From positions 186,001-250,000 of the forward strand of contig NZ_VOHS01000001.1 of the NCBI RefSeq assembly GCF_007896845.1: 64,000 bases of DNA, written 5' to 3'. This document shows positions 1 through 64,000 of this stretch, in pieces. The translations under genes and the position numbers were made by a program. The stretch comes from Chitinophaga pinensis (GTDB taxonomy: Bacteria; Bacteroidota; Bacteroidia; Chitinophagales; Chitinophagaceae). A model generated the notes under the pieces. That model had not been told where the DNA came from. It did no database searches and worked only from the letters and a program-made list of their open reading frames with translations. Numbering within the stretch: the stretch's first letter is position 1; every line of letters begins with the position of its first letter.

Positions 1-45
1 AAGGATGTTGGAGATCTCCGCACACTACGGATTGTAGTTAAATAA
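1..45 (+). CDS. C-terminal end of an unidentified protein (partial)
   Basis: Frame 1 reads KDVGDLRTLRIVVK followed by TAA at 43-45. A strong terminator lies about 50 bases downstream in the same orientation, which supports a real gene end here. Only 14 residues are visible, so the family cannot be named. Confidence 0.4.
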   Translation, partial: KDVGDLRTLRIVVK

Positions 46-95
46 CTGAAAAACAACGGTTTATAACTTAATTTTGGTCTAATTTATCATATTAT

Positions 96-127
96 GGCCT
101 GATTAGCATGCTAATCAGGCCTTTTTT
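96..127 (+). terminator. Intrinsic terminator of the gene entering from the left
   Basis: A perfect 26-base palindrome (96-121, arms GGCCTGATTAGCA and its complement) is followed by a run of six T. It sits about 50 bases after the stop codon at 43-45 and marks the left edge of the long non-coding region. Confidence 0.85.
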
Positions 128-247
128 ATGCCCGTAAAGGGCTTATGGGCAGCTTGCTTCAGGTCGTTTCAGCCCCTTATACGAGCTATTATGTGCTATA
201 GCATTCGTTTTTCCTACCGCTTATAGATCAAATATTCAGAAAAATAC

Positions 248-1551
248 TGTACCCCCCTACGGTATTTTGCTTATCAGACGATTCTCAGCGCCTTCATTTC
301 GGAAGGCCTTATCCCTGCAATAGATGTGTTCTTTAGGGGAACTGGTCGGTTTGGGAGGTTCTCAGCCGTTTTTGCGAAGGCTTTATAGCTTGGACGAAGT
401 ACAAAACTCTGTAGTACCCCACAGGATTTTCAAGTTGACTCCAATTATGCGGCTTTCATTTTTGAAGGGCTTATGGTTGCGATGAAATTCACATTATGTG
501 AATTGCTATAAAACAATAAAATCTAAGCCCTTTATTTTGAAGGCTTTGAGCTTTTCATGAATGTGGATATCCTGTGGGTACCTACAGGTTTTTGGTTTTT
601 ATTGAATTGAGAGCGCCTTCATTTTTAAAGGCGCTGAGATTGCGACGAAAATGCAAAAACAAGTGTGTATAAGATCGATTTAATTCTGAGCCCTTTATTT
701 TGAATGCCTCGTGGTTGCGATGAAGTAAAATTCCTGTAGGGGACCACGGATTTTTAGAATAGATTTAAAATATGGACCGTTTATTTTTGAACGGCTTATG
801 GTTGAAACGAAATGCTGGAATCGGGGGATTGTAAGGATCGTCTGATTCTCAGCGCTTTCATGAAGCTGTTATAGCTGCGATGAGTTTAAAAACCTGTGGA
901 TACCCACAGGTTTTCATTTTTGATGGAAAACAGGAGGCTTTCAGAAATGAGTGGCTTATAGTGGAGACGAAATTTTGAGATTCGGGGATTTATAAGGGTC
1001 ATCTAATTCTCAGGGCTTTCATGAATGCCTTATGAATGAAATGCTTTTTTAGTCCTGTGGGTATCTACGTGAATATCTTTTTTATGGAGAATATAGCGTC
1101 TTCGAAAATGAGTGCCTTGTAGTTTGAACGAATTTTGATTGTAGGGGAGATGGTAGGTACGATTTAATTCTCAAGGCCTTAGTGAAGGCGTTTAGGTTGA
1201 AGTGAATAAAAATTGCTGTGGGTAACTACGGATATTTAAATCAGAACGAAAATACGAGCTCTTAAATTTTGAACCGCTTATAATTGCAATGAAAAACAAG
1301 CAGTTGAACTGTATATCAGCGGTTTAAATCTCAGACGTTTTATGAATGGTCTGTAGTTTTGACGGACTTTTTTACCGTGGGTAACTACGGAGATGTCTTT
1401 TTTAGGAGAAATATGAGGGCTTCATTTCTTTGGTCTCACTTTTTGTGGATAAACTGGCCGATAATTATCTAAAAACTGATTTTCATGCTAAATAATTTTT
1501 TGAAGGCGCTGAGATTTCGTTATAAATAGCTCATACTGTAGGTCTCTACAG
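248..1551. repeat. Nine-copy degenerate tandem array, period about 161 bp, non-coding
   Basis: A near-palindromic core of the type CTGTGGGTAnCTACAGG recurs at 248, 409, 571, 733, 893, 1054, 1216, 1375 and 1536, that is at spacings of 161, 162, 162, 160, 161, 162, 159 and 161. Between cores lie two copies of a second motif, roughly CTCAGCGCCTTCATTTTTGA followed by AGGCnTTATGGTTGCGATGAA, many of which can form hairpins (for example GCGCCTTCA with AAAGGCGC near 611-632). Outside these elements the units are highly diverged, yet spacing is preserved. No reading frame is open through it. The half-site TGTGGGTA is one or two mismatches from the DnaA box TGTGGATAA. The array ends where the perfect DnaA boxes begin. 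Its role is unknown. Confidence 0.85.
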
Positions 1552-2151
1552 CTTTTCTTCGTTTATGAAAATTATAAGGCCTTCATTTTCCTGAATCGTC
1601 GGATTTTTTCGAAATTTTTTTGCTTTCTTATCTATTTTGTGAATTTATGTGGATAAGGAGGGCAAATTCGCGGGGTAAACATGGAAAAAGGGTCGATATC
1701 CACAAATTTGCTCTTTTTTTAAGCAAAATTTTTTCTTTTTAATGAGTTGGGATGTGGAAAACCGGTCCATTTTTTCAAAAATTTTCTTATTTTTTCTTTT
1801 TCGAAACTTTGGAGATAGCTTATGCACAAAAATTGTTTATGAACTTGTGGAGAAAGGGGAGTATTGCCGCTAAAATCTATAAAGAAATTTATTTTTTTAC
1901 CCGAAAATGTTAATAACCGCGTAGTTTTTTTCCAATTTCTGAAAAATTCTTGGATGCAATGACCTCAAAAGTGATTTAACGCATACTTTATCCACAAAAA
2001 TTTGTAGTTAACCAATAAAAGCAAGTTGTATTAAACTATTAAATCTCTAAAACTTAATTTTTCTTCTGAAAAATGTGAATAAGCGCCTTCGATTTCACGA
2101 AATTTCTTTTCTTCTACTATAAATTCTATTCATCCCCATCAGTTTTCCACA
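1444..2151. other. oriC: Candidate chromosomal replication origin (DnaA-box cluster in AT-rich DNA)
   Basis: Perfect DnaA boxes (TTATCCACA or its complement) are at 1444-1452, 1648-1656 and 1988-1996. Sites fitting the looser TTWTNCACA consensus are at 1753-1761, 1820-1828, 2074-2082 and 2143-2151. One-mismatch sites are at 1696-1704 and 1846-1854. The stretch about 1600-1810 is extremely A/T-rich with long T and A runs, as expected for an unwinding element. No protein-coding gene is supported. mnmG, parS-like palindromes and the repeat array nearby fit an origin neighbourhood. dnaA itself is not in the window, so the assignment rests on sequence motifs and context only. Confidence 0.7.
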
Positions 2152-2585
2152 AAATTTTTCTACTTTCTCTGCAAATGCCCTCTGCGACGGAAATTTTTCT
2201 TTTTTTTGGAGTTAATCCACGTCTTGCTCCTATCTCTTTTTCTAATATCGGTCTGTTTTTTCGTTTGTTTATGTCTGTCTAAGCTTGTTCCAGAAGCGTC
2301 ATTTAGAAACAAATGCCTTTTTAAGCCCTTTTTATCGGCTATTCGAGGCTACAATAACACTGGAATGAGATAGCGCGTAAAATGAAGAATACGGTGACAT
2401 CATTGTTAATAGTCACGTGCTAATATTGGTTGATTGAATAGTATGTTAGTAGTCAGACTTTCTTAATGCTACGTTATACTTACGTTTAAAACGTAGCATT
2501 ATCGTAGGATGAGTATAGTATAAGTATAGATAAAAGGGGGAGATGGTAATTGAGGTGTATAATTTTATAGGATACTAGAAGATAA
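2152..2585. other. Non-coding stretch between candidate origin and feoA
   Basis: No gene is supported. It contains a perfect 11-bp inverted repeat, AATGCTACGTT at 2465-2475 and AACGTAGCATT at 2490-2500, followed by CGTAGGATGA. The words CGTAGGATGA and AGCATTATC also occur in the large palindrome near 44646-44717. Confidence 0.5.
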
Positions 2586-2647
2586 AAAATCCGAATGATA
2601 CGCTGTTTTACTAGCCTATTGAGCTGCCAAAGTATCATTCGGATTTT
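2586..2647 (-). terminator. Long-stem terminator downstream of feoA
   Basis: Perfect 16-bp arms (AAAATCCGAATGATAC at 2586-2601 and its complement at 2632-2647) enclose a 30-base loop and lie directly after the feoA stop codon. A/T runs at both ends would allow termination in both directions. Confidence 0.75.
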
Positions 2648-2650
2648 CTA

Positions 2651-2890
2651 TTAGACCAATTCTTCGACCCATATATAGTCTGCTTCTGTTTTACGGAGGG
2701 AAAGATTATAACCGGCTACCATGATTGAAATCGGATCTCCTAGTGGGGCGATCTTTTCTATTTTCACTGTTTCACCGGGTACACAACCCATTTCCATTAA
2801 CTTAAGGTGCAAATCATCTTTTTCAAAAGATGTGATAACGGCACTTTTTCCAATAGCAAGGGAAGACAATTTAATCACTCCTTTTTTCAT
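2651..2890 (-). CDS. feoA: FeoA-domain ferrous iron transport accessory protein
   Basis: About 79 residues starting MKKGVIKLSSLAIGKS. It has the SH3-like FeoA pattern: a leading 'L..L..G..A.I', a central 'LMEMGCVPGETVKI' and a final 'GYNLSLRKTEADYIWVE'. FeoA is a small cytosolic protein that works with the Fe(II) permease FeoB. The frame stays open upstream to 2974, but the family normally begins near the chosen start. It stands alone here; the feoB gene in this window lies 48 kb away at 50442, which is unusual because the two are commonly adjacent or fused. Confidence 0.8.
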   Translation of the reverse strand: MKKGVIKLSSLAIGKSAVITSFEKDDLHLKLMEMGCVPGETVKIEKIAPLGDPISIMVAGYNLSLRKTEADYIWVEELV

Positions 2891-3075
2891 CCGTTGTAAT
2901 TTAATCTTTAATGCCTGAAGTGTTTCGATCTTAGCAGGTAACAAAATTGTATCTCTTACTAAGTGATGCAACAAAGGTACTGGCTGACACTCAATCGAAC
3001 AAAGACGGGGGAGGTGTAATCCGAAATTTCACCATATTTTTACATTCTCAATCAATTACAAAATAAGTTCGAGGT

Positions 3076-3498
3076 ATGGCAATCAATTTTACTGCACATG
3101 AGGTGAAAGTAAATCTTAAGAATAAGACGAAGCTAAAGGCGTTTATAAAAGCTTTATTTGCTGAGGAAGGTCAGGGGATGAAGAGTATGCAGTATGTTTT
3201 TTGTAGTGACGATTACCTTTTAGGAATTAATCAGCAGTTTCTGCAGCATGATACACTCACCGATATTGTCACCTTCGAAATGGGAGAGGATCCTGATGTC
3301 ACAGAAGGCGAAATTTATATTAGCATCGATCGCGTTCGCGACAATGCGGAAAAATTCAAGGTGACAGAAGAACAGGAATTGCATCGGGTAATTTTTCATG
3401 GTGCTCTTCATCTTTGTGGTTACAAAGACAAAACTAAAGACCAATCTGCTAAGATGAGGGAGATGGAAAATCAGTGTCTCGAGAGATATTTTAGCTGA
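3076..3498 (+). CDS. ybeY: Endoribonuclease YbeY (rRNA maturation factor)
   Basis: 140 residues, the usual length. The metal-binding signature is HGALHLCGYKD at residues 108-118: H108 and H112 are conserved and D118 stands where enterobacterial proteins have the third histidine, as is typical of Bacteroidota members as far as I know. YbeY is a zinc-dependent single-strand RNase needed for 16S rRNA 3' processing and ribosome quality control. It is followed at once by a parS palindrome and a terminator. In many Bacteroidota ybeY is directly upstream of mnmG; here 2.8 kb of repeats separate them. Confidence 0.93.
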   Translation: MAINFTAHEVKVNLKNKTKLKAFIKALFAEEGQGMKSMQYVFCSDDYLLGINQQFLQHDTLTDIVTFEMGEDPDVTEGEIYISIDRVRDNAEKFKVTEEQELHRVIFHGALHLCGYKDKTKDQSAKMREMENQCLERYFS

Positions 3499-3509
3499 GA
3501 AATATTGAA

Positions 3510-3525
3510 TGTTCCACGTGGAACA
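3510..3525. other. parS: parS centromere site (ParB-binding palindrome), copy 1
   Basis: TGTTCCACGTGGAACA is a perfect 16-bp palindrome of the well-known chromosomal parS family (TGTTnCACGTGnAACA). It sits 11 bases after the ybeY stop. The same 16 bases recur at 6297. ParB spreads from such sites, which cluster near oriC. The parA and parB genes are not in the window. Confidence 0.8.
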
Positions 3526-3532
3526 TTTTGTA

Positions 3533-3561
3533 AAACCGGGTCGTTGAGATCCGGTTTTTTG
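3533..3561 (+). terminator. Intrinsic terminator after ybeY
   Basis: Stem AACCGGGTC / GATCCGGTT with one G-T pair and a five-base loop, followed by six T. It ends ybeY transcription just past the parS site. Confidence 0.75.
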
Positions 3562-3716
3562 TTTTTGAAGGGGACATTTGTGAAGGGTTGGCAACTAGAT
3601 GAACAATTTTTCTAGTCCTATTACGTAGTGAGGTGATAGCTGTAAATCGGTGATATTATCGTTTAGTCTTTTATCAACATCGCAGGAATACGGGTGCTGT
3701 TGCGGCGGGCCCCTGG

Positions 3717-4500
3717 CATTCGGTTTAAGGTGGGACACGGGCTGATGCCCTTTAGTAGAGAATTGCTATTGGGCGTTGTCAAGCGTGGTTGGCTGGGTGG
3801 TGCTATTGAACCTTATCAATCGTATGAGGATCTACAAAGGGCTAAGGCCCATGTCTCCACCTTAAACCTGCTGCTCAAAAGCCGTCCTATATATTTTATC
3901 ACTGACGAGACAATTATGTTGGACTGACGTGTTGCTGTTGGTCTGTATGCTTAAGGGATGATATAAATATTGAGATTGGATGTTTGTTGTCAGGGAGAGC
4001 TCATAGCATTCGGTTTAAAGTGGGACACGGGCTGATGCCCTTTAGTAGAGAATTGCTATTGGGCGTTTTCAAGCGTGGTTGGCTGGGTGGTGCTATTGAA
4101 CCTTATCAATCGTACGAGGATCTACAAAGGGCTAAGGCCCGTGTCTCCACCTTAAACCTGTTGCTCAAAAGCCGCCCTATATATTTTATGACTGACGAGA
4201 CAATTGTGTTGGACTGACGTGTTGCCGTTCGTCTGTATGCTCAAGGGATGATATGAATATTGAGATTGGATGTTTGATGTCAGGGAGAGCTCATAGCATT
4301 CGGTTTAAGGTGGGACACGGGCTGATGCCCTTTAGTAGAGAGGTGCTATTGGGCGTTTTCAAGCGTGGTTGGCTGGGTGGTGCTATTGAACCTTATCAAT
4401 CGTACGAGGATCTACAAAGGGCTAAGGCCCGTGTCTCCACCTTAAACCTGTTGCTCAAAAGCCGCTCTATATATTTTATGATTCATGTGGCAATAGTGTG
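3717..4500 (+). repeat. Three direct copies of a 290-bp repeat
   Basis: Copies begin CGGTTTAAGGTGGGACACGG at 3721, 4011 and 4301, exactly 290 bases apart and almost identical to each other. Each contains two short hairpins of the form GGGCnnnnGCCC (GGGCTGATGCCC and GGGCTAAGGCCC). Each copy can be read as a protein of about 77 residues (3694-3927, 3984-4217, 4253-4573) with a core GLMPFSRELLLGV and GGAIEPYQSYEDLQRAKA. The frames begin at unrelated starts, the third copy runs into unrelated sequence, and the inverted copies elsewhere do not keep the frame, so coding is doubtful. I do not recognise the family. A related cluster lies inverted at 5032-5905. Confidence 0.8.
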
Positions 4501-4574
4501 GACTGACGAGTTTATTAGAATTATAGTAACTGTTTGCCGTACGATTAAGAGTGGGATAGCTTGCTCCTTCTAAA

Positions 4575-5031
4575 TGATCATTATAAGGTCTATACTTCAT
4601 TCAGCGATTAGATATATAAAGGTTCCTGCCCAATAAATTATTGATCTAAGCTTTACGGTCTTTTGGTTAATAGAGATAACGCTCTAAGTTGGATATTAAG
4701 GTTTTCAGAAAATATTTGAAGGACTAAACTTATGAATGCAATTCTCGTATTCTATTACTGAGATCTATGTCTATGATAAAGACAATCATCCTGCCCACTT
4801 GATGATTAAAAAGTGATCTGAAATGATTTTATAGAACATAGATTTTCAGACCTAAAGAAGACCTGATAGGACAGAGGTAGTAATAGCTCTTTAAATAATG
4901 TACACCTGAATGTGTTTTATATAAATTCTAAAGAAGAGATCTAAAGCCTAGATACCTTCTTTAGTCAAAGTTGCAGCACATCTTTATTCAAAGTTTCAAA
5001 GCAGTGTCGACAAACTTCATCAGTAGGAATA
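4575..5031. other. Gene-free spacer between the two repeat clusters
   Basis: AT-rich sequence with stop codons in all frames. I see no gene, RNA or strong hairpin in it. Confidence 0.5.
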
Positions 5032-5905
5032 TATCCAAAGCACACTCGGGAACTGCCATGAAGGACAATTTGTGCGGCGGGTTTGAGAAGGAACTGTCGG
5101 GCCTTAGCCCTTCGACAATCCTACACGTTTGATAATGCTTCATAGCACCACCCAGCCACCATGCTTGACAACACCCAATAGTAATTCAAGAAGAAGGGCA
5201 TCATCCCGATAGCCCTTCTCAAACCCATAGCAGTAAGTCACTGTTCTTACCAAAAGAGAACAACCGCGTTATAAGCACTATCCAATCTCAATGCCTTGTA
5301 ACAACCAACAATGTTTTCAACAAACAACATCAGTAAGAACATATCCGAAGCTCACTCGGGAACTGCCATGAAGGACAATTTGTGCGGCGGGTTTGAGAAG
5401 GAGCTGTCGGGCCTTAGCCTTTCGACAAATCCTACACGCTTGATAATGCTTCAATAGCACCACCCAGCCAACCACGCTTGACAACGCCCAATGGCAATTC
5501 AAGGAGAAGGGCATCAGCCCGATAGCCCTTCTCAAATCCATAGCAGTAAGTCACAGTTTCTTACTAAAAGAGAACAACAGCATAATAGGGACCACCAATC
5601 TCAATGTCCTTAACAACCAGCAATGTTTTCAACAAACAATATCAGTAAAAACATATCCAAAGCACACTCGGGAACTACCATGAAGGACAATTTGTGCGGC
5701 TGGTTTGAGAAGGAGCTGTCGGGCCTTAGCCCTTCGACAAATCCCACACGTTTGATAATGCTTCATAGCACGACCCAGCCAACTACGCTTGACAACGCCC
5801 AATAGCAATTCAAGGAGAAGGGCATCAGCCCGACAGCCCTTCTCAAACCCACTGCAGTAAATCACTGCTTTTACTAAAACAGAACAACTGCATTTAGGAA
5901 TATCA
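5032..5905 (-). repeat. Three copies of the related repeat in inverted orientation, period about 311 bp
   Basis: Read on the minus strand, these copies share with the 3717-4500 cluster the stretch from GGGCTGATGCCC through TTGTCAAGCGTGGTTGGCTG to GGGCTAAGGCCC. The marker CACTCGGGAACT starts at about 5043, 5353 and 5665, and GAAGGGCATC at 5193, 5506 and 5817, giving periods of 310-313. The copies carry small indels relative to each other, so their reading frames (for example 5317-5541 and 5629-5910) differ from those of the forward copies. This argues for a nucleic-acid repeat family and against a conserved gene. Confidence 0.75.
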
Positions 5906-5935
5906 TCCAATATGAATGTCTCTCAATAGCTCCAA

Positions 5936-6296
5936 CAACTGTCACATAAAACAAGCATATAAACGCCCCTTAGATATACACCTAAATAAAATAATGTAAT
6001 CTTACTCGTAGCTAACATCTACACATCCTAAAATAGGAGTGACCTACAACTGAGAAAATTAAGCCTTGAAGTCATTATACACCTGAAGCGATAACTAGAA
6101 TTTTTCAATTGAAGTAAGTATTTTGACTCTTATCCGCACGATTTACTATTCCACTAAAAGAAACAATTACACCATCAAACATTAGGTTACCAATCCCGAA
6201 ACATCGAATCATAAGGTATTAAATCATTCAGGCTTCTTAGCCAAACATGCACTAACTTACACTCACCAACCATTCATTTCACAATGAAATTTCAGA
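5936..6296. other. Gene-free AT-rich leader upstream of mnmG
   Basis: No coding region is supported. It separates the inverted repeat cluster from the second parS palindrome. Nothing else is recognised. Confidence 0.5.
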
Positions 6297-6312
6297 TGTT
6301 CCACGTGGAACA
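6297..6312. other. parS: parS centromere site, copy 2
   Basis: Identical to the site at 3510: TGTTCCACGTGGAACA. It lies immediately upstream of the mnmG -7 box, so ParB loading could affect mnmG transcription. That last point is inference. Confidence 0.8.
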
Positions 6313-6333
6313 TTACATGTCCCCGCTTCTATG

Positions 6334-6341
6334 TACCTTTG
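6334..6341 (+). promoter_or_regulatory. mnmG promoter -7 box
   Basis: TACCTTTG matches the Bacteroidota -7 consensus TAnnTTTG exactly. No clear TTTG -33 box is seen at the expected distance. Transcription would start near 6348, which favours the mnmG start codon at 6363 over the in-frame ATG at 6339. Confidence 0.55.
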
Positions 6342-6362
6342 CATTTCTATTTAAATAAAATT

Positions 6363-8231
6363 ATGTTTCCATCATACGATGTAATTGTGGTAGGCGCCGG
6401 ACATGCCGGTTGCGAGGCTGCAGCTGCCGCTGCAAACATGGGGTCAAAAGTCCTTTTGGTCACCATGAACATGCAAACGATAGCTCAGATGAGCTGCAAC
6501 CCAGCAATGGGAGGAATCGCCAAAGGACAAATTGTAAGGGAGATTGATGCACTGGGAGGATACTCCGGAATCGTAACTGACCAGTCCATGATTCAATTCC
6601 GTATGCTGAACCGTTCCAAAGGACCAGCAATGTGGAGTCCGCGTACGCAGAACGACAGAATGTTGTTTGCCGCTAAGTGGAGAGAAGCATTGGAACAAAC
6701 ACCTAACGTTGACTTCTATCAGGATATGGTAAAAGGACTGCTGGTGAAAGATGGACGTTGCTATGGTGTAGTGACAGGATTAGGACACGAAATAAAAGCA
6801 AAATCTGTTGTGCTTACCAACGGGACATTCCTGAATGGAGTGATGCACATCGGAGATAAACAGTTCGGTGGAGGTCGCGTAGCAGAAAAAGCAGCTACCG
6901 GAATTACTGAACAATTAGTATCCCTCGGCTTCGAAAGCGACAGACTGAAGACAGGTACACCACCAAGAATCGATGCCAGAAGTCTGGATTATTCGAAAAT
7001 GGAAGAACAACCTGGTGATGATGTGATCACCGGTTTTTCTTATCTGGACGTTGAGAAGATTAAACCCGAACAACAGAGAAGTTGCCATATCACCTATACA
7101 AGTGATAAGGTGCATGAAATGCTGAAGACAGGTTTCGACAGATCTCCTATGTTCCAGGGTAGAATTCAGGGTGTAGGACCAAGATACTGTCCAAGTATTG
7201 AAGATAAAATTAACCGTTTCGCTGAAAGAGACAGACACCAGCTGTTCGTAGAACCAGAAGGTTGGAACACCGTTGAAATCTATGTGAATGGATTTTCAAC
7301 CTCCCTGCCGGAAGATGTACAATATAAAGCACTGCAATTAGTGCCCGGATTTGAGAACGTAAAAATGTTCCGTCCGGGTTATGCGATTGAGTACGATTAC
7401 TTCCCACCAACCCAATTGCAATTCTCTCTGGAGACAAAACATATCCAGAATTTGTTTTTCGCCGGACAAATCAACGGAACTACCGGATATGAAGAAGCAG
7501 CATGTCAGGGTCTGATGGCAGGTATCAATGCTCACCTCAAAGCAAGTGGTCAGGCACCATTTGTATTGAAAAGAAGTGAAGCATATATCGGTGTACTGAT
7601 CGATGACCTTATCAATAAAGGCACCGACGAACCATATAGAATGTTCACCTCAAGAGCAGAGTTCAGAACTTTGCTCAGACAGGATAACGCAGATTTACGT
7701 CTGACAGAACAGAGTTTTGAAATGGGACTCGCCAGACAAAACAGGTTAGATAAAGTGATTGTGAAGAAAGAAGGAGTGGAGAAGATCAAAGCTATTCTGA
7801 AAGAATTACCTGTTGATCCGGAAGAAATCAACCACCTGTTGGCCGAGAAAAATACTTCACCACTGCCTCAGCGTATGCGCGCTTATCAGATCCTGTTAAG
7901 ACCTACCATGGATATCTTCTCCATGAAAAACAACGTAGCGAAGATCGGAAAAGCACTGGCCGAATTTGGAGACGAAACTTTGGAACAGGCAGAAATCCAG
8001 ATTAAATATGAAGTATATATTGAGAAAGAAAATGACCTCGTGAAAAGAATGAGTCAGATGGAAGATCTGCTCATTCCTGATGGATTCGATTATACCAAAT
8101 TGGTGTCCCTGAGCGCAGAAGCCAGACAGAAATTTAATAAGATTCGTCCGCGTACCCTCGGACAAGCCAGCAGAATCAGTGGCGTAAATCCTAGTGATGT
8201 ACAAATCCTGATGGTCTATATGGGACGCTGA
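6363..8231 (+). CDS. mnmG: tRNA uridine-5-carboxymethylaminomethyl(34) synthesis enzyme MnmG
   Basis: 622 residues beginning MFPSYDVIVVGAGHAGCE. The FAD-binding GAGHAGCE is at residues 11-18, the first MnmG signature GPRYCPSIEDK near 272-282, and the second signature GTTGYEEAACQGLMAGIN further on. With MnmE it installs the cmnm5 group on U34 of certain tRNAs, using FAD, NADH and methylene-tetrahydrofolate. Length is normal. An in-frame ATG at 6339 lies only just past the -7 box and is unlikely to be used. mnmG (gidA) is one of the genes most often found beside oriC. Confidence 0.97.
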   Translation: MFPSYDVIVVGAGHAGCEAAAAAANMGSKVLLVTMNMQTIAQMSCNPAMGGIAKGQIVREIDALGGYSGIVTDQSMIQFRMLNRSKGPAMWSPRTQNDRMLFAAKWREALEQTPNVDFYQDMVKGLLVKDGRCYGVVTGLGHEIKAKSVVLTNGTFLNGVMHIGDKQFGGGRVAEKAATGITEQLVSLGFESDRLKTGTPPRIDARSLDYSKMEEQPGDDVITGFSYLDVEKIKPEQQRSCHITYTSDKVHEMLKTGFDRSPMFQGRIQGVGPRYCPSIEDKINRFAERDRHQLFVEPEGWNTVEIYVNGFSTSLPEDVQYKALQLVPGFENVKMFRPGYAIEYDYFPPTQLQFSLETKHIQNLFFAGQINGTTGYEEAACQGLMAGINAHLKASGQAPFVLKRSEAYIGVLIDDLINKGTDEPYRMFTSRAEFRTLLRQDNADLRLTEQSFEMGLARQNRLDKVIVKKEGVEKIKAILKELPVDPEEINHLLAEKNTSPLPQRMRAYQILLRPTMDIFSMKNNVAKIGKALAEFGDETLEQAEIQIKYEVYIEKENDLVKRMSQMEDLLIPDGFDYTKLVSLSAEARQKFNKIRPRTLGQASRISGVNPSDVQILMVYMGR

Positions 8232-8256
8232 TAACAATAATATTTAGCCAAAAAAT

Positions 8257-8292
8257 AAAAATACATGCTTGTTAGGGGCATGTATTTTTTTT
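8257..8292 (+). terminator. Intrinsic terminator after mnmG
   Basis: Twelve-bp stem AAAAATACATGC / GCATGTATTTTT with a nine-base loop and a T-rich tail. Confidence 0.85.
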
Positions 8293-8870
8293 GTCTATAT
8301 TCGTCAAAGACCGAATCCTTGGACCCTGAAAGAAGATGCATGAGATTGAACCTATGACTCGACCGGACCTATTTTTTTTCATCCACACGAAATTTCTAAC
8401 GAAGCAGGCAGAAATTTATTTATAGTTCATTCCACTGATTTACCTGATTAGTGCATCTATGAATTTATTCACCACCCGATTTCCTGGAAAATTTACCTGA
8501 ACATTTTTTAAACGGAACATTGTGCTTTTTGTTACACGTGTAACAAGACACATATGTCGTTATCATAAATTGTAGTTGATAGTAATTTATTCAAAATAAA
8601 AGTTAAGGTTAAATTAGAAGTATATACACCCGGACCTTGTCTATGGACTGGGCTTTTTCCTTAATTTTTATTAAAAAATTGATTTTCAATCATTTGATTG
8701 GTTATTTGCCTTGAAAAAGTGACTTTATAAGCTCCTTAAATTTGGACGATCGGGTAGTGGGTAATGATAATGTTCCATAAAGTGGGTGATTGGCTGAAAT
8801 GGGCTTTAAAATGCGTTTTATACTTTATTGCATATTTAGTAATTTGTTTTTACATAAAAAGGCACAGTAT
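8293..8870. other. Long intergenic region before the lactonase gene
   Basis: About 580 bases without a supported gene. Apart from the palindrome at 8530 it is AT-rich and featureless. In-frame ATG codons at 8790 and 8811 extend the downstream gene but would bury its signal peptide. Confidence 0.5.
8530..8545. other. parS-like palindrome, variant
   Basis: TGTTACACGTGTAACA is a perfect 16-bp palindrome that fits TGTTnCACGTGnAACA, differing from the two sites upstream only at the variable position. The palindrome extends one base further each side. It is either a third, perhaps weaker, parS site or the operator of another regulator. Confidence 0.5.
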
Positions 8871-10001
8871 ATGCTCAATACCTTACTCACCTGCACCGCT
8901 TTATTAACTTCTATGATGTTGTCAGCACAAACAGATACGACTAAGGAAAAATATCTCCTGATTGGTACTTATACAAAAAGTGCAGATGAAGGGATCAATG
9001 TATATGCGTTTAACACAAGCACCGGAACATTACGTTATGTAAGTACCGCAAAAGGTGTGGATAATCCTTCCTATCTCGTGATTGCGCCAGATCAACAACA
9101 TGTTTACTCCGTAAATGAAAATAATGAAGGCGGCGTAAGCGCCTTTGAATGGGATACCATCAATGGTAACCTCACCTTCCTGAATAAGCAGGCCTCCGGT
9201 GGAGCAGCACCTTGTTATATCACCACAGATGCAGATGGAAAGTATGTGATTGTAGGCAATTATAGCGGTGGTAGTCTTTCTGTATTGCCCGTACGCAACG
9301 ACGGTAGAATTGATGCACCTGTGCAGACAATAGAACATACCGGTACAGGTCCCAATAAAGAAAGACAGGAGAAACCACACGTACACTGTACCGTATTTGG
9401 TCCTGATAAAAAGACATTATTCGTATCCGATCTTGGAATAGATCAGGTAGTCATTTATAATTATAAACAAGGCGACGTATTGCCACTGGTGCCTGCTGAT
9501 ACAGGTTATACTGCATTGAATCCCGGCGCGGGGCCAAGACATATTACTTTCCACCCAAATGGGAGATGGGCATATATTATTCATGAACTGGATGGTAAAG
9601 TAACAGCCTTTAATTACGTAAGAGGAAGACTTATTCCTTTTCAAACCTTGTCAACACTCCCTGTAGCATATAAAGGACCTGTCTCTGGCGCTGATATTCA
9701 CATCTCTCCGGATGGCAAATTTTTATATGCTTCCAACAGGGATAAATTGAATAATATTGTTATCTACAGCATAGATCGTAAGAACGGTCAGCTGGTCAAA
9801 AAAGGTGAACAACCTTCTGGTGGAAAAGCACCGCGTAATTTTATGATAGATCCTGATGGAAACTATTTATTGGTCGCCAATCAGAACACTGATAACGTAG
9901 TTGTATTTAAAAGAAACAAACTGACAGGACTACTCAAACCAACCGGTCAGGAGATAAAAGTCCCCAAACCGGTTTGCTTAAAAATGATCGGGACGAATTA
10001 A
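8871..10001 (+). CDS. Secreted seven-bladed beta-propeller lactonase (Pgl/YbhE family)
   Basis: 376 residues with a signal peptide MLNTLLTCTALLTSMMLSAQ and mature part KYLLIGTYTKSADEGINVY. Repeated blades of the type 'PSYLVIAPDQQHVYSVNE', 'ARPHCTVFGPDKKTLFVSDLG' style and 'GPRHITFHPNGRWAYIIHELD' are typical of the lactonase family (PF10282), which includes 6-phosphogluconolactonase YbhE. A signal peptide places it in the periplasm or outside, so the substrate may not be 6-phosphogluconolactone. The frame is open upstream to 8790; the start at 8871 was chosen because it gives the signal peptide. Confidence 0.85.
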   Translation: MLNTLLTCTALLTSMMLSAQTDTTKEKYLLIGTYTKSADEGINVYAFNTSTGTLRYVSTAKGVDNPSYLVIAPDQQHVYSVNENNEGGVSAFEWDTINGNLTFLNKQASGGAAPCYITTDADGKYVIVGNYSGGSLSVLPVRNDGRIDAPVQTIEHTGTGPNKERQEKPHVHCTVFGPDKKTLFVSDLGIDQVVIYNYKQGDVLPLVPADTGYTALNPGAGPRHITFHPNGRWAYIIHELDGKVTAFNYVRGRLIPFQTLSTLPVAYKGPVSGADIHISPDGKFLYASNRDKLNNIVIYSIDRKNGQLVKKGEQPSGGKAPRNFMIDPDGNYLLVANQNTDNVVVFKRNKLTGLLKPTGQEIKVPKPVCLKMIGTN

Positions 10002-10068
10002 CATTTGCTGCTGAATAACGATATCTGATTGGCATAACTTTTTCATAAAAAACTAAAACGATAAGATC

Positions 10069-10410
10069 ATGAAAAAGAAAGTCACTAAACCAACAGATAA
10101 GAAATCCGAACTGACAGAAGATGAAAAATTCCCGGGTTATCCTGCTTACCCTGCTAGTGAAGATATCACTTACAGAGGCGAACAGGAAGATCTCGATGTG
10201 GAAAAAGTAACCAGATCTTCACGTATAAATAATGAACTCGCAAGAGAACCTTTTGTTGATTCCGGTGAGATGGATGAAGGACTGGACGTGCCAGGTGCAG
10301 ACCTTGATGATAGTAATGAAATGATAGGAGAAGAAGATGAAGAAAACAATTACTATAGCCTCGGTGGAGACAGGCATGAAGATCTCGAAGAAGATAACGA
10401 TAACGCCTGA
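10069..10410 (+). CDS. Small highly acidic protein of unknown function
   Basis: 113 residues: a lysine-rich head (MKKKVTKPTDKK), a PGYPAYPASEDI segment, then a strongly acidic tail rich in Glu, Asp and Asn with a GEMDEGLDVPGADLDD segment. No signal peptide, membrane segment or catalytic motif is seen, and it is probably disordered. It lies 67 bases after the lactonase and converges with cls. Not recognised as a named family; similar short acidic proteins occur in related Bacteroidota, from memory. Confidence 0.7.
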   Translation: MKKKVTKPTDKKSELTEDEKFPGYPAYPASEDITYRGEQEDLDVEKVTRSSRINNELAREPFVDSGEMDEGLDVPGADLDDSNEMIGEEDEENNYYSLGGDRHEDLEEDNDNA

Positions 10411-10426
10411 TCACATACTATATATA

Positions 10427-11905
10427 CTATAGTAACGGAGTCAATAATCTGCATGCGCCGTCTATAAACTTTTGCCACAGCGAACGATTCTTCCATGAAC
10501 GACGATCGATGTGTACAGAGTCTTGCAGATCCTGTTCAAATGCTGCATTTAGTTTATGAACAAAAGTCTTGTCATAAACGACTACAGCAATTTCACTATT
10601 CAGATAAAAACTCCGATAGTCAAGGTTTACAGAACCAACAATTGCAAGATTATCATCTATTGCAATTGACTTCGCATGTATAAAACCTTTCTGATAAAAA
10701 TACACTTTCACACCTGCATCAAGTAACGACTTGATGTAGGATTGTGCTGCATGTTGTACAAAAAATGAATCACCGCGGAAAGGCAAAATAAGCTGCACTG
10801 TTTTACCTGATAATGCAGCCATTTGCAATGCAGTTAATATCTGTTCATTAGGAATAAAATATGGATTGCTGATACGGATAGAACGACGCGCATTATTAAT
10901 CGCCATCAGTATCGTCTGCATCGCCATCGGAAACTCAGAATCTGGTCCGCTGGCTACAATATCTGCAAAGCAATTTTCATTGAGATCTGAACGATGAAAA
11001 TAAGGTGGACTAAATGGAAATGTTTGTTTGCTGCAATAACGATAACTCATCATAAACTGCAGCTGCAAAAGATTGACAACATCACCCTCTAATTTCAGAT
11101 GTGTATCTCTCCAGAATACCGGATGTTTTGCATTATTCAGATAACGATCGTCTATATTGATACCACCGGTAAACCCTACTTCACCATCGATAATAATGAT
11201 CTTTCTGTGATTGCGATAATTCGCATTCAGATAGAAATTAATCAGCACCGGCGAAAATGCAAAGACCTCAGCGCCGTTCTCTTCTAACAGATCCGGTATA
11301 TCACCTATCTTGTCACTACCCAGATCATCATAGATAAATCGTACTTCTACACCTGCTCTCAGTTTCTCCAGTAATATCTCCGCTATTTCATTTCCTACAT
11401 CATCTGAAGCAAAGATGTAATACTCGATATGTATATGATGTTTAGCTGCTCTCAGCGCTTCCATTACTGCAGGATACTTCTCTTCTCCATTCAGTAGTAA
11501 CTGTATCCGGTTATCACAGGAAAGAACAGAATGCCGCGTATTCAACAACATGGCCGAGATCTCCTGTTTACTGGCTACCTGCTTCCGGAGTTGCAACTGC
11601 ATCTGATCAATTTCTTTTCTCTGAGATTCCCAGTAACGTAACATAAGGGTTTCATCCTTGCTGCCCTTCAACGTAAACCGGCGTTTCTTGCGGAGATCTC
11701 TTCCCAGATAATAGTATACTACTAATCCCAGTATGGGGACAAATACCAGCAGCATGATATATGCCATCGCCTTAACGGGATTCCGGTTTTCCAGCAGAAT
11801 AGTACCTACCACACCCAAAAAGGAAAGTGAAATCAGCACATACCCTATAATTTTCAATGCGATGTGCCAGTTTGTGCCCCAGAGAAAGTATAATGCCTGA
11901 TACAC
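10427..11905 (-). CDS. cls: Cardiolipin synthase (phospholipase D superfamily)
   Basis: 492 residues. Two N-terminal membrane helices with the PLDc_N segment (ENRNPVKAMAYIMLLVFVPI) are followed by two HKD catalytic motifs, HRKIIIIDGEVGFTGG near residue 232 and HAKSIAIDDNLAIVGS near 410, each with the downstream GG/GS-x-N element. The enzyme condenses two phosphatidylglycerols, or related lipids, to cardiolipin in the inner membrane. Length and layout match the ClsA type. It is divergent from the helicase gene, sharing a 116-base AT-rich intergenic region. Confidence 0.93.
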   Translation of the reverse strand: MYQALYFLWGTNWHIALKIIGYVLISLSFLGVVGTILLENRNPVKAMAYIMLLVFVPILGLVVYYYLGRDLRKKRRFTLKGSKDETLMLRYWESQRKEIDQMQLQLRKQVASKQEISAMLLNTRHSVLSCDNRIQLLLNGEEKYPAVMEALRAAKHHIHIEYYIFASDDVGNEIAEILLEKLRAGVEVRFIYDDLGSDKIGDIPDLLEENGAEVFAFSPVLINFYLNANYRNHRKIIIIDGEVGFTGGINIDDRYLNNAKHPVFWRDTHLKLEGDVVNLLQLQFMMSYRYCSKQTFPFSPPYFHRSDLNENCFADIVASGPDSEFPMAMQTILMAINNARRSIRISNPYFIPNEQILTALQMAALSGKTVQLILPFRGDSFFVQHAAQSYIKSLLDAGVKVYFYQKGFIHAKSIAIDDNLAIVGSVNLDYRSFYLNSEIAVVVYDKTFVHKLNAAFEQDLQDSVHIDRRSWKNRSLWQKFIDGACRLLTPLL

Positions 11906-12021
11906 GGAAATGATTAATAGTTATGTGAATAAAGGTAATAGTAATATTATTAGAATAAATTATCGTCAATAATCGTTCTTAACATAAATTATCATTTTTT
12001 TGTTCTTACAACGAACTGTAC

Positions 12022-15000
12022 ATGAAGGAATCAATCCTTATTAAGCTAGAGGCTTCCCGCCGGGAATTACTGGATCTGGGACTACGTAACCCCTTATTGA
12101 ATTACCGTTTACCCGTAAGTCGTGGAGTACATATTGAACAGGAAAGCATCACCAATATTTATGAAGTACTGGTGAAGCAGAGCAAGGCAATGACCTTCCT
12201 CCCCAAAACTGATGTAAAAGAAAAGAAAGAAACAGCAGCAGAAGTAACAGAACCGGTGATATTACCGGAACCTGTCACCTTGCCCGAACCGGAAGAAGTC
12301 GTACACGATACCCGGCTACAGACAACTGAAACTGCTACAGCTTTGCAAAACAGACTACTGAATACCTATTACGCTGCACGTACCAGCCTCGAAGAACAGG
12401 GTGTCAATATTCTGTTCCTGACATTGGGTATGTTAAAGTGGTATGAAAAGGATAACGGAAAGGAAGCACGGTACGCGCCTTTAATATTAATACCTGTTTC
12501 TTTGGAACGCTCCAGCGCAAGAGAACGCTTTCGTTTACGCTATACCGGTAGTGATGTAGAAATGAATCTTAGTCTGCAGACCAAGATCAAAGCAGAATAC
12601 GGTATTGTATTGCCGGACATGCCGGAGTCAGAAGAAATAGCTGTTACAGAATATATACAACAGATCGATGCCGCTATCAATGGAATGGATGGCTGGGAGG
12701 TAACCACAGATGCTGTCGAACTGGGTTTTTTCTCTTTCGGAAAACTAATGTTATATCATGATCTGGATAGCGACGGATGGCCAGCAGATGAACAACCGGC
12801 CAATCATCCTATTCTTCAGAGTTTATTTGGGGATGGATTCTCAGAAGGTGCTCCCGAAGTACCGGAAGATGCATTCATCGATACAGAAACTACCGCGCAC
12901 GAATTACATCAGGTAGTAGATGCAGATGGATCTCAATTACTCGCTATGCTGGCAGTACAGGAGGGACGTAATCTGGTGATACAAGGTCCTCCGGGTACAG
13001 GTAAATCACAGACCATCACTAACCTTATTGCCAACGCAATCGGTGAAGGAAAAAAAGTGTTGTTTGTTGCAGAGAAAATGGCGGCACTTGAAGTCGTAAA
13101 ACGCAGATTGGATAGTATACAACTTGGAGACGCCTGTCTTGAATTGCATAGTCATAAAGCCAATAAAAAAGAATTACATCAGGAGTTAAGAAAAACACTG
13201 GAATTACGTAAGCCTGCTATCCTGCAATTACAACAGGAAGTCACCTTGCTAAATGATTATCGTAAAGAACTAAACGATTATAGTATTGCTGTGAATACAC
13301 CTGTTGGTGAAAGTGGAATTACTCCACAACAACTGATGGGGTATCTGTTACAGCTGAAAGAGCAATTTGTAGATATTACTTTACCGAGAATTGCAATACC
13401 GGATATAGATAGCTGGAATGCTTTAAGCATGCAACGCGCAGAAGCGATGGCTGTCAGGATTGAACATCGTCTGAAGGAGACAGGAATGCCATCTTCTTTA
13501 TTGTTCTGGGGTATCGGATTGACTGTACTTGTTCCCGCTGAACAAGACAGACTTATTCCTGTTTTACAAAAAGCGCTGGATACAACAACATCTCTGCAAC
13601 ATGAAAGTGCGATTATCGCTGGTCAGGTTGGATTACCGATGCCGTTGAACAGAAAGAATAGTATGGACCTTTCTTTCTTTGTACAATTGGCATCTGTGCG
13701 TCCTGATATAAGCGGTGTGCAGTTAAGACATCCTGCCTGGTTACAACAGAAAGAAGATATCAAAGAATTACTGCAAACAGGAAAACGCTTACGTCAGATA
13801 CATCAGGCATATGATGCTATACTTATTCCGGAAGCATGGGATCAGCAGGTGTTGGAAATAAGACAGAACCTGTTGGCATATGGAGATAAATGGTATAAAT
13901 TTCTGAAAGGAGATTATAACAAAACCAATCGTCAGCTGGCTGCTCTATGTAAAGCAGGAGCACCTGATACTTTGCCCGAAAAACTGGCTTGCGTAGATGC
14001 AATACTCGAAGCAAGAAGATTGGACAAACAGTTACAGGAACAGGAAACATTGGCGAAAGAATTATTCCAGCAACGTTGGCAGAAAGGTCAATCTAACTGG
14101 GAAGCACTCGAAACCATTACTAATTATATAACGGAAGTACATAAACAAATCAGTTACGGTACATGTACAGCTGTTATCCTTGATTATCTCGAAAAGAATG
14201 AGCCGGTTGAAATAGCAAAACGTTATTATGATACCTTGCTGAGAACATTGCAACAACAAGGCGCTGCTATTGATGCAGTGATTGCTGCTTTTGCTTTGAA
14301 CGAACAACGTCGCTTCAGAGATGTTACGCCACTTCTGCAACGTCCCTATGAAGAACAGATTGTAATGATGCAATCATGGATAGATGGATTACCCGATATA
14401 CATCATGCGATCTCGTGGAATAATCTGGCGGATACTGCAAAAACAGAAGGCCTGTCAGTATTGACAGAAGCAGTAGCATACTGGCCGGAAGCAGTGACGG
14501 CATTAAAAGGTGCATTGCAAAAAACATGGTTTGAATACCTGTGGGAAAAAGCACTCATGACACATGCTTCAATCAGGAAGTTTGAAAGATCAAGTCATGA
14601 AGCAGCTGTCAAACAATTTGTAAAATTAGATACACTCAATCTCCAGTATAACAGAGCACGTGCCGCGTTAAAACACTATGAGGGGATCCCTCCATTGGAG
14701 GCCGGCGGACAAGTAAACGTATTGCGTACCGAGTTTAATAAAAAGGCGAGACATATGCCTATCCGTAAATTGGTACAGGCAGCCGGACTGGCAATACAGG
14801 CCATCAAACCGGTGTTTATGATGAGTCCTCTTTCTATTGCTAATTTCCTTCCACCTGGTTCTTTACAGTTTGATCTGGTCATCTTTGACGAAGCGAGTCA
14901 GGTAAGACCTGTTGATGCATTAGGTGCGTTGCTGAGAGGAAAGCAGTTAGTAGTGGTGGGCGATAGTAAACAGTTGCCACCAAGTAGTTTCTTTGATTCA

Positions 15001-16698
15001 CTGATGAAGGAAGTAGACGATGAAGAAAACGTAACTGCAGATATGCCGAGCATACTGGGTATGTGTGACGCACAGGGAGCTCCACAAAGAATGTTGCGTT
15101 GGCATTATCGTAGCCGTCACGAATCATTGATTACGATGTCGAATCATGAGTTTTATGAAAATAAACTGGTGATCTTTCCAAGCCCCGGTGCTGCGCATAA
15201 GATGGGATTAGTTTATCATCATCTGAAAGAGGCAACATACGATCGTGGTAAAACAAGAACCAATCAACAGGAAGCAGAGGCTATTACTTCAGCCGTGATC
15301 GAACATGCAAAACAACATCCTGAAATGAGTTTAGGTGTTGTTGCTTTCAGTACCGCACAGATGCAGGCGATACAACAATCGCTTGAAGCGGCCAGAAAGA
15401 AATTGCCGGAGTTGGAATCATTCTTCAAAGCACACCCACACGAACCATTCTTTGTGAAAAATCTGGAGAATGTACAGGGAGATGAGCGTGATGTAATATT
15501 TATCAGTATAGGTTATGGTCGTACGCCGGAAGGAACAATCAGTCTTGCATTCGGACCACTTAACAATGAAGGAGGAGAGAAACGGCTGAACGTATTGATC
15601 ACGCGTGCAAAACAACGATGCGAAGTATTTACGAATCTGACTTCAGATGATATCGATCTGAATAAAACAGAAAGCGAAGGTGTACGTGCTCTGAAGAACT
15701 TCCTGTATTTCGCGCAACATGGTTCTATGCATCGATCTTATGCAGATGGATTGCCTGCAAATATTCCTTTTGAAACATTGGTTGCAGAACAACTGACAGC
15801 TGCAGGTTATAACGTGAAAAAACAGATTGGCAGCAAAGGATTCTATATTGATCTGGCGATTATTGATCCGGAACATCCGGGCAAATATATCATGGGGATT
15901 ATGTGTGATGGTGCTGCCTATCATTCTGCCCGTTCTGCAAAAGACAGAGATAGATTACGTCAGCAGGTACTGGAAAATATGGGATGGAATATCTATACTG
16001 TATGGAGCACCGATTGGTTCCGTCATCCCGTACGCGAATTGAAAAGACTGATTGCAGCAATTGAAGAGTTGCGTGCAAATGAAGGAGAACCTCAGGAAGC
16101 GATTGTACCGGAAGACTATACTATGCTAAGAGAGGAAGAAGAGGAGGGAGCAGATGTGCCATTATACGAAATGGCTGTATTACCAGAGGAAATAGCGTTA
16201 AAAGATTTGCATCAACATCCGTCAGATAAACTGAGATCATGGCTGGAAATGATTGTACGCGTGGAGAGTCCGGTGCATGTGGAAGAAGCTACGCGAAGAA
16301 TACTGGATGCTGCGGATGTATCCCGGGTGGGTAACAGGATTCGTGAGGTATTAAAACAGGCGATAGCAGATGCTGTAGGCAATGATACGGTTGTTGTGAA
16401 AGACGAATTCCTCTGGGATGCGGAGATGGAGAAACCGTTGGTGCGCAGCAGAGCGAATCTTCCTTCCGCATCACGAAAGATGACTTATATAGCACCGGAA
16501 GAATTAGGAGCAGTTGTTGAGAAAACAGTACAGGATGCAGTTGCAATTACTGTAACAGCAGCAATACCTGTTATTGCAAAAACATTAGGCTTTGCACGTG
16601 TAACGGAAGATCTGCGTACAGATTTGCAGGAGGCGGTAGAAAAAGCCCTGGCAGATGGTATCATCTACCAGGACGATGAGTGGTTAAAAGTAAAGTAG
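12022..16698 (+). CDS. Large superfamily 1 helicase with DUF4011, Vsr-like nuclease and DUF3320 domains
   Basis: 1558 residues. The N-terminus (LEASRRELLDLGLRNPLLNY) is the DUF4011-type domain. The helicase core has Walker A GPPGTGKS at 322-329, a long helical insertion, Walker B DEAS near 956, VVGDSKQLPP near 979, QGDERDV near 1152 and LITRAK near 1192. Then comes a Vsr/DUF559-like nuclease domain (IDLAIIDP near 1276, CDGAAYHSARSAKDRDR near 1295, ENMGWNIYTVWSTDWF) and a C-terminal DUF3320-type segment (LRSWLEMIVRVESPVHVEE). Proteins with this architecture are often found near defence genes, but their function is not established. It ends one base before the stop codon of the convergent VWA gene, with no terminator between. 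Confidence 0.88.
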   Translation: MKESILIKLEASRRELLDLGLRNPLLNYRLPVSRGVHIEQESITNIYEVLVKQSKAMTFLPKTDVKEKKETAAEVTEPVILPEPVTLPEPEEVVHDTRLQTTETATALQNRLLNTYYAARTSLEEQGVNILFLTLGMLKWYEKDNGKEARYAPLILIPVSLERSSARERFRLRYTGSDVEMNLSLQTKIKAEYGIVLPDMPESEEIAVTEYIQQIDAAINGMDGWEVTTDAVELGFFSFGKLMLYHDLDSDGWPADEQPANHPILQSLFGDGFSEGAPEVPEDAFIDTETTAHELHQVVDADGSQLLAMLAVQEGRNLVIQGPPGTGKSQTITNLIANAIGEGKKVLFVAEKMAALEVVKRRLDSIQLGDACLELHSHKANKKELHQELRKTLELRKPAILQLQQEVTLLNDYRKELNDYSIAVNTPVGESGITPQQLMGYLLQLKEQFVDITLPRIAIPDIDSWNALSMQRAEAMAVRIEHRLKETGMPSSLLFWGIGLTVLVPAEQDRLIPVLQKALDTTTSLQHESAIIAGQVGLPMPLNRKNSMDLSFFVQLASVRPDISGVQLRHPAWLQQKEDIKELLQTGKRLRQIHQAYDAILIPEAWDQQVLEIRQNLLAYGDKWYKFLKGDYNKTNRQLAALCKAGAPDTLPEKLACVDAILEARRLDKQLQEQETLAKELFQQRWQKGQSNWEALETITNYITEVHKQISYGTCTAVILDYLEKNEPVEIAKRYYDTLLRTLQQQGAAIDAVIAAFALNEQRRFRDVTPLLQRPYEEQIVMMQSWIDGLPDIHHAISWNNLADTAKTEGLSVLTEAVAYWPEAVTALKGALQKTWFEYLWEKALMTHASIRKFERSSHEAAVKQFVKLDTLNLQYNRARAALKHYEGIPPLEAGGQVNVLRTEFNKKARHMPIRKLVQAAGLAIQAIKPVFMMSPLSIANFLPPGSLQFDLVIFDEASQVRPVDALGALLRGKQLVVVGDSKQLPPSSFFDSLMKEVDDEENVTADMPSILGMCDAQGAPQRMLRWHYRSRHESLITMSNHEFYENKLVIFPSPGAAHKMGLVYHHLKEATYDRGKTRTNQQEAEAITSAVIEHAKQHPEMSLGVVAFSTAQMQAIQQSLEAARKKLPELESFFKAHPHEPFFVKNLENVQGDERDVIFISIGYGRTPEGTISLAFGPLNNEGGEKRLNVLITRAKQRCEVFTNLTSDDIDLNKTESEGVRALKNFLYFAQHGSMHRSYADGLPANIPFETLVAEQLTAAGYNVKKQIGSKGFYIDLAIIDPEHPGKYIMGIMCDGAAYHSARSAKDRDRLRQQVLENMGWNIYTVWSTDWFRHPVRELKRLIAAIEELRANEGEPQEAIVPEDYTMLREEEEEGADVPLYEMAVLPEEIALKDLHQHPSDKLRSWLEMIVRVESPVHVEEATRRILDAADVSRVGNRIREVLKQAIADAVGNDTVVVKDEFLWDAEMEKPLVRSRANLPSASRKMTYIAPEELGAVVEKTVQDAVAITVTAAIPVIAKTLGFARVTEDLRTDLQEAVEKALADGIIYQDDEWLKVK

Positions 16699-17829
16699 TT
16701 ATTTCTTTAGTATAAAATCTTCTCTGGCTGCCCAGTTGTTGATATCCTGTTTACTCAGGGCGGCAGCCATCAGATCAGGAAATTTATCGGGCGTACAGGC
16801 AAACACCGGAATACCCAGATTGGACAGAAATTGTGCATTACCGTGATCATAAGCGGGAGCACCATCATCGTTCAAAGCAAGTAATACGATGACCTGTACG
16901 CCCGCTGCTGTTAATTCAGTAGCGCGTTTACGCATCTTATCATCACTTCCTCCTTCAAACAGATCGGTGATCAGTACCAATACCGTATCTGTCGGACGGG
17001 TAATGATCTGCTGACAATAGGAGAGTGCCGCCTGTATATCTGTTCCTCCACCAAGTTGTACACCAAATAAAAGATCAACAGGATCTTTCAGCTCTTCTGT
17101 AAGATCGGCAACAGCAGTATCAAAGACGACCATACGTGTTTTAATAGCAGGTATGGAAGCCATTACAGAGCCGAAGATACCCGAATAGACAACAGATGAA
17201 CCCATCGACCCACTCTGGTCAAGACAAAGCACTACGTCTTTCAATGAAGTCGTTCTACGGCCGTATCCAATACGTGTTTCAGGGATGATCGTTTTATACT
17301 CCGGTTGATAATGCCGCAGGTTCTTAAGAATAGTTGCGTGCCAGTTGATCTCGTTGTGACGAGGCCTTCTGTTACGGATACTCCTGTGCAGACTTCCGGT
17401 AATAGCCTGTAAAGTGGGCTGTGTCAGTTTTTTCAGGAGTTCGTCTACAACACGTTTCACAACTTGCCTCGCCGTGTCACGGGTCTTATCTGGAATAGCA
17501 TGTTTTAATGTAAGTAATGTAGCCACCAGATGTACATCCGGTTCTACATTTTCCAGCATTTCCTTTTCAAACAACATCTGTGTGATATTCAGGCGTTGTA
17601 AAGCATCACGTTGCATAATCTGCACAACAGATGCAGGAAAGAAGGTACGGATATCGCCCAGCCAGCGGCTGACATTAGGAGAGGAAGCACCAAGGCCTCC
17701 TTTCTTTTCGCTGTCATACAAAGCTTCCAGTGTTTTATCCATCTGGAGCTCTGTGCCGCTGAGTGAATAACCAGTACCGTCAGATTCATTTCCGCCAAGT
17801 ACCAGCCGCCATTTATTTAAATCATCCAT
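16699..17829 (-). CDS. VWA-domain protein of the MoxR/SWIM/DUF5682/DUF5691 operon
   Basis: 376 residues. The C-terminal half is a von Willebrand A domain with an intact metal-ion-dependent adhesion site: DQSGS at 204-208, T263 in GGGTD, and D289 in LITDLFEGG. The N-terminal half is helical. No signal peptide or membrane segment is visible, so it is cytosolic. VWA proteins of this kind pair with MoxR-type AAA+ ATPases, acting as adaptor or substrate-binding partner, as in ChlD/ChlI and CoxE/CoxD. It is the last gene of a five-gene operon and lies 7 bases after the DUF5682 gene. Confidence 0.88.
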   Translation of the reverse strand: MDDLNKWRLVLGGNESDGTGYSLSGTELQMDKTLEALYDSEKKGGLGASSPNVSRWLGDIRTFFPASVVQIMQRDALQRLNITQMLFEKEMLENVEPDVHLVATLLTLKHAIPDKTRDTARQVVKRVVDELLKKLTQPTLQAITGSLHRSIRNRRPRHNEINWHATILKNLRHYQPEYKTIIPETRIGYGRRTTSLKDVVLCLDQSGSMGSSVVYSGIFGSVMASIPAIKTRMVVFDTAVADLTEELKDPVDLLFGVQLGGGTDIQAALSYCQQIITRPTDTVLVLITDLFEGGSDDKMRKRATELTAAGVQVIVLLALNDDGAPAYDHGNAQFLSNLGIPVFACTPDKFPDLMAAALSKQDINNWAAREDFILKK

Positions 17830-17836
17830 ATCTGTA

Positions 17837-20083
17837 TTATTTAACGCCCAACATTTGCAGCACGACAGGAACGCCTCTCAGTGCTCTTATAGCATCAATG
17901 TTCTCCATTGTTTGCTGAGATACACCGGTAGTACCACTGATACCACCTTTTGCTTTTTCTCCGAGTTTTCTTCTTTCTGCTTTCGTAAAGCCGGAGAAGG
18001 TTCTGCGTAACAACGGGAGTAGTTGTTTAAATGCATCTTCTTCCAGTTGATGCATCCAGTTATATACTACTGTCCAGAGATCATTGTCTACCAACAGTAA
18101 TGTACCGCTGCCTTTCAGAAATCCTTCCAGCCAGGCAGCAGCAGTAACAGGTGGCGTAGCAGCAGACATTGCATAACTGAATACTCTTACCAGATCATTG
18201 CCGGATAATTGTCTGTGATCGGCCAGCAATCTTGTAGCATAACCACCGATAACGGGAGCGGAGCTGTCATTGCCGGCGATGTGAGAGATTGTTTGTTGCC
18301 ATTGTGTCGTCAGTTCAGGATCCTGTAAGATGAGTAAAGCATCATTCATATTGTAGATCAGCTCCAGCAATTCAGCTGCTGCATCATCCGCAATACCAAT
18401 ACAGGCGGCAGGCAAACTAATACAGATACGCGTGATCATACCGGCAACAATATTGTCAACCAATGTCGCATCTGTTTTTCGCACGTTACCATAACGGCTG
18501 ATCTGCACCAGACCGGGAATAACGGTCATCAGTTGCATCACATCACCAGTAGCAGCCGCCAGATTGTTCACCTGTTGTACGAGTGCTTCTACGGCATTAT
18601 GCAGTTCTGCGGGAATAGCAGTTTCAAGCAGCGTACAAACTTCCTTCAGAGAGGTAGCAGTTTTTGCCTGATGTTGTACATATTGAGAGGCCGCTTCTTC
18701 CACTGTATTTCCCCAGCTTCCCTTTTCAATAATATCAATAGAGAATCCGGGATCCCATTGTAAACGCCATTGCTCCTTAAAAGTACCTTTACCCGAAGGT
18801 CCATAACGATGTCCCCAACGGATGTCCAGCATCTCCATACGGTGTAGCAGGATACTACGTTCAAGATCTGTGTCCTTACGGAGATCGAGTACATAGTCTT
18901 TATAGTCAGCAGTTTGCGGTAACCGTAATTTCTTTTGTAGCTTTTCGATGTCTGTCTGTAAAGGTGGTCGCGGTATATCTGTAGGAACTTCTCCAATCTT
19001 ATCACTGACGATCAGTTCCTGATCAATCAATTGAAGCAGGATATCTTCTCCGTTACAAAGTACGCTGAGCGTCGCTTCATTCAGTTCTTCCAGTCCCGCT
19101 TTGGGCAATCCTCTCAGGCCTGTAAGCGCATTTGCCAGTCGCACGGCTTCCATTACGTGTGCTACGGAAATATCTTTCTGCTGTTCACGGAATAGTCTGG
19201 CTACTCTTGACATCCAACGGGTACCATCATCATCCGGATAGCGCCAGTTATGTTCATACCATCCGGGAGAATTGATACCGGCGCCATATCCGCTGTTGTA
19301 ACTGAGACGGTTATATGTCCAGGGTATCCAGGTAGTAGCTACTTTAACCTTAGGCAGCCCTTTTAGCAGTTCATTATCATCTTTAGCCTTACCCATGTTC
19401 AGGAGGGCAGGAGTGTGCCAGGCACCGCATACAACAGCGATTTCTGTATACATTTCTCTTTCTGCCTGACGAATGGTTTTACGCATATGCGCTTCACGCA
19501 GTTGCTCTTCACGATCATAAGGCAGGTGAAGATCCTGACGGAGTGCCTGCATACCTTCTGCAACAGCGGTAAATACGGCATCGGGGTCCTGTCTGTATTC
19601 GAACATATGTTCCCACCATTTCTCTTCATCCGCAAAACCTGCTGCACCTGCGAGATAGGCAACCGGATTTCTTCTCACGATATGTGTATCGGGAATATAT
19701 GGCGCCAGACTATTATTAAGTGAAGGAGCTTCTTCTGCATCTGCCTTCGGTTCTTTCGCAGCTTTCAGTTCAAACTGATGTGCCATAGGAAGATCCATAA
19801 AGCGTACAGGAATATTATTCCTGCGGGCATACAGAATGGCCTGCCATTCAGGAGAGAACTCTGCAAAGGGATAAAAGACAGCTTTCTGCGGGGCATCAGG
19901 CTGATAAGCCAGAATGGCCACAGGAGGCTTAAGCAGATCGTTGTTTACCCATTCGAGAATGCCGTCAGCTTCCGGCGGACCTTCCACCAAAACAATATCC
20001 GGTTTAACTTTTTCAAGATATTCCTTCACATGTCTGGCAGAGCCGGGTCCGTGATGTCGAATGCCCAGTATGTGTATTGACAT
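17837..20083 (-). CDS. DUF5682 protein, TraB/ChaN-like N-terminal domain
   Basis: 748 residues, no signal peptide. The start, MSIHILGIRHHGPGSARHV, followed by PDIVLVEGPPEAD and later CGAWHTPAL near residue 220, is the pattern of the TraB/ChaN/erythromycin-esterase-like fold, in which such His and Glu residues form an active or metal site. The rest is alpha-helical with no motif I recognise. It is the fourth gene of the operon, 9 bases after the MoxR ATPase gene. An enzymatic role acting on an unknown substrate is inference; the fold assignment is from motif resemblance. Confidence 0.82.
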   Translation of the reverse strand: MSIHILGIRHHGPGSARHVKEYLEKVKPDIVLVEGPPEADGILEWVNNDLLKPPVAILAYQPDAPQKAVFYPFAEFSPEWQAILYARRNNIPVRFMDLPMAHQFELKAAKEPKADAEEAPSLNNSLAPYIPDTHIVRRNPVAYLAGAAGFADEEKWWEHMFEYRQDPDAVFTAVAEGMQALRQDLHLPYDREEQLREAHMRKTIRQAEREMYTEIAVVCGAWHTPALLNMGKAKDDNELLKGLPKVKVATTWIPWTYNRLSYNSGYGAGINSPGWYEHNWRYPDDDGTRWMSRVARLFREQQKDISVAHVMEAVRLANALTGLRGLPKAGLEELNEATLSVLCNGEDILLQLIDQELIVSDKIGEVPTDIPRPPLQTDIEKLQKKLRLPQTADYKDYVLDLRKDTDLERSILLHRMEMLDIRWGHRYGPSGKGTFKEQWRLQWDPGFSIDIIEKGSWGNTVEEAASQYVQHQAKTATSLKEVCTLLETAIPAELHNAVEALVQQVNNLAAATGDVMQLMTVIPGLVQISRYGNVRKTDATLVDNIVAGMITRICISLPAACIGIADDAAAELLELIYNMNDALLILQDPELTTQWQQTISHIAGNDSSAPVIGGYATRLLADHRQLSGNDLVRVFSYAMSAATPPVTAAAWLEGFLKGSGTLLLVDNDLWTVVYNWMHQLEEDAFKQLLPLLRRTFSGFTKAERRKLGEKAKGGISGTTGVSQQTMENIDAIRALRGVPVVLQMLGVK

Positions 20084-20092
20084 ATGAATTGT

Positions 20093-21169
20093 TTATAGAT
20101 CGCGGCAGGCGCGGTAAATATCTTTCCAGTCTTCTCTGGTTTTTACGACAGTCTCGAGGTATTCCAGCCATACAAGTTTATCCTGTACAGGATCTTTTAG
20201 CACAGCACCGATAATACCCGCAGCCAGATCTGCTGCTTTCAGCTGACCATCGCCAAAGTAAGCCGCCATGGCCAGACCGTTATTCACCACAGAAATGGCT
20301 TCTGCTGTACTCAGCGTACCGGATGGAACTTTGATCTTTGTTTTGCCATCAGCAGTTACACCATTTCTTAATTCACGGAAGATGGTTACAATGCGACGGA
20401 TCTCTTCCAATGCCGGTTTCTCAGCCGGCAGATCCATTACTTTCTCATAACTTTCCACACGACGACGCACGATATCTATCTCTTCTTCCATGGAATCAGG
20501 TACGGGCAGAATAACCGTATTAAAACGGCGTTTCAGGGCACTGGAAAGATCGTTTACACCCTTATCCCTGTTATTGGCTGTTGCAATGATATTGAACCCT
20601 TTTTGTGCCATTACAGCGGTATTCAATTCCGGCACCGGAAGTGTTTTTTCAGATAATATGGTGATCAGCGTATCCTGTACATCCGCACTGATACGGGTGA
20701 GTTCTTCAATTCTGACAATCTTACCCGTTTGCATACCACGCATAACAGGGGTTTCTACCAATGCTTTTTCAGAAGGTCCTTCCGCCAGTAATCTGGCATA
20801 GTTCCAGCCATAGCGGATGGCTTCTTCTCCGGTACCTGCAGTACCTTGTACAATCATGGTAGAATCTCCGCTGATAGCAGCCGCAAGGTGTTCGCTCACC
20901 CAGCTTTTGGCTGTACCGGGAAGTCCGTATAATAACAGTGCCCTGTCTGTCGTAAGAGTAGCCACCGCGATCTCTATCAATCTGCGGTTACCGATATATT
21001 TTGGCTGTATTTCAAATCCGTTTTTCAGGGTGCCGCCCATCAGGTAAGTCACAACAGATTGAGGTGACAATACCCAGTTATAGGGACGTTTTTCACTGTC
21101 CTGTTTTTTCAGCTCTTCCAGTTCTTCAAGGAACAATTGTTCTGCATGTTGACGTAATACGTTGGACAT
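20093..21169 (-). CDS. MoxR-type AAA+ ATPase
   Basis: 358 residues. Walker A is GLPGTAKS at 82-89, Walker B IVRIEE at 151-156, sensor 1 ATANN at 196-200 and the arginine-finger region LKRRF at 212-216. The Walker A has Ala instead of Gly before Lys. The variant and the E-E Walker B fit the MoxR/RavA/AAA_5 clade of chaperone-like ATPases, which remodel partner proteins together with VWA proteins. It is the third gene of the operon, and its VWA partner is encoded two genes downstream. Confidence 0.9.
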   Translation of the reverse strand: MSNVLRQHAEQLFLEELEELKKQDSEKRPYNWVLSPQSVVTYLMGGTLKNGFEIQPKYIGNRRLIEIAVATLTTDRALLLYGLPGTAKSWVSEHLAAAISGDSTMIVQGTAGTGEEAIRYGWNYARLLAEGPSEKALVETPVMRGMQTGKIVRIEELTRISADVQDTLITILSEKTLPVPELNTAVMAQKGFNIIATANNRDKGVNDLSSALKRRFNTVILPVPDSMEEEIDIVRRRVESYEKVMDLPAEKPALEEIRRIVTIFRELRNGVTADGKTKIKVPSGTLSTAEAISVVNNGLAMAAYFGDGQLKAADLAAGIIGAVLKDPVQDKLVWLEYLETVVKTREDWKDIYRACRDL

Positions 21170-21211
21170 CTTTATATGCTTGAAAAGGTGATTGTTATGT
21201 GTTGAATGATT

Positions 21212-22660
21212 TTATTTGAAGGCGTTTGTTATCTGCACTTTGCAGGAAATCAGTTTTCTTATATGATCGCTGGTATTCCTCCAGGTACCCTGATAGGCGG
21301 GTTCTTCCGGTGTCAGTTTATCCAGTTCTTCTACGATCGCCGGAGGTAGCTGTAACACATGTTTGTCAAAGAAATTACGGGTATACTGATAAGGATTGCG
21401 GGCCATCCATTTCAGTACTTCAGCGGTAAGACTAAGTCCCCATTCTTCTGTGCGGTTGCTGAGGTAATTGATTACATCCTGCGGATAAGTAGCAAACAGG
21501 CGCAATGCGTATTCCTCTTGTTCGGCAGCAGGTAATAAAGGAATAACATCAGGATAAAAAGTGGTACTGGTAGCTAATAATAAACGGAGCCACGCAGCAT
21601 CTTTAAAACGGCCTGCAGCAAGTATCAATGCAGGAATAAACCGTTTACCCAGATCATCGTTCTGGAAGATGTCGATCACTTCTTCCTTGTCAACTTTGAA
21701 GTGTGATTCCCACCAAACCGGAGGCACACTGCCAGCCAGCTGAAAAAGGATATAAGCTTCTTCACTGAGATGCTTTTCATTGCTCAGTGTAGCGATACCT
21801 GAATCAATAATGATCTTATCCAGCGGTAATTGCAGAGATATTTGAAGTGATTGTTTTGCGCCACGTGAAACAGCCTGTTGTAGTACCTGCCAGTAAGCCT
21901 GTACGATAAATGAAGAGGGGATCTGTTTCAGCAGTGCCCATATTTCATCCTTTACTTTCTGATTTTTCTCCTGCAATGATTCCAGCCAGCGAAGGTCATC
22001 TTCACTGATGTTCGTGCGCATGATTTTCAGGAATTCTGTTCTGGCAGAAGTATTCTCCTGTGTCCATGTCTGCATCAGCCAATCCCGTCCTATACCGGGA
22101 AAAGATTGACGCATTTCCTGAAGCACCTGTCTGCGGTCTTCAGCACTGCCTGTCTGCCAGCGATCTTCATTACTGAGCGAAAAAGGGAATTGCCAGTCCG
22201 CATTCATATTGCTGAGCCATTGACCACGTTTCCCACAAACTGCCATCGTCAGGTGACGGATACGTTTTTGAGAAACCGCAGTTTCCAGTAATACCGGAAT
22301 ATATTCCGGTACCACGATCTGGCCTTTATCATAGCAGGCTTCCAGCCAATAGGTAACCAATGGCAGCAGATCCATATCGAGTGCATCCTGTAGCGCATAT
22401 ATAGCTGCTTTATTACAATAAGGTTGCTCTTCAGGTGGAGCTGCCTGCAAAGGAACGCCGCTGTTATGTTCAGCACTGACACCACTCTGGCGATAATTTA
22501 GTACGATCGCTGCTATGTGCAGAAACTGTGTTTCAGCATCGAGTGATCTGTCCTCCATGATAGTAGTGGCAACAGTCGCAAGGTCTGTTGGAAGCTCCGC
22601 AGGAGACAACTGTTTTTTGCCGGTACCCAGAAGGGCCGTGTTAATGATATTATTCCACAT
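21212..22660 (-). CDS. DUF5691 protein
   Basis: 482 residues, cytosolic, mostly alpha-helical with repeat-like helices (HEAT-like by eye). The start, MWNNIINTALLGTGKKQL, is characteristic of DUF5691 proteins, which are consistently found with SWIM, MoxR, DUF5682 and VWA genes in several phyla as far as I recall. No catalytic motif is visible, so a scaffold or adaptor role is the simplest guess. It lies 5 bases after the SWIM gene. Confidence 0.8.
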   Translation of the reverse strand: MWNNIINTALLGTGKKQLSPAELPTDLATVATTIMEDRSLDAETQFLHIAAIVLNYRQSGVSAEHNSGVPLQAAPPEEQPYCNKAAIYALQDALDMDLLPLVTYWLEACYDKGQIVVPEYIPVLLETAVSQKRIRHLTMAVCGKRGQWLSNMNADWQFPFSLSNEDRWQTGSAEDRRQVLQEMRQSFPGIGRDWLMQTWTQENTSARTEFLKIMRTNISEDDLRWLESLQEKNQKVKDEIWALLKQIPSSFIVQAYWQVLQQAVSRGAKQSLQISLQLPLDKIIIDSGIATLSNEKHLSEEAYILFQLAGSVPPVWWESHFKVDKEEVIDIFQNDDLGKRFIPALILAAGRFKDAAWLRLLLATSTTFYPDVIPLLPAAEQEEYALRLFATYPQDVINYLSNRTEEWGLSLTAEVLKWMARNPYQYTRNFFDKHVLQLPPAIVEELDKLTPEEPAYQGTWRNTSDHIRKLISCKVQITNAFK

Positions 22661-22665
22661 GTCCC

Positions 22666-23970
22666 TTATAACAATTTATAGACGCCGTTGTGCCAGACGC
22701 CGAGGGGTTCATATTCCTGTTCCTTACCCAGCAGTGCCATATCCAATGGTTGGCCGCCACTGAGGGAGAGCAGTTTCCAGATATTACGGAAGCCGTCTTT
22801 TACAGGCATGATCTGATCGTTGCTGTCTTTGAGCCACCATTTCATATTATGCTGGACAGGTGTCAGCTGTTGTACAATATAAGGGCGTTCGCTGCGGACA
22901 GGCATCTTTTCTGTCAGTGAAGTTTCAGCTGCTGTAAGTTCCTGCCAGCCGGGAAGACCATAGGTGTCCTGCAGATTGTTGTTGGTAACAGGTTCTTTGA
23001 TCAATGCCCTTAGCGGGCTCTCTGATGGAAAGAATACCAGTTCCGCTTCTATAGACATACCTGCTGTCAACAGTAGCTGTGGTCTGGACATGCCTCTTGC
23101 ATAGAACTGGAGTACCAGTGCAGGCTGATAGGAATGCAGACCATAAAGCCAGTATTTTTCGGTAGTAAGGTTATCTTCTTCGGTGACTTGTTTGTTGAGT
23201 ATCAGCCAGGTATCTTTTATGCCGGTCTCTTGTCGCAAAGCTTCCTGACTTTGTGTGAATCCGACAAGCGTGCGGAGTTCCTGTTGTAACAATGGAGAAA
23301 GGGCTTCTCCCTGTCTGAAACCCTGAATAACGAGGTAGATACGGAGCAATTGTTCCATGAAGGAATGTTGCCAGCCTTCACTATAGAAGTTGATCTCAGA
23401 GAGGCCACGTACCATGGCTGCTAATCCGGGTGCCTGTGCATCCACCATACGGCGGGCCATTGTTTCCCAGTAGGAGGCGCCTTTTTCCGGCAACTGCAGC
23501 AGGCCATTACGGATGATATCTTTCATCCAGAGCAGCAGCTCATGAATACCATCTTCTACTTTCTGCTGACGGGCCTGTTGCCGTTTATCACGGGCAACTT
23601 CGTCTACCTGTTTTTCTTCTTTGTCCTGTTTTTTGATTTCTTTGCCGGCTCTTTTTTCCAGCCATTCACTGACCCATGAAGGAGGAGTATTGTCGGTGAA
23701 GGTACCAGACTCACGGGCATATAGCAACATGAGGCCAATACCATGTTTGCACGGAAATTTGCGGCTCGGACAACTACATTTGAAAGCGGTTCCGGCGAGG
23801 TCTATCTGGGTTTGATACGGTTTGCTGCCACTCCCCTGGCATTCTCCCCACAAGGCTTGTTCATTCGCCCCTTTACTCACCCATTTTGCTGCACCAGCCA
23901 GTGCCTTTCCGGCTTTTCTGGAAGCTTCGTCCGGTGCTAAGGAAAGCACCTGTTCTTCTGTTAGGAGCAA
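22666..23970 (-). CDS. SWIM zinc-finger protein, first gene of the MoxR/VWA operon
   Basis: 434 residues. The SWIM zinc finger CxCx6CxH is complete: C65, C67, C74 and H76 in KCSCPSRKFPCKHG, with the usual GIGLMLLY after it. SWIM domains bind nucleic acid or proteins. A lysine/glutamate-rich linker follows at about residues 110-135, and the C-terminal 300 residues are of unknown fold. It opens the operon; the next gene starts 5 bases on, so translation is probably coupled. Confidence 0.87.
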   Translation of the reverse strand: MLLTEEQVLSLAPDEASRKAGKALAGAAKWVSKGANEQALWGECQGSGSKPYQTQIDLAGTAFKCSCPSRKFPCKHGIGLMLLYARESGTFTDNTPPSWVSEWLEKRAGKEIKKQDKEEKQVDEVARDKRQQARQQKVEDGIHELLLWMKDIIRNGLLQLPEKGASYWETMARRMVDAQAPGLAAMVRGLSEINFYSEGWQHSFMEQLLRIYLVIQGFRQGEALSPLLQQELRTLVGFTQSQEALRQETGIKDTWLILNKQVTEEDNLTTEKYWLYGLHSYQPALVLQFYARGMSRPQLLLTAGMSIEAELVFFPSESPLRALIKEPVTNNNLQDTYGLPGWQELTAAETSLTEKMPVRSERPYIVQQLTPVQHNMKWWLKDSNDQIMPVKDGFRNIWKLLSLSGGQPLDMALLGKEQEYEPLGVWHNGVYKLL

Positions 23971-24009
23971 TGGATATAAGATTTAAAAAGTATTGTATTA
24001 CAAACAATG

Positions 24010-24351
24010 TTACGCCAGCAATACCTTGTATATTCTGGAATATAACATCACGAGATAGGTGATCAGGATAACTGAATTCAAAACGAGTAACCAGTTTACA
24101 TCAACCTGCTGGTATTTATTCTTCTTACAAAGAATGGCCAGCCAAAGGAAACCGATTAAAAGAATGCCCGGAAATACCAGTGTCCATTTATTCGTGATGA
24201 TAAGATGTGCATTAGCGATACGGTCATTCCATCCCTGATCATTCCCCGCTACCAGCGGCAGGATGCCCATGAACAGCACGATAACAAATATTCTCACAGC
24301 CGTTTTAGCTGCCGTTTTGCTGATTTTCTGACGTTTACTTTCCTGTTGCAT
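24010..24351 (-). CDS. Small membrane protein of unknown function
   Basis: 113 residues: a basic cytosolic head (MQQESKRQKISKTAAK) and three predicted membrane helices around 18-36, 56-75 and 86-105. No family is recognised. It lies between the SWIM operon and a CruF-like gene on the same strand, with about 50 bases to the latter, so the two may be cotranscribed. Confidence 0.65.
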   Translation of the reverse strand: MQQESKRQKISKTAAKTAVRIFVIVLFMGILPLVAGNDQGWNDRIANAHLIITNKWTLVFPGILLIGFLWLAILCKKNKYQQVDVNWLLVLNSVILITYLVMLYSRIYKVLLA

Positions 24352-24403
24352 TGTTTCATTAATTTTTAATAGCCACTTGATTGCTAAGTTCGGGATTAAA
24401 CTA

Positions 24404-25366
24404 TTACGATCCTATTGCTGCTTTACGAACGGGAAGTAAATGTATCCACCAGTGTATTACTATGCCAATCAACAGATTCAGTACACAGAAAAAGGTCATC
24501 CAGGCATTTTCTGTCGCAAACCCGCCGATGAACAGCCACACAAAAAAGTAAAGATGGAACCATGCAGGGACCAGCCAGGTAATATAGGGGAGTGCCGGAG
24601 GAAGTATCGTTTTTCTTTTGCTGAAACCCCATATGGTCAATATGGGAAGTAAGATCAGGAGAAAGATCAGTTTTTCCCGGCTTCTGATATGAAATTGATC
24701 ATTCAGCCAGGTGGCCATCGGAAAAAGGGTAATCCATAGCGCGACCTGTGAAATGAGGATTGACAATAAAGGGGTAAGCGTCTGCCAGAGCTTCAAAACT
24801 ATGTTATTGCGAAAACGCACTTTTTCCAGTGTCCGTGCAAAAGTCGAATAGAAAAACACCACACACAGCCATCCGAAGAAATTGCCGTAAGGCACACCAA
24901 ACCATTGGGCGGTAAGGGGATCAGGAAACTCAGGTCTGTTGGCCCAATCCCAATGCCACATGTGCAAACGGTAAGCAACAACATCCATACTGAGATCTAT
25001 ACTGAGTGCCAGCAAAGCATCAAACGCAGCAGCTGCTATCAGGGGTAGTCCCCGGCTGTCAGAAATCAATCTGGAAGTGTAAATGATAATACCCCAGCCC
25101 ATACCGATACAAACAGGGATATTGTCAGGTGCATGTCCCAGCATGAGCCAGAACTGGCCATATTTATAACCGGCATTGGATACGACGTTCACATATTCCA
25201 GTAAAAGGCCGAAACCAAAGCCACCCAGCATATAGGCGACATGGCCTGTACCTCTTTTCCATGCATATAACAGGGTCAGAAAGAACAGTACTAACATACA
25301 GGATTCTGTCAGGGGATAACAGATTGCCGGAGGAATGCCATAGGGCATATTGGGGTAAGGGAACAT
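24404..25366 (-). CDS. CruF/DUF422-like polytopic membrane protein
   Basis: 320 residues with about eight membrane helices. The motif DLSMDVVAYRLHMWHWDW near residue 125 followed by WFGVPYGNFFGWL resembles carotenoid hydratases of the CruF/DUF422 family, where Asp and the WxW and GVPxxNxxGW elements are conserved. Those enzymes add water to the psi end of carotenoids in the membrane. No other carotenoid gene is in the window, so the substrate is unproven and a distant, repurposed member is possible. Confidence 0.6.
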   Translation of the reverse strand: MFPYPNMPYGIPPAICYPLTESCMLVLFFLTLLYAWKRGTGHVAYMLGGFGFGLLLEYVNVVSNAGYKYGQFWLMLGHAPDNIPVCIGMGWGIIIYTSRLISDSRGLPLIAAAAFDALLALSIDLSMDVVAYRLHMWHWDWANRPEFPDPLTAQWFGVPYGNFFGWLCVVFFYSTFARTLEKVRFRNNIVLKLWQTLTPLLSILISQVALWITLFPMATWLNDQFHIRSREKLIFLLILLPILTIWGFSKRKTILPPALPYITWLVPAWFHLYFFVWLFIGGFATENAWMTFFCVLNLLIGIVIHWWIHLLPVRKAAIGS

Positions 25367-25376
25367 AGCAGGTATT

Positions 25377-26669
25377 TTATAGTTGTTCTTTGTCCATAAA
25401 CGACGTGTGTTTGGTATCTCTCACAACAGCATAAACGATCAGTGAAATAAAGATACAACCCGTAATGTACCAGTAGTACAGTGACTCATGTCCCGCATTC
25501 TTAAAATATAGAGCAATGTACTCTGCTGTACCACCAAACAGAGCCACCGTCAATGCGTAAGGAAGTCCGACACCTAATGCCCGGATCTCAGCAGGAAACA
25601 TTTCCGCCTTTACCACAGCATTGATAGAGGTATAGCCACTCACAATGATCAGCGCTGAAAGGATGAGGAAAAAAGCCACCCATTCTGAAGCTGCATGACT
25701 GATTGCGGTAAGGATAGGCACGGTTAACAGGGTACCCAGTATACCAAAACCAAGTAGTAAAGGTTTACGGCCGATTTTGTCACTCAGCATACCAAAGAGC
25801 GGTTGCAGACAGGCATATATCAGCATGAGAAAAAAGGTGAGCAGGGTAGACCTTTCTTTGGTAAGGTGTACTGTATTCACCAGAAATTTCTGCATATAGG
25901 TGGTATAGGTATAAAACGCCAGTGTTCCTCCCATAGTGAGTCCGACTACAGTCAGGACCGCCCGGGGATGTTCTTTCAGGAGAATAAGCACAGAGCCTCT
26001 TTTTTTATTTTCGTTTTCAGCAGCGACGGTCTCCTGCATATGCTGACGGATAACGAGGGCAAAGAGTGACAGGAGGGCGCCTATTACAAAAGGAATACGC
26101 CATCCCCATTCATGCAGTTGCTCCGGGCTCAGAAACACCTTCTGCAGCAAAAGCTGAATACCAAGTGCAATGAGCTGTCCGCCGATAAGCGTCACATATT
26201 GAAAGCTGGAATAAAAGCCTCTTTTATCAGGTGTGGATATCTCGCTTAAATAGGTGGCAGAAGTACCATATTCTCCCCCTACGCTCAGCCCCTGTAGTAA
26301 CCTGGCTGTCAGCAACATCACGGGAGATAATATACCGGCAGTGGTATATGTGGGTGCCAGAGCGATCATCATACTACCCAGTGACATGAGTAGTACGGAA
26401 AGCGTCATGGACACTTTCCGGCCCCTGCGGTCGGCAATTGTTCCAAAGAGCCATCCACCGATAGGACGCATCAGGAAACCTACAGCAAAGATGGCAGCGG
26501 TATCAAGTAACTGGGCAGTAGGATTGCTTTTTGGGAAAAAAGCAGGTGCAAAGTACAGAGCGAATGCGGCATAGGCATACCAGTCGTACCATTCAACGAG
26601 ATTACCGATGGAGCCTGTAAAGATCGCTTTAATGCGGTGAGCGGTGTCGCTTTTTTGATTTGTATTCAT
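25377..26669 (-). CDS. MHS-family major facilitator (KgtP/ProP-like)
   Basis: About 430 residues with twelve membrane helices. NLVEWYDWYAYAAFALYFA in the first helix and GTIADRRGRKVSM in loop 2-3 are hallmarks of the metabolite:H+ symporter family; the first closely resembles alpha-ketoglutarate permease KgtP. It probably imports a dicarboxylate, such as 2-oxoglutarate, by proton symport. The in-frame start at 26693 adds eight residues; MNTNQKSD at 26669 looks more natural. It is divergent from rpiA. Confidence 0.85.
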   Translation of the reverse strand: MNTNQKSDTAHRIKAIFTGSIGNLVEWYDWYAYAAFALYFAPAFFPKSNPTAQLLDTAAIFAVGFLMRPIGGWLFGTIADRRGRKVSMTLSVLLMSLGSMMIALAPTYTTAGILSPVMLLTARLLQGLSVGGEYGTSATYLSEISTPDKRGFYSSFQYVTLIGGQLIALGIQLLLQKVFLSPEQLHEWGWRIPFVIGALLSLFALVIRQHMQETVAAENENKKRGSVLILLKEHPRAVLTVVGLTMGGTLAFYTYTTYMQKFLVNTVHLTKERSTLLTFFLMLIYACLQPLFGMLSDKIGRKPLLLGFGILGTLLTVPILTAISHAASEWVAFFLILSALIIVSGYTSINAVVKAEMFPAEIRALGVGLPYALTVALFGGTAEYIALYFKNAGHESLYYWYITGCIFISLIVYAVVRDTKHTSFMDKEQL

Positions 26670-26747
26670 TATTGATAGGAGCGTGGCTTCCAAAAATAAT
26701 ACAATCGGGGCAATAGTCTTATATTGCTAAACAATTAAAGGATAATC

Positions 26748-27422
26748 ATGGACACGATCACAAAAGCAAAGAAAGCAGCCGGAGAGAAGGCTGCATCGTT
26801 GGTACAGCCCGGTATGTTAGTAGGATTGGGAACCGGGTCAACTGCTTACTGGGCGATAGAAAAGATTGGTCAGATGGTAAAGGAAGGATTGAATATCCGC
26901 GCGGTAGCTACCTCCATTGCCTCCGAGCAACAGGCAATAGCCCTGGGTATACCCATTACCTCTTTCAGCGAGATCCAGCAGCTGGACATAGATATTGATG
27001 GTGCAGATGAAATCAGTGAAGATTTACAGATCATCAAAGGTGGTGGCGGCGCCTTACTGCGTGAAAAGATCGTCGCACACGCCAGCAGAAGAAAAGTGAT
27101 AGTGGCCGATGAAAGAAAATATGTAAAAACACTGGGTAAATTCCCCCTGCCGGTAGAAATTATTCCATTTGGATGGGAACTCGTATTCAAAAGTATACAG
27201 TCCCTGCAAGGTGCTCCTACCTTGAGGACCAGAGAAGATAAACCTTACATCACAGATAATGGAAACTATATCCTCGACTGTATGTTTGGTGCAATAGAAA
27301 ATCCTGAACAGCTGCATCATCAGCTGAAAGCAATGACCGGAGTGGTGGAAACAGGTTTGTTCATCAACCTGAAACCAACCGTGATCATCGCTTATGAAAA
27401 TGGCGAAGTAAAAACACTTTAA
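26748..27422 (+). CDS. rpiA: Ribose-5-phosphate isomerase A
   Basis: 224 residues, full length. Characteristic segments are GLGTGSTAYWAIEKIG at about 26-41, DIDGADEI near 82-89, the active-site KGGGGALLREKIVA near 98-111, and CMFGAIENPEQL. It interconverts ribose 5-phosphate and ribulose 5-phosphate in the non-oxidative pentose phosphate pathway. AAAGGATAA just upstream could serve as ribosome-binding site. Two more genes follow on the same strand. Confidence 0.95.
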   Translation: MDTITKAKKAAGEKAASLVQPGMLVGLGTGSTAYWAIEKIGQMVKEGLNIRAVATSIASEQQAIALGIPITSFSEIQQLDIDIDGADEISEDLQIIKGGGGALLREKIVAHASRRKVIVADERKYVKTLGKFPLPVEIIPFGWELVFKSIQSLQGAPTLRTREDKPYITDNGNYILDCMFGAIENPEQLHHQLKAMTGVVETGLFINLKPTVIIAYENGEVKTL

Positions 27423-27440
27423 TACCTGATATTCCTTCCT

Positions 27441-28007
27441 ATGTATGAAACCCTCCATCAGATCATTGCTGTCATCTGGGTCTTGTCAGAAGTGCTGCTG
27501 AACCGGCTCGTAAGATCTTCTCAGTCAGATAAGACACAGGCAGACAAACAATCTCTGCGGTTTATCTGGATCACTATTATGATCGCATTACCGCTGGCGC
27601 ATATACTGTCGCGACAGCTGCATATGCTGCCTATCAGTACCTCTCCTGTGATTGTACAGGCAGGTCTGATAATGATTGTAGCAGGCATGATCTACCGTTT
27701 TATTGCCATCTACACATTGGGACGGTTCTTTACGGTAGATGTGGCTATCCGCAGTGATCACAGAATAGTCAGAAAAGGCATGTACAAATACATGCGTCAT
27801 CCGTCTTATCTGGGTTCTCTGTTGTCTTTTCTGGGAAATGGATTTGCCCTGAATAGCTGGATAGGACTGGTCATCAGTTTTGTACCTGTATTGCTCACTT
27901 TTCTGTACAGGATGAAGGTGGAAGAGGAATTACTGATCAGTAACTTCGGACAGGAATATATAGACTATAAAAAGGAAACCTGGAGATTAATACCGTTCGT
28001 GTACTGA
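27441..28007 (+). CDS. Isoprenylcysteine carboxyl methyltransferase (ICMT)-like membrane protein
   Basis: 188 residues with about four membrane helices. The C-terminal RKGMYKYMRHPSYLGSLLSF and the later YRMKVEEELLISNFGQEYIDY are the conserved cofactor-binding core of the ICMT/PEMT family of membrane methyltransferases. The substrate in bacteria is usually unknown. It starts 18 bases after rpiA, so cotranscription is likely. Confidence 0.85.
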   Translation: MYETLHQIIAVIWVLSEVLLNRLVRSSQSDKTQADKQSLRFIWITIMIALPLAHILSRQLHMLPISTSPVIVQAGLIMIVAGMIYRFIAIYTLGRFFTVDVAIRSDHRIVRKGMYKYMRHPSYLGSLLSFLGNGFALNSWIGLVISFVPVLLTFLYRMKVEEELLISNFGQEYIDYKKETWRLIPFVY

Positions 28008-28052
28008 TACCGGTGACACGGACGTATCTGTTAACACATAAAGGGACACAGT

Positions 28053-28898
28053 ATGAGCTATACTAACTTTGTAAAACCTGCAGAGGCGCATGCGCTCCTG
28101 AACAAACCGGATGTAGTTTTCATTGATTGCAGCTTTGCTTTGAATGATAAAGAGTGGGGCCGTAAAGAATATGAGAAAGCACATATACCCGGTGCGCTGT
28201 ATGCTGATCTGGACAAAGATCTTTCCGGACCTGTCATCGCCGGTAAAACCGGCAGGCATCCTTTACCAGAAAAGAAAGCACTTGAAGCGACAATAGCATC
28301 ATGGGGTATTACACCTGATACACAGGTAATCGCATACGACGCAGGTGCAGGCTTTATGGCGGCCGCGAGATTGTGGTGGTTGCTGAAATGGGCCGGCCAT
28401 GAACAGGCTGCTGTACTGGATGGCGGGAAGAAGGTATGGACTGAAAAAGCATACCCGCTGGAAGTCGGAGTGGTTACACCAGTCGCCGGGACATTTACTG
28501 CCCGCTATGACGATACATTATTGGCAGATGCTGCAGCCGTGCTGAAAGCAACCAATGAACATGGCAGTTGTGTAATCGACTCAAGAACGGCCGACAGATA
28601 TGCCGGTCAGAATGAAACGATTGATCCGGTAGCAGGACACATTCCTGAAGCGATTTCCAGGCCATTTAACGCCAATATCACACCAGAAGGACTGGTTGCA
28701 GGACATGATGTGGTAAGGGGCTATTTTGCGGCTGATTTTGCGAAAGATGATGTGATCTTCTATTGTGGATCAGGAGTTACTGCGGCATTTAACGTGTTGC
28801 TGGCTAATTATGCCGGTTATGCGATGCCGAAGTTATATGCAGGTTCCTGGAGTGAATGGATCACGGATGATGCCAGACCAGTAGCTGTCGGAGCATAA
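28053..28898 (+). CDS. Two-domain rhodanese sulfurtransferase
   Basis: 281 residues. The N-terminal non-catalytic rhodanese domain contains DCSFALNDKEWGRKEYEKAH; the C-terminal domain carries the active cysteine C238 in YCGSGVTAA. The CGSGVT loop is the type seen in 3-mercaptopyruvate sulfurtransferases, whereas thiosulfate enzymes have CRxGxR. It transfers sulfane sulfur to cyanide or thiols in the cytosol. It is followed by a strong bidirectional terminator. Confidence 0.9.
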   Translation: MSYTNFVKPAEAHALLNKPDVVFIDCSFALNDKEWGRKEYEKAHIPGALYADLDKDLSGPVIAGKTGRHPLPEKKALEATIASWGITPDTQVIAYDAGAGFMAAARLWWLLKWAGHEQAAVLDGGKKVWTEKAYPLEVGVVTPVAGTFTARYDDTLLADAAAVLKATNEHGSCVIDSRTADRYAGQNETIDPVAGHIPEAISRPFNANITPEGLVAGHDVVRGYFAADFAKDDVIFYCGSGVTAAFNVLLANYAGYAMPKLYAGSWSEWITDDARPVAVGA

Positions 28899-28920
28899 TA
28901 TAAACATACATGAAATAATA

Positions 28921-28957
28921 AAGGCGTCAACAGTGATAAGCTGTTGACGCCTTTTGT
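28921..28957. terminator. Bidirectional terminator between convergent genes
   Basis: Perfect 13-bp stem AAGGCGTCAACAG / CTGTTGACGCCTT with a seven-base loop. A and T runs at the two sides serve both the sulfurtransferase and the zinc-ribbon gene. Confidence 0.88.
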
Positions 28958-28971
28958 TATACGATAAAAGA

Positions 28972-30093
28972 CTATTGTTTGCTCAGATACAGAATGAAGA
29001 TCACAACAGCGATGATCGCTATTACCAGCAGCGCAATCTTGGTGCCGCTGTATGGTCTTTCACCCACAACCTCACCGGTAGAAGCATTCACTGTAAAGTG
29101 ATAGATCTTGTTATTGTACTTGTAGGCGCTGATCCACACAGGTAGCAGCAGATACTTTAAAGCAATATTACGATAGGTATCATAATACTCTTCGATTCGC
29201 TGTTCGTCTCCTCCGATATCACGGCGGATGGTCTGCTCGATGATATTGCGCATGATCAGCTTTGCCTGCTCCAGACCATCTTCAGGAGATACCTGATAGA
29301 GCTCAGAACGGAAACCACTGACATACTGTTCATTATAGTGAACGAGTGCCTGCATATGCCATGGCTCTAAGCGCTCCGCTACTTTGCGTGGAAGTGAGGC
29401 ACTGGCAATTACAAAAATATCATTGAACTCATTATACACAGTGCCGCTCACACTATGCCATCTTGTATGGCGTACCTGTCTGGAGCGTTGTTCTTCCCGG
29501 CCATTGACTGTTTCGGTGTAGTATTCAGTTTCATAGTAATAATCACCACGACGACCGTCATATTCAGTCTTTGCATCCGCATCATAAGTCCAGTGTGGCA
29601 GGTACATACCTCTCAGCTGACTGGCATGCCCTGTCACCAGCTGAGCCAGATCAGAAGGAGCAAACCAGAGCTTTTTCATCCAGGTCTGAAAGTTGGTAGC
29701 TGCCTGTTGCTGTGTGATGGCAAAAGGAAGGATATAATGTGGCCGGACAATTTGTTTACTTTCCGCATCGCTGATAACGAGGGGACTTGCACAGAAGGTA
29801 CAGTTCTCTGAGTTGACTTCCGCCAGCAGGGTAGTGGAGGCCCCGCAGTTTTTGCAGGATACCACCTTTGCCGTGCGTTGTGCACTCAGACTGTTAGTGC
29901 TGTGTATAAATGAATCATAATCTACGGATACAACAGGACCTGTATTTTCCTGTACGATCTCGTTAGTTGAGCCGCAATAAGTACACTTCAGCTGATGGGT
30001 ACCAGGTGCATAATGAAGGGTGGCCCCACAGCTGTTGCATTGCAACGACGTATTCAGAGCGGCGGATTGCTCCGCCTGGGAATATGGATCCAT
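28972..30093 (-). CDS. Zinc-ribbon membrane-anchored protein (YdjG-like)
   Basis: 373 residues. Two zinc ribbons are near the N-terminus: CNSCG...CTYCG at about 19-41 and CKNCG...CTFCA at about 81-101. A central domain with repeated Tyr/Arg segments follows, and a single membrane helix (IALLVIAIIAVVIFILYL) is at the C-terminus. Such proteins are often misannotated as primosomal helicase. In Bacillus subtilis YdjG is a zinc-ribbon membrane protein that works with the SPFH protein YdjI; the same two types are adjacent here with a 6-base gap. Confidence 0.72.
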   Translation of the reverse strand: MDPYSQAEQSAALNTSLQCNSCGATLHYAPGTHQLKCTYCGSTNEIVQENTGPVVSVDYDSFIHSTNSLSAQRTAKVVSCKNCGASTTLLAEVNSENCTFCASPLVISDAESKQIVRPHYILPFAITQQQAATNFQTWMKKLWFAPSDLAQLVTGHASQLRGMYLPHWTYDADAKTEYDGRRGDYYYETEYYTETVNGREEQRSRQVRHTRWHSVSGTVYNEFNDIFVIASASLPRKVAERLEPWHMQALVHYNEQYVSGFRSELYQVSPEDGLEQAKLIMRNIIEQTIRRDIGGDEQRIEEYYDTYRNIALKYLLLPVWISAYKYNNKIYHFTVNASTGEVVGERPYSGTKIALLVIAIIAVVIFILYLSKQ

Positions 30094-30099
30094 GAACGA

Positions 30100-31206
30100 T
30101 TACGGAATAGGTAAAGGTGGTGGTGTATTGTTAAATAAACCGGCCAGATCAGGCATCGTATTGGCTGCTGCCCAGTTGGTCATGCCTTTTTTCCACATCT
30201 GGCTTTGCTGGTTGATTGTACCCGCAGCTACCAGTTGTGTCAGCTGGTCCATTGTATAAGGGCCCGCCTGCTGACCATTGATCGCGGCATAGTATTGCAC
30301 AGCAGCTGGTAATGGCGGCGGCGCTTCATTACTTCCCTGTACGGTATTTGGCTGGAACACATTGCCCATCTGACTACCCATTGCCATACCTAAACCTGCT
30401 CCCATACCAGCGCCAGCCAAACCTCCGTTAGGATTCTGTGCAGCCTGTTCCATAGCATTGGCCGCCTGGAATTGTGCATAAGCACCCAGATTACCAACGA
30501 TACCCATACTGGTACGTTTGTCCATTGCAGCTTCCACTTCCGGAGGAAGGGAGATATTTTCGATCAGGAACTTGGTCAGTTCCAGACCCATTGCATTGAA
30601 TTCCGGCTGTATTTTATTGGTAATCAGTGCAGATACCTCATCGTAATTGGCTGCCAGATCCAGTACCGGGATCTTTGCCTGTGCGATCGCATCCATACCA
30701 CGGGTGATGGCAAGATTACGCAGCTGCTCATTCACACCCTCTACTGTGAATTCCGGATTGGTAGCAGCAATCTCTTTAATGAACAATCCAGCATCCTGTA
30801 CACGGAATGCGAAACTGCCGAACGCACGCAGACGTACCGGACCAAATTCTGCATCACGCAGCATAACAGGATTACGGGTTCCCCACTTCTGATTGATGAA
30901 CTGGCGGGTACTTACGAAGTACACGTCTGCCTTGAATGGACTGTTAAATCCATATACCCAGCCTTTCAAGGTGGTAAGAATAGGCATGTTTTGCGTAGTC
31001 AGCGTGTACATGCCCGGTTTGAAAATGTCGGCTACAACGCCTTCATTCAGAAACACCGCCAACTGTGATTCACGCACAGTCAGCTTTGCATTCATCTTGA
31101 TCTCATTCTGATAGCGGGGAAATTTCCATACTATGATTTCATTAGAGGTATCGACCCAGTCTATGATGTCGATAAATTCGTTGCGGAGTTTGTCAAATAG
31201 TCCCAT
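30100..31206 (-). CDS. SPFH-domain protein with C-terminal GYF_2 domain (YdjI-like)
   Basis: 368 residues, no membrane helix. The first 240 residues are an SPFH (band 7) domain of the YdjI type, starting MGLFDKLRNEFIDIIDW. A Gly/Ala/Gln/Met-rich linker (about 255-300) follows, then a GYF_2 domain (YYAAINGQQAGPYTMDQL through KGMTNWAAANTMPDL), a fold that binds proline-rich peptides, and a PPPLP tail. It is the upstream gene of the pair with the zinc-ribbon protein. A role in membrane-stress organisation is inferred from the Bacillus pair. Confidence 0.78.
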   Translation of the reverse strand: MGLFDKLRNEFIDIIDWVDTSNEIIVWKFPRYQNEIKMNAKLTVRESQLAVFLNEGVVADIFKPGMYTLTTQNMPILTTLKGWVYGFNSPFKADVYFVSTRQFINQKWGTRNPVMLRDAEFGPVRLRAFGSFAFRVQDAGLFIKEIAATNPEFTVEGVNEQLRNLAITRGMDAIAQAKIPVLDLAANYDEVSALITNKIQPEFNAMGLELTKFLIENISLPPEVEAAMDKRTSMGIVGNLGAYAQFQAANAMEQAAQNPNGGLAGAGMGAGLGMAMGSQMGNVFQPNTVQGSNEAPPPLPAAVQYYAAINGQQAGPYTMDQLTQLVAAGTINQQSQMWKKGMTNWAAANTMPDLAGLFNNTPPPLPIP

Positions 31207-31430
31207 ATAAGACGGATTTACGGTAGTATGAAAATAGAATAAAGGTGTAATATATTGTATAGGAAGGCGGTAAAAAATATCATGGCACTATAATTTTTTC
31301 ATGGACCAGACGCCATGCAGTCCGGCAGGTGTCTTTCAGCGCGCCGTTGGTCACTTCATAATGGTGTATTGTCCTGCCCATTTTCCGGAATAAAGATCGC
31401 TCATAGGCTGAAAGGGGTTTAATACAAAAA
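31207..31430. other. Intergenic region
   Basis: About 220 bases before a terminator. A short minus-strand open stretch near 31290-31400 shows no start codon and no recognised family. I see nothing else. Confidence 0.4.
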
Positions 31431-31460
31431 AAAAGCAGTCACTAATGTAACTGCTTTTTC
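31431..31460 (-). terminator. Terminator of the DUF885 gene
   Basis: Stem AAAAGCAGT / ACTGCTTTT with a ten-base loop. On the minus strand the stem is followed by a run of T. It lies 20 bases past the stop codon. Confidence 0.8.
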
Positions 31461-31480
31461 TATTACTCAGATAAAAATGA

Positions 31481-33261
31481 TTATTGTTTTGCGGCCCATT
31501 CCTGCAGGTAGTGTTCCAGTACTTTCAGGGGCATATCCCCCTGTTGAAGCAGAGCATCATTGAACCTGATGAGACTAAATCTGCTACCCAGTTTTTTTCT
31601 GCATACTTCACGTAATCTGATGATTTCCAGTTCTCCCGTTTTATAAGTAAGCGCCTGCCCCGGCAAGGCCATGTAGCGTTCTACGGAATTAACAGCATCT
31701 TCTTCGCTGATAGATTCATGTGCTAATATATAAGAGATGGCTTCCTCTCTGGTCATTCTGCCGGTATGGATACCAACATCTGTTACCAGTCTTATTGCAC
31801 GATGAATTTCATTATTCAATGCACCAATCTGCTGATCAATCGTCGTGTAACATCCCAGCTGCCTGCCAAATGATTCACAATACAAAGCCCATCCTTCTGT
31901 AAAGGCACTGAAACTGATGGATCTTCTGAACGTTGGGAGTGTTTTGTTTTCCTGTTGTAAGGATATCTGATAATGATGTCCCGGAATGGCCTCATGCAGG
32001 AAGGTGGCTTCCATGCCGAGAAAGGTAACATTGATTTTCTTCGGATCAGGCACCGGCACATAGAATATCCCCGGACGACTTCCATCCATGGCGCCGATTG
32101 AGTAAGAGGGGCCGTTTTGTGCTGCTTCGCGGAAAGCTTCCACACGTCTGATTTCAAATGTGGCTTTTGGTACTACGCTCAGCATGGTATGAAGCCGTGG
32201 TTGTACTTTCTTATAGATATCCCGGTATGCCTGCAGTACTTCGTCTGCTGTTTTAAACGGCATAAACTGTGGGGCGGTTCTGACAAAGACAAAGAACTCC
32301 TGTAAGCTTCCTTTAAAACCAATCTGTTTTTTCAATTCCTCCATCTCAGCATTGATCCTTGTTACCTCTTTTATGCCTGTTTCATACAGCTGTTCCGGTG
32401 TCAGATCCGTAGTAGTAAAATAGCGTACGTAGTAGTTGTACATCGCGTTACCGCCGGGAATACCCGAGAGTCCTGCGCTGTCTGTTGCATGTGGAAGATA
32501 TTCCTGTTGCAGGTAGTCTGCAAGGCGTTGATAAGTAGGTAATAATTGTGTGGTCAGACTTTGTAAGAAAGATCGTTTTAATCGCTCACGATCCGCGCCG
32601 GTGATGCTGGCTGGTATTTTATTCAGGGGTTGGAAAAAGATGCTTTTTGCAGAGTCTTTTTCAGCCAGCGAGATCATTTGCGGAATCATCTTTATAACCA
32701 ATGCTTTAGGTAATACCATACCTGTAGCGATGCCTTTTCTCATGTTACTGATAGCAGTATCTGTCCAGCGTGCAAAAGCACTGATACGTTGCTGCCAGTT
32801 TTCATAATCTTTGATCGTTGCAAATGGTTGTGCAGATTCTCCTGAACCTAGTTGTCCGATTAAAAGTGGGATAGAAGAAAACTGATTCATCGGAAGATAT
32901 TCCGTATGATGTTTCAATCGCTGGAGATCCATGTCTAGTATTTCTTTCAGTACGTCAAAAGAAATACGATCTGCTGTATTCAGTGATTGTCTTGAAAAGG
33001 AAGTCAACAGTTTCAGATACTTTTTATCGAACTGTTCTTTCTCCGCTAAATAAGTAACAGATCCATCATTGCCAGCTGGTTATCATATTCATGATAGCCG
33101 GTGAAGGTAGCTGTGATCGGATCGAGCCGCAGTGTTTCCTGATAATAGTTTTCAAATAAGCGCTGTAATTGGGCATGCTGTGACTGACCATGAGCGACAT
33201 TAACAGACAGGCAGCCATATAATGTGAAGAAGCTGGCGGTTTTTAAAAAGAGTTGTTTCAT
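31481..33261 (-). pseudogene. DUF885 family secreted peptidase, split by an apparent one-base frameshift
   Basis: The N-terminal part (33046-33261) has a signal peptide (MKQLFLKTASFFTLYGCLS) and reads into LRLDPITATFTGYHEYDNQL. The frame then ends 7 codons later, while the next frame continues as NDGSVTYLAEKEQFDKKYLK and runs to 31481. Together they give a normal DUF885 protein of about 590 residues with the zinc-type motif HEAIPGHHYQ. One missing base near 33069-33073 (within GGCAATG on the coding strand) explains the break. Related proteins are periplasmic metallopeptidase-like. With the base restored this is an intact gene; as given it would yield only a truncated product. Confidence 0.85.
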
Positions 33262-33362
33262 TGTGCATACGTGGACAGTTTATGTACACTGTCATTTTGT
33301 TGATGCAAATGTAGCCGCTTGTCTTGCCGCAAAATTGTATTGTGTTAGCGCCGGAGCGCCGG

Positions 33363-34169
33363 TCAGATCTTTCTGTATTCTTTTGGAAGCATTCCGGTGA
33401 TCTGCCGGAAAGTTTTTGTGAAATGTGCCTGATCAGTAAATCCGCTCATGTATGCAATTTCAGTCAGTGAATATTTTTGTGAACGGATCAATGCTAATGC
33501 GCGGTCTACTTTAATCTTTCTGAAATATTCTCCCAGTGTGCAGGAAAAGTATTTTGTAAAATACTTGGATAATGTAACAGGGTGGATGTCAACTGCTGCT
33601 GCGAGTTCTTTCAATGATAGCGGCTCATTCCAGACATCATTCATGACGTTGAGTATTTGTCTGGTCCATGCAGGATAATGCTTCTCTATGACCGGATTAA
33701 CATCCATTAAACTAATGCTCAGTTGATCTATGGAAAGAAGGCTGCAATCATCGTTATAATAATGTTCTTTCAGAATATGCAGCAAACCACCTGTGTTCAG
33801 TACAGTATTGCTCTCATACATCAGTGATTCCGGAGGAATAGTGATGTTGTATGTTGTAAAGAAAGTGTCTGCAATTTCAAGATTGAAAATACGGGTACCG
33901 GGACGGTAATGTACGTTCTGATGCACAATACCGGGGTAGTAGTATAAACCTGCACCGGGGATCTGATGATCTGCTTTTCTGCCCCTTATTTCCTGACTGC
34001 CACCGGAAAGGATATGCGAGAAATGAGGGTTCTCATGATAGTGCCAGTCGGAGGTAAAGTTTTCAGGGAAAACAGTTTCGCTGGTCGTGATATGACCTAT
34101 GGTATGTTCCTTCACTTTTGATCCGACGTAGCAGCCCCTGGAGAATGCAACAGCATTGTTCATGGTCAT
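33363..34169 (-). CDS. AraC-family transcriptional regulator with cupin sensor domain
   Basis: 268 residues. The N-terminal cupin-like domain (DWHYHENPHFSHILSGGSQE) presumably binds a small ligand. The C-terminal AraC domain has two helix-turn-helix units, LSLKELAAAVDIHPVTLSKY and SLTEIAYMSGFTDQAHFTKT, with FRQITGMLPKEYRK closing it. It is a DNA-binding activator or repressor; the ligand is unknown. It lies upstream of the DUF885 gene on the same strand (about 100 bases). Confidence 0.9.
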   Translation of the reverse strand: MTMNNAVAFSRGCYVGSKVKEHTIGHITTSETVFPENFTSDWHYHENPHFSHILSGGSQEIRGRKADHQIPGAGLYYYPGIVHQNVHYRPGTRIFNLEIADTFFTTYNITIPPESLMYESNTVLNTGGLLHILKEHYYNDDCSLLSIDQLSISLMDVNPVIEKHYPAWTRQILNVMNDVWNEPLSLKELAAAVDIHPVTLSKYFTKYFSCTLGEYFRKIKVDRALALIRSQKYSLTEIAYMSGFTDQAHFTKTFRQITGMLPKEYRKI

Positions 34170-34273
34170 CAGGTTTAGATAGAATAAAGCTAATAGTTTC
34201 TAATTACAAAAGAGGAAGATCTATTATTATACTTTGGGATGTGCAAACGTTTAATAATTATTTCATTTAAAGA

Positions 34274-34540
34274 CTAAAATAAGGACGTTTGTATATCATT
34301 CTTTGGCGATTCCTTTCCATGAAGTTCTTTCTTTGGATAGAAGACTCCGATAATCACAAACGGGTTTGTAGCACGCCGTATATGCCATTGCTTAGTTGTA
34401 CCCATAAAGAAGTGAAGATCTTTCTCCTTAAACTCATCCTCGTATTTGGCCTTTACTTTTTGAAGCGCTTCTTCTTCATTTCCATTGGTTGATTTCAAAC
34501 AATTCCAATACAATGCTCCAATTTCCCAATCCTCGATCAT
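34274..34540 (-). CDS. Unknown protein, third gene of the DUF488 operon
   Basis: 88 residues, soluble, charged (YEDEFKEKDLHFFMGTTKQW). Its start overlaps the stop of the 196-residue gene upstream (34540), indicating translational coupling. I do not recognise the family. The segment VKAKYEDEFKEKDLHFFMGT followed by RRATNPFVIIGVFYP suggests a small alpha/beta fold. Confidence 0.7.
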   Translation of the reverse strand: MIEDWEIGALYWNCLKSTNGNEEEALQKVKAKYEDEFKEKDLHFFMGTTKQWHIRRATNPFVIIGVFYPKKELHGKESPKNDIQTSLF

Positions 34541-35130
34541 TAATTTCCTTTCCTTACCGGTTTCATCGGTAAAATATAGCTGAATTTATATGGAAGTTTA
34601 GGAATTACAATTTCCGGGTCTTTATCAGGAAGGAATAGATCACCCTGTTTACGTAATTCTTTCCATTCGTTTTTCCACTCCCTCTCTGTTGGCTCCCAAT
34701 ATAATTTGATAATATTTGTAGGTTTGAATACGGCGAGAGATATATTTTTAGGCGCTCTTGAATCCCCGATAAGTGTATCCATATTTGTATAAACCTTGCG
34801 GAGACAAATTTCTTTGCGAGCCTGCCAATTATTTTTAGTATCCAGACGTTCGCCTAATATTTGCAGGTCGTGGAAATCATAATTTACAGGAGAATAGCTT
34901 TCTGGTCTAAAATCGTCTGCTCTTTTTCTAAGGGCTAATTCTATCCATGTATACTTAACGCTTTTGACTTGGCCACTTCCCTTAAGATCCCCTAGAAAGC
35001 TTAGAGGAACAGGATAAATTCTAATCATTTCCCCGGTTTCAAGCATACCGGCAGTACAAACTAATTCGTCGTGGCTTCTTGATGGAAGAGGATACGTGGT
35101 AACAGTTATAAGGACTTTTTTTCGGGACAT
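34540..35130 (-). CDS. Unknown protein, middle gene of the DUF488 operon
   Basis: 196 residues, soluble. It begins MSRKKVLITVTTYPLPSRSH and continues with DELVCTAGMLETGEMIRIYP, then a Lys/Trp-rich C-terminus. It starts 6 bases after the DUF488 gene and overlaps the next gene by one base, so the three are one transcript. I recall similar proteins beside DUF488 proteins in other bacteria, but I cannot assign a function. Base composition is more A/T-rich than the neighbouring genes. Confidence 0.72.
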   Translation of the reverse strand: MSRKKVLITVTTYPLPSRSHDELVCTAGMLETGEMIRIYPVPLSFLGDLKGSGQVKSVKYTWIELALRKRADDFRPESYSPVNYDFHDLQILGERLDTKNNWQARKEICLRKVYTNMDTLIGDSRAPKNISLAVFKPTNIIKLYWEPTEREWKNEWKELRKQGDLFLPDKDPEIVIPKLPYKFSYILPMKPVRKGN

Positions 35131-35136
35131 ACAATG

Positions 35137-36021
35137 CTAAATGTGTTTTACTTCATACTTGAAGCCCGGTAGCATTTTTATTGCATTTGCTAAATGGCTT
35201 CTGTGACATTGACAATGGTTTGCCTCGAAGCAAGTTAACGCAATTCGCTTATATTCCTGTAAGATTTTTAGAATATCTATTTGAGTATCAATTGTTTTGG
35301 GGATATTGTTCTCACAATAATCCTCAAATAATCTATCATAGTCTGCTTGAGTATTCAGAGCTTGTCTTTTATCCGACACAATACCGACTTCAGGAAAATG
35401 CATATACATTATACCCAGGCTTTCACTGTAGCGTTTAAGAAGGCTTTTACTAAAGCCAAATTTCATACTTAAAGGATTATTCCTGACATCAACCAGAACC
35501 TTGACATCATTTCTTAATAATCGATTTAAATAATCTTCTAAACTTCCTCCTTCGTAACCAATGGTATATAGGATCGTTTGATCAGATGAACCTTTTTGCT
35601 TTTCTACTTTATCCAGCTCGTCTTTTGATAGAATGGAAGGAGCCTTAATACTATTAATAGCCCAATAGGGGAAATTTCTATACGTGTGCTTCATCAATGC
35701 GGCACTATCCATTCCTCCATAAAGTACTTTTATACTTTTGAGCATAGAAAGATCAGTAGCCTTCAATAGCTTCAAATAACTAACGGTATCAGTTTTTTGA
35801 AAACTTGTTATAGTTTCGGCCAATAACCCTTTTTTTGCCATTGCAGTCATATCAGCATTTGCAGAGTACGAATAGCAACCATACTTATAAGGAATAAAAT
35901 CATAGTCGGCTTTTTCCTGTTTCTGACAAAACAAGAATAAAAGTTTCTGAAGGCGAATTTTTTCAAGTTCGCCTTCAAAAAGCTCTAACAAAGCGAGAAT
36001 AATTTTACGTCTATAAAACAT
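35137..36021 (-). CDS. Two-domain protein: YwgA/Panacea-like N-terminus fused to DUF488
   Basis: About 294 residues from MFYRRKIILALLELF; the frame extends to 36072 but the added residues look unnatural. The N-terminal 120 residues (RLQKLLFLFCQ, YDFIPYKYGCYS, KKGLL) resemble the YwgA/DUF4065 (Panacea) domain, which occurs as an antitoxin or immunity-like domain. The C-terminal half is DUF488: TIGYEGGSLEDYLNRL, VLVDVRNNPLS, and ALTCFEANHCQCHRSHL with clustered Cys and His. DUF488 function is unproven. It heads an AT-rich three-gene operon near tRNA-Phe, which suggests horizontal transfer. Confidence 0.75.
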   Translation of the reverse strand: MFYRRKIILALLELFEGELEKIRLQKLLFLFCQKQEKADYDFIPYKYGCYSYSANADMTAMAKKGLLAETITSFQKTDTVSYLKLLKATDLSMLKSIKVLYGGMDSAALMKHTYRNFPYWAINSIKAPSILSKDELDKVEKQKGSSDQTILYTIGYEGGSLEDYLNRLLRNDVKVLVDVRNNPLSMKFGFSKSLLKRYSESLGIMYMHFPEVGIVSDKRQALNTQADYDRLFEDYCENNIPKTIDTQIDILKILQEYKRIALTCFEANHCQCHRSHLANAIKMLPGFKYEVKHI

Positions 36022-36072
36022 GTTATAAAGATAGATGTTGTGTAGCGTTCCTCCTAATTGGAAAAGCAACAC

Positions 36073-36374
36073 GAGTTAACCAGTATTCAACTAAATATCA
36101 AGATTGATTTTGAGATAAAATTCCTGACTCTATTTTAGATATTTACCGATAGTAAGCAGCGTTGTACAGAAGATCTTTGAATAGCATTAGCTTAAAATTA
36201 ATTTTATGCACATCAGTGTATGTAGTAAAATACTCTTTGAAATATTAAACCAACATATGGCTCTTTACGGGTAGTTAACTTATCATCGCTATCGTAGATC
36301 TCTGTTTAGGGGGAGAATGACTAGAACAAGGATAGGATGTATTTAAACCATGAGCATATTGTCTAAAAACAAAA
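36073..36374. other. Intergenic region between the DUF488 operon and tRNA-Phe
   Basis: Gene-free AT-rich sequence. I see no att-like direct repeat of the tRNA 3' end, so integration at the tRNA is not demonstrated. Confidence 0.4.
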
Positions 36375-36401
36375 AAGCCTCCGGTATTTACCAGAGGCTT
36401 T
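36375..36401 (-). terminator. Terminator of tRNA-Phe
   Basis: Stem AAGCCTC / GAGGCTT extended by GG/CC after one mismatch. On the minus strand it is followed by TTTTTT. It starts 4 bases from the tRNA 3' end. Confidence 0.75.
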
Positions 36402-36404
36402 GTG

Positions 36405-36477
36405 TGGTGTGAGGCGGGATCGAACCGCCGACACAAGGATTTTCAGTCCTTTGCTCTACCAACTGAGCTACCGCACC
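36405..36477 (-). tRNA. tRNA-Phe (anticodon GAA)
   Basis: The minus strand folds as a standard 73-base cloverleaf: D arm GCTCAGTTGGTAGAGC, anticodon stem-loop AGGACTGAAAATCCT with anticodon GAA, and T arm GGCGGTTCGATCCCGCC. The acceptor stem GGTGCGG / TCACACC has one C-A mismatch and one G-T pair, which is a little weak. CCA is not encoded. Confidence 0.95.
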
Positions 36478-36549
36478 ATTGCTTTTTTGTTATCCTTCTC
36501 TCGTGAAGGGATTGCAAAGATAAGCAAATTAAAAATTAACTTCCAAATT

Positions 36550-37319
36550 TTATTCAACAAAACTTTTAATTTCTTCTAAGATCCCGTTCCACAGCGCGTT
36601 TCGCTGTTCCAGAGCAGCTCTTGAAGCATGTGCTGCCTCCTCCCATTTCTGCGGATCGTTGCCACAAAGCTCCTGTACCATCTCCATGCCGAGGTGACTA
36701 TGATGATCGCCATCTACTTCAATATGTCTTTCGAGATAATATTTAAACAAGCTGATTTGTCCGGGGAATTGTTTGTCCAGATCGTTCACCAGTGCAAGGA
36801 ACATATCGGGATCAGATCTTCACGACCGAATGTGAAAACAGCTGCCTGTACATGCACAGGTTCGTTTGCAATCAGATCGAAGGTATGTTTTACAAAACCA
36901 CGTACTGCAGGTGGCAGCCCATTGATCACAGCGGTGAGGGATTTACCTCTCTCCAGTTGCTGCAGGCATTCTTTGATACCGGATGTATCGGCGCCTACCT
37001 GTTCCATTGCCTGAAGATACAGTTCAAAATGACTAAGGCGGGTACCATCAGGAGCAACATCGCTTTCTTCACCGGTTACGATTTCATTGATCAGGAAACG
37101 GGTAGCAGCGCTACCTTTCGGGATCCAGGGAATATCAGTACAGGTAAGATTTCTCTGAAGCGATTTCAGGAGTGACATAAAATCCCATACAGCAAACACA
37201 TGATACTGCATAAATGCACGGATATCATCCATGCGCTGCATCTCAGGATATAAAGGATGTTGTATGATACGCTCTCTTACAGGAGCAATAATGCGCTTAA
37301 TGTGTGGTATGCCAGTCAT
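36550..37319 (-). pseudogene. DUF3050 family (heme-oxygenase-like) protein, split by an apparent one-base frameshift
   Basis: The upstream part (37319-36786) starts [18 protein letters not shown] and contains [17 protein letters not shown]. It ends with a wrong-frame tail after [10 protein letters not shown]. The second part (from 36804) continues as [16 protein letters not shown], then FKYYLERHIEVDGDHHSHLG. Adding one base to the CCC run at 36808-36810 restores a continuous protein of about 256 residues, the usual DUF3050 length, with His and Glu residues placed as in heme-oxygenase/TenA-like folds. Function is unknown. The damage is more likely a sequence error than decay, as the rest is well preserved. 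Confidence 0.85.
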
Positions 37320-37339
37320 TACGTGTTAAATATTGTCCA

Positions 37340-39550
37340 TTAGTTACCATATACCACCAGAAACTTGATACGCATCAGTTTCAGCTGTTCAAGGGTATAA
37401 TCGCTTTCAATGAGTTCTTCTCTGGCAAGAGCCAGACTGGATGTTTCACAGCCTTTAAAGTACTCCATAATCTCGTCCTGCGCGTAGTCATCCAGTTCTT
37501 CATCCAGACAGTAGTCCAGATTCAGTTTGGTACCACTTGCGACGATCGTTTCCATTTCATCCAGCAGTTGCGGAATAGTAAGTTCCTTGTTGCGGGCGAT
37601 AGTTTCCAGTGGCATCTTTTTATCAATGTTCTGGATGATGAATACTTTTAATCCGCTTTTGTTAACAACGCTCTTCATGACGAAGTCGTCAGGTTTCACG
37701 ATGTCATTTTCTTCCACATACTTAGCGATCACGTCTACGAATTGTTTTCCGTAGCGGATAGCCTTTCCTTTACTCACGCCCTGGATTTTCTCCAGTTCCT
37801 GAACAGTAGTAGGATATTGTGTGGCCATGTCTTCCAGCGATGTTTCGAGGAAGATCACAAAAGGAGGGAGGTTCTTTTCTTTTGCAACTTTCTTACGCAG
37901 GTCTTTCAGCATTTCGAACAGTGCAGTATCAGCAGATGCCTGTGATTCCGCAGCTACTTCATCTTCATCTCCGCCTTCTTCTTCAAACTGGTGATTGAGA
38001 GACACCATGATAGAATAAGGTTCCTGCAGGAAAGCGTGTCCTTTCTCCGTGATTTTCAGCAGGCCGTACTCTTCGATATCTTTTTCGATGAGATCTTCCA
38101 GCATCATCTGACGGATGAGGGAGTTCCAGAAATGGGCGTCATGCTCTTTACCTTCTCCGAACACTTCCAGTTGGTTGTGTTGATAGGTAGTGATCTGAGG
38201 ATTGACTTTTCCGGTGATAATATTGACAACGTATTCTGTACCAAAGCGTTCTTCCAGTGATCGGATGGCTTTGAGTACGATGACTACGCGGTTTTTAACT
38301 TCAATTTTCTCTTTCGGATTGCGACAGTTATCACAGGCATTGTTACACTGGGATTCTTCGTATTTCTCTCCGAAGTAGTGCAAGATCACTTTTCTGCGAC
38401 AGGCGGAACTTTCTGCATATGCTACCGTTTCATTGATCAGCTGGGCGCCCATTTCTCTCTCACTCAATGGTTTATCACGCATGAGGTGCTCCAGTTTCTG
38501 TACGTCTTTATAAGAGTAGAAGCAGACACAGATTCCTTCGAGTCCGTCGCGGCCGGCGCGACCTGTTTCCTGATAATAGTTTTCCAGGCTCTTCGGAATG
38601 TTGTAGTGTATAACAAAGCGTACATCCGGCTTATCGATACCCATACCAAAGGCAATGGTTGCGACGATCACATCCACATCTTCGTGCAGGAACATATCCT
38701 GACGTTGTGCACGGGTACCGGCATCCAGTCCGGCATGGTATGCGACTGCCTTGATATTATTGGCAACCAGCATATCTGCCAGTTCTTCAGTAGTTTTACG
38801 ATTAAGCGTATAAATAATACCGCTCTTTCCTTTATGCTGATGAATGAACTTGACAATTTCGCGGATAGTCTGGTCTTTCTTGCGCTTAGGACGGATCTCG
38901 TAATAGAGGTTCGACCTGTTAAATGAAGAAAGGAATACCTCCGGATCACGCAGTTCCAGATTTTTTACGATGTCGCTCTGTACTTTCGGTGTTGCGGTAG
39001 CGGTCAGGGCAATGATAGGCAGATTGTCATTGATCTGATCTATCATCTCCTTTAGACGGCGATATTCCGGACGGAAATCATGTCCCCATTCAGAAATACA
39101 GTGAGCTTCGTCTACAGCTATAAAGGATATCTCTAATTCACGGAAAAAGTCCAGATTTTCCTGTTTTGTCAGCGTTTCCGGTGCTACATAAAGCATCTTG
39201 GTCTTGCCAGACAGCAGGTCTGTTCTTACTTTTTTTATCTGTGCCTTAGACAGGGTAGAATTTAAGAAATGCGCCACATTGTCTTTACTGCTGTATGAAC
39301 GTACCAGGTCTACCTGATTTTTCATTAAAGCAATAAGTGGAGAAACTATCAGTGCACAACCGGGACTCATCAGAGCCGGTAATTGATAACATAAAGATTT
39401 GCCTCCGCCGGTAGGCATTATTACAAAAGTATCTTTACCGGCAAGAATGCTCTTGATGATGATTTCCTGGTTCCCTTTAAAGGAATCAAACCCAAAGTGT
39501 TCCCGTAATGCATCTATCAAACTTACCTTTACAACAGCCATTGCATTCAA
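37340..39550 (-). CDS. recQ: ATP-dependent DNA helicase RecQ
   Basis: 736 residues. Helicase motifs: MPTGGGKSLCYQLPAL (Walker A) near 43-58, VDEAHCISEWGHDFRPEY (DExH) near 145-162, and QETGRAGRDG (motif VI). A zinc-binding domain (CRRKVILHYFGE...CNNACDNC) and a winged-helix region follow, then an HRDC domain with LEKIQGVSKGKAIRYG and a C-terminal helical extension. It unwinds DNA 3' to 5' in recombination and replication repair. The start may be either MNAMAVVK or the inner M at 39541. Confidence 0.96.
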   Translation of the reverse strand: MNAMAVVKVSLIDALREHFGFDSFKGNQEIIIKSILAGKDTFVIMPTGGGKSLCYQLPALMSPGCALIVSPLIALMKNQVDLVRSYSSKDNVAHFLNSTLSKAQIKKVRTDLLSGKTKMLYVAPETLTKQENLDFFRELEISFIAVDEAHCISEWGHDFRPEYRRLKEMIDQINDNLPIIALTATATPKVQSDIVKNLELRDPEVFLSSFNRSNLYYEIRPKRKKDQTIREIVKFIHQHKGKSGIIYTLNRKTTEELADMLVANNIKAVAYHAGLDAGTRAQRQDMFLHEDVDVIVATIAFGMGIDKPDVRFVIHYNIPKSLENYYQETGRAGRDGLEGICVCFYSYKDVQKLEHLMRDKPLSEREMGAQLINETVAYAESSACRRKVILHYFGEKYEESQCNNACDNCRNPKEKIEVKNRVVIVLKAIRSLEERFGTEYVVNIITGKVNPQITTYQHNQLEVFGEGKEHDAHFWNSLIRQMMLEDLIEKDIEEYGLLKITEKGHAFLQEPYSIMVSLNHQFEEEGGDEDEVAAESQASADTALFEMLKDLRKKVAKEKNLPPFVIFLETSLEDMATQYPTTVQELEKIQGVSKGKAIRYGKQFVDVIAKYVEENDIVKPDDFVMKSVVNKSGLKVFIIQNIDKKMPLETIARNKELTIPQLLDEMETIVASGTKLNLDYCLDEELDDYAQDEIMEYFKGCETSSLALAREELIESDYTLEQLKLMRIKFLVVYGN

Positions 39551-39826
39551 AATTTAAAACAAATAAACTCTAAAGAAAGTAACAAATTATGGATATTGTT
39601 TATGTGTTTTTTAGGGGACACGAAGTTAATTAAAAATGCGCTGACCGGCAATTAATTTATGTGTTATAGGGAGTTATGACTCGGCAGAATCCCCGCTCAG
39701 CTTGCCTTTCCCGCTGCCCCTCAGCGGAAGCCATGATCTGATGCCCGTTTTCCCGAAAAGATCAAAGAACGCAGGCTTTATTATAAATTTACAGAATATC
39801 ATGGGCTTAATCTGCTGAATCCTAGT
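39551..39826. other. Divergent intergenic region between recQ and kdsD
   Basis: About 275 bases. It holds the kdsD -7 box at its right end. No gene or terminator is seen. Confidence 0.45.
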
Positions 39827-39834
39827 TAACTTTG
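39827..39834 (+). promoter_or_regulatory. Promoter -7 box upstream of kdsD
   Basis: TAACTTTG fits TAnnTTTG. It ends only 9 bases before the preferred ATG at 39844, so the mRNA leader would be very short. A TTTG -33 box is not obvious. Confidence 0.4.
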
Positions 39835-39843
39835 TGGCTGCCC

Positions 39844-40818
39844 ATGAAAAATAGAACGGTTATTAATATTGCTGAAGTGGCGAAAAGGACGCTGTCCCTC
39901 GAGGCAACAGCGATCTCTGACCTGAAGCAATACATCAATGGTGATTTTGAAAAGGCGGTAGAGTGGATCGCGGAGTGTGCCGGACGACTGGTAGTCTCCG
40001 GAATAGGGAAAAGCGCCATTATCGGTCAGAAAATTGTTGCCACGCTGAATTCCACGGGAACCCCCGCTATTTTCATGCACGCAGCAGATGCTATCCACGG
40101 AGATCTGGGTATGATCCAGCAGGACGATATCATATTGTGTATTTCTAAGAGCGGTAATTCTCCTGAAATAAAAGTACTGGTTCCTCTTGTGAAGAACTTT
40201 GGCAACAGACTAATTGCCATGGTCGGAAATACGGAGTCTTTTCTGGCTCGTGAGGCCAATCTTGTACTGAATACATCAGTAGAACAGGAAGCCTGTCCAA
40301 ATAATCTGGCACCTACGACCAGCACAACTGCCCAATTGGCAATGGGCGATGCTTTGGCCGTATGTTTGATAGAATGGCATGGGTTTACTGCTGCCGATTT
40401 TGCTAAAGTCCATCCGGGAGGTACGCTGGGTAAAAAGTTGTATCTCAAGGTAGGAGACCTTAGTCGCCTGCATCAGGCGCCACAGGTGGCAAAAAACAGC
40501 GCTTTAAAAGAGGTGATTGTAGCCATCTCTTCCGGTATGCTGGGCGTTACCGCTGTATTGGATGCAGCAGGTTTACTCAGCGGTATTATCACCGATGGAG
40601 ATCTTCGCCGCATGCTTGAAAAAGGCATTCCGGGTGAAAGCGTCACTGCGGAAGTTATCATGTCCACTCATCCGAAAACGATCCAGGAAGACGAACTTGC
40701 GATCAATGCACTCGAGATGATGCGTCAACATGACATAACACAACTCTTGGTTTTGAAAGACAAACGCTATATAGGTATCATTCATTTACATGATTTAATA
40801 AGGGAAGGAATTATATAA
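39844..40818 (+). CDS. kdsD: Arabinose-5-phosphate isomerase (KpsF/GutQ family)
   Basis: 324 residues from MKNRTVINIAEV; four more codons are possible upstream. The SIS sugar-isomerase domain has GRLVVSGIGKSAIIGQKI, CISKSGNSPEI and HPGGTLGKKL. Two CBS domains follow (ALKEVIVAISSGMLGVTAV and VMSTHPKTIQEDELAINALE type). It converts ribulose 5-phosphate to arabinose 5-phosphate for Kdo synthesis in lipopolysaccharide. manC begins one base after its stop, giving an envelope-sugar operon. Confidence 0.93.
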   Translation: MKNRTVINIAEVAKRTLSLEATAISDLKQYINGDFEKAVEWIAECAGRLVVSGIGKSAIIGQKIVATLNSTGTPAIFMHAADAIHGDLGMIQQDDIILCISKSGNSPEIKVLVPLVKNFGNRLIAMVGNTESFLAREANLVLNTSVEQEACPNNLAPTTSTTAQLAMGDALAVCLIEWHGFTAADFAKVHPGGTLGKKLYLKVGDLSRLHQAPQVAKNSALKEVIVAISSGMLGVTAVLDAAGLLSGIITDGDLRRMLEKGIPGESVTAEVIMSTHPKTIQEDELAINALEMMRQHDITQLLVLKDKRYIGIIHLHDLIREGII

Positions 40819-40819
40819 G

Positions 40820-41910
40820 ATGACATCTGTGAACAGGCATTTTTATGTGGCCATTATGGCCGGGGGAATAGGTAGCCGATTCTGGCCCTATAGCCGCACT
40901 GATTACCCCAAACAGTTCCTGGACATCCTGAATACCGGGAAGACATTACTGCAATGGACCTATGAACGGTTCGCTCAGTTTATTCCGGAGGAAAACATTT
41001 TTGTCGTTACACATCATCATTATGTAACCAAAGTAAAGGAACAATTGCCGGACCTGCTGACAGATAATATCGTTAGTGAGCCGTCCCGTAAGAATACTGC
41101 TCCCTGCATTGCCTATATTTCCCACAAGATCAATAAACAGGATCCCAAGGCTAATATTATCTGCGCGCCGGCTGATCACCTGATCATGGACGCTATCGCG
41201 TTTGCCAGCACCTGCCTGAACGCACTTATGTTCGTACAGAAACACAGCGCACTGGTAACCCTTGGTATAAAACCAACCCGTCCTGACACTGGATATGGAT
41301 ATATCCAGTTTGAAACACAACAGGTGTCTGATAATGTATACCCGGTTAAGACATTTACCGAAAAACCAAATCTGGAGCTGGCAAAGACCTTCCTGCAAAG
41401 CGGAGACTTCCTCTGGAATGCAGGTATCTTTGTGTGGAACGTGAAAACGATCCTCGCTGCCTTTAACAAATATCTTCCGGAGATCGACGAACTCTTCGTA
41501 CAGAATGATGCCGTGCTGAATACGCCGGAAGAAAGGAAAGCAATTGAGAGCATTTATCCGCAGTGTACCAATATCTCTATTGATTACGCTATCATGGAAA
41601 AAGCAGACAACGTTTATGTCATCCCTTCCAACTTCGGCTGGAGCGACCTTGGTACATGGGCTTCTGCCTATGAAAACCTCGACAGAGACGATCTGGGGAA
41701 TGCTGTTCAGGGTAAAACATCATGCTCGTAGATGCTAAAAACTGTATGATCAAAGCGCCACAGGAAAAGCTGCTGGTGATACAGGGACTGGATGAATTCA
41801 TCGTGGTAGACACCTCCGACGTCCTGCTGATCTGCAAAAAAGAAAATGAACAGCAGATCAAGGAATATGTTGCAGAAGTAAAGCGAAACAAAGGAGATAA
41901 GTTCCTTTAA
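40820..41910 (+). pseudogene. manC: Mannose-1-phosphate guanylyltransferase, split by an apparent one-base frameshift
   Basis: The N-terminal part has the pyrophosphorylase signature MAGGIGSRFWPYSRTDYPKQ, then NTAPCIAYI, FTEKP, FLWNAGIFVW and NFGWSDLGTW. The frame ends at 41731 in QGKTSCS, but the next frame goes on as MLVDAKNCMIKAPQEKLLVI to 41910, exactly the expected end of the family. Adding one A to AAAA at 41714-41717 restores QGKNIMLVDAKN and a protein of about 363 residues. It makes GDP-mannose for polysaccharides. Probably intact in the cell. Confidence 0.88.
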
Positions 41911-41929
41911 GAATAAAAGCACTGATCAG

Positions 41930-41985
41930 ATGATCAATTACGGATTACATGTTTTAATTTCAGACATCTATTCGTAATTGATCAT
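41930..41985. repeat. Inverted repeat between manC and the aminotransferase gene
   Basis: Perfect 13-bp arms, ATGATCAATTACG (41930-41942) and CGTAATTGATCAT (41973-41985), with a 30-base AT-rich loop. It has no T tract beyond the following TTTGTATTTT. It could be a terminator for manC or an operator. Confidence 0.6.
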
Positions 41986-41994
41986 TTGTATTTT

Positions 41995-43128
41995 ATGTCA
42001 AAACTACCCAACGTAGGCACCACTATATTCTCAGTGATGTCCGCCCTGGCGGCACAACATAAAGCCATTAACCTCTCTCAGGGATTTCCCGATTTTGATT
42101 GTGATGAGCAGCTGAAAAGAATGGTCAGCGAAGCAATGCAGGAAGGGCATAACCAATATGCACCCATGCCTGGTATCATGCCTCTGCGTGAAGTGATCGC
42201 TGCCAAAATACATAATCTGTATGGGCAGCAGGTAAATCCGGATACAGAAATCACGATCACACCCGGTGGTACATATGCGATTTTCACAGCGATCGCGACC
42301 TGTATTAGCCCCGGTGATGAAGTCATCATTTTCGAACCGGCATATGATAGTTACATCCCTAATGTACTTGTCAATGGAGGGGTACCTGTACTGATCCCGC
42401 TTTCTTATCCTGATTATACAATTGACTGGTCGCTGGTACGCAGTAAGATTACCCCGCGTACTAAAATGATCATGATCAATACACCGCATAATCCTACCGC
42501 CAGCATTATGACGGCAGCAGATATCGCACAGTTACAGGAGATCGTAAAGGAGCATAATTTACTCGTACTATCCGATGAGGTGTATGAACACCTTGTCTTC
42601 GATGGTGCACAACACCTCAGTATACTCCGTTATCCGGAATTACTGAAAAACAGCTTTGTCACCTTCTCTTTCGGTAAAGTGTTTCACAATACCGGCTGGA
42701 AAATGGGCTATTGCATTGCACCTGCCCATCTCATGGCAGAATACCGTAAAGTGCACCAGTATTTATGCTTTTCAGTGAATACCCCGATGCAGTATGGCCT
42801 GTCCCGCTATCTGCAGACGCCGGAACATTACCTGACCCTGCCGGTATTTTATCAGCAGAAAAGAGATTATTTTCTGGAATTGACGAAAGACACCCGCTTT
42901 ACTCCACTGTCTTCAAAAGGCAGTTATTTTCAGCTGATGCGTTACGATCGTATATCTGATGAAGGAGATAAGGAATTTGCAAGCCGTATTACCAAAGAGT
43001 TCGGTGTTGCCTGCATTCCTGTGTCAGCATTCTATGAAAACGGGAAGGATGATCATGTGGTGAGGTTCTGTTTCGCGAAAAAAACGGAAACACTGGAACA
43101 GGCAGCCGAAAGACTCAGAAAGATCTGA
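41995..43128 (+). CDS. PLP-dependent class I/II aminotransferase (methionine/kynurenine aminotransferase type)
   Basis: About 377 residues from MSKLPNVGTTIFSVMSALA; an ATG three codons earlier is possible. INLSQGFPDFDCDEQL, the NTPHNPTAS substrate loop, LSDEVYEHLVFDG and the lysine region SFGKVFHNTGWKMGYCIAP identify the YbdL/KAT branch, which transaminates methionine or kynurenine. It is cytosolic. An IS3 element has inserted about 30 bases after the stop codon. Confidence 0.9.
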   Translation: MSKLPNVGTTIFSVMSALAAQHKAINLSQGFPDFDCDEQLKRMVSEAMQEGHNQYAPMPGIMPLREVIAAKIHNLYGQQVNPDTEITITPGGTYAIFTAIATCISPGDEVIIFEPAYDSYIPNVLVNGGVPVLIPLSYPDYTIDWSLVRSKITPRTKMIMINTPHNPTASIMTAADIAQLQEIVKEHNLLVLSDEVYEHLVFDGAQHLSILRYPELLKNSFVTFSFGKVFHNTGWKMGYCIAPAHLMAEYRKVHQYLCFSVNTPMQYGLSRYLQTPEHYLTLPVFYQQKRDYFLELTKDTRFTPLSSKGSYFQLMRYDRISDEGDKEFASRITKEFGVACIPVSAFYENGKDDHVVRFCFAKKTETLEQAAERLRKI

Positions 43129-43252
43129 CAGATGTAATCTGATCTCCGGTCTGATTGTCTTGTCCTGATATAGGTTTACGGTTTGGGTGAGATAATCCGT
43201 TTGAATTTTACAATATTAAAATATAATCCTGGAAAAGTTTTTTTTGCTGATT

Positions 43253-44163
43253 TTAGTCCTGGATCTGGTTTACAGTATCAACTGTTAATCCTGATTCGGG
43301 ACTCTTTTTCTTTTTATTTCGCCATCTTCTCACTAATTCTCCTTGTTTTGCATGTGCCTGATTTGGAGTCAGGTAATCACAACTGGTATGAGGCCTCTGG
43401 TCATTGTAGATATGGATAGACTCTGCTACCACAGCTACCACAGTCTCATAGTTTTTAAATAACCTGTCCAGGGCAAATTCTGTCTTTAATATACCATTTA
43501 CACGCTCAGCAATAGCATTTTCATAAGGATTACCTTTTTCGGCCATACTAACTTTTATTTTACTATCATGAAGTAGCTTAATATAGCCATTACTACAATA
43601 CTGAGAACCCCTGTCAGAGTGATGAATCAGGCTATGATTTCCAGGCGTGTTTATGGACGCCAAAGCCATTTTCAAAGCTTCAGCAGGCCCTTCGGCAGCC
43701 AGTGATAAATGCAGGCAATGACCAACTATTTTTCTTGAATAAGCATCCGTTATCAGGCTCAAATAACAGAACTTGGAACCCACCAAACGTAGATACGTGA
43801 TATCACTGACCCATACCTGGTTGGCCCGGTCCAGATTCAACTCTTTAATCAGATTTGGGTACTTTTTGAAGGGATGATTAGAATCAGTAGTCTGTACTTT
43901 TTTCGTTTTCTTTTACGGAGGAGCATTCCATTTTCAGCCAACAGATTAAAAAAACGATCCCTACCTAATTTGATTTTATGATGTTGAAGAGTTTGTGATA
44001 ATATTCGATGCAGTTTTTTAGTACCCAATTGTTTTTGTGAAGCTCTGATTTGTACCGCTTTTTCAAGAACGATAGCCATTTCAAGAGCAGATTGATGATT
44101 AATATTTTTTTGCTTATAAAAAGCTTGTCTGCTTTTACCAAACAGTCCGCAAATATTACCCAA
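43253..44163 (-). pseudogene. IS3 transposase OrfB, DDE integrase, with an internal frameshift
   Basis: The first part (44163-43849) has NICGLFGKSRQAFYKQKN and a helical domain. It goes out of frame after RKRKRKK at an A6G run (43898-43903). The second part (to 43253) carries the catalytic DDE core: WVSDITYL (first D), HHSDRGSQYCS (second D) and ENAIAERVNGILKTEF (E), then YNDQRPH. The true catalytic frame begins VQTTDSNHPFKKYPNLIKEL. The break either inactivates the element, reflects a lost base, or is itself read through by slippage at A_AAA_AAG. Confidence 0.85.
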
Positions 44164-44186
44164 ATGTTTATCAGGATAATGTTCCT

Positions 44187-44594
44187 TTACTCTGCAGACG
44201 GTTTGGTACCAGGCTTTTTTTGGATCTCAATATTAAATTGATCTTCAGCCACTTCAATCATTGTCTGAAAAGCAAATGCCTTCATATTGGCATGATCCAG
44301 CTTTCTACGCAGCTCTTCATTTTGCTTTTTTAAGGCCTCAAATTCTTTTTTTTCCTGTTCTGTCATAGCGGTACCTTTTATAGGTTTTTCCAAAGTAGTT
44401 TGCCTAAGTTCGGAAGAAAAAAGGGAGTACCAATAAGCTACTTGTGATTTTGTAATCTTATAACGAGCAGCCACCTGGCTCATGCTTTGGTCCCCAGCCA
44501 TATATTCGGCTACAACTTTATTCATGAATGACTGCTCATATTGAAATTGCATTCCTAGACGACCCTTACGTCCCTCATTGTTTGAATTTTGCAT
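44187..44594 (-). CDS. IS3 transposase OrfA, helix-turn-helix protein
   Basis: 135 residues: an N-terminal helix-turn-helix (MSQVAARYKITKSQVAYWYS) and a leucine-zipper-like coiled coil (EQEKKEFEALKKQNEELRRK). Near its end is the heptamer A_AAA_AAG (44215-44221). A -1 shift there leads into AWYQTVCRVKEHYPDKHLGN and joins OrfB without a stop, giving the OrfAB transposase as in other IS3 members. Its own stop follows KPSAE. Confidence 0.88.
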   Translation of the reverse strand: MQNSNNEGRKGRLGMQFQYEQSFMNKVVAEYMAGDQSMSQVAARYKITKSQVAYWYSLFSSELRQTTLEKPIKGTAMTEQEKKEFEALKKQNEELRRKLDHANMKAFAFQTMIEVAEDQFNIEIQKKPGTKPSAE

Positions 44595-44645
44595 GTTTTA
44601 CACTTTTTAAGGTGTAAACCTATTTCAGGATCATACAGATATTAC

Positions 44646-44717
44646 TTAGATAATGCTTATCCTACGTTCATCCTACGTTCATGAACGTAGGATGAACGTA
44701 GGATAAGCATTATCTAA
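44646..44717. repeat. 72-bp perfect palindrome beside the IS3 right end
   Basis: The 36-base arms are exactly complementary with no loop (centre TTCA/TGAA between 44681 and 44682). Within each arm CCTACGTTCAT occurs in tandem. It begins 13 bases from the IS end. It is too long and lacks a T tract on either side for an ordinary terminator. It could extrude as a cruciform or form a very stable RNA hairpin. Confidence 0.9.
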
Positions 44718-44753
44718 GCATTATCAGACTACACAAAGATACTAAAAATAGAG

Positions 44754-44783
44754 AAGCCGCTCCTGGAGAAGAGCGGCTTTTCC
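44754..44783 (-). terminator. Terminator of the carbonic anhydrase gene
   Basis: Stem AAGCCGCTC / GAGCGGCTT with an eight-base loop and adjacent T/A runs, about 45 bases downstream of the carbonic anhydrase stop. Confidence 0.8.
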
Positions 44784-44827
44784 TTTGTATATGACTACAA
44801 GCATGGCTTGTCAGGAGTTGTACATCC

Positions 44828-45517
44828 TTAGACTGTCACAGCCTCAGGAGTAGTGTTGAACTTCTCACTACCGATTACCAGGGTTTCTTCCTGGAATGTC
44901 ACCACACCTGTTTCTACATCATACATAGCGCCGATAATACCAACCTCGCCATTCAGGATCATTTCACGCAGAATATGACTCTGCTCCAGGATCGCCTGTA
45001 CGGAACGCTCAGTATGAAGATGTGTCACTGCATCCACGAATGCAGGGTTAGAAGAAGTTCTGTTTTCAGTGATGGTTTTCTCTGCGAAAACTGCCGGTGT
45101 GATTTTGTTCAGCAAACCGGTCAGGTTACCCATCTGTACCATATCGCATGCACCTTTGATCGCACCGCATTTGGAGTGACCCAGCACGACGATGAATTTA
45201 GATCCTGCTACTTTACAGGCATATTCCAGACTACCCAGTACGTTGTCAGAAATTACTGCACCAGCCAGACGGATACTGAAGATATCGCCCAGCCCCTGGT
45301 CAAAGATCAGTTCTGCAGAAGTACGGGAGTCCATACAGCTTACAATCGCAGCCATTGGCCACTGACCATCACGGGTGTCGTTTACCTGCTCAAGCAGGTT
45401 ACGGTGCAGTCTCAGGTTATCTACAAAACGTTCATTACCGCTTTTCAATAATTCATAAGCCTGTGCCGGAGTGATATTGGATTGTGCTGCCTTATTTAAT
45501 GTTTTCATTTTTTGCAA
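44828..45517 (-). CDS. Beta-class carbonic anhydrase
   Basis: 229 residues. Zinc ligands are C61 in SCMDSR, H114 and C117 in GHSKCGA; the catalytic dyad is D63-R65. It interconverts CO2 and bicarbonate. No signal peptide is evident, so it is cytosolic. It lies 42 bases downstream of a SulP transporter gene on the same strand; such pairs commonly handle bicarbonate uptake and hydration. Confidence 0.94.
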   Translation of the reverse strand: MQKMKTLNKAAQSNITPAQAYELLKSGNERFVDNLRLHRNLLEQVNDTRDGQWPMAAIVSCMDSRTSAELIFDQGLGDIFSIRLAGAVISDNVLGSLEYACKVAGSKFIVVLGHSKCGAIKGACDMVQMGNLTGLLNKITPAVFAEKTITENRTSSNPAFVDAVTHLHTERSVQAILEQSHILREMILNGEVGIIGAMYDVETGVVTFQEETLVIGSEKFNTTPEAVTV

Positions 45518-45559
45518 TTTTTTTACTGGTTTTAAATTTAATACAAAGAGCTGCTGTGA

Positions 45560-47206
45560 TTAATTCAGCTGAAGCTCTTTCAACAATTGTTCGTGGTTAC
45601 CGGTGATAGTATGCACATGACCACTGGCTATTTTCTCCTGCTGCTCGGGGGAAATATTTTCAGTGTTGGCCAGTTTATACTGTTCCTTGAAACCAGTGAT
45701 AATTACCGTGATGTTTTTTTGCACGGCTTTTACCTCTTTGAACTCTCGTATAGTTTCTAATACGTCAAAATCTATGTATGTGGTTTTACTTCCGTCAATA
45801 ACCACAGTAGAATTTTCCGGCATATGGTCGAGCGTCAGCAAAATACTGGCTTTATTCAGGAAGGAAACTTCCTGTGCAAGTTCCAGAATAATGCTTTCGC
45901 CGGCTTTATATTTCTCCTTACGGAAAAAGTAAGAACTACGGATATTACCACGGAGAATGGCAATTACGCTGACAGCCATACCCAGCGAGATACCAATCAG
46001 CAGATCAGTAAATACGATCGCGACTACGGTTACTACGAATGGAATCCATTGATACTTACCGTTTTTGAACATTTCCTTGAAAATGGAAATCTTACACAGT
46101 TTGTATCCGGTTACCAACAGTACCGCTGCGAGGGTGGCCAGTGGTATTTTGTTCAGCAGGGTAGGAATGAAGGCTGCACAAACTAACAGCAAAGCGCCGT
46201 GTGAGATAGCAGACAATTTGGTCCGGGCACCGGAGTTGATGTTTGCAGAGGAGCGCACGATTACAGAAGTAACCGGCAGACCACCCAGCATGCCACTCAC
46301 GATATTACCGATACCCTGCGCCTGCAGTTCACGGTTAGGGGGAGAATGACGTTTCATCGGATCCAGTTTGTCTGTCGCTTCCAGATTCAGCAGCGTTTCA
46401 ATTGAGGCTACTATGGCGATAGTGGCGCCAACGACCCAAACGTCTTTATTTGTAATGGCGCTGAAGTCAGGAAGTGTGAACTGACCAATGAACGAATTGA
46501 AATCGCTTGCAACGGGAAGATTTACCAGGTGAGATGGTGAAACAGCCAGTACACTGCCGGTGGCAATGAAAAGAGTGTTCAGTCCGACACCTGTCAGTAC
46601 AGCCACCAGAGGAGCTGGTACCACGTTCACTTTAGGGATCTTGTTCCAGTAAAGGATGATGCCTACAGATACGATGGTAATCAGGGTAGCACCAAGGTGA
46701 ATATGATTCAGGGTAGAGAGTAAAGCAGTGATGCTGTTGTCTCCATCTACCTGTATAAAAGCGAAGTCGCCTTCAGAGTCAGCGTCATAACCAAAGGCAT
46801 GTGGCAACTGTTTCAGTATAATAATAATACCGATAGCAGTCAGCATACCCTTGATAACGTTGGAAGGGAAGTAGTTGGCAACGATGCCCGCCTTTAAAAG
46901 ACCAAGCGCCAGCTGTATAACACCACCGATCACAACGGCTAACAGGAAAACTTCAAATACGCCAAATTTTGTAATAGCTGTCAATACTACAGCGGTAAGA
47001 CCGGCCGCGGGACCACTTACACTCAGCTGAGAACCGCTCAGGGAACCGATCACCAATCCACCTACAATGCCGGCTATCATACCAGAAAACAACGGCGCTC
47101 CGGATGCAAGGGCTATACCCAGACACAGCGGTACCGCAATCAGAAATACAACAAGGCCGGCAGAAAGGTCACCTTTAACATTGGAAAATATGGATTGCCT
47201 GCTCAT
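45560..47206 (-). CDS. SulP-family anion transporter, probably bicarbonate
   Basis: 548 residues: a SulP membrane domain of 10-14 helices (DLSAGLVVFLIAVPLCLGIA, GSQLSVSGPAAGLTAVV) and a C-terminal STAS-like region (VVIDGSKTTYIDFDVLETIREF). SulP proteins carry sulfate, bicarbonate or other anions. Linkage to carbonic anhydrase favours bicarbonate, but this is inference from context. Confidence 0.88.
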   Translation of the reverse strand: MSRQSIFSNVKGDLSAGLVVFLIAVPLCLGIALASGAPLFSGMIAGIVGGLVIGSLSGSQLSVSGPAAGLTAVVLTAITKFGVFEVFLLAVVIGGVIQLALGLLKAGIVANYFPSNVIKGMLTAIGIIIILKQLPHAFGYDADSEGDFAFIQVDGDNSITALLSTLNHIHLGATLITIVSVGIILYWNKIPKVNVVPAPLVAVLTGVGLNTLFIATGSVLAVSPSHLVNLPVASDFNSFIGQFTLPDFSAITNKDVWVVGATIAIVASIETLLNLEATDKLDPMKRHSPPNRELQAQGIGNIVSGMLGGLPVTSVIVRSSANINSGARTKLSAISHGALLLVCAAFIPTLLNKIPLATLAAVLLVTGYKLCKISIFKEMFKNGKYQWIPFVVTVVAIVFTDLLIGISLGMAVSVIAILRGNIRSSYFFRKEKYKAGESIILELAQEVSFLNKASILLTLDHMPENSTVVIDGSKTTYIDFDVLETIREFKEVKAVQKNITVIITGFKEQYKLANTENISPEQQEKIASGHVHTITGNHEQLLKELQLN

Positions 47207-47422
47207 AGTCAGAAGGATTTAAAATAAACGCGAATAACGTTACAACAGGGGATAGGCATGCCCTTGTTAACTGGCATAGCTACTCCGGTTAAGTGAAAAA
47301 AATGGATAATAGTAAGTGTGCGCGTGTGCGCTTAATATGGAGGAAATAAAAAGAGAACAGTATAAAGCCGAAAAAGCCCCTGCAGGGCAGCATGGCTGTA
47401 CTGATTCAATAGTTTAAATCTA
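47207..47422. other. Intergenic region upstream of the SulP gene
   Basis: Contains only a short GC-rich palindrome near 47378-47392 (GCCCCTGCAGGGC). No gene is supported. Confidence 0.35.
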
Positions 47423-47713
47423 TTAGCAGTTGGGTGGAGGACAATGTATTTCGCGGGTAGGACCCTGTGGGATTTCCGCAAAGAAGTTATAGTGCAGACT
47501 CTTTACCAGCAATGAAGGCTCAAACTGGATAATTGAGCTGTTGTTGAGGAATTTGAGATCCTTGGCAATCTTAACGAGGTCGCAATTGCAACCATCTTCC
47601 ACAGGATGCTCTTCAACGATCTGATTATTGAACAGTATCTTCCCCACCTCCTTAATAGGAAGGAGCTGTGTGCACATTAGTGCAAGGAGGAATATGCCAA
47701 TCAATCTTTTCAT
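47423..47713 (-). CDS. Small secreted cysteine-containing protein of unknown function
   Basis: 96 residues with an N-terminal hydrophobic signal (MKRLIGIFLLALMCTQLLP). The mature part has CNCD in the middle and a CPPPNC end. No family is recognised; similar short proteins occur in Bacteroidota as far as I recall. It is monocistronic by position. Confidence 0.6.
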   Translation of the reverse strand: MKRLIGIFLLALMCTQLLPIKEVGKILFNNQIVEEHPVEDGCNCDLVKIAKDLKFLNNSSIIQFEPSLLVKSLHYNFFAEIPQGPTREIHCPPPNC

Positions 47714-48078
47714 CTGTACAGTACAAAAATAAGTCAGTGCTTACCTACTTTGTAAAGATAGACTATAAAAAAATGTTAAATCCCTTTTATTTATGGATGG
47801 CATTTCTGGGATGCCTTATACCCATTTTCCACCTTTTCATCCCTTATTTAAGACCGTTCGTCACAAACGCAAAAATTTTTTCTGATAGCGTTTAAATTTT
47901 CAATTGGCTATATATCAATCACTTAATTCAAAACCAGTAATATTCTAAGCAAGTTATTTTGTTTTCTATGGTATTGTGTATTGCATAGTAGTATAAATTC
48001 CCTATCTTTACATTGTAATTATCAAAAACCACCATTCACCATGATTAAGTATCGTTTTATTCATAAAGCTCACTTGCC
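47714..48078. other. Intergenic region between the small secreted protein and the PadR gene
   Basis: About 365 bases. An open plus-strand stretch of 75 codons (47668-47895) overlaps the start of the minus-strand gene and shows no recognisable family, so I do not call it. The PadR promoter is at its right end. Confidence 0.45.
48003..48010 (+). promoter_or_regulatory. Promoter -7 box of the padR-pspC operon
   Basis: TATCTTTA is one base off TAnnTTTG. A TTGC at 47981-47984 lies 18 bases upstream and could be the -33 element. Confidence 0.4.
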
Positions 48079-48405
48079 ATGAATATAGATAACACAACGT
48101 CACAGATGAGAAAGGGGGTGCTTGAGTTCTGCATCCTGTCGATCATCAAGCAAGGAGAAGCTTATCCTTCAGACATTATCGAAAAAATGAAAGAAGCAAA
48201 GCTGGACATCCTGGAGGGCACCCTTTACCCACTGCTCACACGACTTAAAAACGCAGAATTACTTACTTACCGATGGGTTGAAAGTAATTCAGGTCCCCCG
48301 AGGAAATATTTTTCCATGACCGATAAAGGAGAACTCTTTTACAAGGAACTGGAAACGACATGGAACGAGCTGGCCAATGCAGTAACACAGCTTACAAGTC
48401 AATAA
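48079..48405 (+). CDS. PadR-family transcriptional regulator
   Basis: 108 residues, a single winged-helix domain: GVLEFCILSIIKQGEAYPSD, LEGTLYPLLTRLKNAELL and PPRKYFSMTDKGE are PadR signatures. It is a dimeric repressor, short (PadR-s1 type). It is 47 bases upstream of a PspC gene and probably controls this operon; such PadR/PspC pairs are widespread in Bacteroidota. Confidence 0.9.
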   Translation: MNIDNTTSQMRKGVLEFCILSIIKQGEAYPSDIIEKMKEAKLDILEGTLYPLLTRLKNAELLTYRWVESNSGPPRKYFSMTDKGELFYKELETTWNELANAVTQLTSQ

Positions 48406-48452
48406 CATTACTACTACCATCCAATAACCAAAACCTAAAATAGAGCATCGAA

Positions 48453-50258
48453 ATGAAAAAGATCATTAACATAAACCTGGCCGGCCGCCTTATCGCTATC
48501 GAGGATAGTGCATATGAGATATTGCGGCAGTACCTGGAAAGCTTGTCGCGGTATTTCGCCCGCGAAGAGGGTGGGGATGAGATTGTGAGTGATATTGAGA
48601 GCCGCATTGCCGAGCTTTTCCTAAATAAATTAAAAACAACACACTGTATCACAGACGAAGACGTGCAGGCCGTAAAAGCCTCCATGGGTACGCCTGAACA
48701 GTTTGATCAGGTAGAGGAAGGTAGTGGCAAGCAACAGCAGCCAGCCAACGATCCTGCATATGAATCTATCCGCCCCCGCAAAAGGCTGTACCGCGATCCG
48801 GACGCCAAAGTACTGGGTGGTGTGTGTGGTGGCCTTGGCGCTTACCTCAACGTAGATCCGGTGGTGTTCCGTATCATCTTTGCCCTGCTGGCCATCGGTG
48901 GATTCGGCTCCGGTATCTTAGTATACTTCATTCTTTGGATTGTAACCCCTGAGGCAAACACTGCGGCTGAAAAGCTGCAGATGAGAGGAGAAAAGGTAGA
49001 CGTAAATAATATACGTGCTACTGTACAGGACGAGATCAACGCTGCTAAAGGCCATTTCAAGAACTTTGGGAACGATGTTAAAAATTTTTCTCAGGGCCGC
49101 GGAAGGCAAGTTGGTAACGACATCGAAAGAGCTTTTCGTAACATCTTTGAAGCGTTAGGAAAAGTACTCCTGTTACTGACCAAGGGATTCTTCTATTTTC
49201 TTGCGGTTGTGATCCTTATCTCGCTGATCAGCGTAGGAATTGGCATCACCGCATCTTCCGCGGCCCTCTACCCTTTGAAAAACCTGATCCTGTCAGGTGC
49301 TACACAAAATCTGTTACTCTGGTGCTCGATTCTGTTCCTCGTAGGTATTCCTATCGTGGCGCTGATCATGTTCTTTGTCCGCAAGGCTACCGGTATCAAG
49401 GAGACCAACCGCTATGTAGGATATACGCTGAGCCTGTTATGGTTCGCTGGTCTGATCTGCGCAGTGGCCCTGATTACCTCTGTAATAAGAGATTTCAGGA
49501 CAGGTCCCGGAAGAATTTTAAAAGAAAATTACGCCCTCGTGCAACCTTCCAATGGAAAGTTAGTCATTAAACAGGCGGAAGATTATACCAATATCGATGA
49601 TATCGACTTTTTCGGGGATGCACTGCGTGTGACAGAAGACACCGTTATCATCAATTCCGCCAGAATAAGACTGGAGAAAAGTGATAGTGACAGTTTCGAG
49701 GTGTATATAGAACGCTATTCCCGCGGACGTACCGTTGCTCAGGCAAGAGCGCTTGCAAAACAAATTCAGTATCAGCTGGAACAAAGAGATTCAATTCTCT
49801 ACGTACCATCAGGTATTTCAATTCCGGCGAACTCCAAATTCAGAGGACAGCATATCCGGGTGATTGTGAAAGTGCCTGCCAATAAGAAGGTACAGATGGA
49901 CAGAAATCTGGAATATTCTCATGGATGGGACTTCAATGACGACTGGGATGAATTTGGCCGTAACCGCGACAGGGGTCACGTCGAAATCAAAATGAATGAA
50001 GACGGATCTTCAGTAGATATGGATCATAACAATGATTCCGATCGTGAGGAGAATGATAATAATGACAACAACGGGGATAACAGAGAAAATAAAGCGGACT
50101 CCCTGGAAAGAAATTACCGCTATAAAGGTGGAAAACAGGAAAATAAAACGCCTGTTGACAATAGTGGCTCCAACAGCACTCCCGCTGCAAAGACAAGTGA
50201 AGCAGCAATGGACGTAGTGAGCACTATCGGATACAGTTTATATAAACTCGTTAAGTGA
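48453..50258 (+). CDS. PspC-domain membrane protein
   Basis: 601 residues. The N-terminal 95 residues (IININLAGRLIAIEDSAYE) form a small soluble domain. A PspC domain follows (RDPDAKVLGGVCGGLGAYLN, ending VYFILWIVTPEA). Then come three or four further membrane helices (about 245-335), an extracytoplasmic beta-rich domain, and an acidic Asp/Asn-rich stretch near 530-560. PspC proteins sense or counter envelope stress. It is preceded by its likely regulator. Confidence 0.88.
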   Translation: MKKIININLAGRLIAIEDSAYEILRQYLESLSRYFAREEGGDEIVSDIESRIAELFLNKLKTTHCITDEDVQAVKASMGTPEQFDQVEEGSGKQQQPANDPAYESIRPRKRLYRDPDAKVLGGVCGGLGAYLNVDPVVFRIIFALLAIGGFGSGILVYFILWIVTPEANTAAEKLQMRGEKVDVNNIRATVQDEINAAKGHFKNFGNDVKNFSQGRGRQVGNDIERAFRNIFEALGKVLLLLTKGFFYFLAVVILISLISVGIGITASSAALYPLKNLILSGATQNLLLWCSILFLVGIPIVALIMFFVRKATGIKETNRYVGYTLSLLWFAGLICAVALITSVIRDFRTGPGRILKENYALVQPSNGKLVIKQAEDYTNIDDIDFFGDALRVTEDTVIINSARIRLEKSDSDSFEVYIERYSRGRTVAQARALAKQIQYQLEQRDSILYVPSGISIPANSKFRGQHIRVIVKVPANKKVQMDRNLEYSHGWDFNDDWDEFGRNRDRGHVEIKMNEDGSSVDMDHNNDSDREENDNNDNNGDNRENKADSLERNYRYKGGKQENKTPVDNSGSNSTPAAKTSEAAMDVVSTIGYSLYKLVK

Positions 50259-50323
50259 TGAGAAATGTGTGTTAAAGATTAAACTTTGTCATCACAATAA
50301 GTTCAATAGTTACAGAAACACTG

Positions 50324-50350
50324 ACCACGGTTTTTACCGTGGTTTTTTTT
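50324..50350 (+). terminator. Terminator of the padR-pspC operon
   Basis: Stem ACCACGGT / ACCGTGGT, four-base loop, followed by a run of T. Confidence 0.88.
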
Positions 50351-50398
50351 TAACGGATCTTTTTCCCGATCCGATTCCCCGCCTCCTGTATTTAATCA

Positions 50399-50406
50399 TA
50401 ACTTTG
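50399..50406 (+). promoter_or_regulatory. feoB promoter -7 box
   Basis: TAACTTTG matches TAnnTTTG, 35 bases before the feoB start. A -33 TTTG is not evident. Confidence 0.5.
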
Positions 50407-50441
50407 CGCTTTTAAACCGTTTATCAGGATAAGGCTAAGGA

Positions 50442-52577
50442 ATGCAGGCAACAAAAAAAGCTACGATCAATATCGCGTTGGTAGGGAATCCGAATAGTGG
50501 GAAAAGTTCGCTCTTTAATGCGCTGACAGGTCTGAACCAGAAAGTCAGCAATTTTCCGGGAGTTACTGTTGATAAAAAGACAGGGGCGGCTACTATTTCG
50601 TCCGCACTCCAGGCCAATATTATCGATCTGCCGGGAACCTATAGCCTGTATCCTAAAAGCGCGGACGAGTTTGTTACCTATGATGTACTCGTCAATCCTG
50701 CCGCTGATGAACAACCGGACATGATCCTCATCATCGCCGACGCCTCCAACCTGAAACGTAACCTGCTCTTCTGTTCCCAGATCATGGACCTGAAAATTCC
50801 GGTGATTATCGGTCTTACCATGATGGACATCGCCCGCAAAAAAGGTGTTGAAATAGACGAAGCCGGTCTTGAAAGAGAACTGGGGGTACCTATCGTGAGC
50901 ATCAATCCCCGGAAAAATAAAGGTGTGACGGAGCTGAAGAAGATGATTGATCTGGTAGCTAAAGAAAAACAATCCGTAGCCCCGAGAGATTTCATTGACA
51001 GTCAGGCATTAGCGCCGGAAGTGATTCAGGAAATCAAAAAGTATGTACAGGTGAAAAGCGATTATGCAGCTATGCATATTGCTGTGAACCACCACGAACT
51101 GGCATTTCTGAACGGCGGACAAAAACTCGCCGTCACCAATATCCTGCAAACGCACCAGTTCAATAAAACCAAGGTACAGGCGGAAGAGATCATGCAGCGT
51201 TATGCAAGGATCAAGCACATCATGAAAAATACCGTGGTGGAGGCCGATCCTTTGCAGAAACAGTTACAAACCGAGAAACTCGATAATATATTACTCCACC
51301 GCTTCTGGGGATACATGATCCTGCTGGGTATCATGTTCTTTATGTTCCAGAGCATTTTCTGGCTGGCATCCTTTCCGATGGATTGGATCGAAGCCGGTTT
51401 TGGCTGGTTAAGCGGCTGGCTTACAGGCGTATTACCCGCCAATCAGCTGACAGATATTCTGGTCAATGGGGTGGTTGCCGGTCTGGGGGGAATAGCCGTG
51501 TTCGTCCCTCAGATCATGATCCTCTTTGCTTTTATTACCGTGCTGGAAGATACCGGTTATATGGCGAGGATCAGTTTTCTGACAGACAGACTGATGCGTC
51601 AGGTAGGATTGAACGGTAAATCAGTAATGCCGTTAATCAGTGGTGTTGCCTGTGCCGTACCGGCTATCATGGCAACCAGAAACATTGAAAACAGAAAAGA
51701 ACGCCTGATCACCATCCTCATTACACCATTAATGAGTTGCTCAGCACGTTTGCCTATCTACACCGTAATGATTGCCCTCGTTATTCCGGACAGACCTGTA
51801 TTCGGCTTTTTGAGCCTGCAGGGACTGGTGATGATGGGGCTGTATCTGCTAGGTTTTGTGATGGCATTGTTTATCGCTGCTATATTGAAGTTGTTTATCA
51901 AGATAAAGGAGAAGAGCTATTTCATTATGGAACTGCCGGTATACCGTGCGCCCCGCTGGGCAAACGTGGGTACTACCATGGTGCAGAAAGCAAAGATCTT
52001 TATTACAGATGCGGGTAAGGTGATTATGGTGATCTCCATCATACTTTGGTTCCTTGCCTCTTTCGGACCTAAAGACAGAATGGAAAAGGTGACAGCGCAT
52101 TATGAACAGCTGAAGACGGCTCATCCGGAACAAAGCGAAGCGCTGGACATGGAAATGCAATCTGAAAAACTGGGTAATTCCTATGCAGGAGTACTGGGGC
52201 ATGCGATTGAACCGGTTATCCGTCCGCTGGGCTATGACTGGAAGATCGGTATTGCGCTGATTACGTCTTTTGCGGCACGTGAGGTATTTGTTGGGACAAT
52301 GGCTACGCTGTATAGTGTCGGAGAGTCTGCGGAAGATAATGACGCCACCCTGAGAGAAAAAATGACCAATGCGACCTGGAAGGATGGTCGCCCGGTATAT
52401 ACACTGGCAAGTGGTGTTTCACTGATGTTGTTCTATGCTTTTGCGATGCAGTGTATGAGTACACTGGCTATTGTGAAGAGAGAGACCAAATCATGGAAAA
52501 TGCCCGCAATACAGTTCGTATATATGACAGCCCTTGCATATATCTCAGCCCTGATAGCCTTCCAGTTGCTGAATTAA
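50442..52577 (+). CDS. feoB: Ferrous iron permease FeoB
   Basis: 711 residues. The cytosolic G domain has G1 GNPNSGKSS at 15-23, G2 NFPGVTVDKK, G3 IDLPGTYSL and a guanine-recognition region (LTMMD in place of the usual NxxD form). A membrane part with two Gate-like repeats follows (GLGGIAVFVPQIMILFAFI, PLMSCSARLPIYT, LITSFAAREVFVGTM). It imports Fe(II). Unusually it has no adjacent feoA; the window's feoA is 48 kb away near the candidate origin. Confidence 0.95.
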   Translation: MQATKKATINIALVGNPNSGKSSLFNALTGLNQKVSNFPGVTVDKKTGAATISSALQANIIDLPGTYSLYPKSADEFVTYDVLVNPAADEQPDMILIIADASNLKRNLLFCSQIMDLKIPVIIGLTMMDIARKKGVEIDEAGLERELGVPIVSINPRKNKGVTELKKMIDLVAKEKQSVAPRDFIDSQALAPEVIQEIKKYVQVKSDYAAMHIAVNHHELAFLNGGQKLAVTNILQTHQFNKTKVQAEEIMQRYARIKHIMKNTVVEADPLQKQLQTEKLDNILLHRFWGYMILLGIMFFMFQSIFWLASFPMDWIEAGFGWLSGWLTGVLPANQLTDILVNGVVAGLGGIAVFVPQIMILFAFITVLEDTGYMARISFLTDRLMRQVGLNGKSVMPLISGVACAVPAIMATRNIENRKERLITILITPLMSCSARLPIYTVMIALVIPDRPVFGFLSLQGLVMMGLYLLGFVMALFIAAILKLFIKIKEKSYFIMELPVYRAPRWANVGTTMVQKAKIFITDAGKVIMVISIILWFLASFGPKDRMEKVTAHYEQLKTAHPEQSEALDMEMQSEKLGNSYAGVLGHAIEPVIRPLGYDWKIGIALITSFAAREVFVGTMATLYSVGESAEDNDATLREKMTNATWKDGRPVYTLASGVSLMLFYAFAMQCMSTLAIVKRETKSWKMPAIQFVYMTALAYISALIAFQLLN

Positions 52578-52635
52578 CCGTACTGATAAGCGCTACGCAG
52601 TGAAATAACTTATATTGCAGTATAACAGATAAGGT

Positions 52636-53541
52636 ATGAAAATATTCATCCAGAGTTTGCTGCTCTTCATAACCGTTGCCGTACAGGCACAAACCCCAAT
52701 CGATTCTACACAACTGGTCAACGACGTAAAAACGCTTTCATCTGATAAATATGAAGGCAGAATGGTGGGTACCCGGGGCAGCCGGCAGGCACAGTTCTAT
52801 CTCATTTCCCGATTCCGCGAGATCGGGTTACAACCTTTTCATAATACATTCGAATACCCGTTTTACTTTTCGGATGGGGATAAGCAGATCATGGGTACAA
52901 ACCTGTTTGGGTATATCAAGGGTACATCAGACGCTGCTATTGTGGTGACCGCCCATTATGACCACCTTGGTATCAGGCATGATGCAGGAGGCAAGGACAG
53001 TATTTTCAACGGTGCAGATGATAATGCTTCCGGCATTGGCGGATTGCTGTCACTGATGACCTATTATAAAAAACACCCGCCACGTCATACTATTATTTTC
53101 GCCGCGCTGGATGGAGAAGAGGCGGGATTACAGGGGGCAAAGGCGTTTGTGAAGCAGCCTCCGGTTCCATCATCTCAGATGGTACTGAATATCAATATGG
53201 ATATGATCGGCCGGAATGATAAGCAGGAATTGTATGTCTGCGGATTGGCACAGTTTCCGGAACTTAAACCTTATGTAGACGCTGGCGTGGCAGCAGGAAA
53301 TGCAATCAGATTATTGTCAGGACATGACAGGAAAGAAGAAGGCGCCGGCAACTGGTTAAATCAGAGCGACCATTATGAATTTTATAAACTAAAGATTCCA
53401 TTCCTTTATTTCGGTGTGGAAGATCATCCTGATTATCATCGGGTATCAGATGAATTTTCCGGTATTCAACCTGCCTTTTATTACCACGCGGTATTGAAGG
53501 TCCTGAGTGTACTGGAATCGGCGGATAAAGGGTTGCAATAA
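52636..53541 (+). CDS. Secreted M28-family zinc aminopeptidase
   Basis: 301 residues with a signal peptide (MKIFIQSLLLFITVAVQAQ). Zinc ligands and catalytic residues are clear: AHYDHLG (H), NGADDNASG (D), LDGEEAGLQGA (catalytic EE), NINMDMIGRND (D) and QSDHYEF (H). It removes N-terminal amino acids from peptides in the periplasm. Its last 61 bases overlap the end of the convergent gene. Confidence 0.92.
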   Translation: MKIFIQSLLLFITVAVQAQTPIDSTQLVNDVKTLSSDKYEGRMVGTRGSRQAQFYLISRFREIGLQPFHNTFEYPFYFSDGDKQIMGTNLFGYIKGTSDAAIVVTAHYDHLGIRHDAGGKDSIFNGADDNASGIGGLLSLMTYYKKHPPRHTIIFAALDGEEAGLQGAKAFVKQPPVPSSQMVLNINMDMIGRNDKQELYVCGLAQFPELKPYVDAGVAAGNAIRLLSGHDRKEEGAGNWLNQSDHYEFYKLKIPFLYFGVEDHPDYHRVSDEFSGIQPAFYYHAVLKVLSVLESADKGLQ

Positions 53542-54155
53542 CGGGTCAGGGCGCCTTCCAGTGTGAGGGCTGCCAGTGCTTCTCCGACCAGACCTTTCCA
53601 TCTCTTTTGTGCGGCAGGATCTTGTCCGTGATTGGTTTCCCGGTCATAAGCTTCCTGTAACTTATTCATTTCCCGGAAAGACTCAATGTATTGATACTGA
53701 ATGATGCTGTCGAAGTCTTCGGCGGTGAGCTCCATAGATTTTATACGCTGTTGAAAACGGAGGGCTACCAGCCATGTAATGTCAAAGTGTAATTGCTCGT
53801 GTTCTAAAGCGTAATTATCACGTGCGAATGATTTTACCCAGGAAGCACCTTTTATAAAGAAGACCTGAAGGGTCAGATTTATCTGCAAGGTGTCTTTCTT
53901 ATGGAGGCTGCTGCCTTCGTAAGCGAAACTGGTATATGAAACTGCTGCACTGGGACCGCGCAGGGGAGGGGTAGCTTTGAAATCAGACCATTGCAATTTG
54001 CGGTGTGGCTGATAAAAGAGGCTGTCAGAATCCGGGTCTTCCGGCCTGCGGTCAGGTGTGAAGACGATTTTTATGATAGTAACAGGGGGTGTTTCCTTTG
54101 GCTGAGCGGCAGGAAACAGCAAAGTACACCATATGAGTTGCAGGAATAAAAACAT
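53481..54155 (-). CDS. Putative secreted zinc protease (DUF922-like)
   Basis: 224 residues with a hydrophobic N-terminus (MFLFLQLIWCTLLFPAA). It contains the metalloprotease motif HEQLH at 119-123, within ALEHEQLHFDIT, preceded by KLQWSDFKATPP. The pattern of W-SDF and EHEQxHFDI is that of DUF922-like predicted Zn-dependent proteases. It overlaps the M28 gene tail to tail by 61 bases, so the last 20 codons of both are constrained by each other. Confidence 0.78.
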   Translation of the reverse strand: MFLFLQLIWCTLLFPAAQPKETPPVTIIKIVFTPDRRPEDPDSDSLFYQPHRKLQWSDFKATPPLRGPSAAVSYTSFAYEGSSLHKKDTLQINLTLQVFFIKGASWVKSFARDNYALEHEQLHFDITWLVALRFQQRIKSMELTAEDFDSIIQYQYIESFREMNKLQEAYDRETNHGQDPAAQKRWKGLVGEALAALTLEGALTRYCNPLSADSSTLRTFNTAW

Positions 54156-54219
54156 AGCACCCGTTCAGAATTAAAGGTACATTTTTTCGTAACTTACAAT
54201 CTACCAAAACAATCGCACT

Positions 54220-55224
54220 ATGTACGGTGGCGGATATATTTATGATGATTCCGGCAGATCCTGGCAGCAGGAAGAACAGCTGCAGGATGATCCTGTTAAA
54301 CTGGCGGCGTTTGAAGCGCGTATTGCCCGTGGAGAAAAAATTGAGCCCGGCGACTGGATGCCGGCAGAATATCGCAGACAGCTGATCAGATTAATTGAGC
54401 AGCATGCTCATTCAGAGATAATAGGCGCTTTGCCGGAAGGCACCTGGATCACAAGGGCTCCCGGATTTAAGCGGAAACTGGCGCTGATAGCAAAAGTGCA
54501 GGATGAGATCGGACACGGACAGTTATTGTATAATGCAGCGGAGACGCTGGGTAAATCGCGGGAGGCCATGATCAATGACCTGCTGAGCGGCAAATCCAAA
54601 TACTCCAATGTGTTTAATTACCCGGCCGAAACCTGGGCAGATGTGACCGTGATCGGGTTTCTGATAGATGCAGCAGCTATTGTGAATCAAGTGGCTAATG
54701 CTAAAGGCTCATACGGACCTTATTGCCGTGCGCTGGAGAGGATCTGTTACGAAGAGAGTTTCCATCTGAAGCAGGGACACGATGCTTTTATCGAGTTGGC
54801 AACTGGTACTGCTGCACAGAAAGCGATGTTGCAGGATGCACTGAACCGCTGGTGGCAGCCGATTATGCATTTCTTCGGTCCACCGGATAAAGTGTCTGCC
54901 CATAGTGAAAAGCTCATGCAATGGAAAGTGAAAATGGCCAGCAATGATGATATGCGTAATCAGTTTCTGGATGCCTATGTGCCCAAGATATGGGAGTTAG
55001 GACTGACATTACCCGATCCGCTGTTGAAAAAGAATACGGATACCGGCAAATGGGAGTTTTCAGACCCGGACTGGGACCTGTTTTTTGAAGTGATCAAAGG
55101 TAATGGGCCTTGTAATAAAGAGAGGCTGGACGTACGCAAATGGGCGGAAGAACATGGACGCTGGATCCGGAAAGCGCTCATGCGGCAGGAAGAGAGAGAA
55201 CGTACGGCATTGCCGGTCGCATAA
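54220..55224 (+). CDS. paaA: 1,2-phenylacetyl-CoA epoxidase, catalytic subunit PaaA
   Basis: 334 residues. The ferritin-like di-iron fold shows [13 protein letters not shown] and [15 protein letters not shown], which hold the iron ligands (EExxH). The enzyme epoxidises the aromatic ring of phenylacetyl-CoA using O2. It is the first gene of paaABCD. Gaps are short (about 55, 14 and 12 bases), so it is one operon. Confidence 0.95.
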
Positions 55225-55280
55225 GTATAGCAAAGTAAATCAGATTGTTCCCCGGGATTAACAGACAAGTACCACGTTTT

Positions 55281-55649
55281 ATGAATGAATCACTGGATCC
55301 ACGTGTTAACCGGCTACGGTTAAATAATAGTGACGGCTCCTTCAGTATAGAAGAAGGAGAAAACTGGAATGTATTCGAAGTATTTCATCAGGAAAAAAGA
55401 GGCGCGCACCATGAACATGTCGGTTGTGTACATGCTCCGGACGCAAACCTTGCATTGATTTTTGCCAAAGAACAGTTTGGCCGCAGGAAAAAATGTGTGA
55501 ATCTATGGGTGGTACGCAGTGCAGATATACTTGCATTCGACCTTGAAGATGAAGACATGTTTGCCAACAATCCGGATAAAACATACCGGGATGCCAGCGG
55601 ATTTAAGGTCATGGATAAAATCAACAAATTTAAAGCACAGTCAAAATAG
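55281..55649 (+). CDS. paaB: 1,2-phenylacetyl-CoA epoxidase subunit PaaB
   Basis: 122 residues from MNESLDPRVNRL; the frame extends to 55245, but the shorter start fits the family. NWNVFEVFHQEKRGAHHEHV and ALIFAKEQFGRRKKCVNLWV are typical. It is a small structural subunit of the epoxidase, bridging PaaAC units. The C-terminus reads TYRDASGFKVMDKINKF. Confidence 0.93.
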   Translation: MNESLDPRVNRLRLNNSDGSFSIEEGENWNVFEVFHQEKRGAHHEHVGCVHAPDANLALIFAKEQFGRRKKCVNLWVVRSADILAFDLEDEDMFANNPDKTYRDASGFKVMDKINKFKAQSK

Positions 55650-55663
55650 CTCCCCATATCCCA

Positions 55664-56419
55664 ATGCAATCAGAACAAGCATTACCCGAACTGCTCATCA
55701 AAATGGCGGATGATGAACTCATAATTGGCCATCGCAATTCAGAATGGACTGGCTTAGGACCGGTCATGGAAGAAGATATTGCATTCTCCTCTATGGCACA
55801 GGACAAGATCGGCCATGCCTGGGCACTGTATCGTATACTACAGGAGCATTTCAATGGCAGCGATCCCGATCAGTTTGCATTTATGAGAGAAGCAGCAGAT
55901 TTCAAATGTTCCCAACTGGCTGAAATGCCAATCACTTCTTATGATTTCAGTCTGATGCGGCACTTTCTGTTTGATCATGCAGAGACCGTACGCTACCAGT
56001 CTTTTTCACAGAGCAGTTTTACGCCACTACAGCAACTGGCGGCGAAAATAAAAGGAGAGTTAAAGTATCATACACTACACGCAGATGCGTGGATACTGCA
56101 ACTCTGCGCCGCAGGAGCAGAAAGTAAAGGACGGATGCAACAGGCACTGGATAATTGCTTCCAGCTGGCAGGCGGCATTTTTGAACAAGGAGAAGCAGAG
56201 GAAGTGTTGATTGCTGAAAAGATATATCCCGGTGAAGCGGCGTTATATCAACAATGGCTGAACAATATATCACCCGTTATAGAAAAAGCCGGACTTACCC
56301 TGCCGCAAATGACCGCACCGGTTTATGGCGGACGTAAAGGACAGCATACAGAACATCTGCAACAATTATTAAACGAAATGGGAGAAGTATTCCGGCTGGA
56401 TCCGGAAGCTACCTGGTAG
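55664..56419 (+). CDS. paaC: 1,2-phenylacetyl-CoA epoxidase subunit PaaC
   Basis: 251 residues, ferritin-like like PaaA but without a complete iron site. DDELIIGHRNSEWTGLGPVM and FSSMAQDKIGHAWALYR are family signatures. It forms the stable heterodimer with PaaA. Confidence 0.94.
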   Translation: MQSEQALPELLIKMADDELIIGHRNSEWTGLGPVMEEDIAFSSMAQDKIGHAWALYRILQEHFNGSDPDQFAFMREAADFKCSQLAEMPITSYDFSLMRHFLFDHAETVRYQSFSQSSFTPLQQLAAKIKGELKYHTLHADAWILQLCAAGAESKGRMQQALDNCFQLAGGIFEQGEAEEVLIAEKIYPGEAALYQQWLNNISPVIEKAGLTLPQMTAPVYGGRKGQHTEHLQQLLNEMGEVFRLDPEATW

Positions 56420-56431
56420 AAAAAAACGGAT

Positions 56432-56923
56432 ATGCAAACAATTACCACATTACAGGCTGTTTACAATGCCCTTGACCACGTTATGGACCCTGAAATCCCT
56501 GTACTGAGCGTACTCGAGCTGGGTATGATCACAGATGTAAAGGTTGATCTGGAAGGGGTACACGTTAAAATGATCCCTACTTTTTCTGCATGCCCGGCTA
56601 TCGATGTTATCAAAGAGAACATCGCGAGTGCAGTAGAAAGAGAGCTGCAGATGCCCGCTATAGTTACAGTTGACAAAGAGGTGAACTGGAACAGCAATCG
56701 TCTGACGGAGACCGCAAAAGAGAAGTTACGTAACTATGGTATTGCTCCTCCCGGCAAACATGAAGGCGAGGTAAACCTTGATATGCTGATCAAAGTGAGT
56801 TGTCCACATTGCGGTAGTGAAAACACCTATCTGCGTTCTCCATTTGGATCTGCACTTTGCAGAGCGCTGCATTTCTGCAAGGAATGCGGGATGATGTTTG
56901 AACAGTTCAAACCGCTCTCATAA
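56432..56923 (+). CDS. paaD: Phenylacetate degradation protein PaaD (MIP18-type iron-sulfur assembly factor)
   Basis: 163 residues. The N-terminal MIP18/DUF59 domain has MDPEIPVLSVLELGMITDV and PTFSACPAIDVI. The C-terminal four-cysteine ribbon is CPHCG...FCKECGMMF. PaaD matures the Fe-S cluster of the reductase PaaE. paaE does not follow here, so the reductase must be encoded outside the window. Confidence 0.93.
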   Translation: MQTITTLQAVYNALDHVMDPEIPVLSVLELGMITDVKVDLEGVHVKMIPTFSACPAIDVIKENIASAVERELQMPAIVTVDKEVNWNSNRLTETAKEKLRNYGIAPPGKHEGEVNLDMLIKVSCPHCGSENTYLRSPFGSALCRALHFCKECGMMFEQFKPLS

Positions 56924-56980
56924 GGATACACATATATATGTCCTTATTATTCACTACTTTCACGCTCAAAAAACCGGGGC

Positions 56981-57549
56981 ATGAAGATAGGCTTGTATTT
57001 GGATCATTTAATCCTGTACATACCGGACACCTGATAATAGCGAATTATATAGCATACAATTCAGACCTTGATAAAGTATGGTTAGTGGTTTCACCACAAA
57101 ACCCATTAAAACCAGCTGGATCATTATTGAATGAGCATACCCGTTTTCATCTGGTGGAACTGGCCATTAAGGACGAACCCAAATTAAGAGCAAGCAATAT
57201 CGAATTTTCGCTGCCCAGACCTTCTTTTACCATAGATACACTGACTTATCTGTCAGAGAAATTTCCCACGCAGGAGTTCGTCATTATTATGGGAAGTGAT
57301 AGCTTCAAGAACATTACCCGTTGGAAAAATTATCAGCACATCATCAAACATTACCCCATCTGTGTGTATCTGCGCCCCGGTCATGAAGTGACAGAGACGC
57401 ATGGTGCACAGGTAGAAATATTAAAGGCCCCCATGCTGGATATTTCTTCTACTGATATCCGTAAGTGGATACAGGAAGGAAAGCCTATCCGTTATATGGT
57501 GCCGGATAATGTGGCGGCCTATATCGCAGAGAATAATTATTATAAATAA
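56981..57549 (+). pseudogene. nadD: Nicotinate-nucleotide adenylyltransferase, apparent one-base frameshift near the start
   Basis: From 57000 the sequence reads FGSFNPVHTGHLIIANYIAY, with the nucleotidyltransferase (T/H)xGH motif, PRPSFTIDTL and ISSTDIRKWI: a normal NadD. The expected start MKIGLYFGSFNP is present at 56981 (ATGAAGATAGGCTTG) but in another frame. One extra T in the TTT run at 56998-57000 joins them and gives 189 residues, the usual length. As given, the frame can only start at 56938 with an unrelated 20-residue leader. NadD makes NaAD in NAD synthesis and is essential, so a sequencing error is the likely cause. Confidence 0.87.
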
Positions 57550-57550
57550 C

Positions 57551-58585
57551 TCACTGTTTGATACGCACTTCGCGCTTCTTTGTAAAGAATTCATTTGAGT
57601 AGATCTCCAGTAGCAGGATAAACATGGAGATCAGTAAAGGACCAAAGATCAATCCTATAAAACCGAAGAGATTCACACCTATCAGCACGCCGAACACAGT
57701 AATCAAAGGATGCACATCTCCGATCCTTTTGGCTAACACAAAGCGGAATATATTATCTGAAGTGCCTACAACCGCAAAGCCATATACCAGTATACCAATG
57801 CCCTGCCATGTCATACCGGTACCAATCAGATAAAGTCCCATAGGCACATATACAGCAGCCGCGCCTACTACAGGCAGCATAGCGGTGAAACAGGTGACTG
57901 CAAACCAGAAAACCGGCTGTGGTACCTGAAAAATAAAGTATCCGATAATAGATACCACACCTTGAATGAGTGCAATAGCGGGGATCCCGACAGCATTGGC
58001 AATCACCAGTTTATGGAATTCTGTCCCCAGACGGAGTACGTTCTCATCTTTCAAAGGAATATATTCATACAACCATGCTTCCATCTCTCTGGCGTTTACA
58101 AGCATGAAGTACAAAATGAAATAGAGTATAGCGATGGCTGTTAGTGTATTGAAAGTGGCGCCCAGCAAGGTTGGCAAAACAGAAGTGAGGTAACCCTGCA
58201 GGCGTTCCAGTTTCACCTGTGACAGCACATCGAAGTTGGTGGAGTCTTTTATACGAAGGTTCAGCTTTTCGATACCGGCGACCATTTCCTGCGAGTGGGA
58301 AACTGCATATCCTATCTTATCTGTAAGCATATTGATCAGCATACCAAAAGGTAGCAGGACGATGATGAAGGAGAGGAACATCAGCAGGGCGGCAGCGAGA
58401 CTCTTTTTCCAGTTACGTTTTTCTACCAGCCTGAACATGAATTTCCTGCTTAGTATATACATGGTAACAGCGCCGAGAAATCCGGGGAAAAATGTATACA
58501 ATTCTTTAAAAAGTACATACGCCAGTAGCAGAATGATAAGCAGAAAGCTAACTTGTTTTATACGCTCGTTGTCTATTACGCTCAT
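57551..58585 (-). CDS. AI-2E family transporter (PerM/YdiK type)
   Basis: 344 residues with about eight membrane helices. LFKELYTFFPGFLGAVTMYI, FAVVGTSDNIFRFVLAKRIG and GFIGLIFGPLLISMFILLL are family features. Members export small molecules or ions; the autoinducer name is historical and the substrate here is unknown. It ends one base after the nadD stop codon region, convergent. Confidence 0.87.
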   Translation of the reverse strand: MSVIDNERIKQVSFLLIILLLAYVLFKELYTFFPGFLGAVTMYILSRKFMFRLVEKRNWKKSLAAALLMFLSFIIVLLPFGMLINMLTDKIGYAVSHSQEMVAGIEKLNLRIKDSTNFDVLSQVKLERLQGYLTSVLPTLLGATFNTLTAIAILYFILYFMLVNAREMEAWLYEYIPLKDENVLRLGTEFHKLVIANAVGIPAIALIQGVVSIIGYFIFQVPQPVFWFAVTCFTAMLPVVGAAAVYVPMGLYLIGTGMTWQGIGILVYGFAVVGTSDNIFRFVLAKRIGDVHPLITVFGVLIGVNLFGFIGLIFGPLLISMFILLLEIYSNEFFTKKREVRIKQ

Positions 58586-58842
58586 GAGGTTAAGGTTATT
58601 CTGTCAAGAGATATAGCTATCGTGCAAAAAGAATACCGTTCACGGCAATATTTTCATGTACTATAAAACTAAACTATTAATGGCTGTAAAGTGTTTAAAC
58701 AGTGCAGATTATTGAACATGTATCAGTAATAAATAAATATTCTTTAACAGTTATCGTAAGGAGATCGGAATTATTGGAATAATGTTTGTTTTCTGTACAG
58801 TACGATTGTAAAATCATTGTTCACTTTAAAAAACTTTATTTT
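58586..58842. other. Intergenic region upstream of the YtxH gene
   Basis: About 260 bases, AT-rich. In-frame codons upstream of 58843 (from 58786) are poor coding sequence. No other feature is seen. Confidence 0.4.
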
Positions 58843-59040
58843 ATGGCAAGCAACAGTTCAAAAGCAGTTGTATCATTCATTGTTGGCGCAGCAGTAGGAG
58901 TAGCAGTTGGCTATTTTCTGAATTCTGACAAGAAAGATGAATTGGTAGATAAACTGAAATTCCAGGCAGATAAGCTGAAAGACAAGTTCAAGAAGAAAAA
59001 GGAACAATATGAGGATGCATTGGAAAATGAGTTAGCATAA
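58843..59040 (+). CDS. YtxH-domain small membrane protein
   Basis: 65 residues: one glycine/alanine-rich membrane helix (VSFIVGAAVGVAVGYFLN) and a Lys/Asp-rich amphipathic tail. This is the YtxH layout, associated with general stress in many bacteria. Start chosen at MASNSSKAV because that is the family start. It is the first of three closely spaced genes. Confidence 0.8.
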   Translation: MASNSSKAVVSFIVGAAVGVAVGYFLNSDKKDELVDKLKFQADKLKDKFKKKKEQYEDALENELA

Positions 59041-59066
59041 CCCTTGCTTGTACAAAAAAAATTTGC

Positions 59067-59507
59067 ATGGAAGATAATTTCGGCAATTACTTCAATCAGA
59101 CCGGCAAGGTTGCAAAGGAATACCTTGAAACCCGATTGGACCTGATTAAGCTTCAGGCAGCAGGAAAGCTATCGAAGGCCCTTGGGCTCTTCTTTTCATT
59201 GATACTGGCTTTCCTGCTGTTCTTTTTCGTTATCGTATTCCTTGGCATGGTGCTGGGATTCTGGATCGGTGAAATGACCAACAGTTTTACATTAGGATTT
59301 TCCTGCTCGGCGGGCCTGTTTGTAATACTACTGGGTATTATATTGGTCTTCAGAAAACCGCTCGTTCAAATCCCTTTATCCAATATGCTGGTGAAGGAAT
59401 TGTTGAATGAGATGGAAGTGGAGGAGAAGGATGATGAAGAAAAAGAAGCCAATGCGGTGAAGAAGTCTGAAGATGAAGAAGAGGAAGAATTATACGAACA
59501 ACTATAA
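59067..59507 (+). CDS. Phage-holin-superfamily (holin-X type) membrane protein
   Basis: 146 residues: an amphipathic N-terminus (AKEYLETRLDLIKLQAAGKL), two membrane helices (about 40-65 and 75-97) and a very acidic C-terminus (EEKDDEEKEANAV, EDEEEEELYEQL). The pattern is the holin-X/YqjE family found with YtxH proteins; it is not a phage gene here. Function is unproven. Confidence 0.8.
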   Translation: MEDNFGNYFNQTGKVAKEYLETRLDLIKLQAAGKLSKALGLFFSLILAFLLFFFVIVFLGMVLGFWIGEMTNSFTLGFSCSAGLFVILLGIILVFRKPLVQIPLSNMLVKELLNEMEVEEKDDEEKEANAVKKSEDEEEEELYEQL

Positions 59508-59541
59508 CAACGTTCAAAGCATTCATGATAAACTTTTACAC

Positions 59542-59913
59542 ATGCCCAAGGTGAAAGTAACGAGCCAGGACCTGTTACAAAAAGAAATTATCCGCCTGAA
59601 AAAACGTTCCCGTGCCCTTGAAAATGAGCTGGGAAACAGGGTGGAGCATCTTAAAGGTAACTATGGAAAAATGGCATTGAATTCCGTTATCCCGGGAAGC
59701 GCGAAACATTCGGGCGTACTGGGCATAGTAGGACGTGTCGCAAAAGTTGCCTGGCAGAGCGGCAGTTTCAAATCATTCACGACCAGTGCATTAATGACGG
59801 CACTGGAGTTTGCAGGCGTCCGTTTGGGCATTAACCTGTTTGACAAATTCCGTAAAAGCCGCAGCAAGAAGAAAAAGGCAAAAGCTGCGGCCGAAAGGCA
59901 AGAAGAAGATTAG
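59542..59913 (+). CDS. Unknown protein in the YtxH/holin-X cluster
   Basis: About 123 residues from MPKVKVTSQDLLQKEIIRLK. It is basic with a coiled-coil-like N-terminus, a hydrophobic middle (VIPGSAKHSGVLGIVGRVAK) and a Lys/Arg-rich tail (KSRSKKKKAKAAA). Translation from 59473 would overlap the preceding gene by 35 bases and give a less natural leader. The basic tail contrasts with the acidic tail of the previous protein, so the two may interact; this is inference. Confidence 0.7.
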   Translation: MPKVKVTSQDLLQKEIIRLKKRSRALENELGNRVEHLKGNYGKMALNSVIPGSAKHSGVLGIVGRVAKVAWQSGSFKSFTTSALMTALEFAGVRLGINLFDKFRKSRSKKKKAKAAAERQEED

Positions 59914-59924
59914 AAAAAGGTTTG

Positions 59925-60950
59925 TTATCCCCAAACCTTTGTTCCTTCACTACAGTTAGCGCAAATATCAATATTGGCGCGTCCTTTCTGAATCTGTGTT
60001 CTGAATTGAATATACTTATCGTTGTGCCACAACTCTTTCAGAGACTCTTTCTTGAGATCTCCCAATTTGTGTTGTGCATCCTTGTCAAAGCAACAAGGAA
60101 CTACGAGTCCATCCCAGGTAATAACAGGAGCGTGCCATAAGCGCCAGCAATGGTTACCCATCTTATTTTTGATAGCGTAGGTGCCATCTTCATTGCGATG
60201 ATAACGGCTGTATTTATCAATGGTAGGAATCAGGCGGTTGCCTTCTTCATAATCATATACCTGTGCGGTTTTAAAACGTACTTCATCTACACCAATCTCT
60301 TTTGCCAGCAGTTTAATGTCTTCGATCTGGTGTTCATTTGGTTTCACAACCAGAAACTGGAAGAACACAAAGGGTGTTTTTGACTTCAGTTCTTTTTTCC
60401 ACTTCACAATATTCTTTGCACCCTGAATGACTTTATCGAGATTACCACCCACACGATATTGTGTATATACATCTTGAGTAGTACCGTCAATCGAGATGAT
60501 CAATCTGTCCAGACCACTTTCCACTGTTTTACGGGCATTTTCATCTGTCATGTAATGCGCGTTGGTAGAGGTCGCGGTATAGATACCTTTGTCATGTGCA
60601 TACTTCACCATTTCGAGGAAGCCCGGATTCAGATAGGGTTCTCCCTGAAAGTAGAAGATCAGGTATAATAGTTCTTTATAGATCTCATCGATGGTCTTCC
60701 TGAAAAAGTCCTGCTGCAGCATACCCGTAGGGCGGGTAAAAGCGCGGAGACCACTTGGGCATTCCGGACATCTCAGGTTACAGGATGTTGTCGGTTCAAA
60801 AGACACGGATATTGGATAACCCCATTGTATAGGCTTACCAGTCCACTTGCTTACAAAATAACTACTCAGTACCTTACCGGCGTTCCAGGCGCGGCGGAGC
60901 GTGAACTTAGAAAGCAGATTGAGGCTATCATTAAGATTAAATTCTGGCAT
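59925..60950 (-). CDS. Radical SAM protein with SPASM-like C-terminus
   Basis: 341 residues. The iron-sulfur motif CNLRCPEC gives C57, C61 and C64. ATSTNAHYMTDENARKTVES and LIISIDGTTQDVYTQYRVGG are typical of the MoaA/NifB-like group. A C-terminal cysteine cluster (VVPCCFDKDAQHKLGDL, then IDICANCSEG) is the SPASM auxiliary cluster site. The substrate is unknown. Confidence 0.88.
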   Translation of the reverse strand: MPEFNLNDSLNLLSKFTLRRAWNAGKVLSSYFVSKWTGKPIQWGYPISVSFEPTTSCNLRCPECPSGLRAFTRPTGMLQQDFFRKTIDEIYKELLYLIFYFQGEPYLNPGFLEMVKYAHDKGIYTATSTNAHYMTDENARKTVESGLDRLIISIDGTTQDVYTQYRVGGNLDKVIQGAKNIVKWKKELKSKTPFVFFQFLVVKPNEHQIEDIKLLAKEIGVDEVRFKTAQVYDYEEGNRLIPTIDKYSRYHRNEDGTYAIKNKMGNHCWRLWHAPVITWDGLVVPCCFDKDAQHKLGDLKKESLKELWHNDKYIQFRTQIQKGRANIDICANCSEGTKVWG

Positions 60951-61072
60951 AACAACATCACTTATTATTGTAAAAATAAGATAACTACGCGGGTTATGTA
61001 TAATAATAATTATACTTGCTGTGAAATTTGGAAAACCTTCCTATTTAATGCGAAAGCTGAATCAGTTTAAAA

Positions 61073-61840
61073 GTGTCAAAACTCCGAATTAAGAAGTCCA
61101 GGCGTCTGGTTTTCGTCTTTTTATTCCTCCTATGTCTGGCTGCTGGTGGCTGGCTATGGTGGCTGGACAAAGAAGATGCCATCAATTTTGTACGATACGA
61201 AGAATTTGGTATTGATATGCCAGTGAATTATTCCATTCATGGAATAGATGTATCGAAGTTTCAGAAAAATATCAACTGGTCCGCCGTAGAGCAGATGCAG
61301 GTGGACAGAATCCATATATCATTTGCATTCATTAAGGCCACTGAGGGGATCACCCGTCAGGATGCTTCATTTAAAACGAACTGGCAGAAAGCGAAGAAAG
61401 CCGGAATCGTACGTGGGGCCTATCATTTCTTTTATTCCACAAGAGATCCGCTGAAGCAGGTGATTAATTTTCAGAATGTAGTACAGCTTGAATCAGGCGA
61501 CTTACCACCTGTGCTGGATATAGAGGTGCATAATAACCAGCCTGCTGCTGTGATCCGTTCTACTGCGAGGATCTGGTTGGAGGAAATGGAAAAGGCATAC
61601 GGTGTTAAGCCGATCATTTATACCAACATACACTTTTACGAGACCTATCTTGGAGAAGAGTTTGACAAGTATCCATTGTGGCTGGCGCATTATTACCAGA
61701 AAGAACGACCTTCGACAAAGAGACAGTGGTTATTCTGGCAGCACAGCGATATAGGCAGGGTGAACGGTATCCGTACAACCGTTGACTTTAACGTATTCAG
61801 AGGGGACAGCCTGGCACTGCGGAAACTATGTCTTCCTTAA
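61073..61840 (+). CDS. Glycoside hydrolase family 25 lysozyme
   Basis: 255 residues, GTG start. A basic head and one membrane anchor or signal (VFVFLFLLCLAAGGWLWWL) are followed by the GH25 domain: GIDVSKFQ (D59), IKATEG (E91), AYHFFYSTRDP and PVLDIE (D149, E151). It cleaves the N-acetylmuramyl beta-1,4 link of peptidoglycan on the periplasmic side. The next gene overlaps or follows immediately. Confidence 0.88.
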   Translation: MSKLRIKKSRRLVFVFLFLLCLAAGGWLWWLDKEDAINFVRYEEFGIDMPVNYSIHGIDVSKFQKNINWSAVEQMQVDRIHISFAFIKATEGITRQDASFKTNWQKAKKAGIVRGAYHFFYSTRDPLKQVINFQNVVQLESGDLPPVLDIEVHNNQPAAVIRSTARIWLEEMEKAYGVKPIIYTNIHFYETYLGEEFDKYPLWLAHYYQKERPSTKRQWLFWQHSDIGRVNGIRTTVDFNVFRGDSLALRKLCLP

Positions 61841-61860
61841 TTCATCAAAAAAGAGCAGAT

Positions 61861-62139
61861 ATGGAATCACAGGAGCCGCAACAGGACAGGAAAGAACCAT
61901 TTGATATGAGGATCGTGCAATATTTCGTGAGAATAATGCGGACGGTATTCCTCTTCTTTTTCTGGATGATGATCAATGTTTTCCTTGGGTTATATTTAGG
62001 CTTTGCCATTCCGGAAGAATCGACACCCGGAAGAATGATTTTCTTTTATAGCTGGTTTGTGCTTTCCCTTGCAGGGTATCTGTTTATTGTGATAAGGATG
62101 TGGCGAAAGGGGGGTAAGGTACAGGACAACTATGAATAA
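61861..62139 (+). CDS. Small membrane protein of unknown function
   Basis: 92 residues from MESQEPQQDRKEPFD; a start at 61828 would overlap the lysozyme gene by 13 bases. Two membrane helices (about 30-50 and 60-80) and a short basic end (RMWRKGGK). No family recognised. Confidence 0.65.
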   Translation: MESQEPQQDRKEPFDMRIVQYFVRIMRTVFLFFFWMMINVFLGLYLGFAIPEESTPGRMIFFYSWFVLSLAGYLFIVIRMWRKGGKVQDNYE

Positions 62140-62146
62140 AAAAGAA

Positions 62147-62210
62147 AGTGATCAATCATGAAGATTTACACATCGAACTTCCGTTCTCAGTAAAGTCACA
62201 ATTGATCACT
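62147..62210. repeat. Inverted repeat between convergent genes
   Basis: AGTGATCAAT (62147-62156) and ATTGATCACT (62201-62210), perfect 10-bp arms, 44-base loop. The core TTGATCA is shared with the inverted repeat at 41930-41985. It may act as a terminator for the convergent genes. Confidence 0.5.
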
Positions 62211-62217
62211 ATAAACC

Positions 62218-62430
62218 TTACAGCAACGTCGTCTGTTGCAAATATGCCTGTTGCATACCTTTTATGATGCGGGCAACATCTTCCTCAGACTTTCCCGTTT
62301 TACGTTCAAGTCTGACATACAGCTCCCTTTCCTTACCTCTTTCAAACACTAAATCTTCGTCTGAAAGTTCTGTAAAACGCTGTTTCAGCAGTTTTTTCAG
62401 TACCGACCACTGGTATCCCCGGATGTTCAT
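62218..62430 (-). CDS. CsbD-like stress protein
   Basis: About 70 residues from MNIRGYQWSVLKKLLKQRF; the frame is open to 62481. The pattern W..LK..LKQRF.ELSDEDL, then ERGKERELYVRL and KTGKSEEDVARII follows CsbD/YjbJ proteins, small helical proteins induced by stress. Assignment is by pattern only. Confidence 0.7.
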   Translation of the reverse strand: MNIRGYQWSVLKKLLKQRFTELSDEDLVFERGKERELYVRLERKTGKSEEDVARIIKGMQQAYLQQTTLL

Positions 62431-62481
62431 AGTAGCATTTTTATAATTGTTATTGAATTTATATGTAGTAGTAATATCCAA

Positions 62482-62946
62482 GTTGCCAATTTTCGATTCC
62501 TGTTCCGTGTCAATCCTTCAGGGTAACTGTCATGAATTGCTGAGGTATAACTATCGTGGTTATCAACACGGGCGGAATATATAATGTTCAAAGTCTATGC
62601 CATCTGCGGGTAATCAAAATGTTAAAAAAAGATAAGCTCTTCTACCGCATTTCCTTTGCAGTAGCCTGTTTGTACTTGAATGAGTAGTTTTTATAGGGTG
62701 TTTTTGACTGCTAAAAAAACTGCTAAAACGTATAGGCAGTACGTTGTGCAATCTATTGCACCAGCCACGGCTACTACCATGATGTGGAGGATGCTGCACA
62801 TAGCTTACAACGTTTTGGGGCGCATTTTGTGGAAAGCATTACTCAGAACTATAATAGAATGCCCAATTATCAAGGATTTGACAGCTGGAACAGACTTTGC
62901 AAAGTATAAAGTGTAACCGACAAGCAAACATTCTAAAACGGAACAT
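62482..62946. other. Long intergenic region
   Basis: About 465 bases. A 78-codon open stretch (62680-62916) has odd composition, no recognisable domain and no ribosome-binding site, so it is not called. No RNA or hairpin is recognised. Confidence 0.45.
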
Positions 62947-63132
62947 ATGCTAAGTGAAAAAGAAAAAGACGATAAGAAGTCTTCTGAAGAGTATAATCAG
63001 CCGGAACAGCATCCCGTTGAAGTGTTAAAAACAAGTAAAGCAGATAATTCCCGCAATCCGCTGCACGGAGATCTCTCCGAAGAACCTGAAAAGGAAAATG
63101 CAGTGGTGCGCGATCAAGATAATAAAGACTAA
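62947..63132 (+). CDS. Small hydrophilic acidic protein of unknown function
   Basis: 61 residues, almost wholly charged or polar (MLSEKEKDDKKSSEEYNQPE), no hydrophobic core, so probably disordered. It is followed by a convincing terminator in the same orientation, which supports it as a gene. Not recognised. Confidence 0.6.
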   Translation: MLSEKEKDDKKSSEEYNQPEQHPVEVLKTSKADNSRNPLHGDLSEEPEKENAVVRDQDNKD

Positions 63133-63227
63133 ATCGTTACCATAGATTTATTAGATTAACCTTAATATCCAACTGAGGAAAAACGAATTAGTAAAACTTC
63201 TTCTTTAATGTTGTGGTGTATAGCAGG

Positions 63228-63255
63228 CCGTCCCATTCATGGGATGGTTTTCTTT
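63228..63255 (+). terminator. Terminator downstream of the small acidic gene
   Basis: Stem CCGTCCCA / TGGGATGG with one G-T pair, loop TTCA, then TTTTCTTTTTTT. Confidence 0.78.
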
Positions 63256-63257
63256 TT

Positions 63258-63677
63258 TTAGCTACTATGGTCAGCAATTATCTTCCAGTTTCCCCTGATC
63301 TTCTTAATGAGCAGCGAAAAGTGTCCCTCCAGATCCCCAATTGTCCTTGTCAGGTGCCACTTTCCTACCACAAACCATGTATCATTGGATAATGGTTTCA
63401 TTTCCAGTATATTGAAATTCAGCTTGCCCATTGCGGCCGTGTCCGGATAGGAGCGTTTATAATTATCCAGTGTTGCCTGCCAGCCGTAGGTCGGCCCTCG
63501 TTTACCAATAAATATCAGCGAGTCAGATTTCCAATAGGTGCTCATAAAGGCATCCAGATCGCCCTGATTCCAGGAATTTGTTTGTTTCTGTAACAAGGCC
63601 TTGATGGCAGACTGTGGCTGTTGGGCATGGAGGCCGGCAAACGGAGCCGTCAACAGGATAAGGAACAGCAATAAACG
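63258..63677 (-). CDS. Secreted DUF4440/SnoaL-like protein
   Basis: 139 residues from MRLLLFLILLTAPFAGLHAQ, a signal peptide; the longer frame to 63725 would spoil it. The mature part (ALLQKQTNSWNQGDLDAFMS, YWKSDSLIFIGKRGPTYGW, LEGHFSLLIKKIRGNWKII) is a cystatin-like NTF2 fold of the DUF4440 type. Ligand unknown. Confidence 0.85.
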   Translation of the reverse strand, partial: RLLLFLILLTAPFAGLHAQQPQSAIKALLQKQTNSWNQGDLDAFMSTYWKSDSLIFIGKRGPTYGWQATLDNYKRSYPDTAAMGKLNFNILEMKPLSNDTWFVVGKWHLTRTIGDLEGHFSLLIKKIRGNWKIIADHSS

Positions 63678-63736
63678 CATGGTAATTTTTAGTAAAAGAT
63701 AAACAGTTTTTGCGAGGACGGGCAATATGATTGTAC

Positions 63737-63744
63737 TACATTTG
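63737..63744 (+). promoter_or_regulatory. Promoter -7 box of the DegT-type gene
   Basis: TACATTTG matches TAnnTTTG 16 bases before the ATG at 63761. TTTG at 63710-63713 could be the -33 box, though the 23-base spacing is a little long. Confidence 0.5.
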
Positions 63745-63760
63745 CAAAAATCAACAACTT

Positions 63761-64000
63761 ATGCCCGGATATGAATTTTTTGGCCCGGAAGAACGCAAGG
63801 AAATAAATGATGTATTGGATACAGGCATTTTTATGCGTTATGGCTTTGATGGTCCCCGTAAAGGCATCTGGAAAGCTAAGGAACTTGAACAGGCCATTTC
63901 TGAAAAACTGAACGTAAGCCATACACACCTGGTATCCAGCGGTACTGCTGCGCTGACCACTGTAATGGCGGCTCTGGGTATTGGTGCCGGAGATGAAGTG
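63761..64000 (+). CDS. DegT/DnrJ/EryC1/StrS-type aminotransferase (N-terminal part, runs off the window)
   Basis: 80 residues visible: MPGYEFFGPEERKEINDVLD, then GIFMRYGFDGPRKGIWKAKE and HLVSSGTAALTTVMAALGIG followed by AGDEV. The SSGTAAL segment and spacing are those of PLP-dependent sugar or related aminotransferases of the DegT family. The PLP lysine lies beyond the window. These enzymes aminate keto-sugars for surface polysaccharides or related metabolites. Confidence 0.85.
   Translation, partial: MPGYEFFGPEERKEINDVLDTGIFMRYGFDGPRKGIWKAKELEQAISEKLNVSHTHLVSSGTAALTTVMAALGIGAGDEV

Follow-up and report, generated by a model that had tools for sequence, protein, structure and literature searches.

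The five genes considered here lie in a 64,000-nucleotide stretch of the Chitinophaga pinensis genome (the window), where they form five intact open reading frames on the minus strand, between positions 16699 and 23970, in the order SWIM, DUF5691, MoxR, DUF5682 and VWA. The first encodes a SWIM zinc-finger protein of 434 aa with a TTG start (22666..23970; Pfam SWIM PF04434, 21.5 bits against a cut-off of 19.6), and is followed by genes for a DUF5691 protein of 482 aa (21212..22660; PF18944, 300 bits), a MoxR AAA+ ATPase of 358 aa (20093..21169; AAA_5, 125 bits), a DUF5682 protein of 748 aa (17837..20083; PF18934, 906 bits) and a CoxE-type VWA protein of 376 aa, the presumptive MoxR partner (16699..17829; VWA_CoxE, 155 bits). 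Successive genes are separated by 5, 42, 9 and 7 bases, and the intact frames, coordinates and Pfam matches together confirm the closely spaced five-gene arrangement (gaps of 5-42 bases) that an earlier note on this DNA had described. A candidate operon terminator on the minus strand (16645..16674), a 13-pair hairpin with a T tail recognised by consensus match only, starts at 16674, 25 bases beyond the VWA stop and within the 3' end of a convergent gene encoding an anti-phage ProA-type helicase. The only other such site on this strand of the region is weaker, a hairpin of 5 pairs within DUF5691; as 11 terminator-like sites were seen on both strands against 6.3 expected, such weak sites carry little meaning.

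The five genes are inherited together. Of 63 loci with flanks of sufficient length, 54 have all five families; of 90 loci, 68 have the complete set, with identical order and orientation throughout (68/68). When loci were drawn by DUF5682 alone, MoxR was found nearby in 40/42 and VWA in 39/42; these 42 are the 45 loci of that sample minus L095, L098 and L100, which had been fetched for DUF5691 and are without DUF5682, and the count leaves out the window locus and L091 (centre genome G296) and takes in L125 (centre genome G297). Two DUF5682 rows in G353 represent one locus, and DUF5691 in G162 scores under the curated cut-off. Because full sets occur at 54/63 loci and MoxR accompanies DUF5682 in 40/42, the set is not a chance gathering, and co-occurrence of the five families is far above chance. 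The view of a single co-inherited set is thereby borne out, and the co-occurrence check that the earlier note had proposed did not find the families mostly apart. Further, SWIM and DUF5691 are fused in one open frame at five of the 90 loci (L003, L038, L073, L079 and L080) and also at L118, DUF5682 and VWA are fused at L010, L115-L117, L119 and L120, and in G037 and G178 MoxR, DUF5682 and DUF5691 are scattered yet co-present in the genome. Distance matrices of the five proteins from 70 loci correlate at r 0.71-0.92, each value being reached by 0/200 permutations, with shared species history contributing to these correlations. At other loci, among them L094, L097, L099, L050, L085 and L088, members of the set are separated or missing. 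Median identity to the window proteins across 69 loci falls from 72.9% for MoxR through 61.9% for VWA, 45.7% for DUF5682 and 38.1% for SWIM to 24.4% for DUF5691, which is newly found here to be the fastest-evolving of the five parts.

The machine is present in at least 11 bacterial phyla, as judged from record titles, with a patchy spread (7/296, 17/198 and 10/200 genomes in three of them), a distribution unlike that expected of a general housekeeping machine. Where present it is broadly retained, 59 of the 79 Chitinophaga genomes having DUF5682. Plasmid records with the system number 36 of 72,556, several of them chromosome-sized, and no IMG/VR contig with the system was returned by a single-protein query, which reaches close relatives only. 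One 14-kb record named “Bacteriophage sp.”, marked UNVERIFIED and unannotated, has homologues of MoxR, DUF5682 and VWA along with other large open reading frames, and looks like bacterial DNA. On these grounds the system as a mobile element was rejected.

The window MoxR belongs, by sequence, to the YehL subfamily, matching Escherichia coli YehL at 38% identity (E 3e-74) and RavA only at E 0.05. Its Walker A lysine, Walker B EE, sensor asparagine and RR are identical in 83/83 relatives, and Midasin is its sole match among PDB sequences. In the VWA protein the MIDAS motif is intact, with DxSxS identical in 83/83 relatives and T and D each in 81/83. The E. coli operon yehL-yehM-yehP-yehQ, which 5301 of 5426 E. 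coli genomes carry, is a sister of the window operon: YehM matches DUF5682 at 29% identity and YehP the VWA protein at 34%. YehQ is likewise a SWIM protein; however, its likeness to the window SWIM protein is not significant, the best alignment spanning 27 residues around the zinc finger (E 0.1). The E. coli order, MoxR-DUF5682-VWA-SWIM, differs from that in the window, and no DUF5691 was found there. The window operon is thus of the YehL type, its MoxR being nearer YehL than RavA and adjoined by DUF5682, VWA and SWIM genes, but not of the E. coli-type variant, as DUF4132 (yehH/molR and yehI) and WGR (yehF) genes beside yehLMPQ have no counterpart in or beside it. Since the YehL subfamily had been named (excerpts of PMC3893208) and the sister operon is annotated in E. 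coli, the operon is less new than claimed, and its designation as an undescribed system does not hold. In a search that covered part of the matching papers, no function of a YehL-type operon and no account of its five-part make-up was found, and the excerpts of papers that mention yehM or yehQ give mutations or strains without mechanism (PMC12409786, PMC6442406).

The DUF5682 protein is predicted to comprise an N-terminal TraB/Tiki-like domain (residues ~1-270) and a C-terminal helical-repeat domain (~416-716). Newly found in the former is an invariant pattern, GxxH (7-10), E34, R196 and GxxH (220-223), which by sequence comparison is TraB/GumN-like. Paired GxxH motifs with a conserved Glu and Arg are the defining pattern of the TraB/Tiki-like family, and the counterpart in 23 GumN proteins (G48-H51, E77, R245, G267-H270) has the same order and similar spacing. 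The residues H10, E34, D97, R182, R196, E197, G220 and H223 are identical in 96/96 relatives and G7 in 94/96. A profile comparison (hhalign) with TraB/GumN gave P 0.0035 and a probability of 9.3%, with the alignment restricted to the latter half of the site, and 0/60 column shuffles scored as well. However, DUF5682 is not recognised by the Pfam TraB family PF01963, and differs from TraB/PrgY/GumN proteins in its extra helical-repeat C-terminus and in the MoxR motor alongside. The structure nearest to the AlphaFold2 model (pLDDT 91) is a subunit of Tetrahymena complex IV (8bqs_DQ, VIA, Z 10.0), aligned over residues 1-235; that complex is reported, in a figure legend of PMC10060162, to contain a TraB-family subunit, although 8bqs_DQ may be another subunit. 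The names TraB, ChaN and EreA do not appear among the structural matches listed, and Foldseek gave no match at E <=0.001 for the DUF5682 or the SWIM model. Profiles of DUF5682, SWIM and GumN found no relative among PDB sequences (the best hit of DUF5682 had E 0.13, SWIM had no hit, and GumN reached E 0.006 with a protein unrelated to it), and a search for TraB in the phylum of L044 gave 0/81. As a putative hydrolase, DUF5682 would most likely be a metal-dependent protease.

In the SWIM protein, the CxCx6CxH motif is formed by C65, C67, C74 and H76, zinc ligands that are identical in 73/73 relatives. Its AlphaFold2 model (pLDDT 93.8) predicts a zinc finger, a helical middle and a C-terminal half (~244-430) that resembles a tandem of OB folds, a resemblance newly found here with middling scores. 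Fold matches of the modelled half included SSB (Z 7.5) and RecO (Z 7.1), within a range of Z 5.7-7.5 that the tool calls common, and the RPA70 tandem aligned with it over 154 residues (1fgu, Z 6.3) and 167 residues (1jmc, Z 6.1). OB folds also bind sugars and proteins. The remaining part, DUF5691, is judged from its sequence to be a probable helical-repeat scaffold or adaptor. Among 16 sampled loci with MoxR and DUF5682 and without DUF5691, eight carry a DUF4132 (MolR-like) gene instead. Such genes lie in or beside the operon at ten fetched loci, from which a DUF4132 profile was built, and at eight of 45 loci; the DUF4132 protein of L009 carries a WGR domain. Comparison of the DUF5691 and DUF4132 profiles gave P 0.003 and a probability of 10% over 64 columns, a likeness that is compatible with both being helical repeats and is no proof of homology. 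The DUF4132 profile had no match in the window; elsewhere in the window's genome a 227-aa open frame with DUF4132 lies on contig C50, and pieces lie on C69. In the Bacteroidota sample, eight of nine DUF4132 genomes are without DUF5682, the window's own genome alone having both, and DUF4132 was accordingly rejected as an obligate sixth part.

Taken together, the data allow a model to be proposed, tentatively and at somewhat less than even confidence, in which the SWIM/OB protein selects targets and a MoxR-VWA motor drives a TraB/Tiki-like hydrolase that acts on them, for maintenance or stress. The co-inheritance, the retained putative active sites, the TraB/GumN-like pattern, and the zinc finger with its OB-like half on which this model is built come from sequence, genomic context and predicted structure. 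The model proposes that MoxR would assemble as a hexamer, and that VWA would plug the ring and grip an acidic patch of the target via the MIDAS metal, by analogy with what excerpts of the NorQ/NorD work propose (PMC9976466). Movement driven by ATP may then activate the DUF5682 hydrolase or position it on the target. The target itself, probably a nucleic acid or a nucleic-acid-bound protein, would be recognised by the SWIM/OB protein, with DUF5691 as the scaffold that fits the machine to it; in many E. coli-type loci DUF4132 proteins, some with WGR, could take the scaffold role. The task would be cell maintenance or stress recovery, not dedicated phage defence. The patchy distribution and the loci with a divided or partial set speak against this model. 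Of the earlier interpretation, the five-gene set, the MoxR-VWA engine (AAA_5 and VWA_CoxE matches, with motor and MIDAS residues kept), the TraB-like His/Glu motifs (H10, E34, R196 and H223 invariant) and the lack of cofactor genes nearby stand; the claim of novelty does not, and the suggested conflict role finds little support.

An alternate scenario, possible but rather unlikely, is that the MoxR-VWA pair is a maturation chaperone that remodels DUF5682 or an unlinked metalloenzyme for cofactor insertion, in the manner of NorQ/NorD, CoxD/CoxE and CbbQ/CbbO; DUF5682 could then be a client of the pair, or an assembly factor, instead of a hydrolase. Those systems share the MoxR ring and a VWA/MIDAS partner with a VWA_CoxE domain, the window VWA protein is itself CoxE-type, and MoxR-VWA pairs of known role serve dedicated protein complexes according to excerpts of PMC3893208 and PMC9976466. 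However, each of them serves a single target enzyme, whereas the window set has no recurrent target and has its own candidate hydrolase, whose complete His/Glu/Arg pattern is kept throughout the 96 relatives. A survey of 138 neighbouring proteins (at most two per side from 40 of 48 chosen loci, taken as longest-frame ORFs, excluding any protein of more than 1100 aa or past the residue limit) found no Pfam family in more than five of the 138, and no enzyme or cofactor family recurs. Excerpts of PMC8533742 and PMC4245954 cite Lee et al. (1990) for a requirement of E. coli molR, the DUF4132 neighbour, in molybdate use; against this, moeA, moeB and others are given as unchanged while WGR and DUF4132 genes rise (excerpts of PMC8533742). 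RavA-ViaA is likewise a MoxR and VWA pair; however, the 8 kb surroundings of ravA-viaA contain neither a DUF5682 nor a SWIM gene. It is unlikely that the set works in conflict or against phages as a MoxR-vWA ternary system in which DUF5682 would be the effector, the SWIM/OB protein the sensor and the fast-evolving DUF5691 the specificity part. The architecture is similar to the systems described in excerpts of PMC7159879, sharing MoxR, vWA and further constant parts; the rapid divergence of DUF5691, the patchy occurrence across phyla and a bpMoxR match of the MoxR (24.6 bits) would fit, and single defence-like neighbours occur, for instance a restriction enzyme of the GmrSD type at L057. However, the bpMoxR match stays below its cut-off (27 bits), Pfam finds no effector domain on the VWA protein, and no VMAP, iSTAND or beta-propeller domain was found in the five proteins (Pfam, E 0.01), although a fast-evolving iSTAND could escape this search; the one exception is a sub-threshold nSTAND6 match on the MoxR P-loop. 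Four of the five proteins match no PADLOC family at E 0.01 and MoxR gives only a weak, 17-bit partial match to IetA at its P-loop, so that none fits a PADLOC family. No PADLOC family occurs more than three times among the 138 neighbours (mad3 three, AriA two), a count that has no background set for comparison. The convergent ProA helicase co-occurs with DUF5682 in 50 of the 79 genus genomes, with nine having DUF5682 only, three ProA only and 17 neither, in counts uncorrected for kinship. However, ProA adjoins the system in just 18 of the 79, being elsewhere or absent in the rest, and its cluster is shared by no fetched loci other than L012-L014; it was rejected as a part of the system. Given also the scarcity of plasmid and viral records and the wide retention in the genus and in E. 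coli, there is little to suggest a role dedicated to defence.

A role in DNA or RNA repair through proteolysis guided by nucleic acid is improbable; in such a scheme SWIM/OB and WGR parts would bring the motor, with the TraB/Tiki-like protease, to stalled complexes or to adducts of protein and nucleic acid. Such a role would agree with the predicted tandem OB folds and with the WGR domains of the L009 DUF4132 protein and of E. coli YehF. Excerpts of PMC11039860 and PMC3978071 count E. coli molR as a LexA-regulated gene, and in Deinococcus radiodurans DRA0165-DRA0166 (DUF4132) and DR2173 (WGR) rise on DdrO depletion (excerpts of PMC8533742). A LexA-like site with one mismatch ends 9 bases upstream of yehF; however, the E. 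coli stretch holds 11 such sites against a mean of 6.1, and 5/100 shuffles reach 11. None of six exact SOS-type patterns is enriched within 300 bases upstream of the SWIM match at 91 loci, and an SOS/DdrO regulon was rejected for this reason. The window operon, moreover, is without DUF4132 or WGR, and most sampled Bacteroidota genomes with DUF4132 are without DUF5682. A bacterial p97-SPRTN-like machine, in which the MoxR-VWA motor, a TraB/Tiki-fold metalloprotease and an RPA-like SWIM/tandem-OB guide would free single-stranded DNA or RNA of stuck proteins or protein adducts, is a long shot. If this were true, part of the machine (yehLMPQ) would be going unrecognised in almost every E. coli.

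Under the tentatively preferred model of a motor-driven hydrolase, as under the others, the operon is a multi-part AAA+ machine of wide phyletic reach, with a sister in nearly all E. coli and no function found in the papers searched. The candidate hydrolase site, the candidate nucleic-acid-binding half and the replaceable scaffold offer a way to approach this long-standing annotation gap through defined mutants and assays in laboratory E. coli. Among 945 flanking ORFs, the recurrent clusters were DUF4132 (10 loci), and loose ABC-type ATPases (9), with sensor kinases and transporters at 6 loci each; three of the transporter loci are the syntenic Chitinophaga loci.

All five genes of the operon are intact on the minus strand at 16699-23970, in the order SWIM zinc-finger protein, DUF5691 protein, MoxR AAA+ ATPase, DUF5682 protein and CoxE-type VWA protein; their intergenic gaps of 5, 42, 9 and 7 bases confirm the spacing of 5-42 bases reported in the earlier note, and a hairpin of 13 pairs followed by a T tail starts 25 bases beyond the VWA stop codon. 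The SWIM gene is preceded at 39 bases by a 113-aa ORF of the same strand (24010-24351), which lacks a Pfam match and has relatives at three loci in other genomes (L012-L014). The five-gene set is real. When named genomes were scanned with a DUF5682 alignment, at least 593 stretches were returned, at least 579 of them relatives, and to the best 80 of the 579 another ten loci were added, taken from E. coli, plasmid records and phage records. The closest DUF5682 outside the organism's own genome, among the matches listed, belongs to Chitinophaga species (77-86% identity). All five families are present in 68 of these 90 loci, with order and orientation the same in 68/68, and in 54 of the 63 loci having more than 6.5 kb before and more than 2.5 kb after DUF5682. 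Against a strict linkage, DUF5682 stands alone at seven of the other loci, in some of them because the contig ends. The complete sets fall, by inferred phylum, in Bacteroidota, Cyanobacteria, Planctomycetes, Proteobacteria, Chloroflexi, Verrucomicrobia, Acidobacteria, Armatimonadetes, Actinobacteria and Deinococcota, plus a Mailhella MAG. Since the 90 loci are biased to close relatives of the window DUF5682, genomes were also sampled irrespective of DUF5682 likeness. Counting the centre genome each time, DUF5682 was found in 7/296 genomes of the window's phylum, 17/198 of the Amycolatopsis phylum and 10/200 of the Massilia phylum; the 42 loci from these samples have MoxR nearby in 40 and VWA in 39, and DUF5691 together with a window-type SWIM protein in 23. 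MoxR without DUF5691 occurs at 16 of the 42, of which eight carry a DUF4132 gene; in five of the remainder DUF5682 and VWA are fused and adjoin a SWIM-motif frame.

Two observations speak for a functional rather than merely positional coupling, namely gene fusions (SWIM-DUF5691 at six loci, DUF5682-VWA at six) and the co-presence of scattered genes in two genomes of the window organism's order, where MoxR, DUF5682 and DUF5691 are all retained and VWA was seen in one. In the sample of the window's phylum, DUF5691 is matched at E 0.001 in all seven DUF5682 genomes, six of them over the cut-off; an eighth match, below the cut-off, lies in a genome without such a MoxR.

The earlier note had offered the operon as a candidate undescribed system, and here its observation is confirmed but its interpretation only partly supported, as the YehL subfamily of MoxR ATPases is already a named group in passages of PMC3893208. 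In E. coli K-12, yehL (MoxR), yehM, yehP (VWA) and yehQ (SWIM) are consecutive, Pfam assigning YehM to DUF5682 and YehQ to the SWIM proteins. The window MoxR, DUF5682 and VWA proteins match YehL, YehM and YehP (38% identity, E 6e-74; 29%, E 6e-41; 34%, E 2e-75), whereas YehQ has no significant match to the window SWIM protein (E 0.1), nor has RavA, the other MoxR of E. coli, to the window MoxR. The operon thus almost certainly belongs to the YehL type, as a DUF5691-type variant that is new here, of a kind known but uncharacterised. No paper on DUF5682 or DUF5691 was found in a search that left most subscription journals outside, and the matches listed for yehL, yehM, yehP and yehQ were gene lists and incidental mutations. 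The sister operon is flanked in E. coli by WGR (yehF) and DUF4132-type (yehH, yehI) genes. In an Allorhizobium locus a WGR-DUF4132 protein is placed between DUF5682 and VWA, and in several Chitinophagaceae VWA is followed directly by DUF4132, so DUF4132 can join either variant. The window organism itself has a DUF4132 match within a 227-aa frame (C50:10319-10732) and DUF4132 pieces with in-frame stops (C69:287-764), several relatives having the gene directly after VWA.

Other arrangements were also observed. In seven loci that form one group of the Amycolatopsis-phylum sample, SWIM-DUF5691 is divergent from MoxR-DUF5682-VWA across one shared intergenic region. Eight DUF4132 matches on a single contig lie just ahead of an E. 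coli-type MoxR-DUF5682-VWA locus in Massilia (G297 C99:67951-95833), in what looks like a scaffold-gene expansion, and in Fusobacterium (L007:5941-7851) a 637-aa protein without a Pfam match replaces DUF5691 between SWIM and MoxR, possibly as a third scaffold type. A third, divergent DUF5682 form (L123, L124) has the order VWA-MoxR-DUF5682, the SWIM protein not being found at the locus; some genomes of the same sample hold two or three DUF5682 loci.

Conservation declines from motor to adaptor, with median identities to the window, across 69 loci, of 72.9% for MoxR, 61.9% for VWA, 45.7% for DUF5682, 38.1% for SWIM and 24.4% for DUF5691. In MoxR the lysine of Walker A, the two Glu of Walker B, the sensor Asn and the double Arg are identical in 83/83, as is the DxSxS of the VWA MIDAS, and the four zinc ligands of the SWIM protein are identical in 73/73. 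The DUF5682 model (mean pLDDT 91) predicts an alpha/beta N-terminal domain followed by a long helical C-terminal part, and H10, E34, D97, R182, R196, E197, G220 and H223 are identical in 96/96 relatives, YehM included (G7 in 94/96). This agrees with the TraB/ChaN-like His/Glu domain proposed earlier, as in this genus and order the TraB/GumN proteins keep G48-x-x-H51, E77, R245 and G267-x-x-H270 invariant (23/23), at nearly equal spacings of 26 against 24 in DUF5682 from H to E and 22 against 24 from R to the second G. Tiki-family domains of this kind are metalloproteases. When the profile of the N-terminal domain was compared with that of 25 GumN proteins, P was 0.0035 at a probability of 9.3%, only the second site half being aligned; none of 60 column shuffles did as well, and P was 0.11-0.36 for the reversed profile and for four unrelated ones. 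The best solved-structure match for residues 1-235 is a Tetrahymena complex IV subunit (8bqs_DQ; Z 10.0, rmsd 4.5, 181 residues), and PMC10060162 reports a TraB-family accessory subunit in that structure, which may be chain DQ; Foldseek returned no match to the model at E 0.001 or better. Residue pattern, profile and predicted structure together suggest that the N-terminus is likely a TraB/Tiki-like hydrolase domain.

In the SWIM protein model (mean pLDDT 93.8), residues ~244-430 match OB folds (SSB Z 7.5, RecO Z 7.1, baculovirus LEF-3 Z 6.9), including the RPA70 tandem (1fgu, 154 residues, Z 6.3; 1jmc, 167 residues, Z 6.1). Foldseek placed HIN, LEF-3, CST and RPA chains at E 0.002-0.1, with none at 0.001, and superantigens and complement were also among the structure matches. 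With Z values this middling and such other matches, an OB fold in the C-terminal half is likelier than the function it would imply. A tentative model, the best explanation though somewhat less likely than not, can be drawn by analogy with the NorQ/NorD proposal, in which, as outlined in part of PMC9976466, a VWA finger plugs the MoxR ring, the MIDAS holds the target and ATP remodels it without threading. The MoxR motor and VWA would likewise act on DUF5682, driving it or licensing it on a target, as family knowledge suggests; a hydrolase step is suggested by the invariant residues; the SWIM/OB protein, judging by its predicted fold, would bring the target to DUF5682; and DUF5691 or DUF4132 would act as scaffold.

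As to biological role, conflict or stress response had been thought plausible, and it is the stress side that fares better. The operon is kept in 59/79 genomes of the genus (by DUF5682) and is nearly universal in E. coli in its sister form, with a match in 5301/5426 genomes (in 5162 of them spanning 80% or more of its length), is rare on plasmids (36 of 72,556 records), has no close-range match among IMG/VR contigs, and among 138 neighbour proteins no PADLOC family recurs in more than three and no Pfam family in more than five (raw counts); a maintenance or stress role is therefore favoured. General housekeeping is spoken against by the patchy spread across phyla. Conflict has a precedent in the ternary MoxR-VWA systems of PMC7159879, the available passages of which mention neither SWIM, TraB, DUF5682, YehL nor YehP, and a neighbour in the convergent 1558-aa DUF4011/SF1 helicase with an MTES_1575 nuclease domain (12022-16698, plus strand), whose stop codon abuts that of VWA (16698/16699) and which scores 1553 bits to NCBIfam anti-phage ProA (cut-off 1500) and matches PADLOC PDC-S37 over its full length. 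Across the 79 genomes of the genus, ProA and DUF5682 occur together in 50, DUF5682 alone in 9, ProA alone in 3 and neither in 17, and ProA adjoins DUF5682 in only 18.

For the task itself, the neighbours of the sister variant are the only source of clues. E. coli molR takes its name from molybdate use, as cited in parts of PMC8533742 and PMC4245954, and is counted among LexA-regulated genes in passages of PMC11039860 and PMC3978071; in D. radiodurans, DdrO depletion raised both an operon with a DUF4132 gene and a WGR gene, molybdenum genes being unchanged (PMC8533742, in part), and a molR1 deletion strain was slower after lepA loss, at 33 versus 22 minutes (PMC4245954, in part). Across 91 loci the sequence ahead of the window-type operon shows no enrichment of an SOS-type box, and yehF is preceded by a LexA-like site with one mismatch, in a stretch whose number of such sites is reached by 5/100 shuffles, so a DNA-damage role stays a lead. 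At single loci, a Leptolyngbya MAG has a TldD/TldE-like metallopeptidase pair just ahead of the operon (L048:2212-5015), and a GmrSD-type restriction endonuclease immediately follows it in a cyanobacterial MAG (L057:12757-14415).
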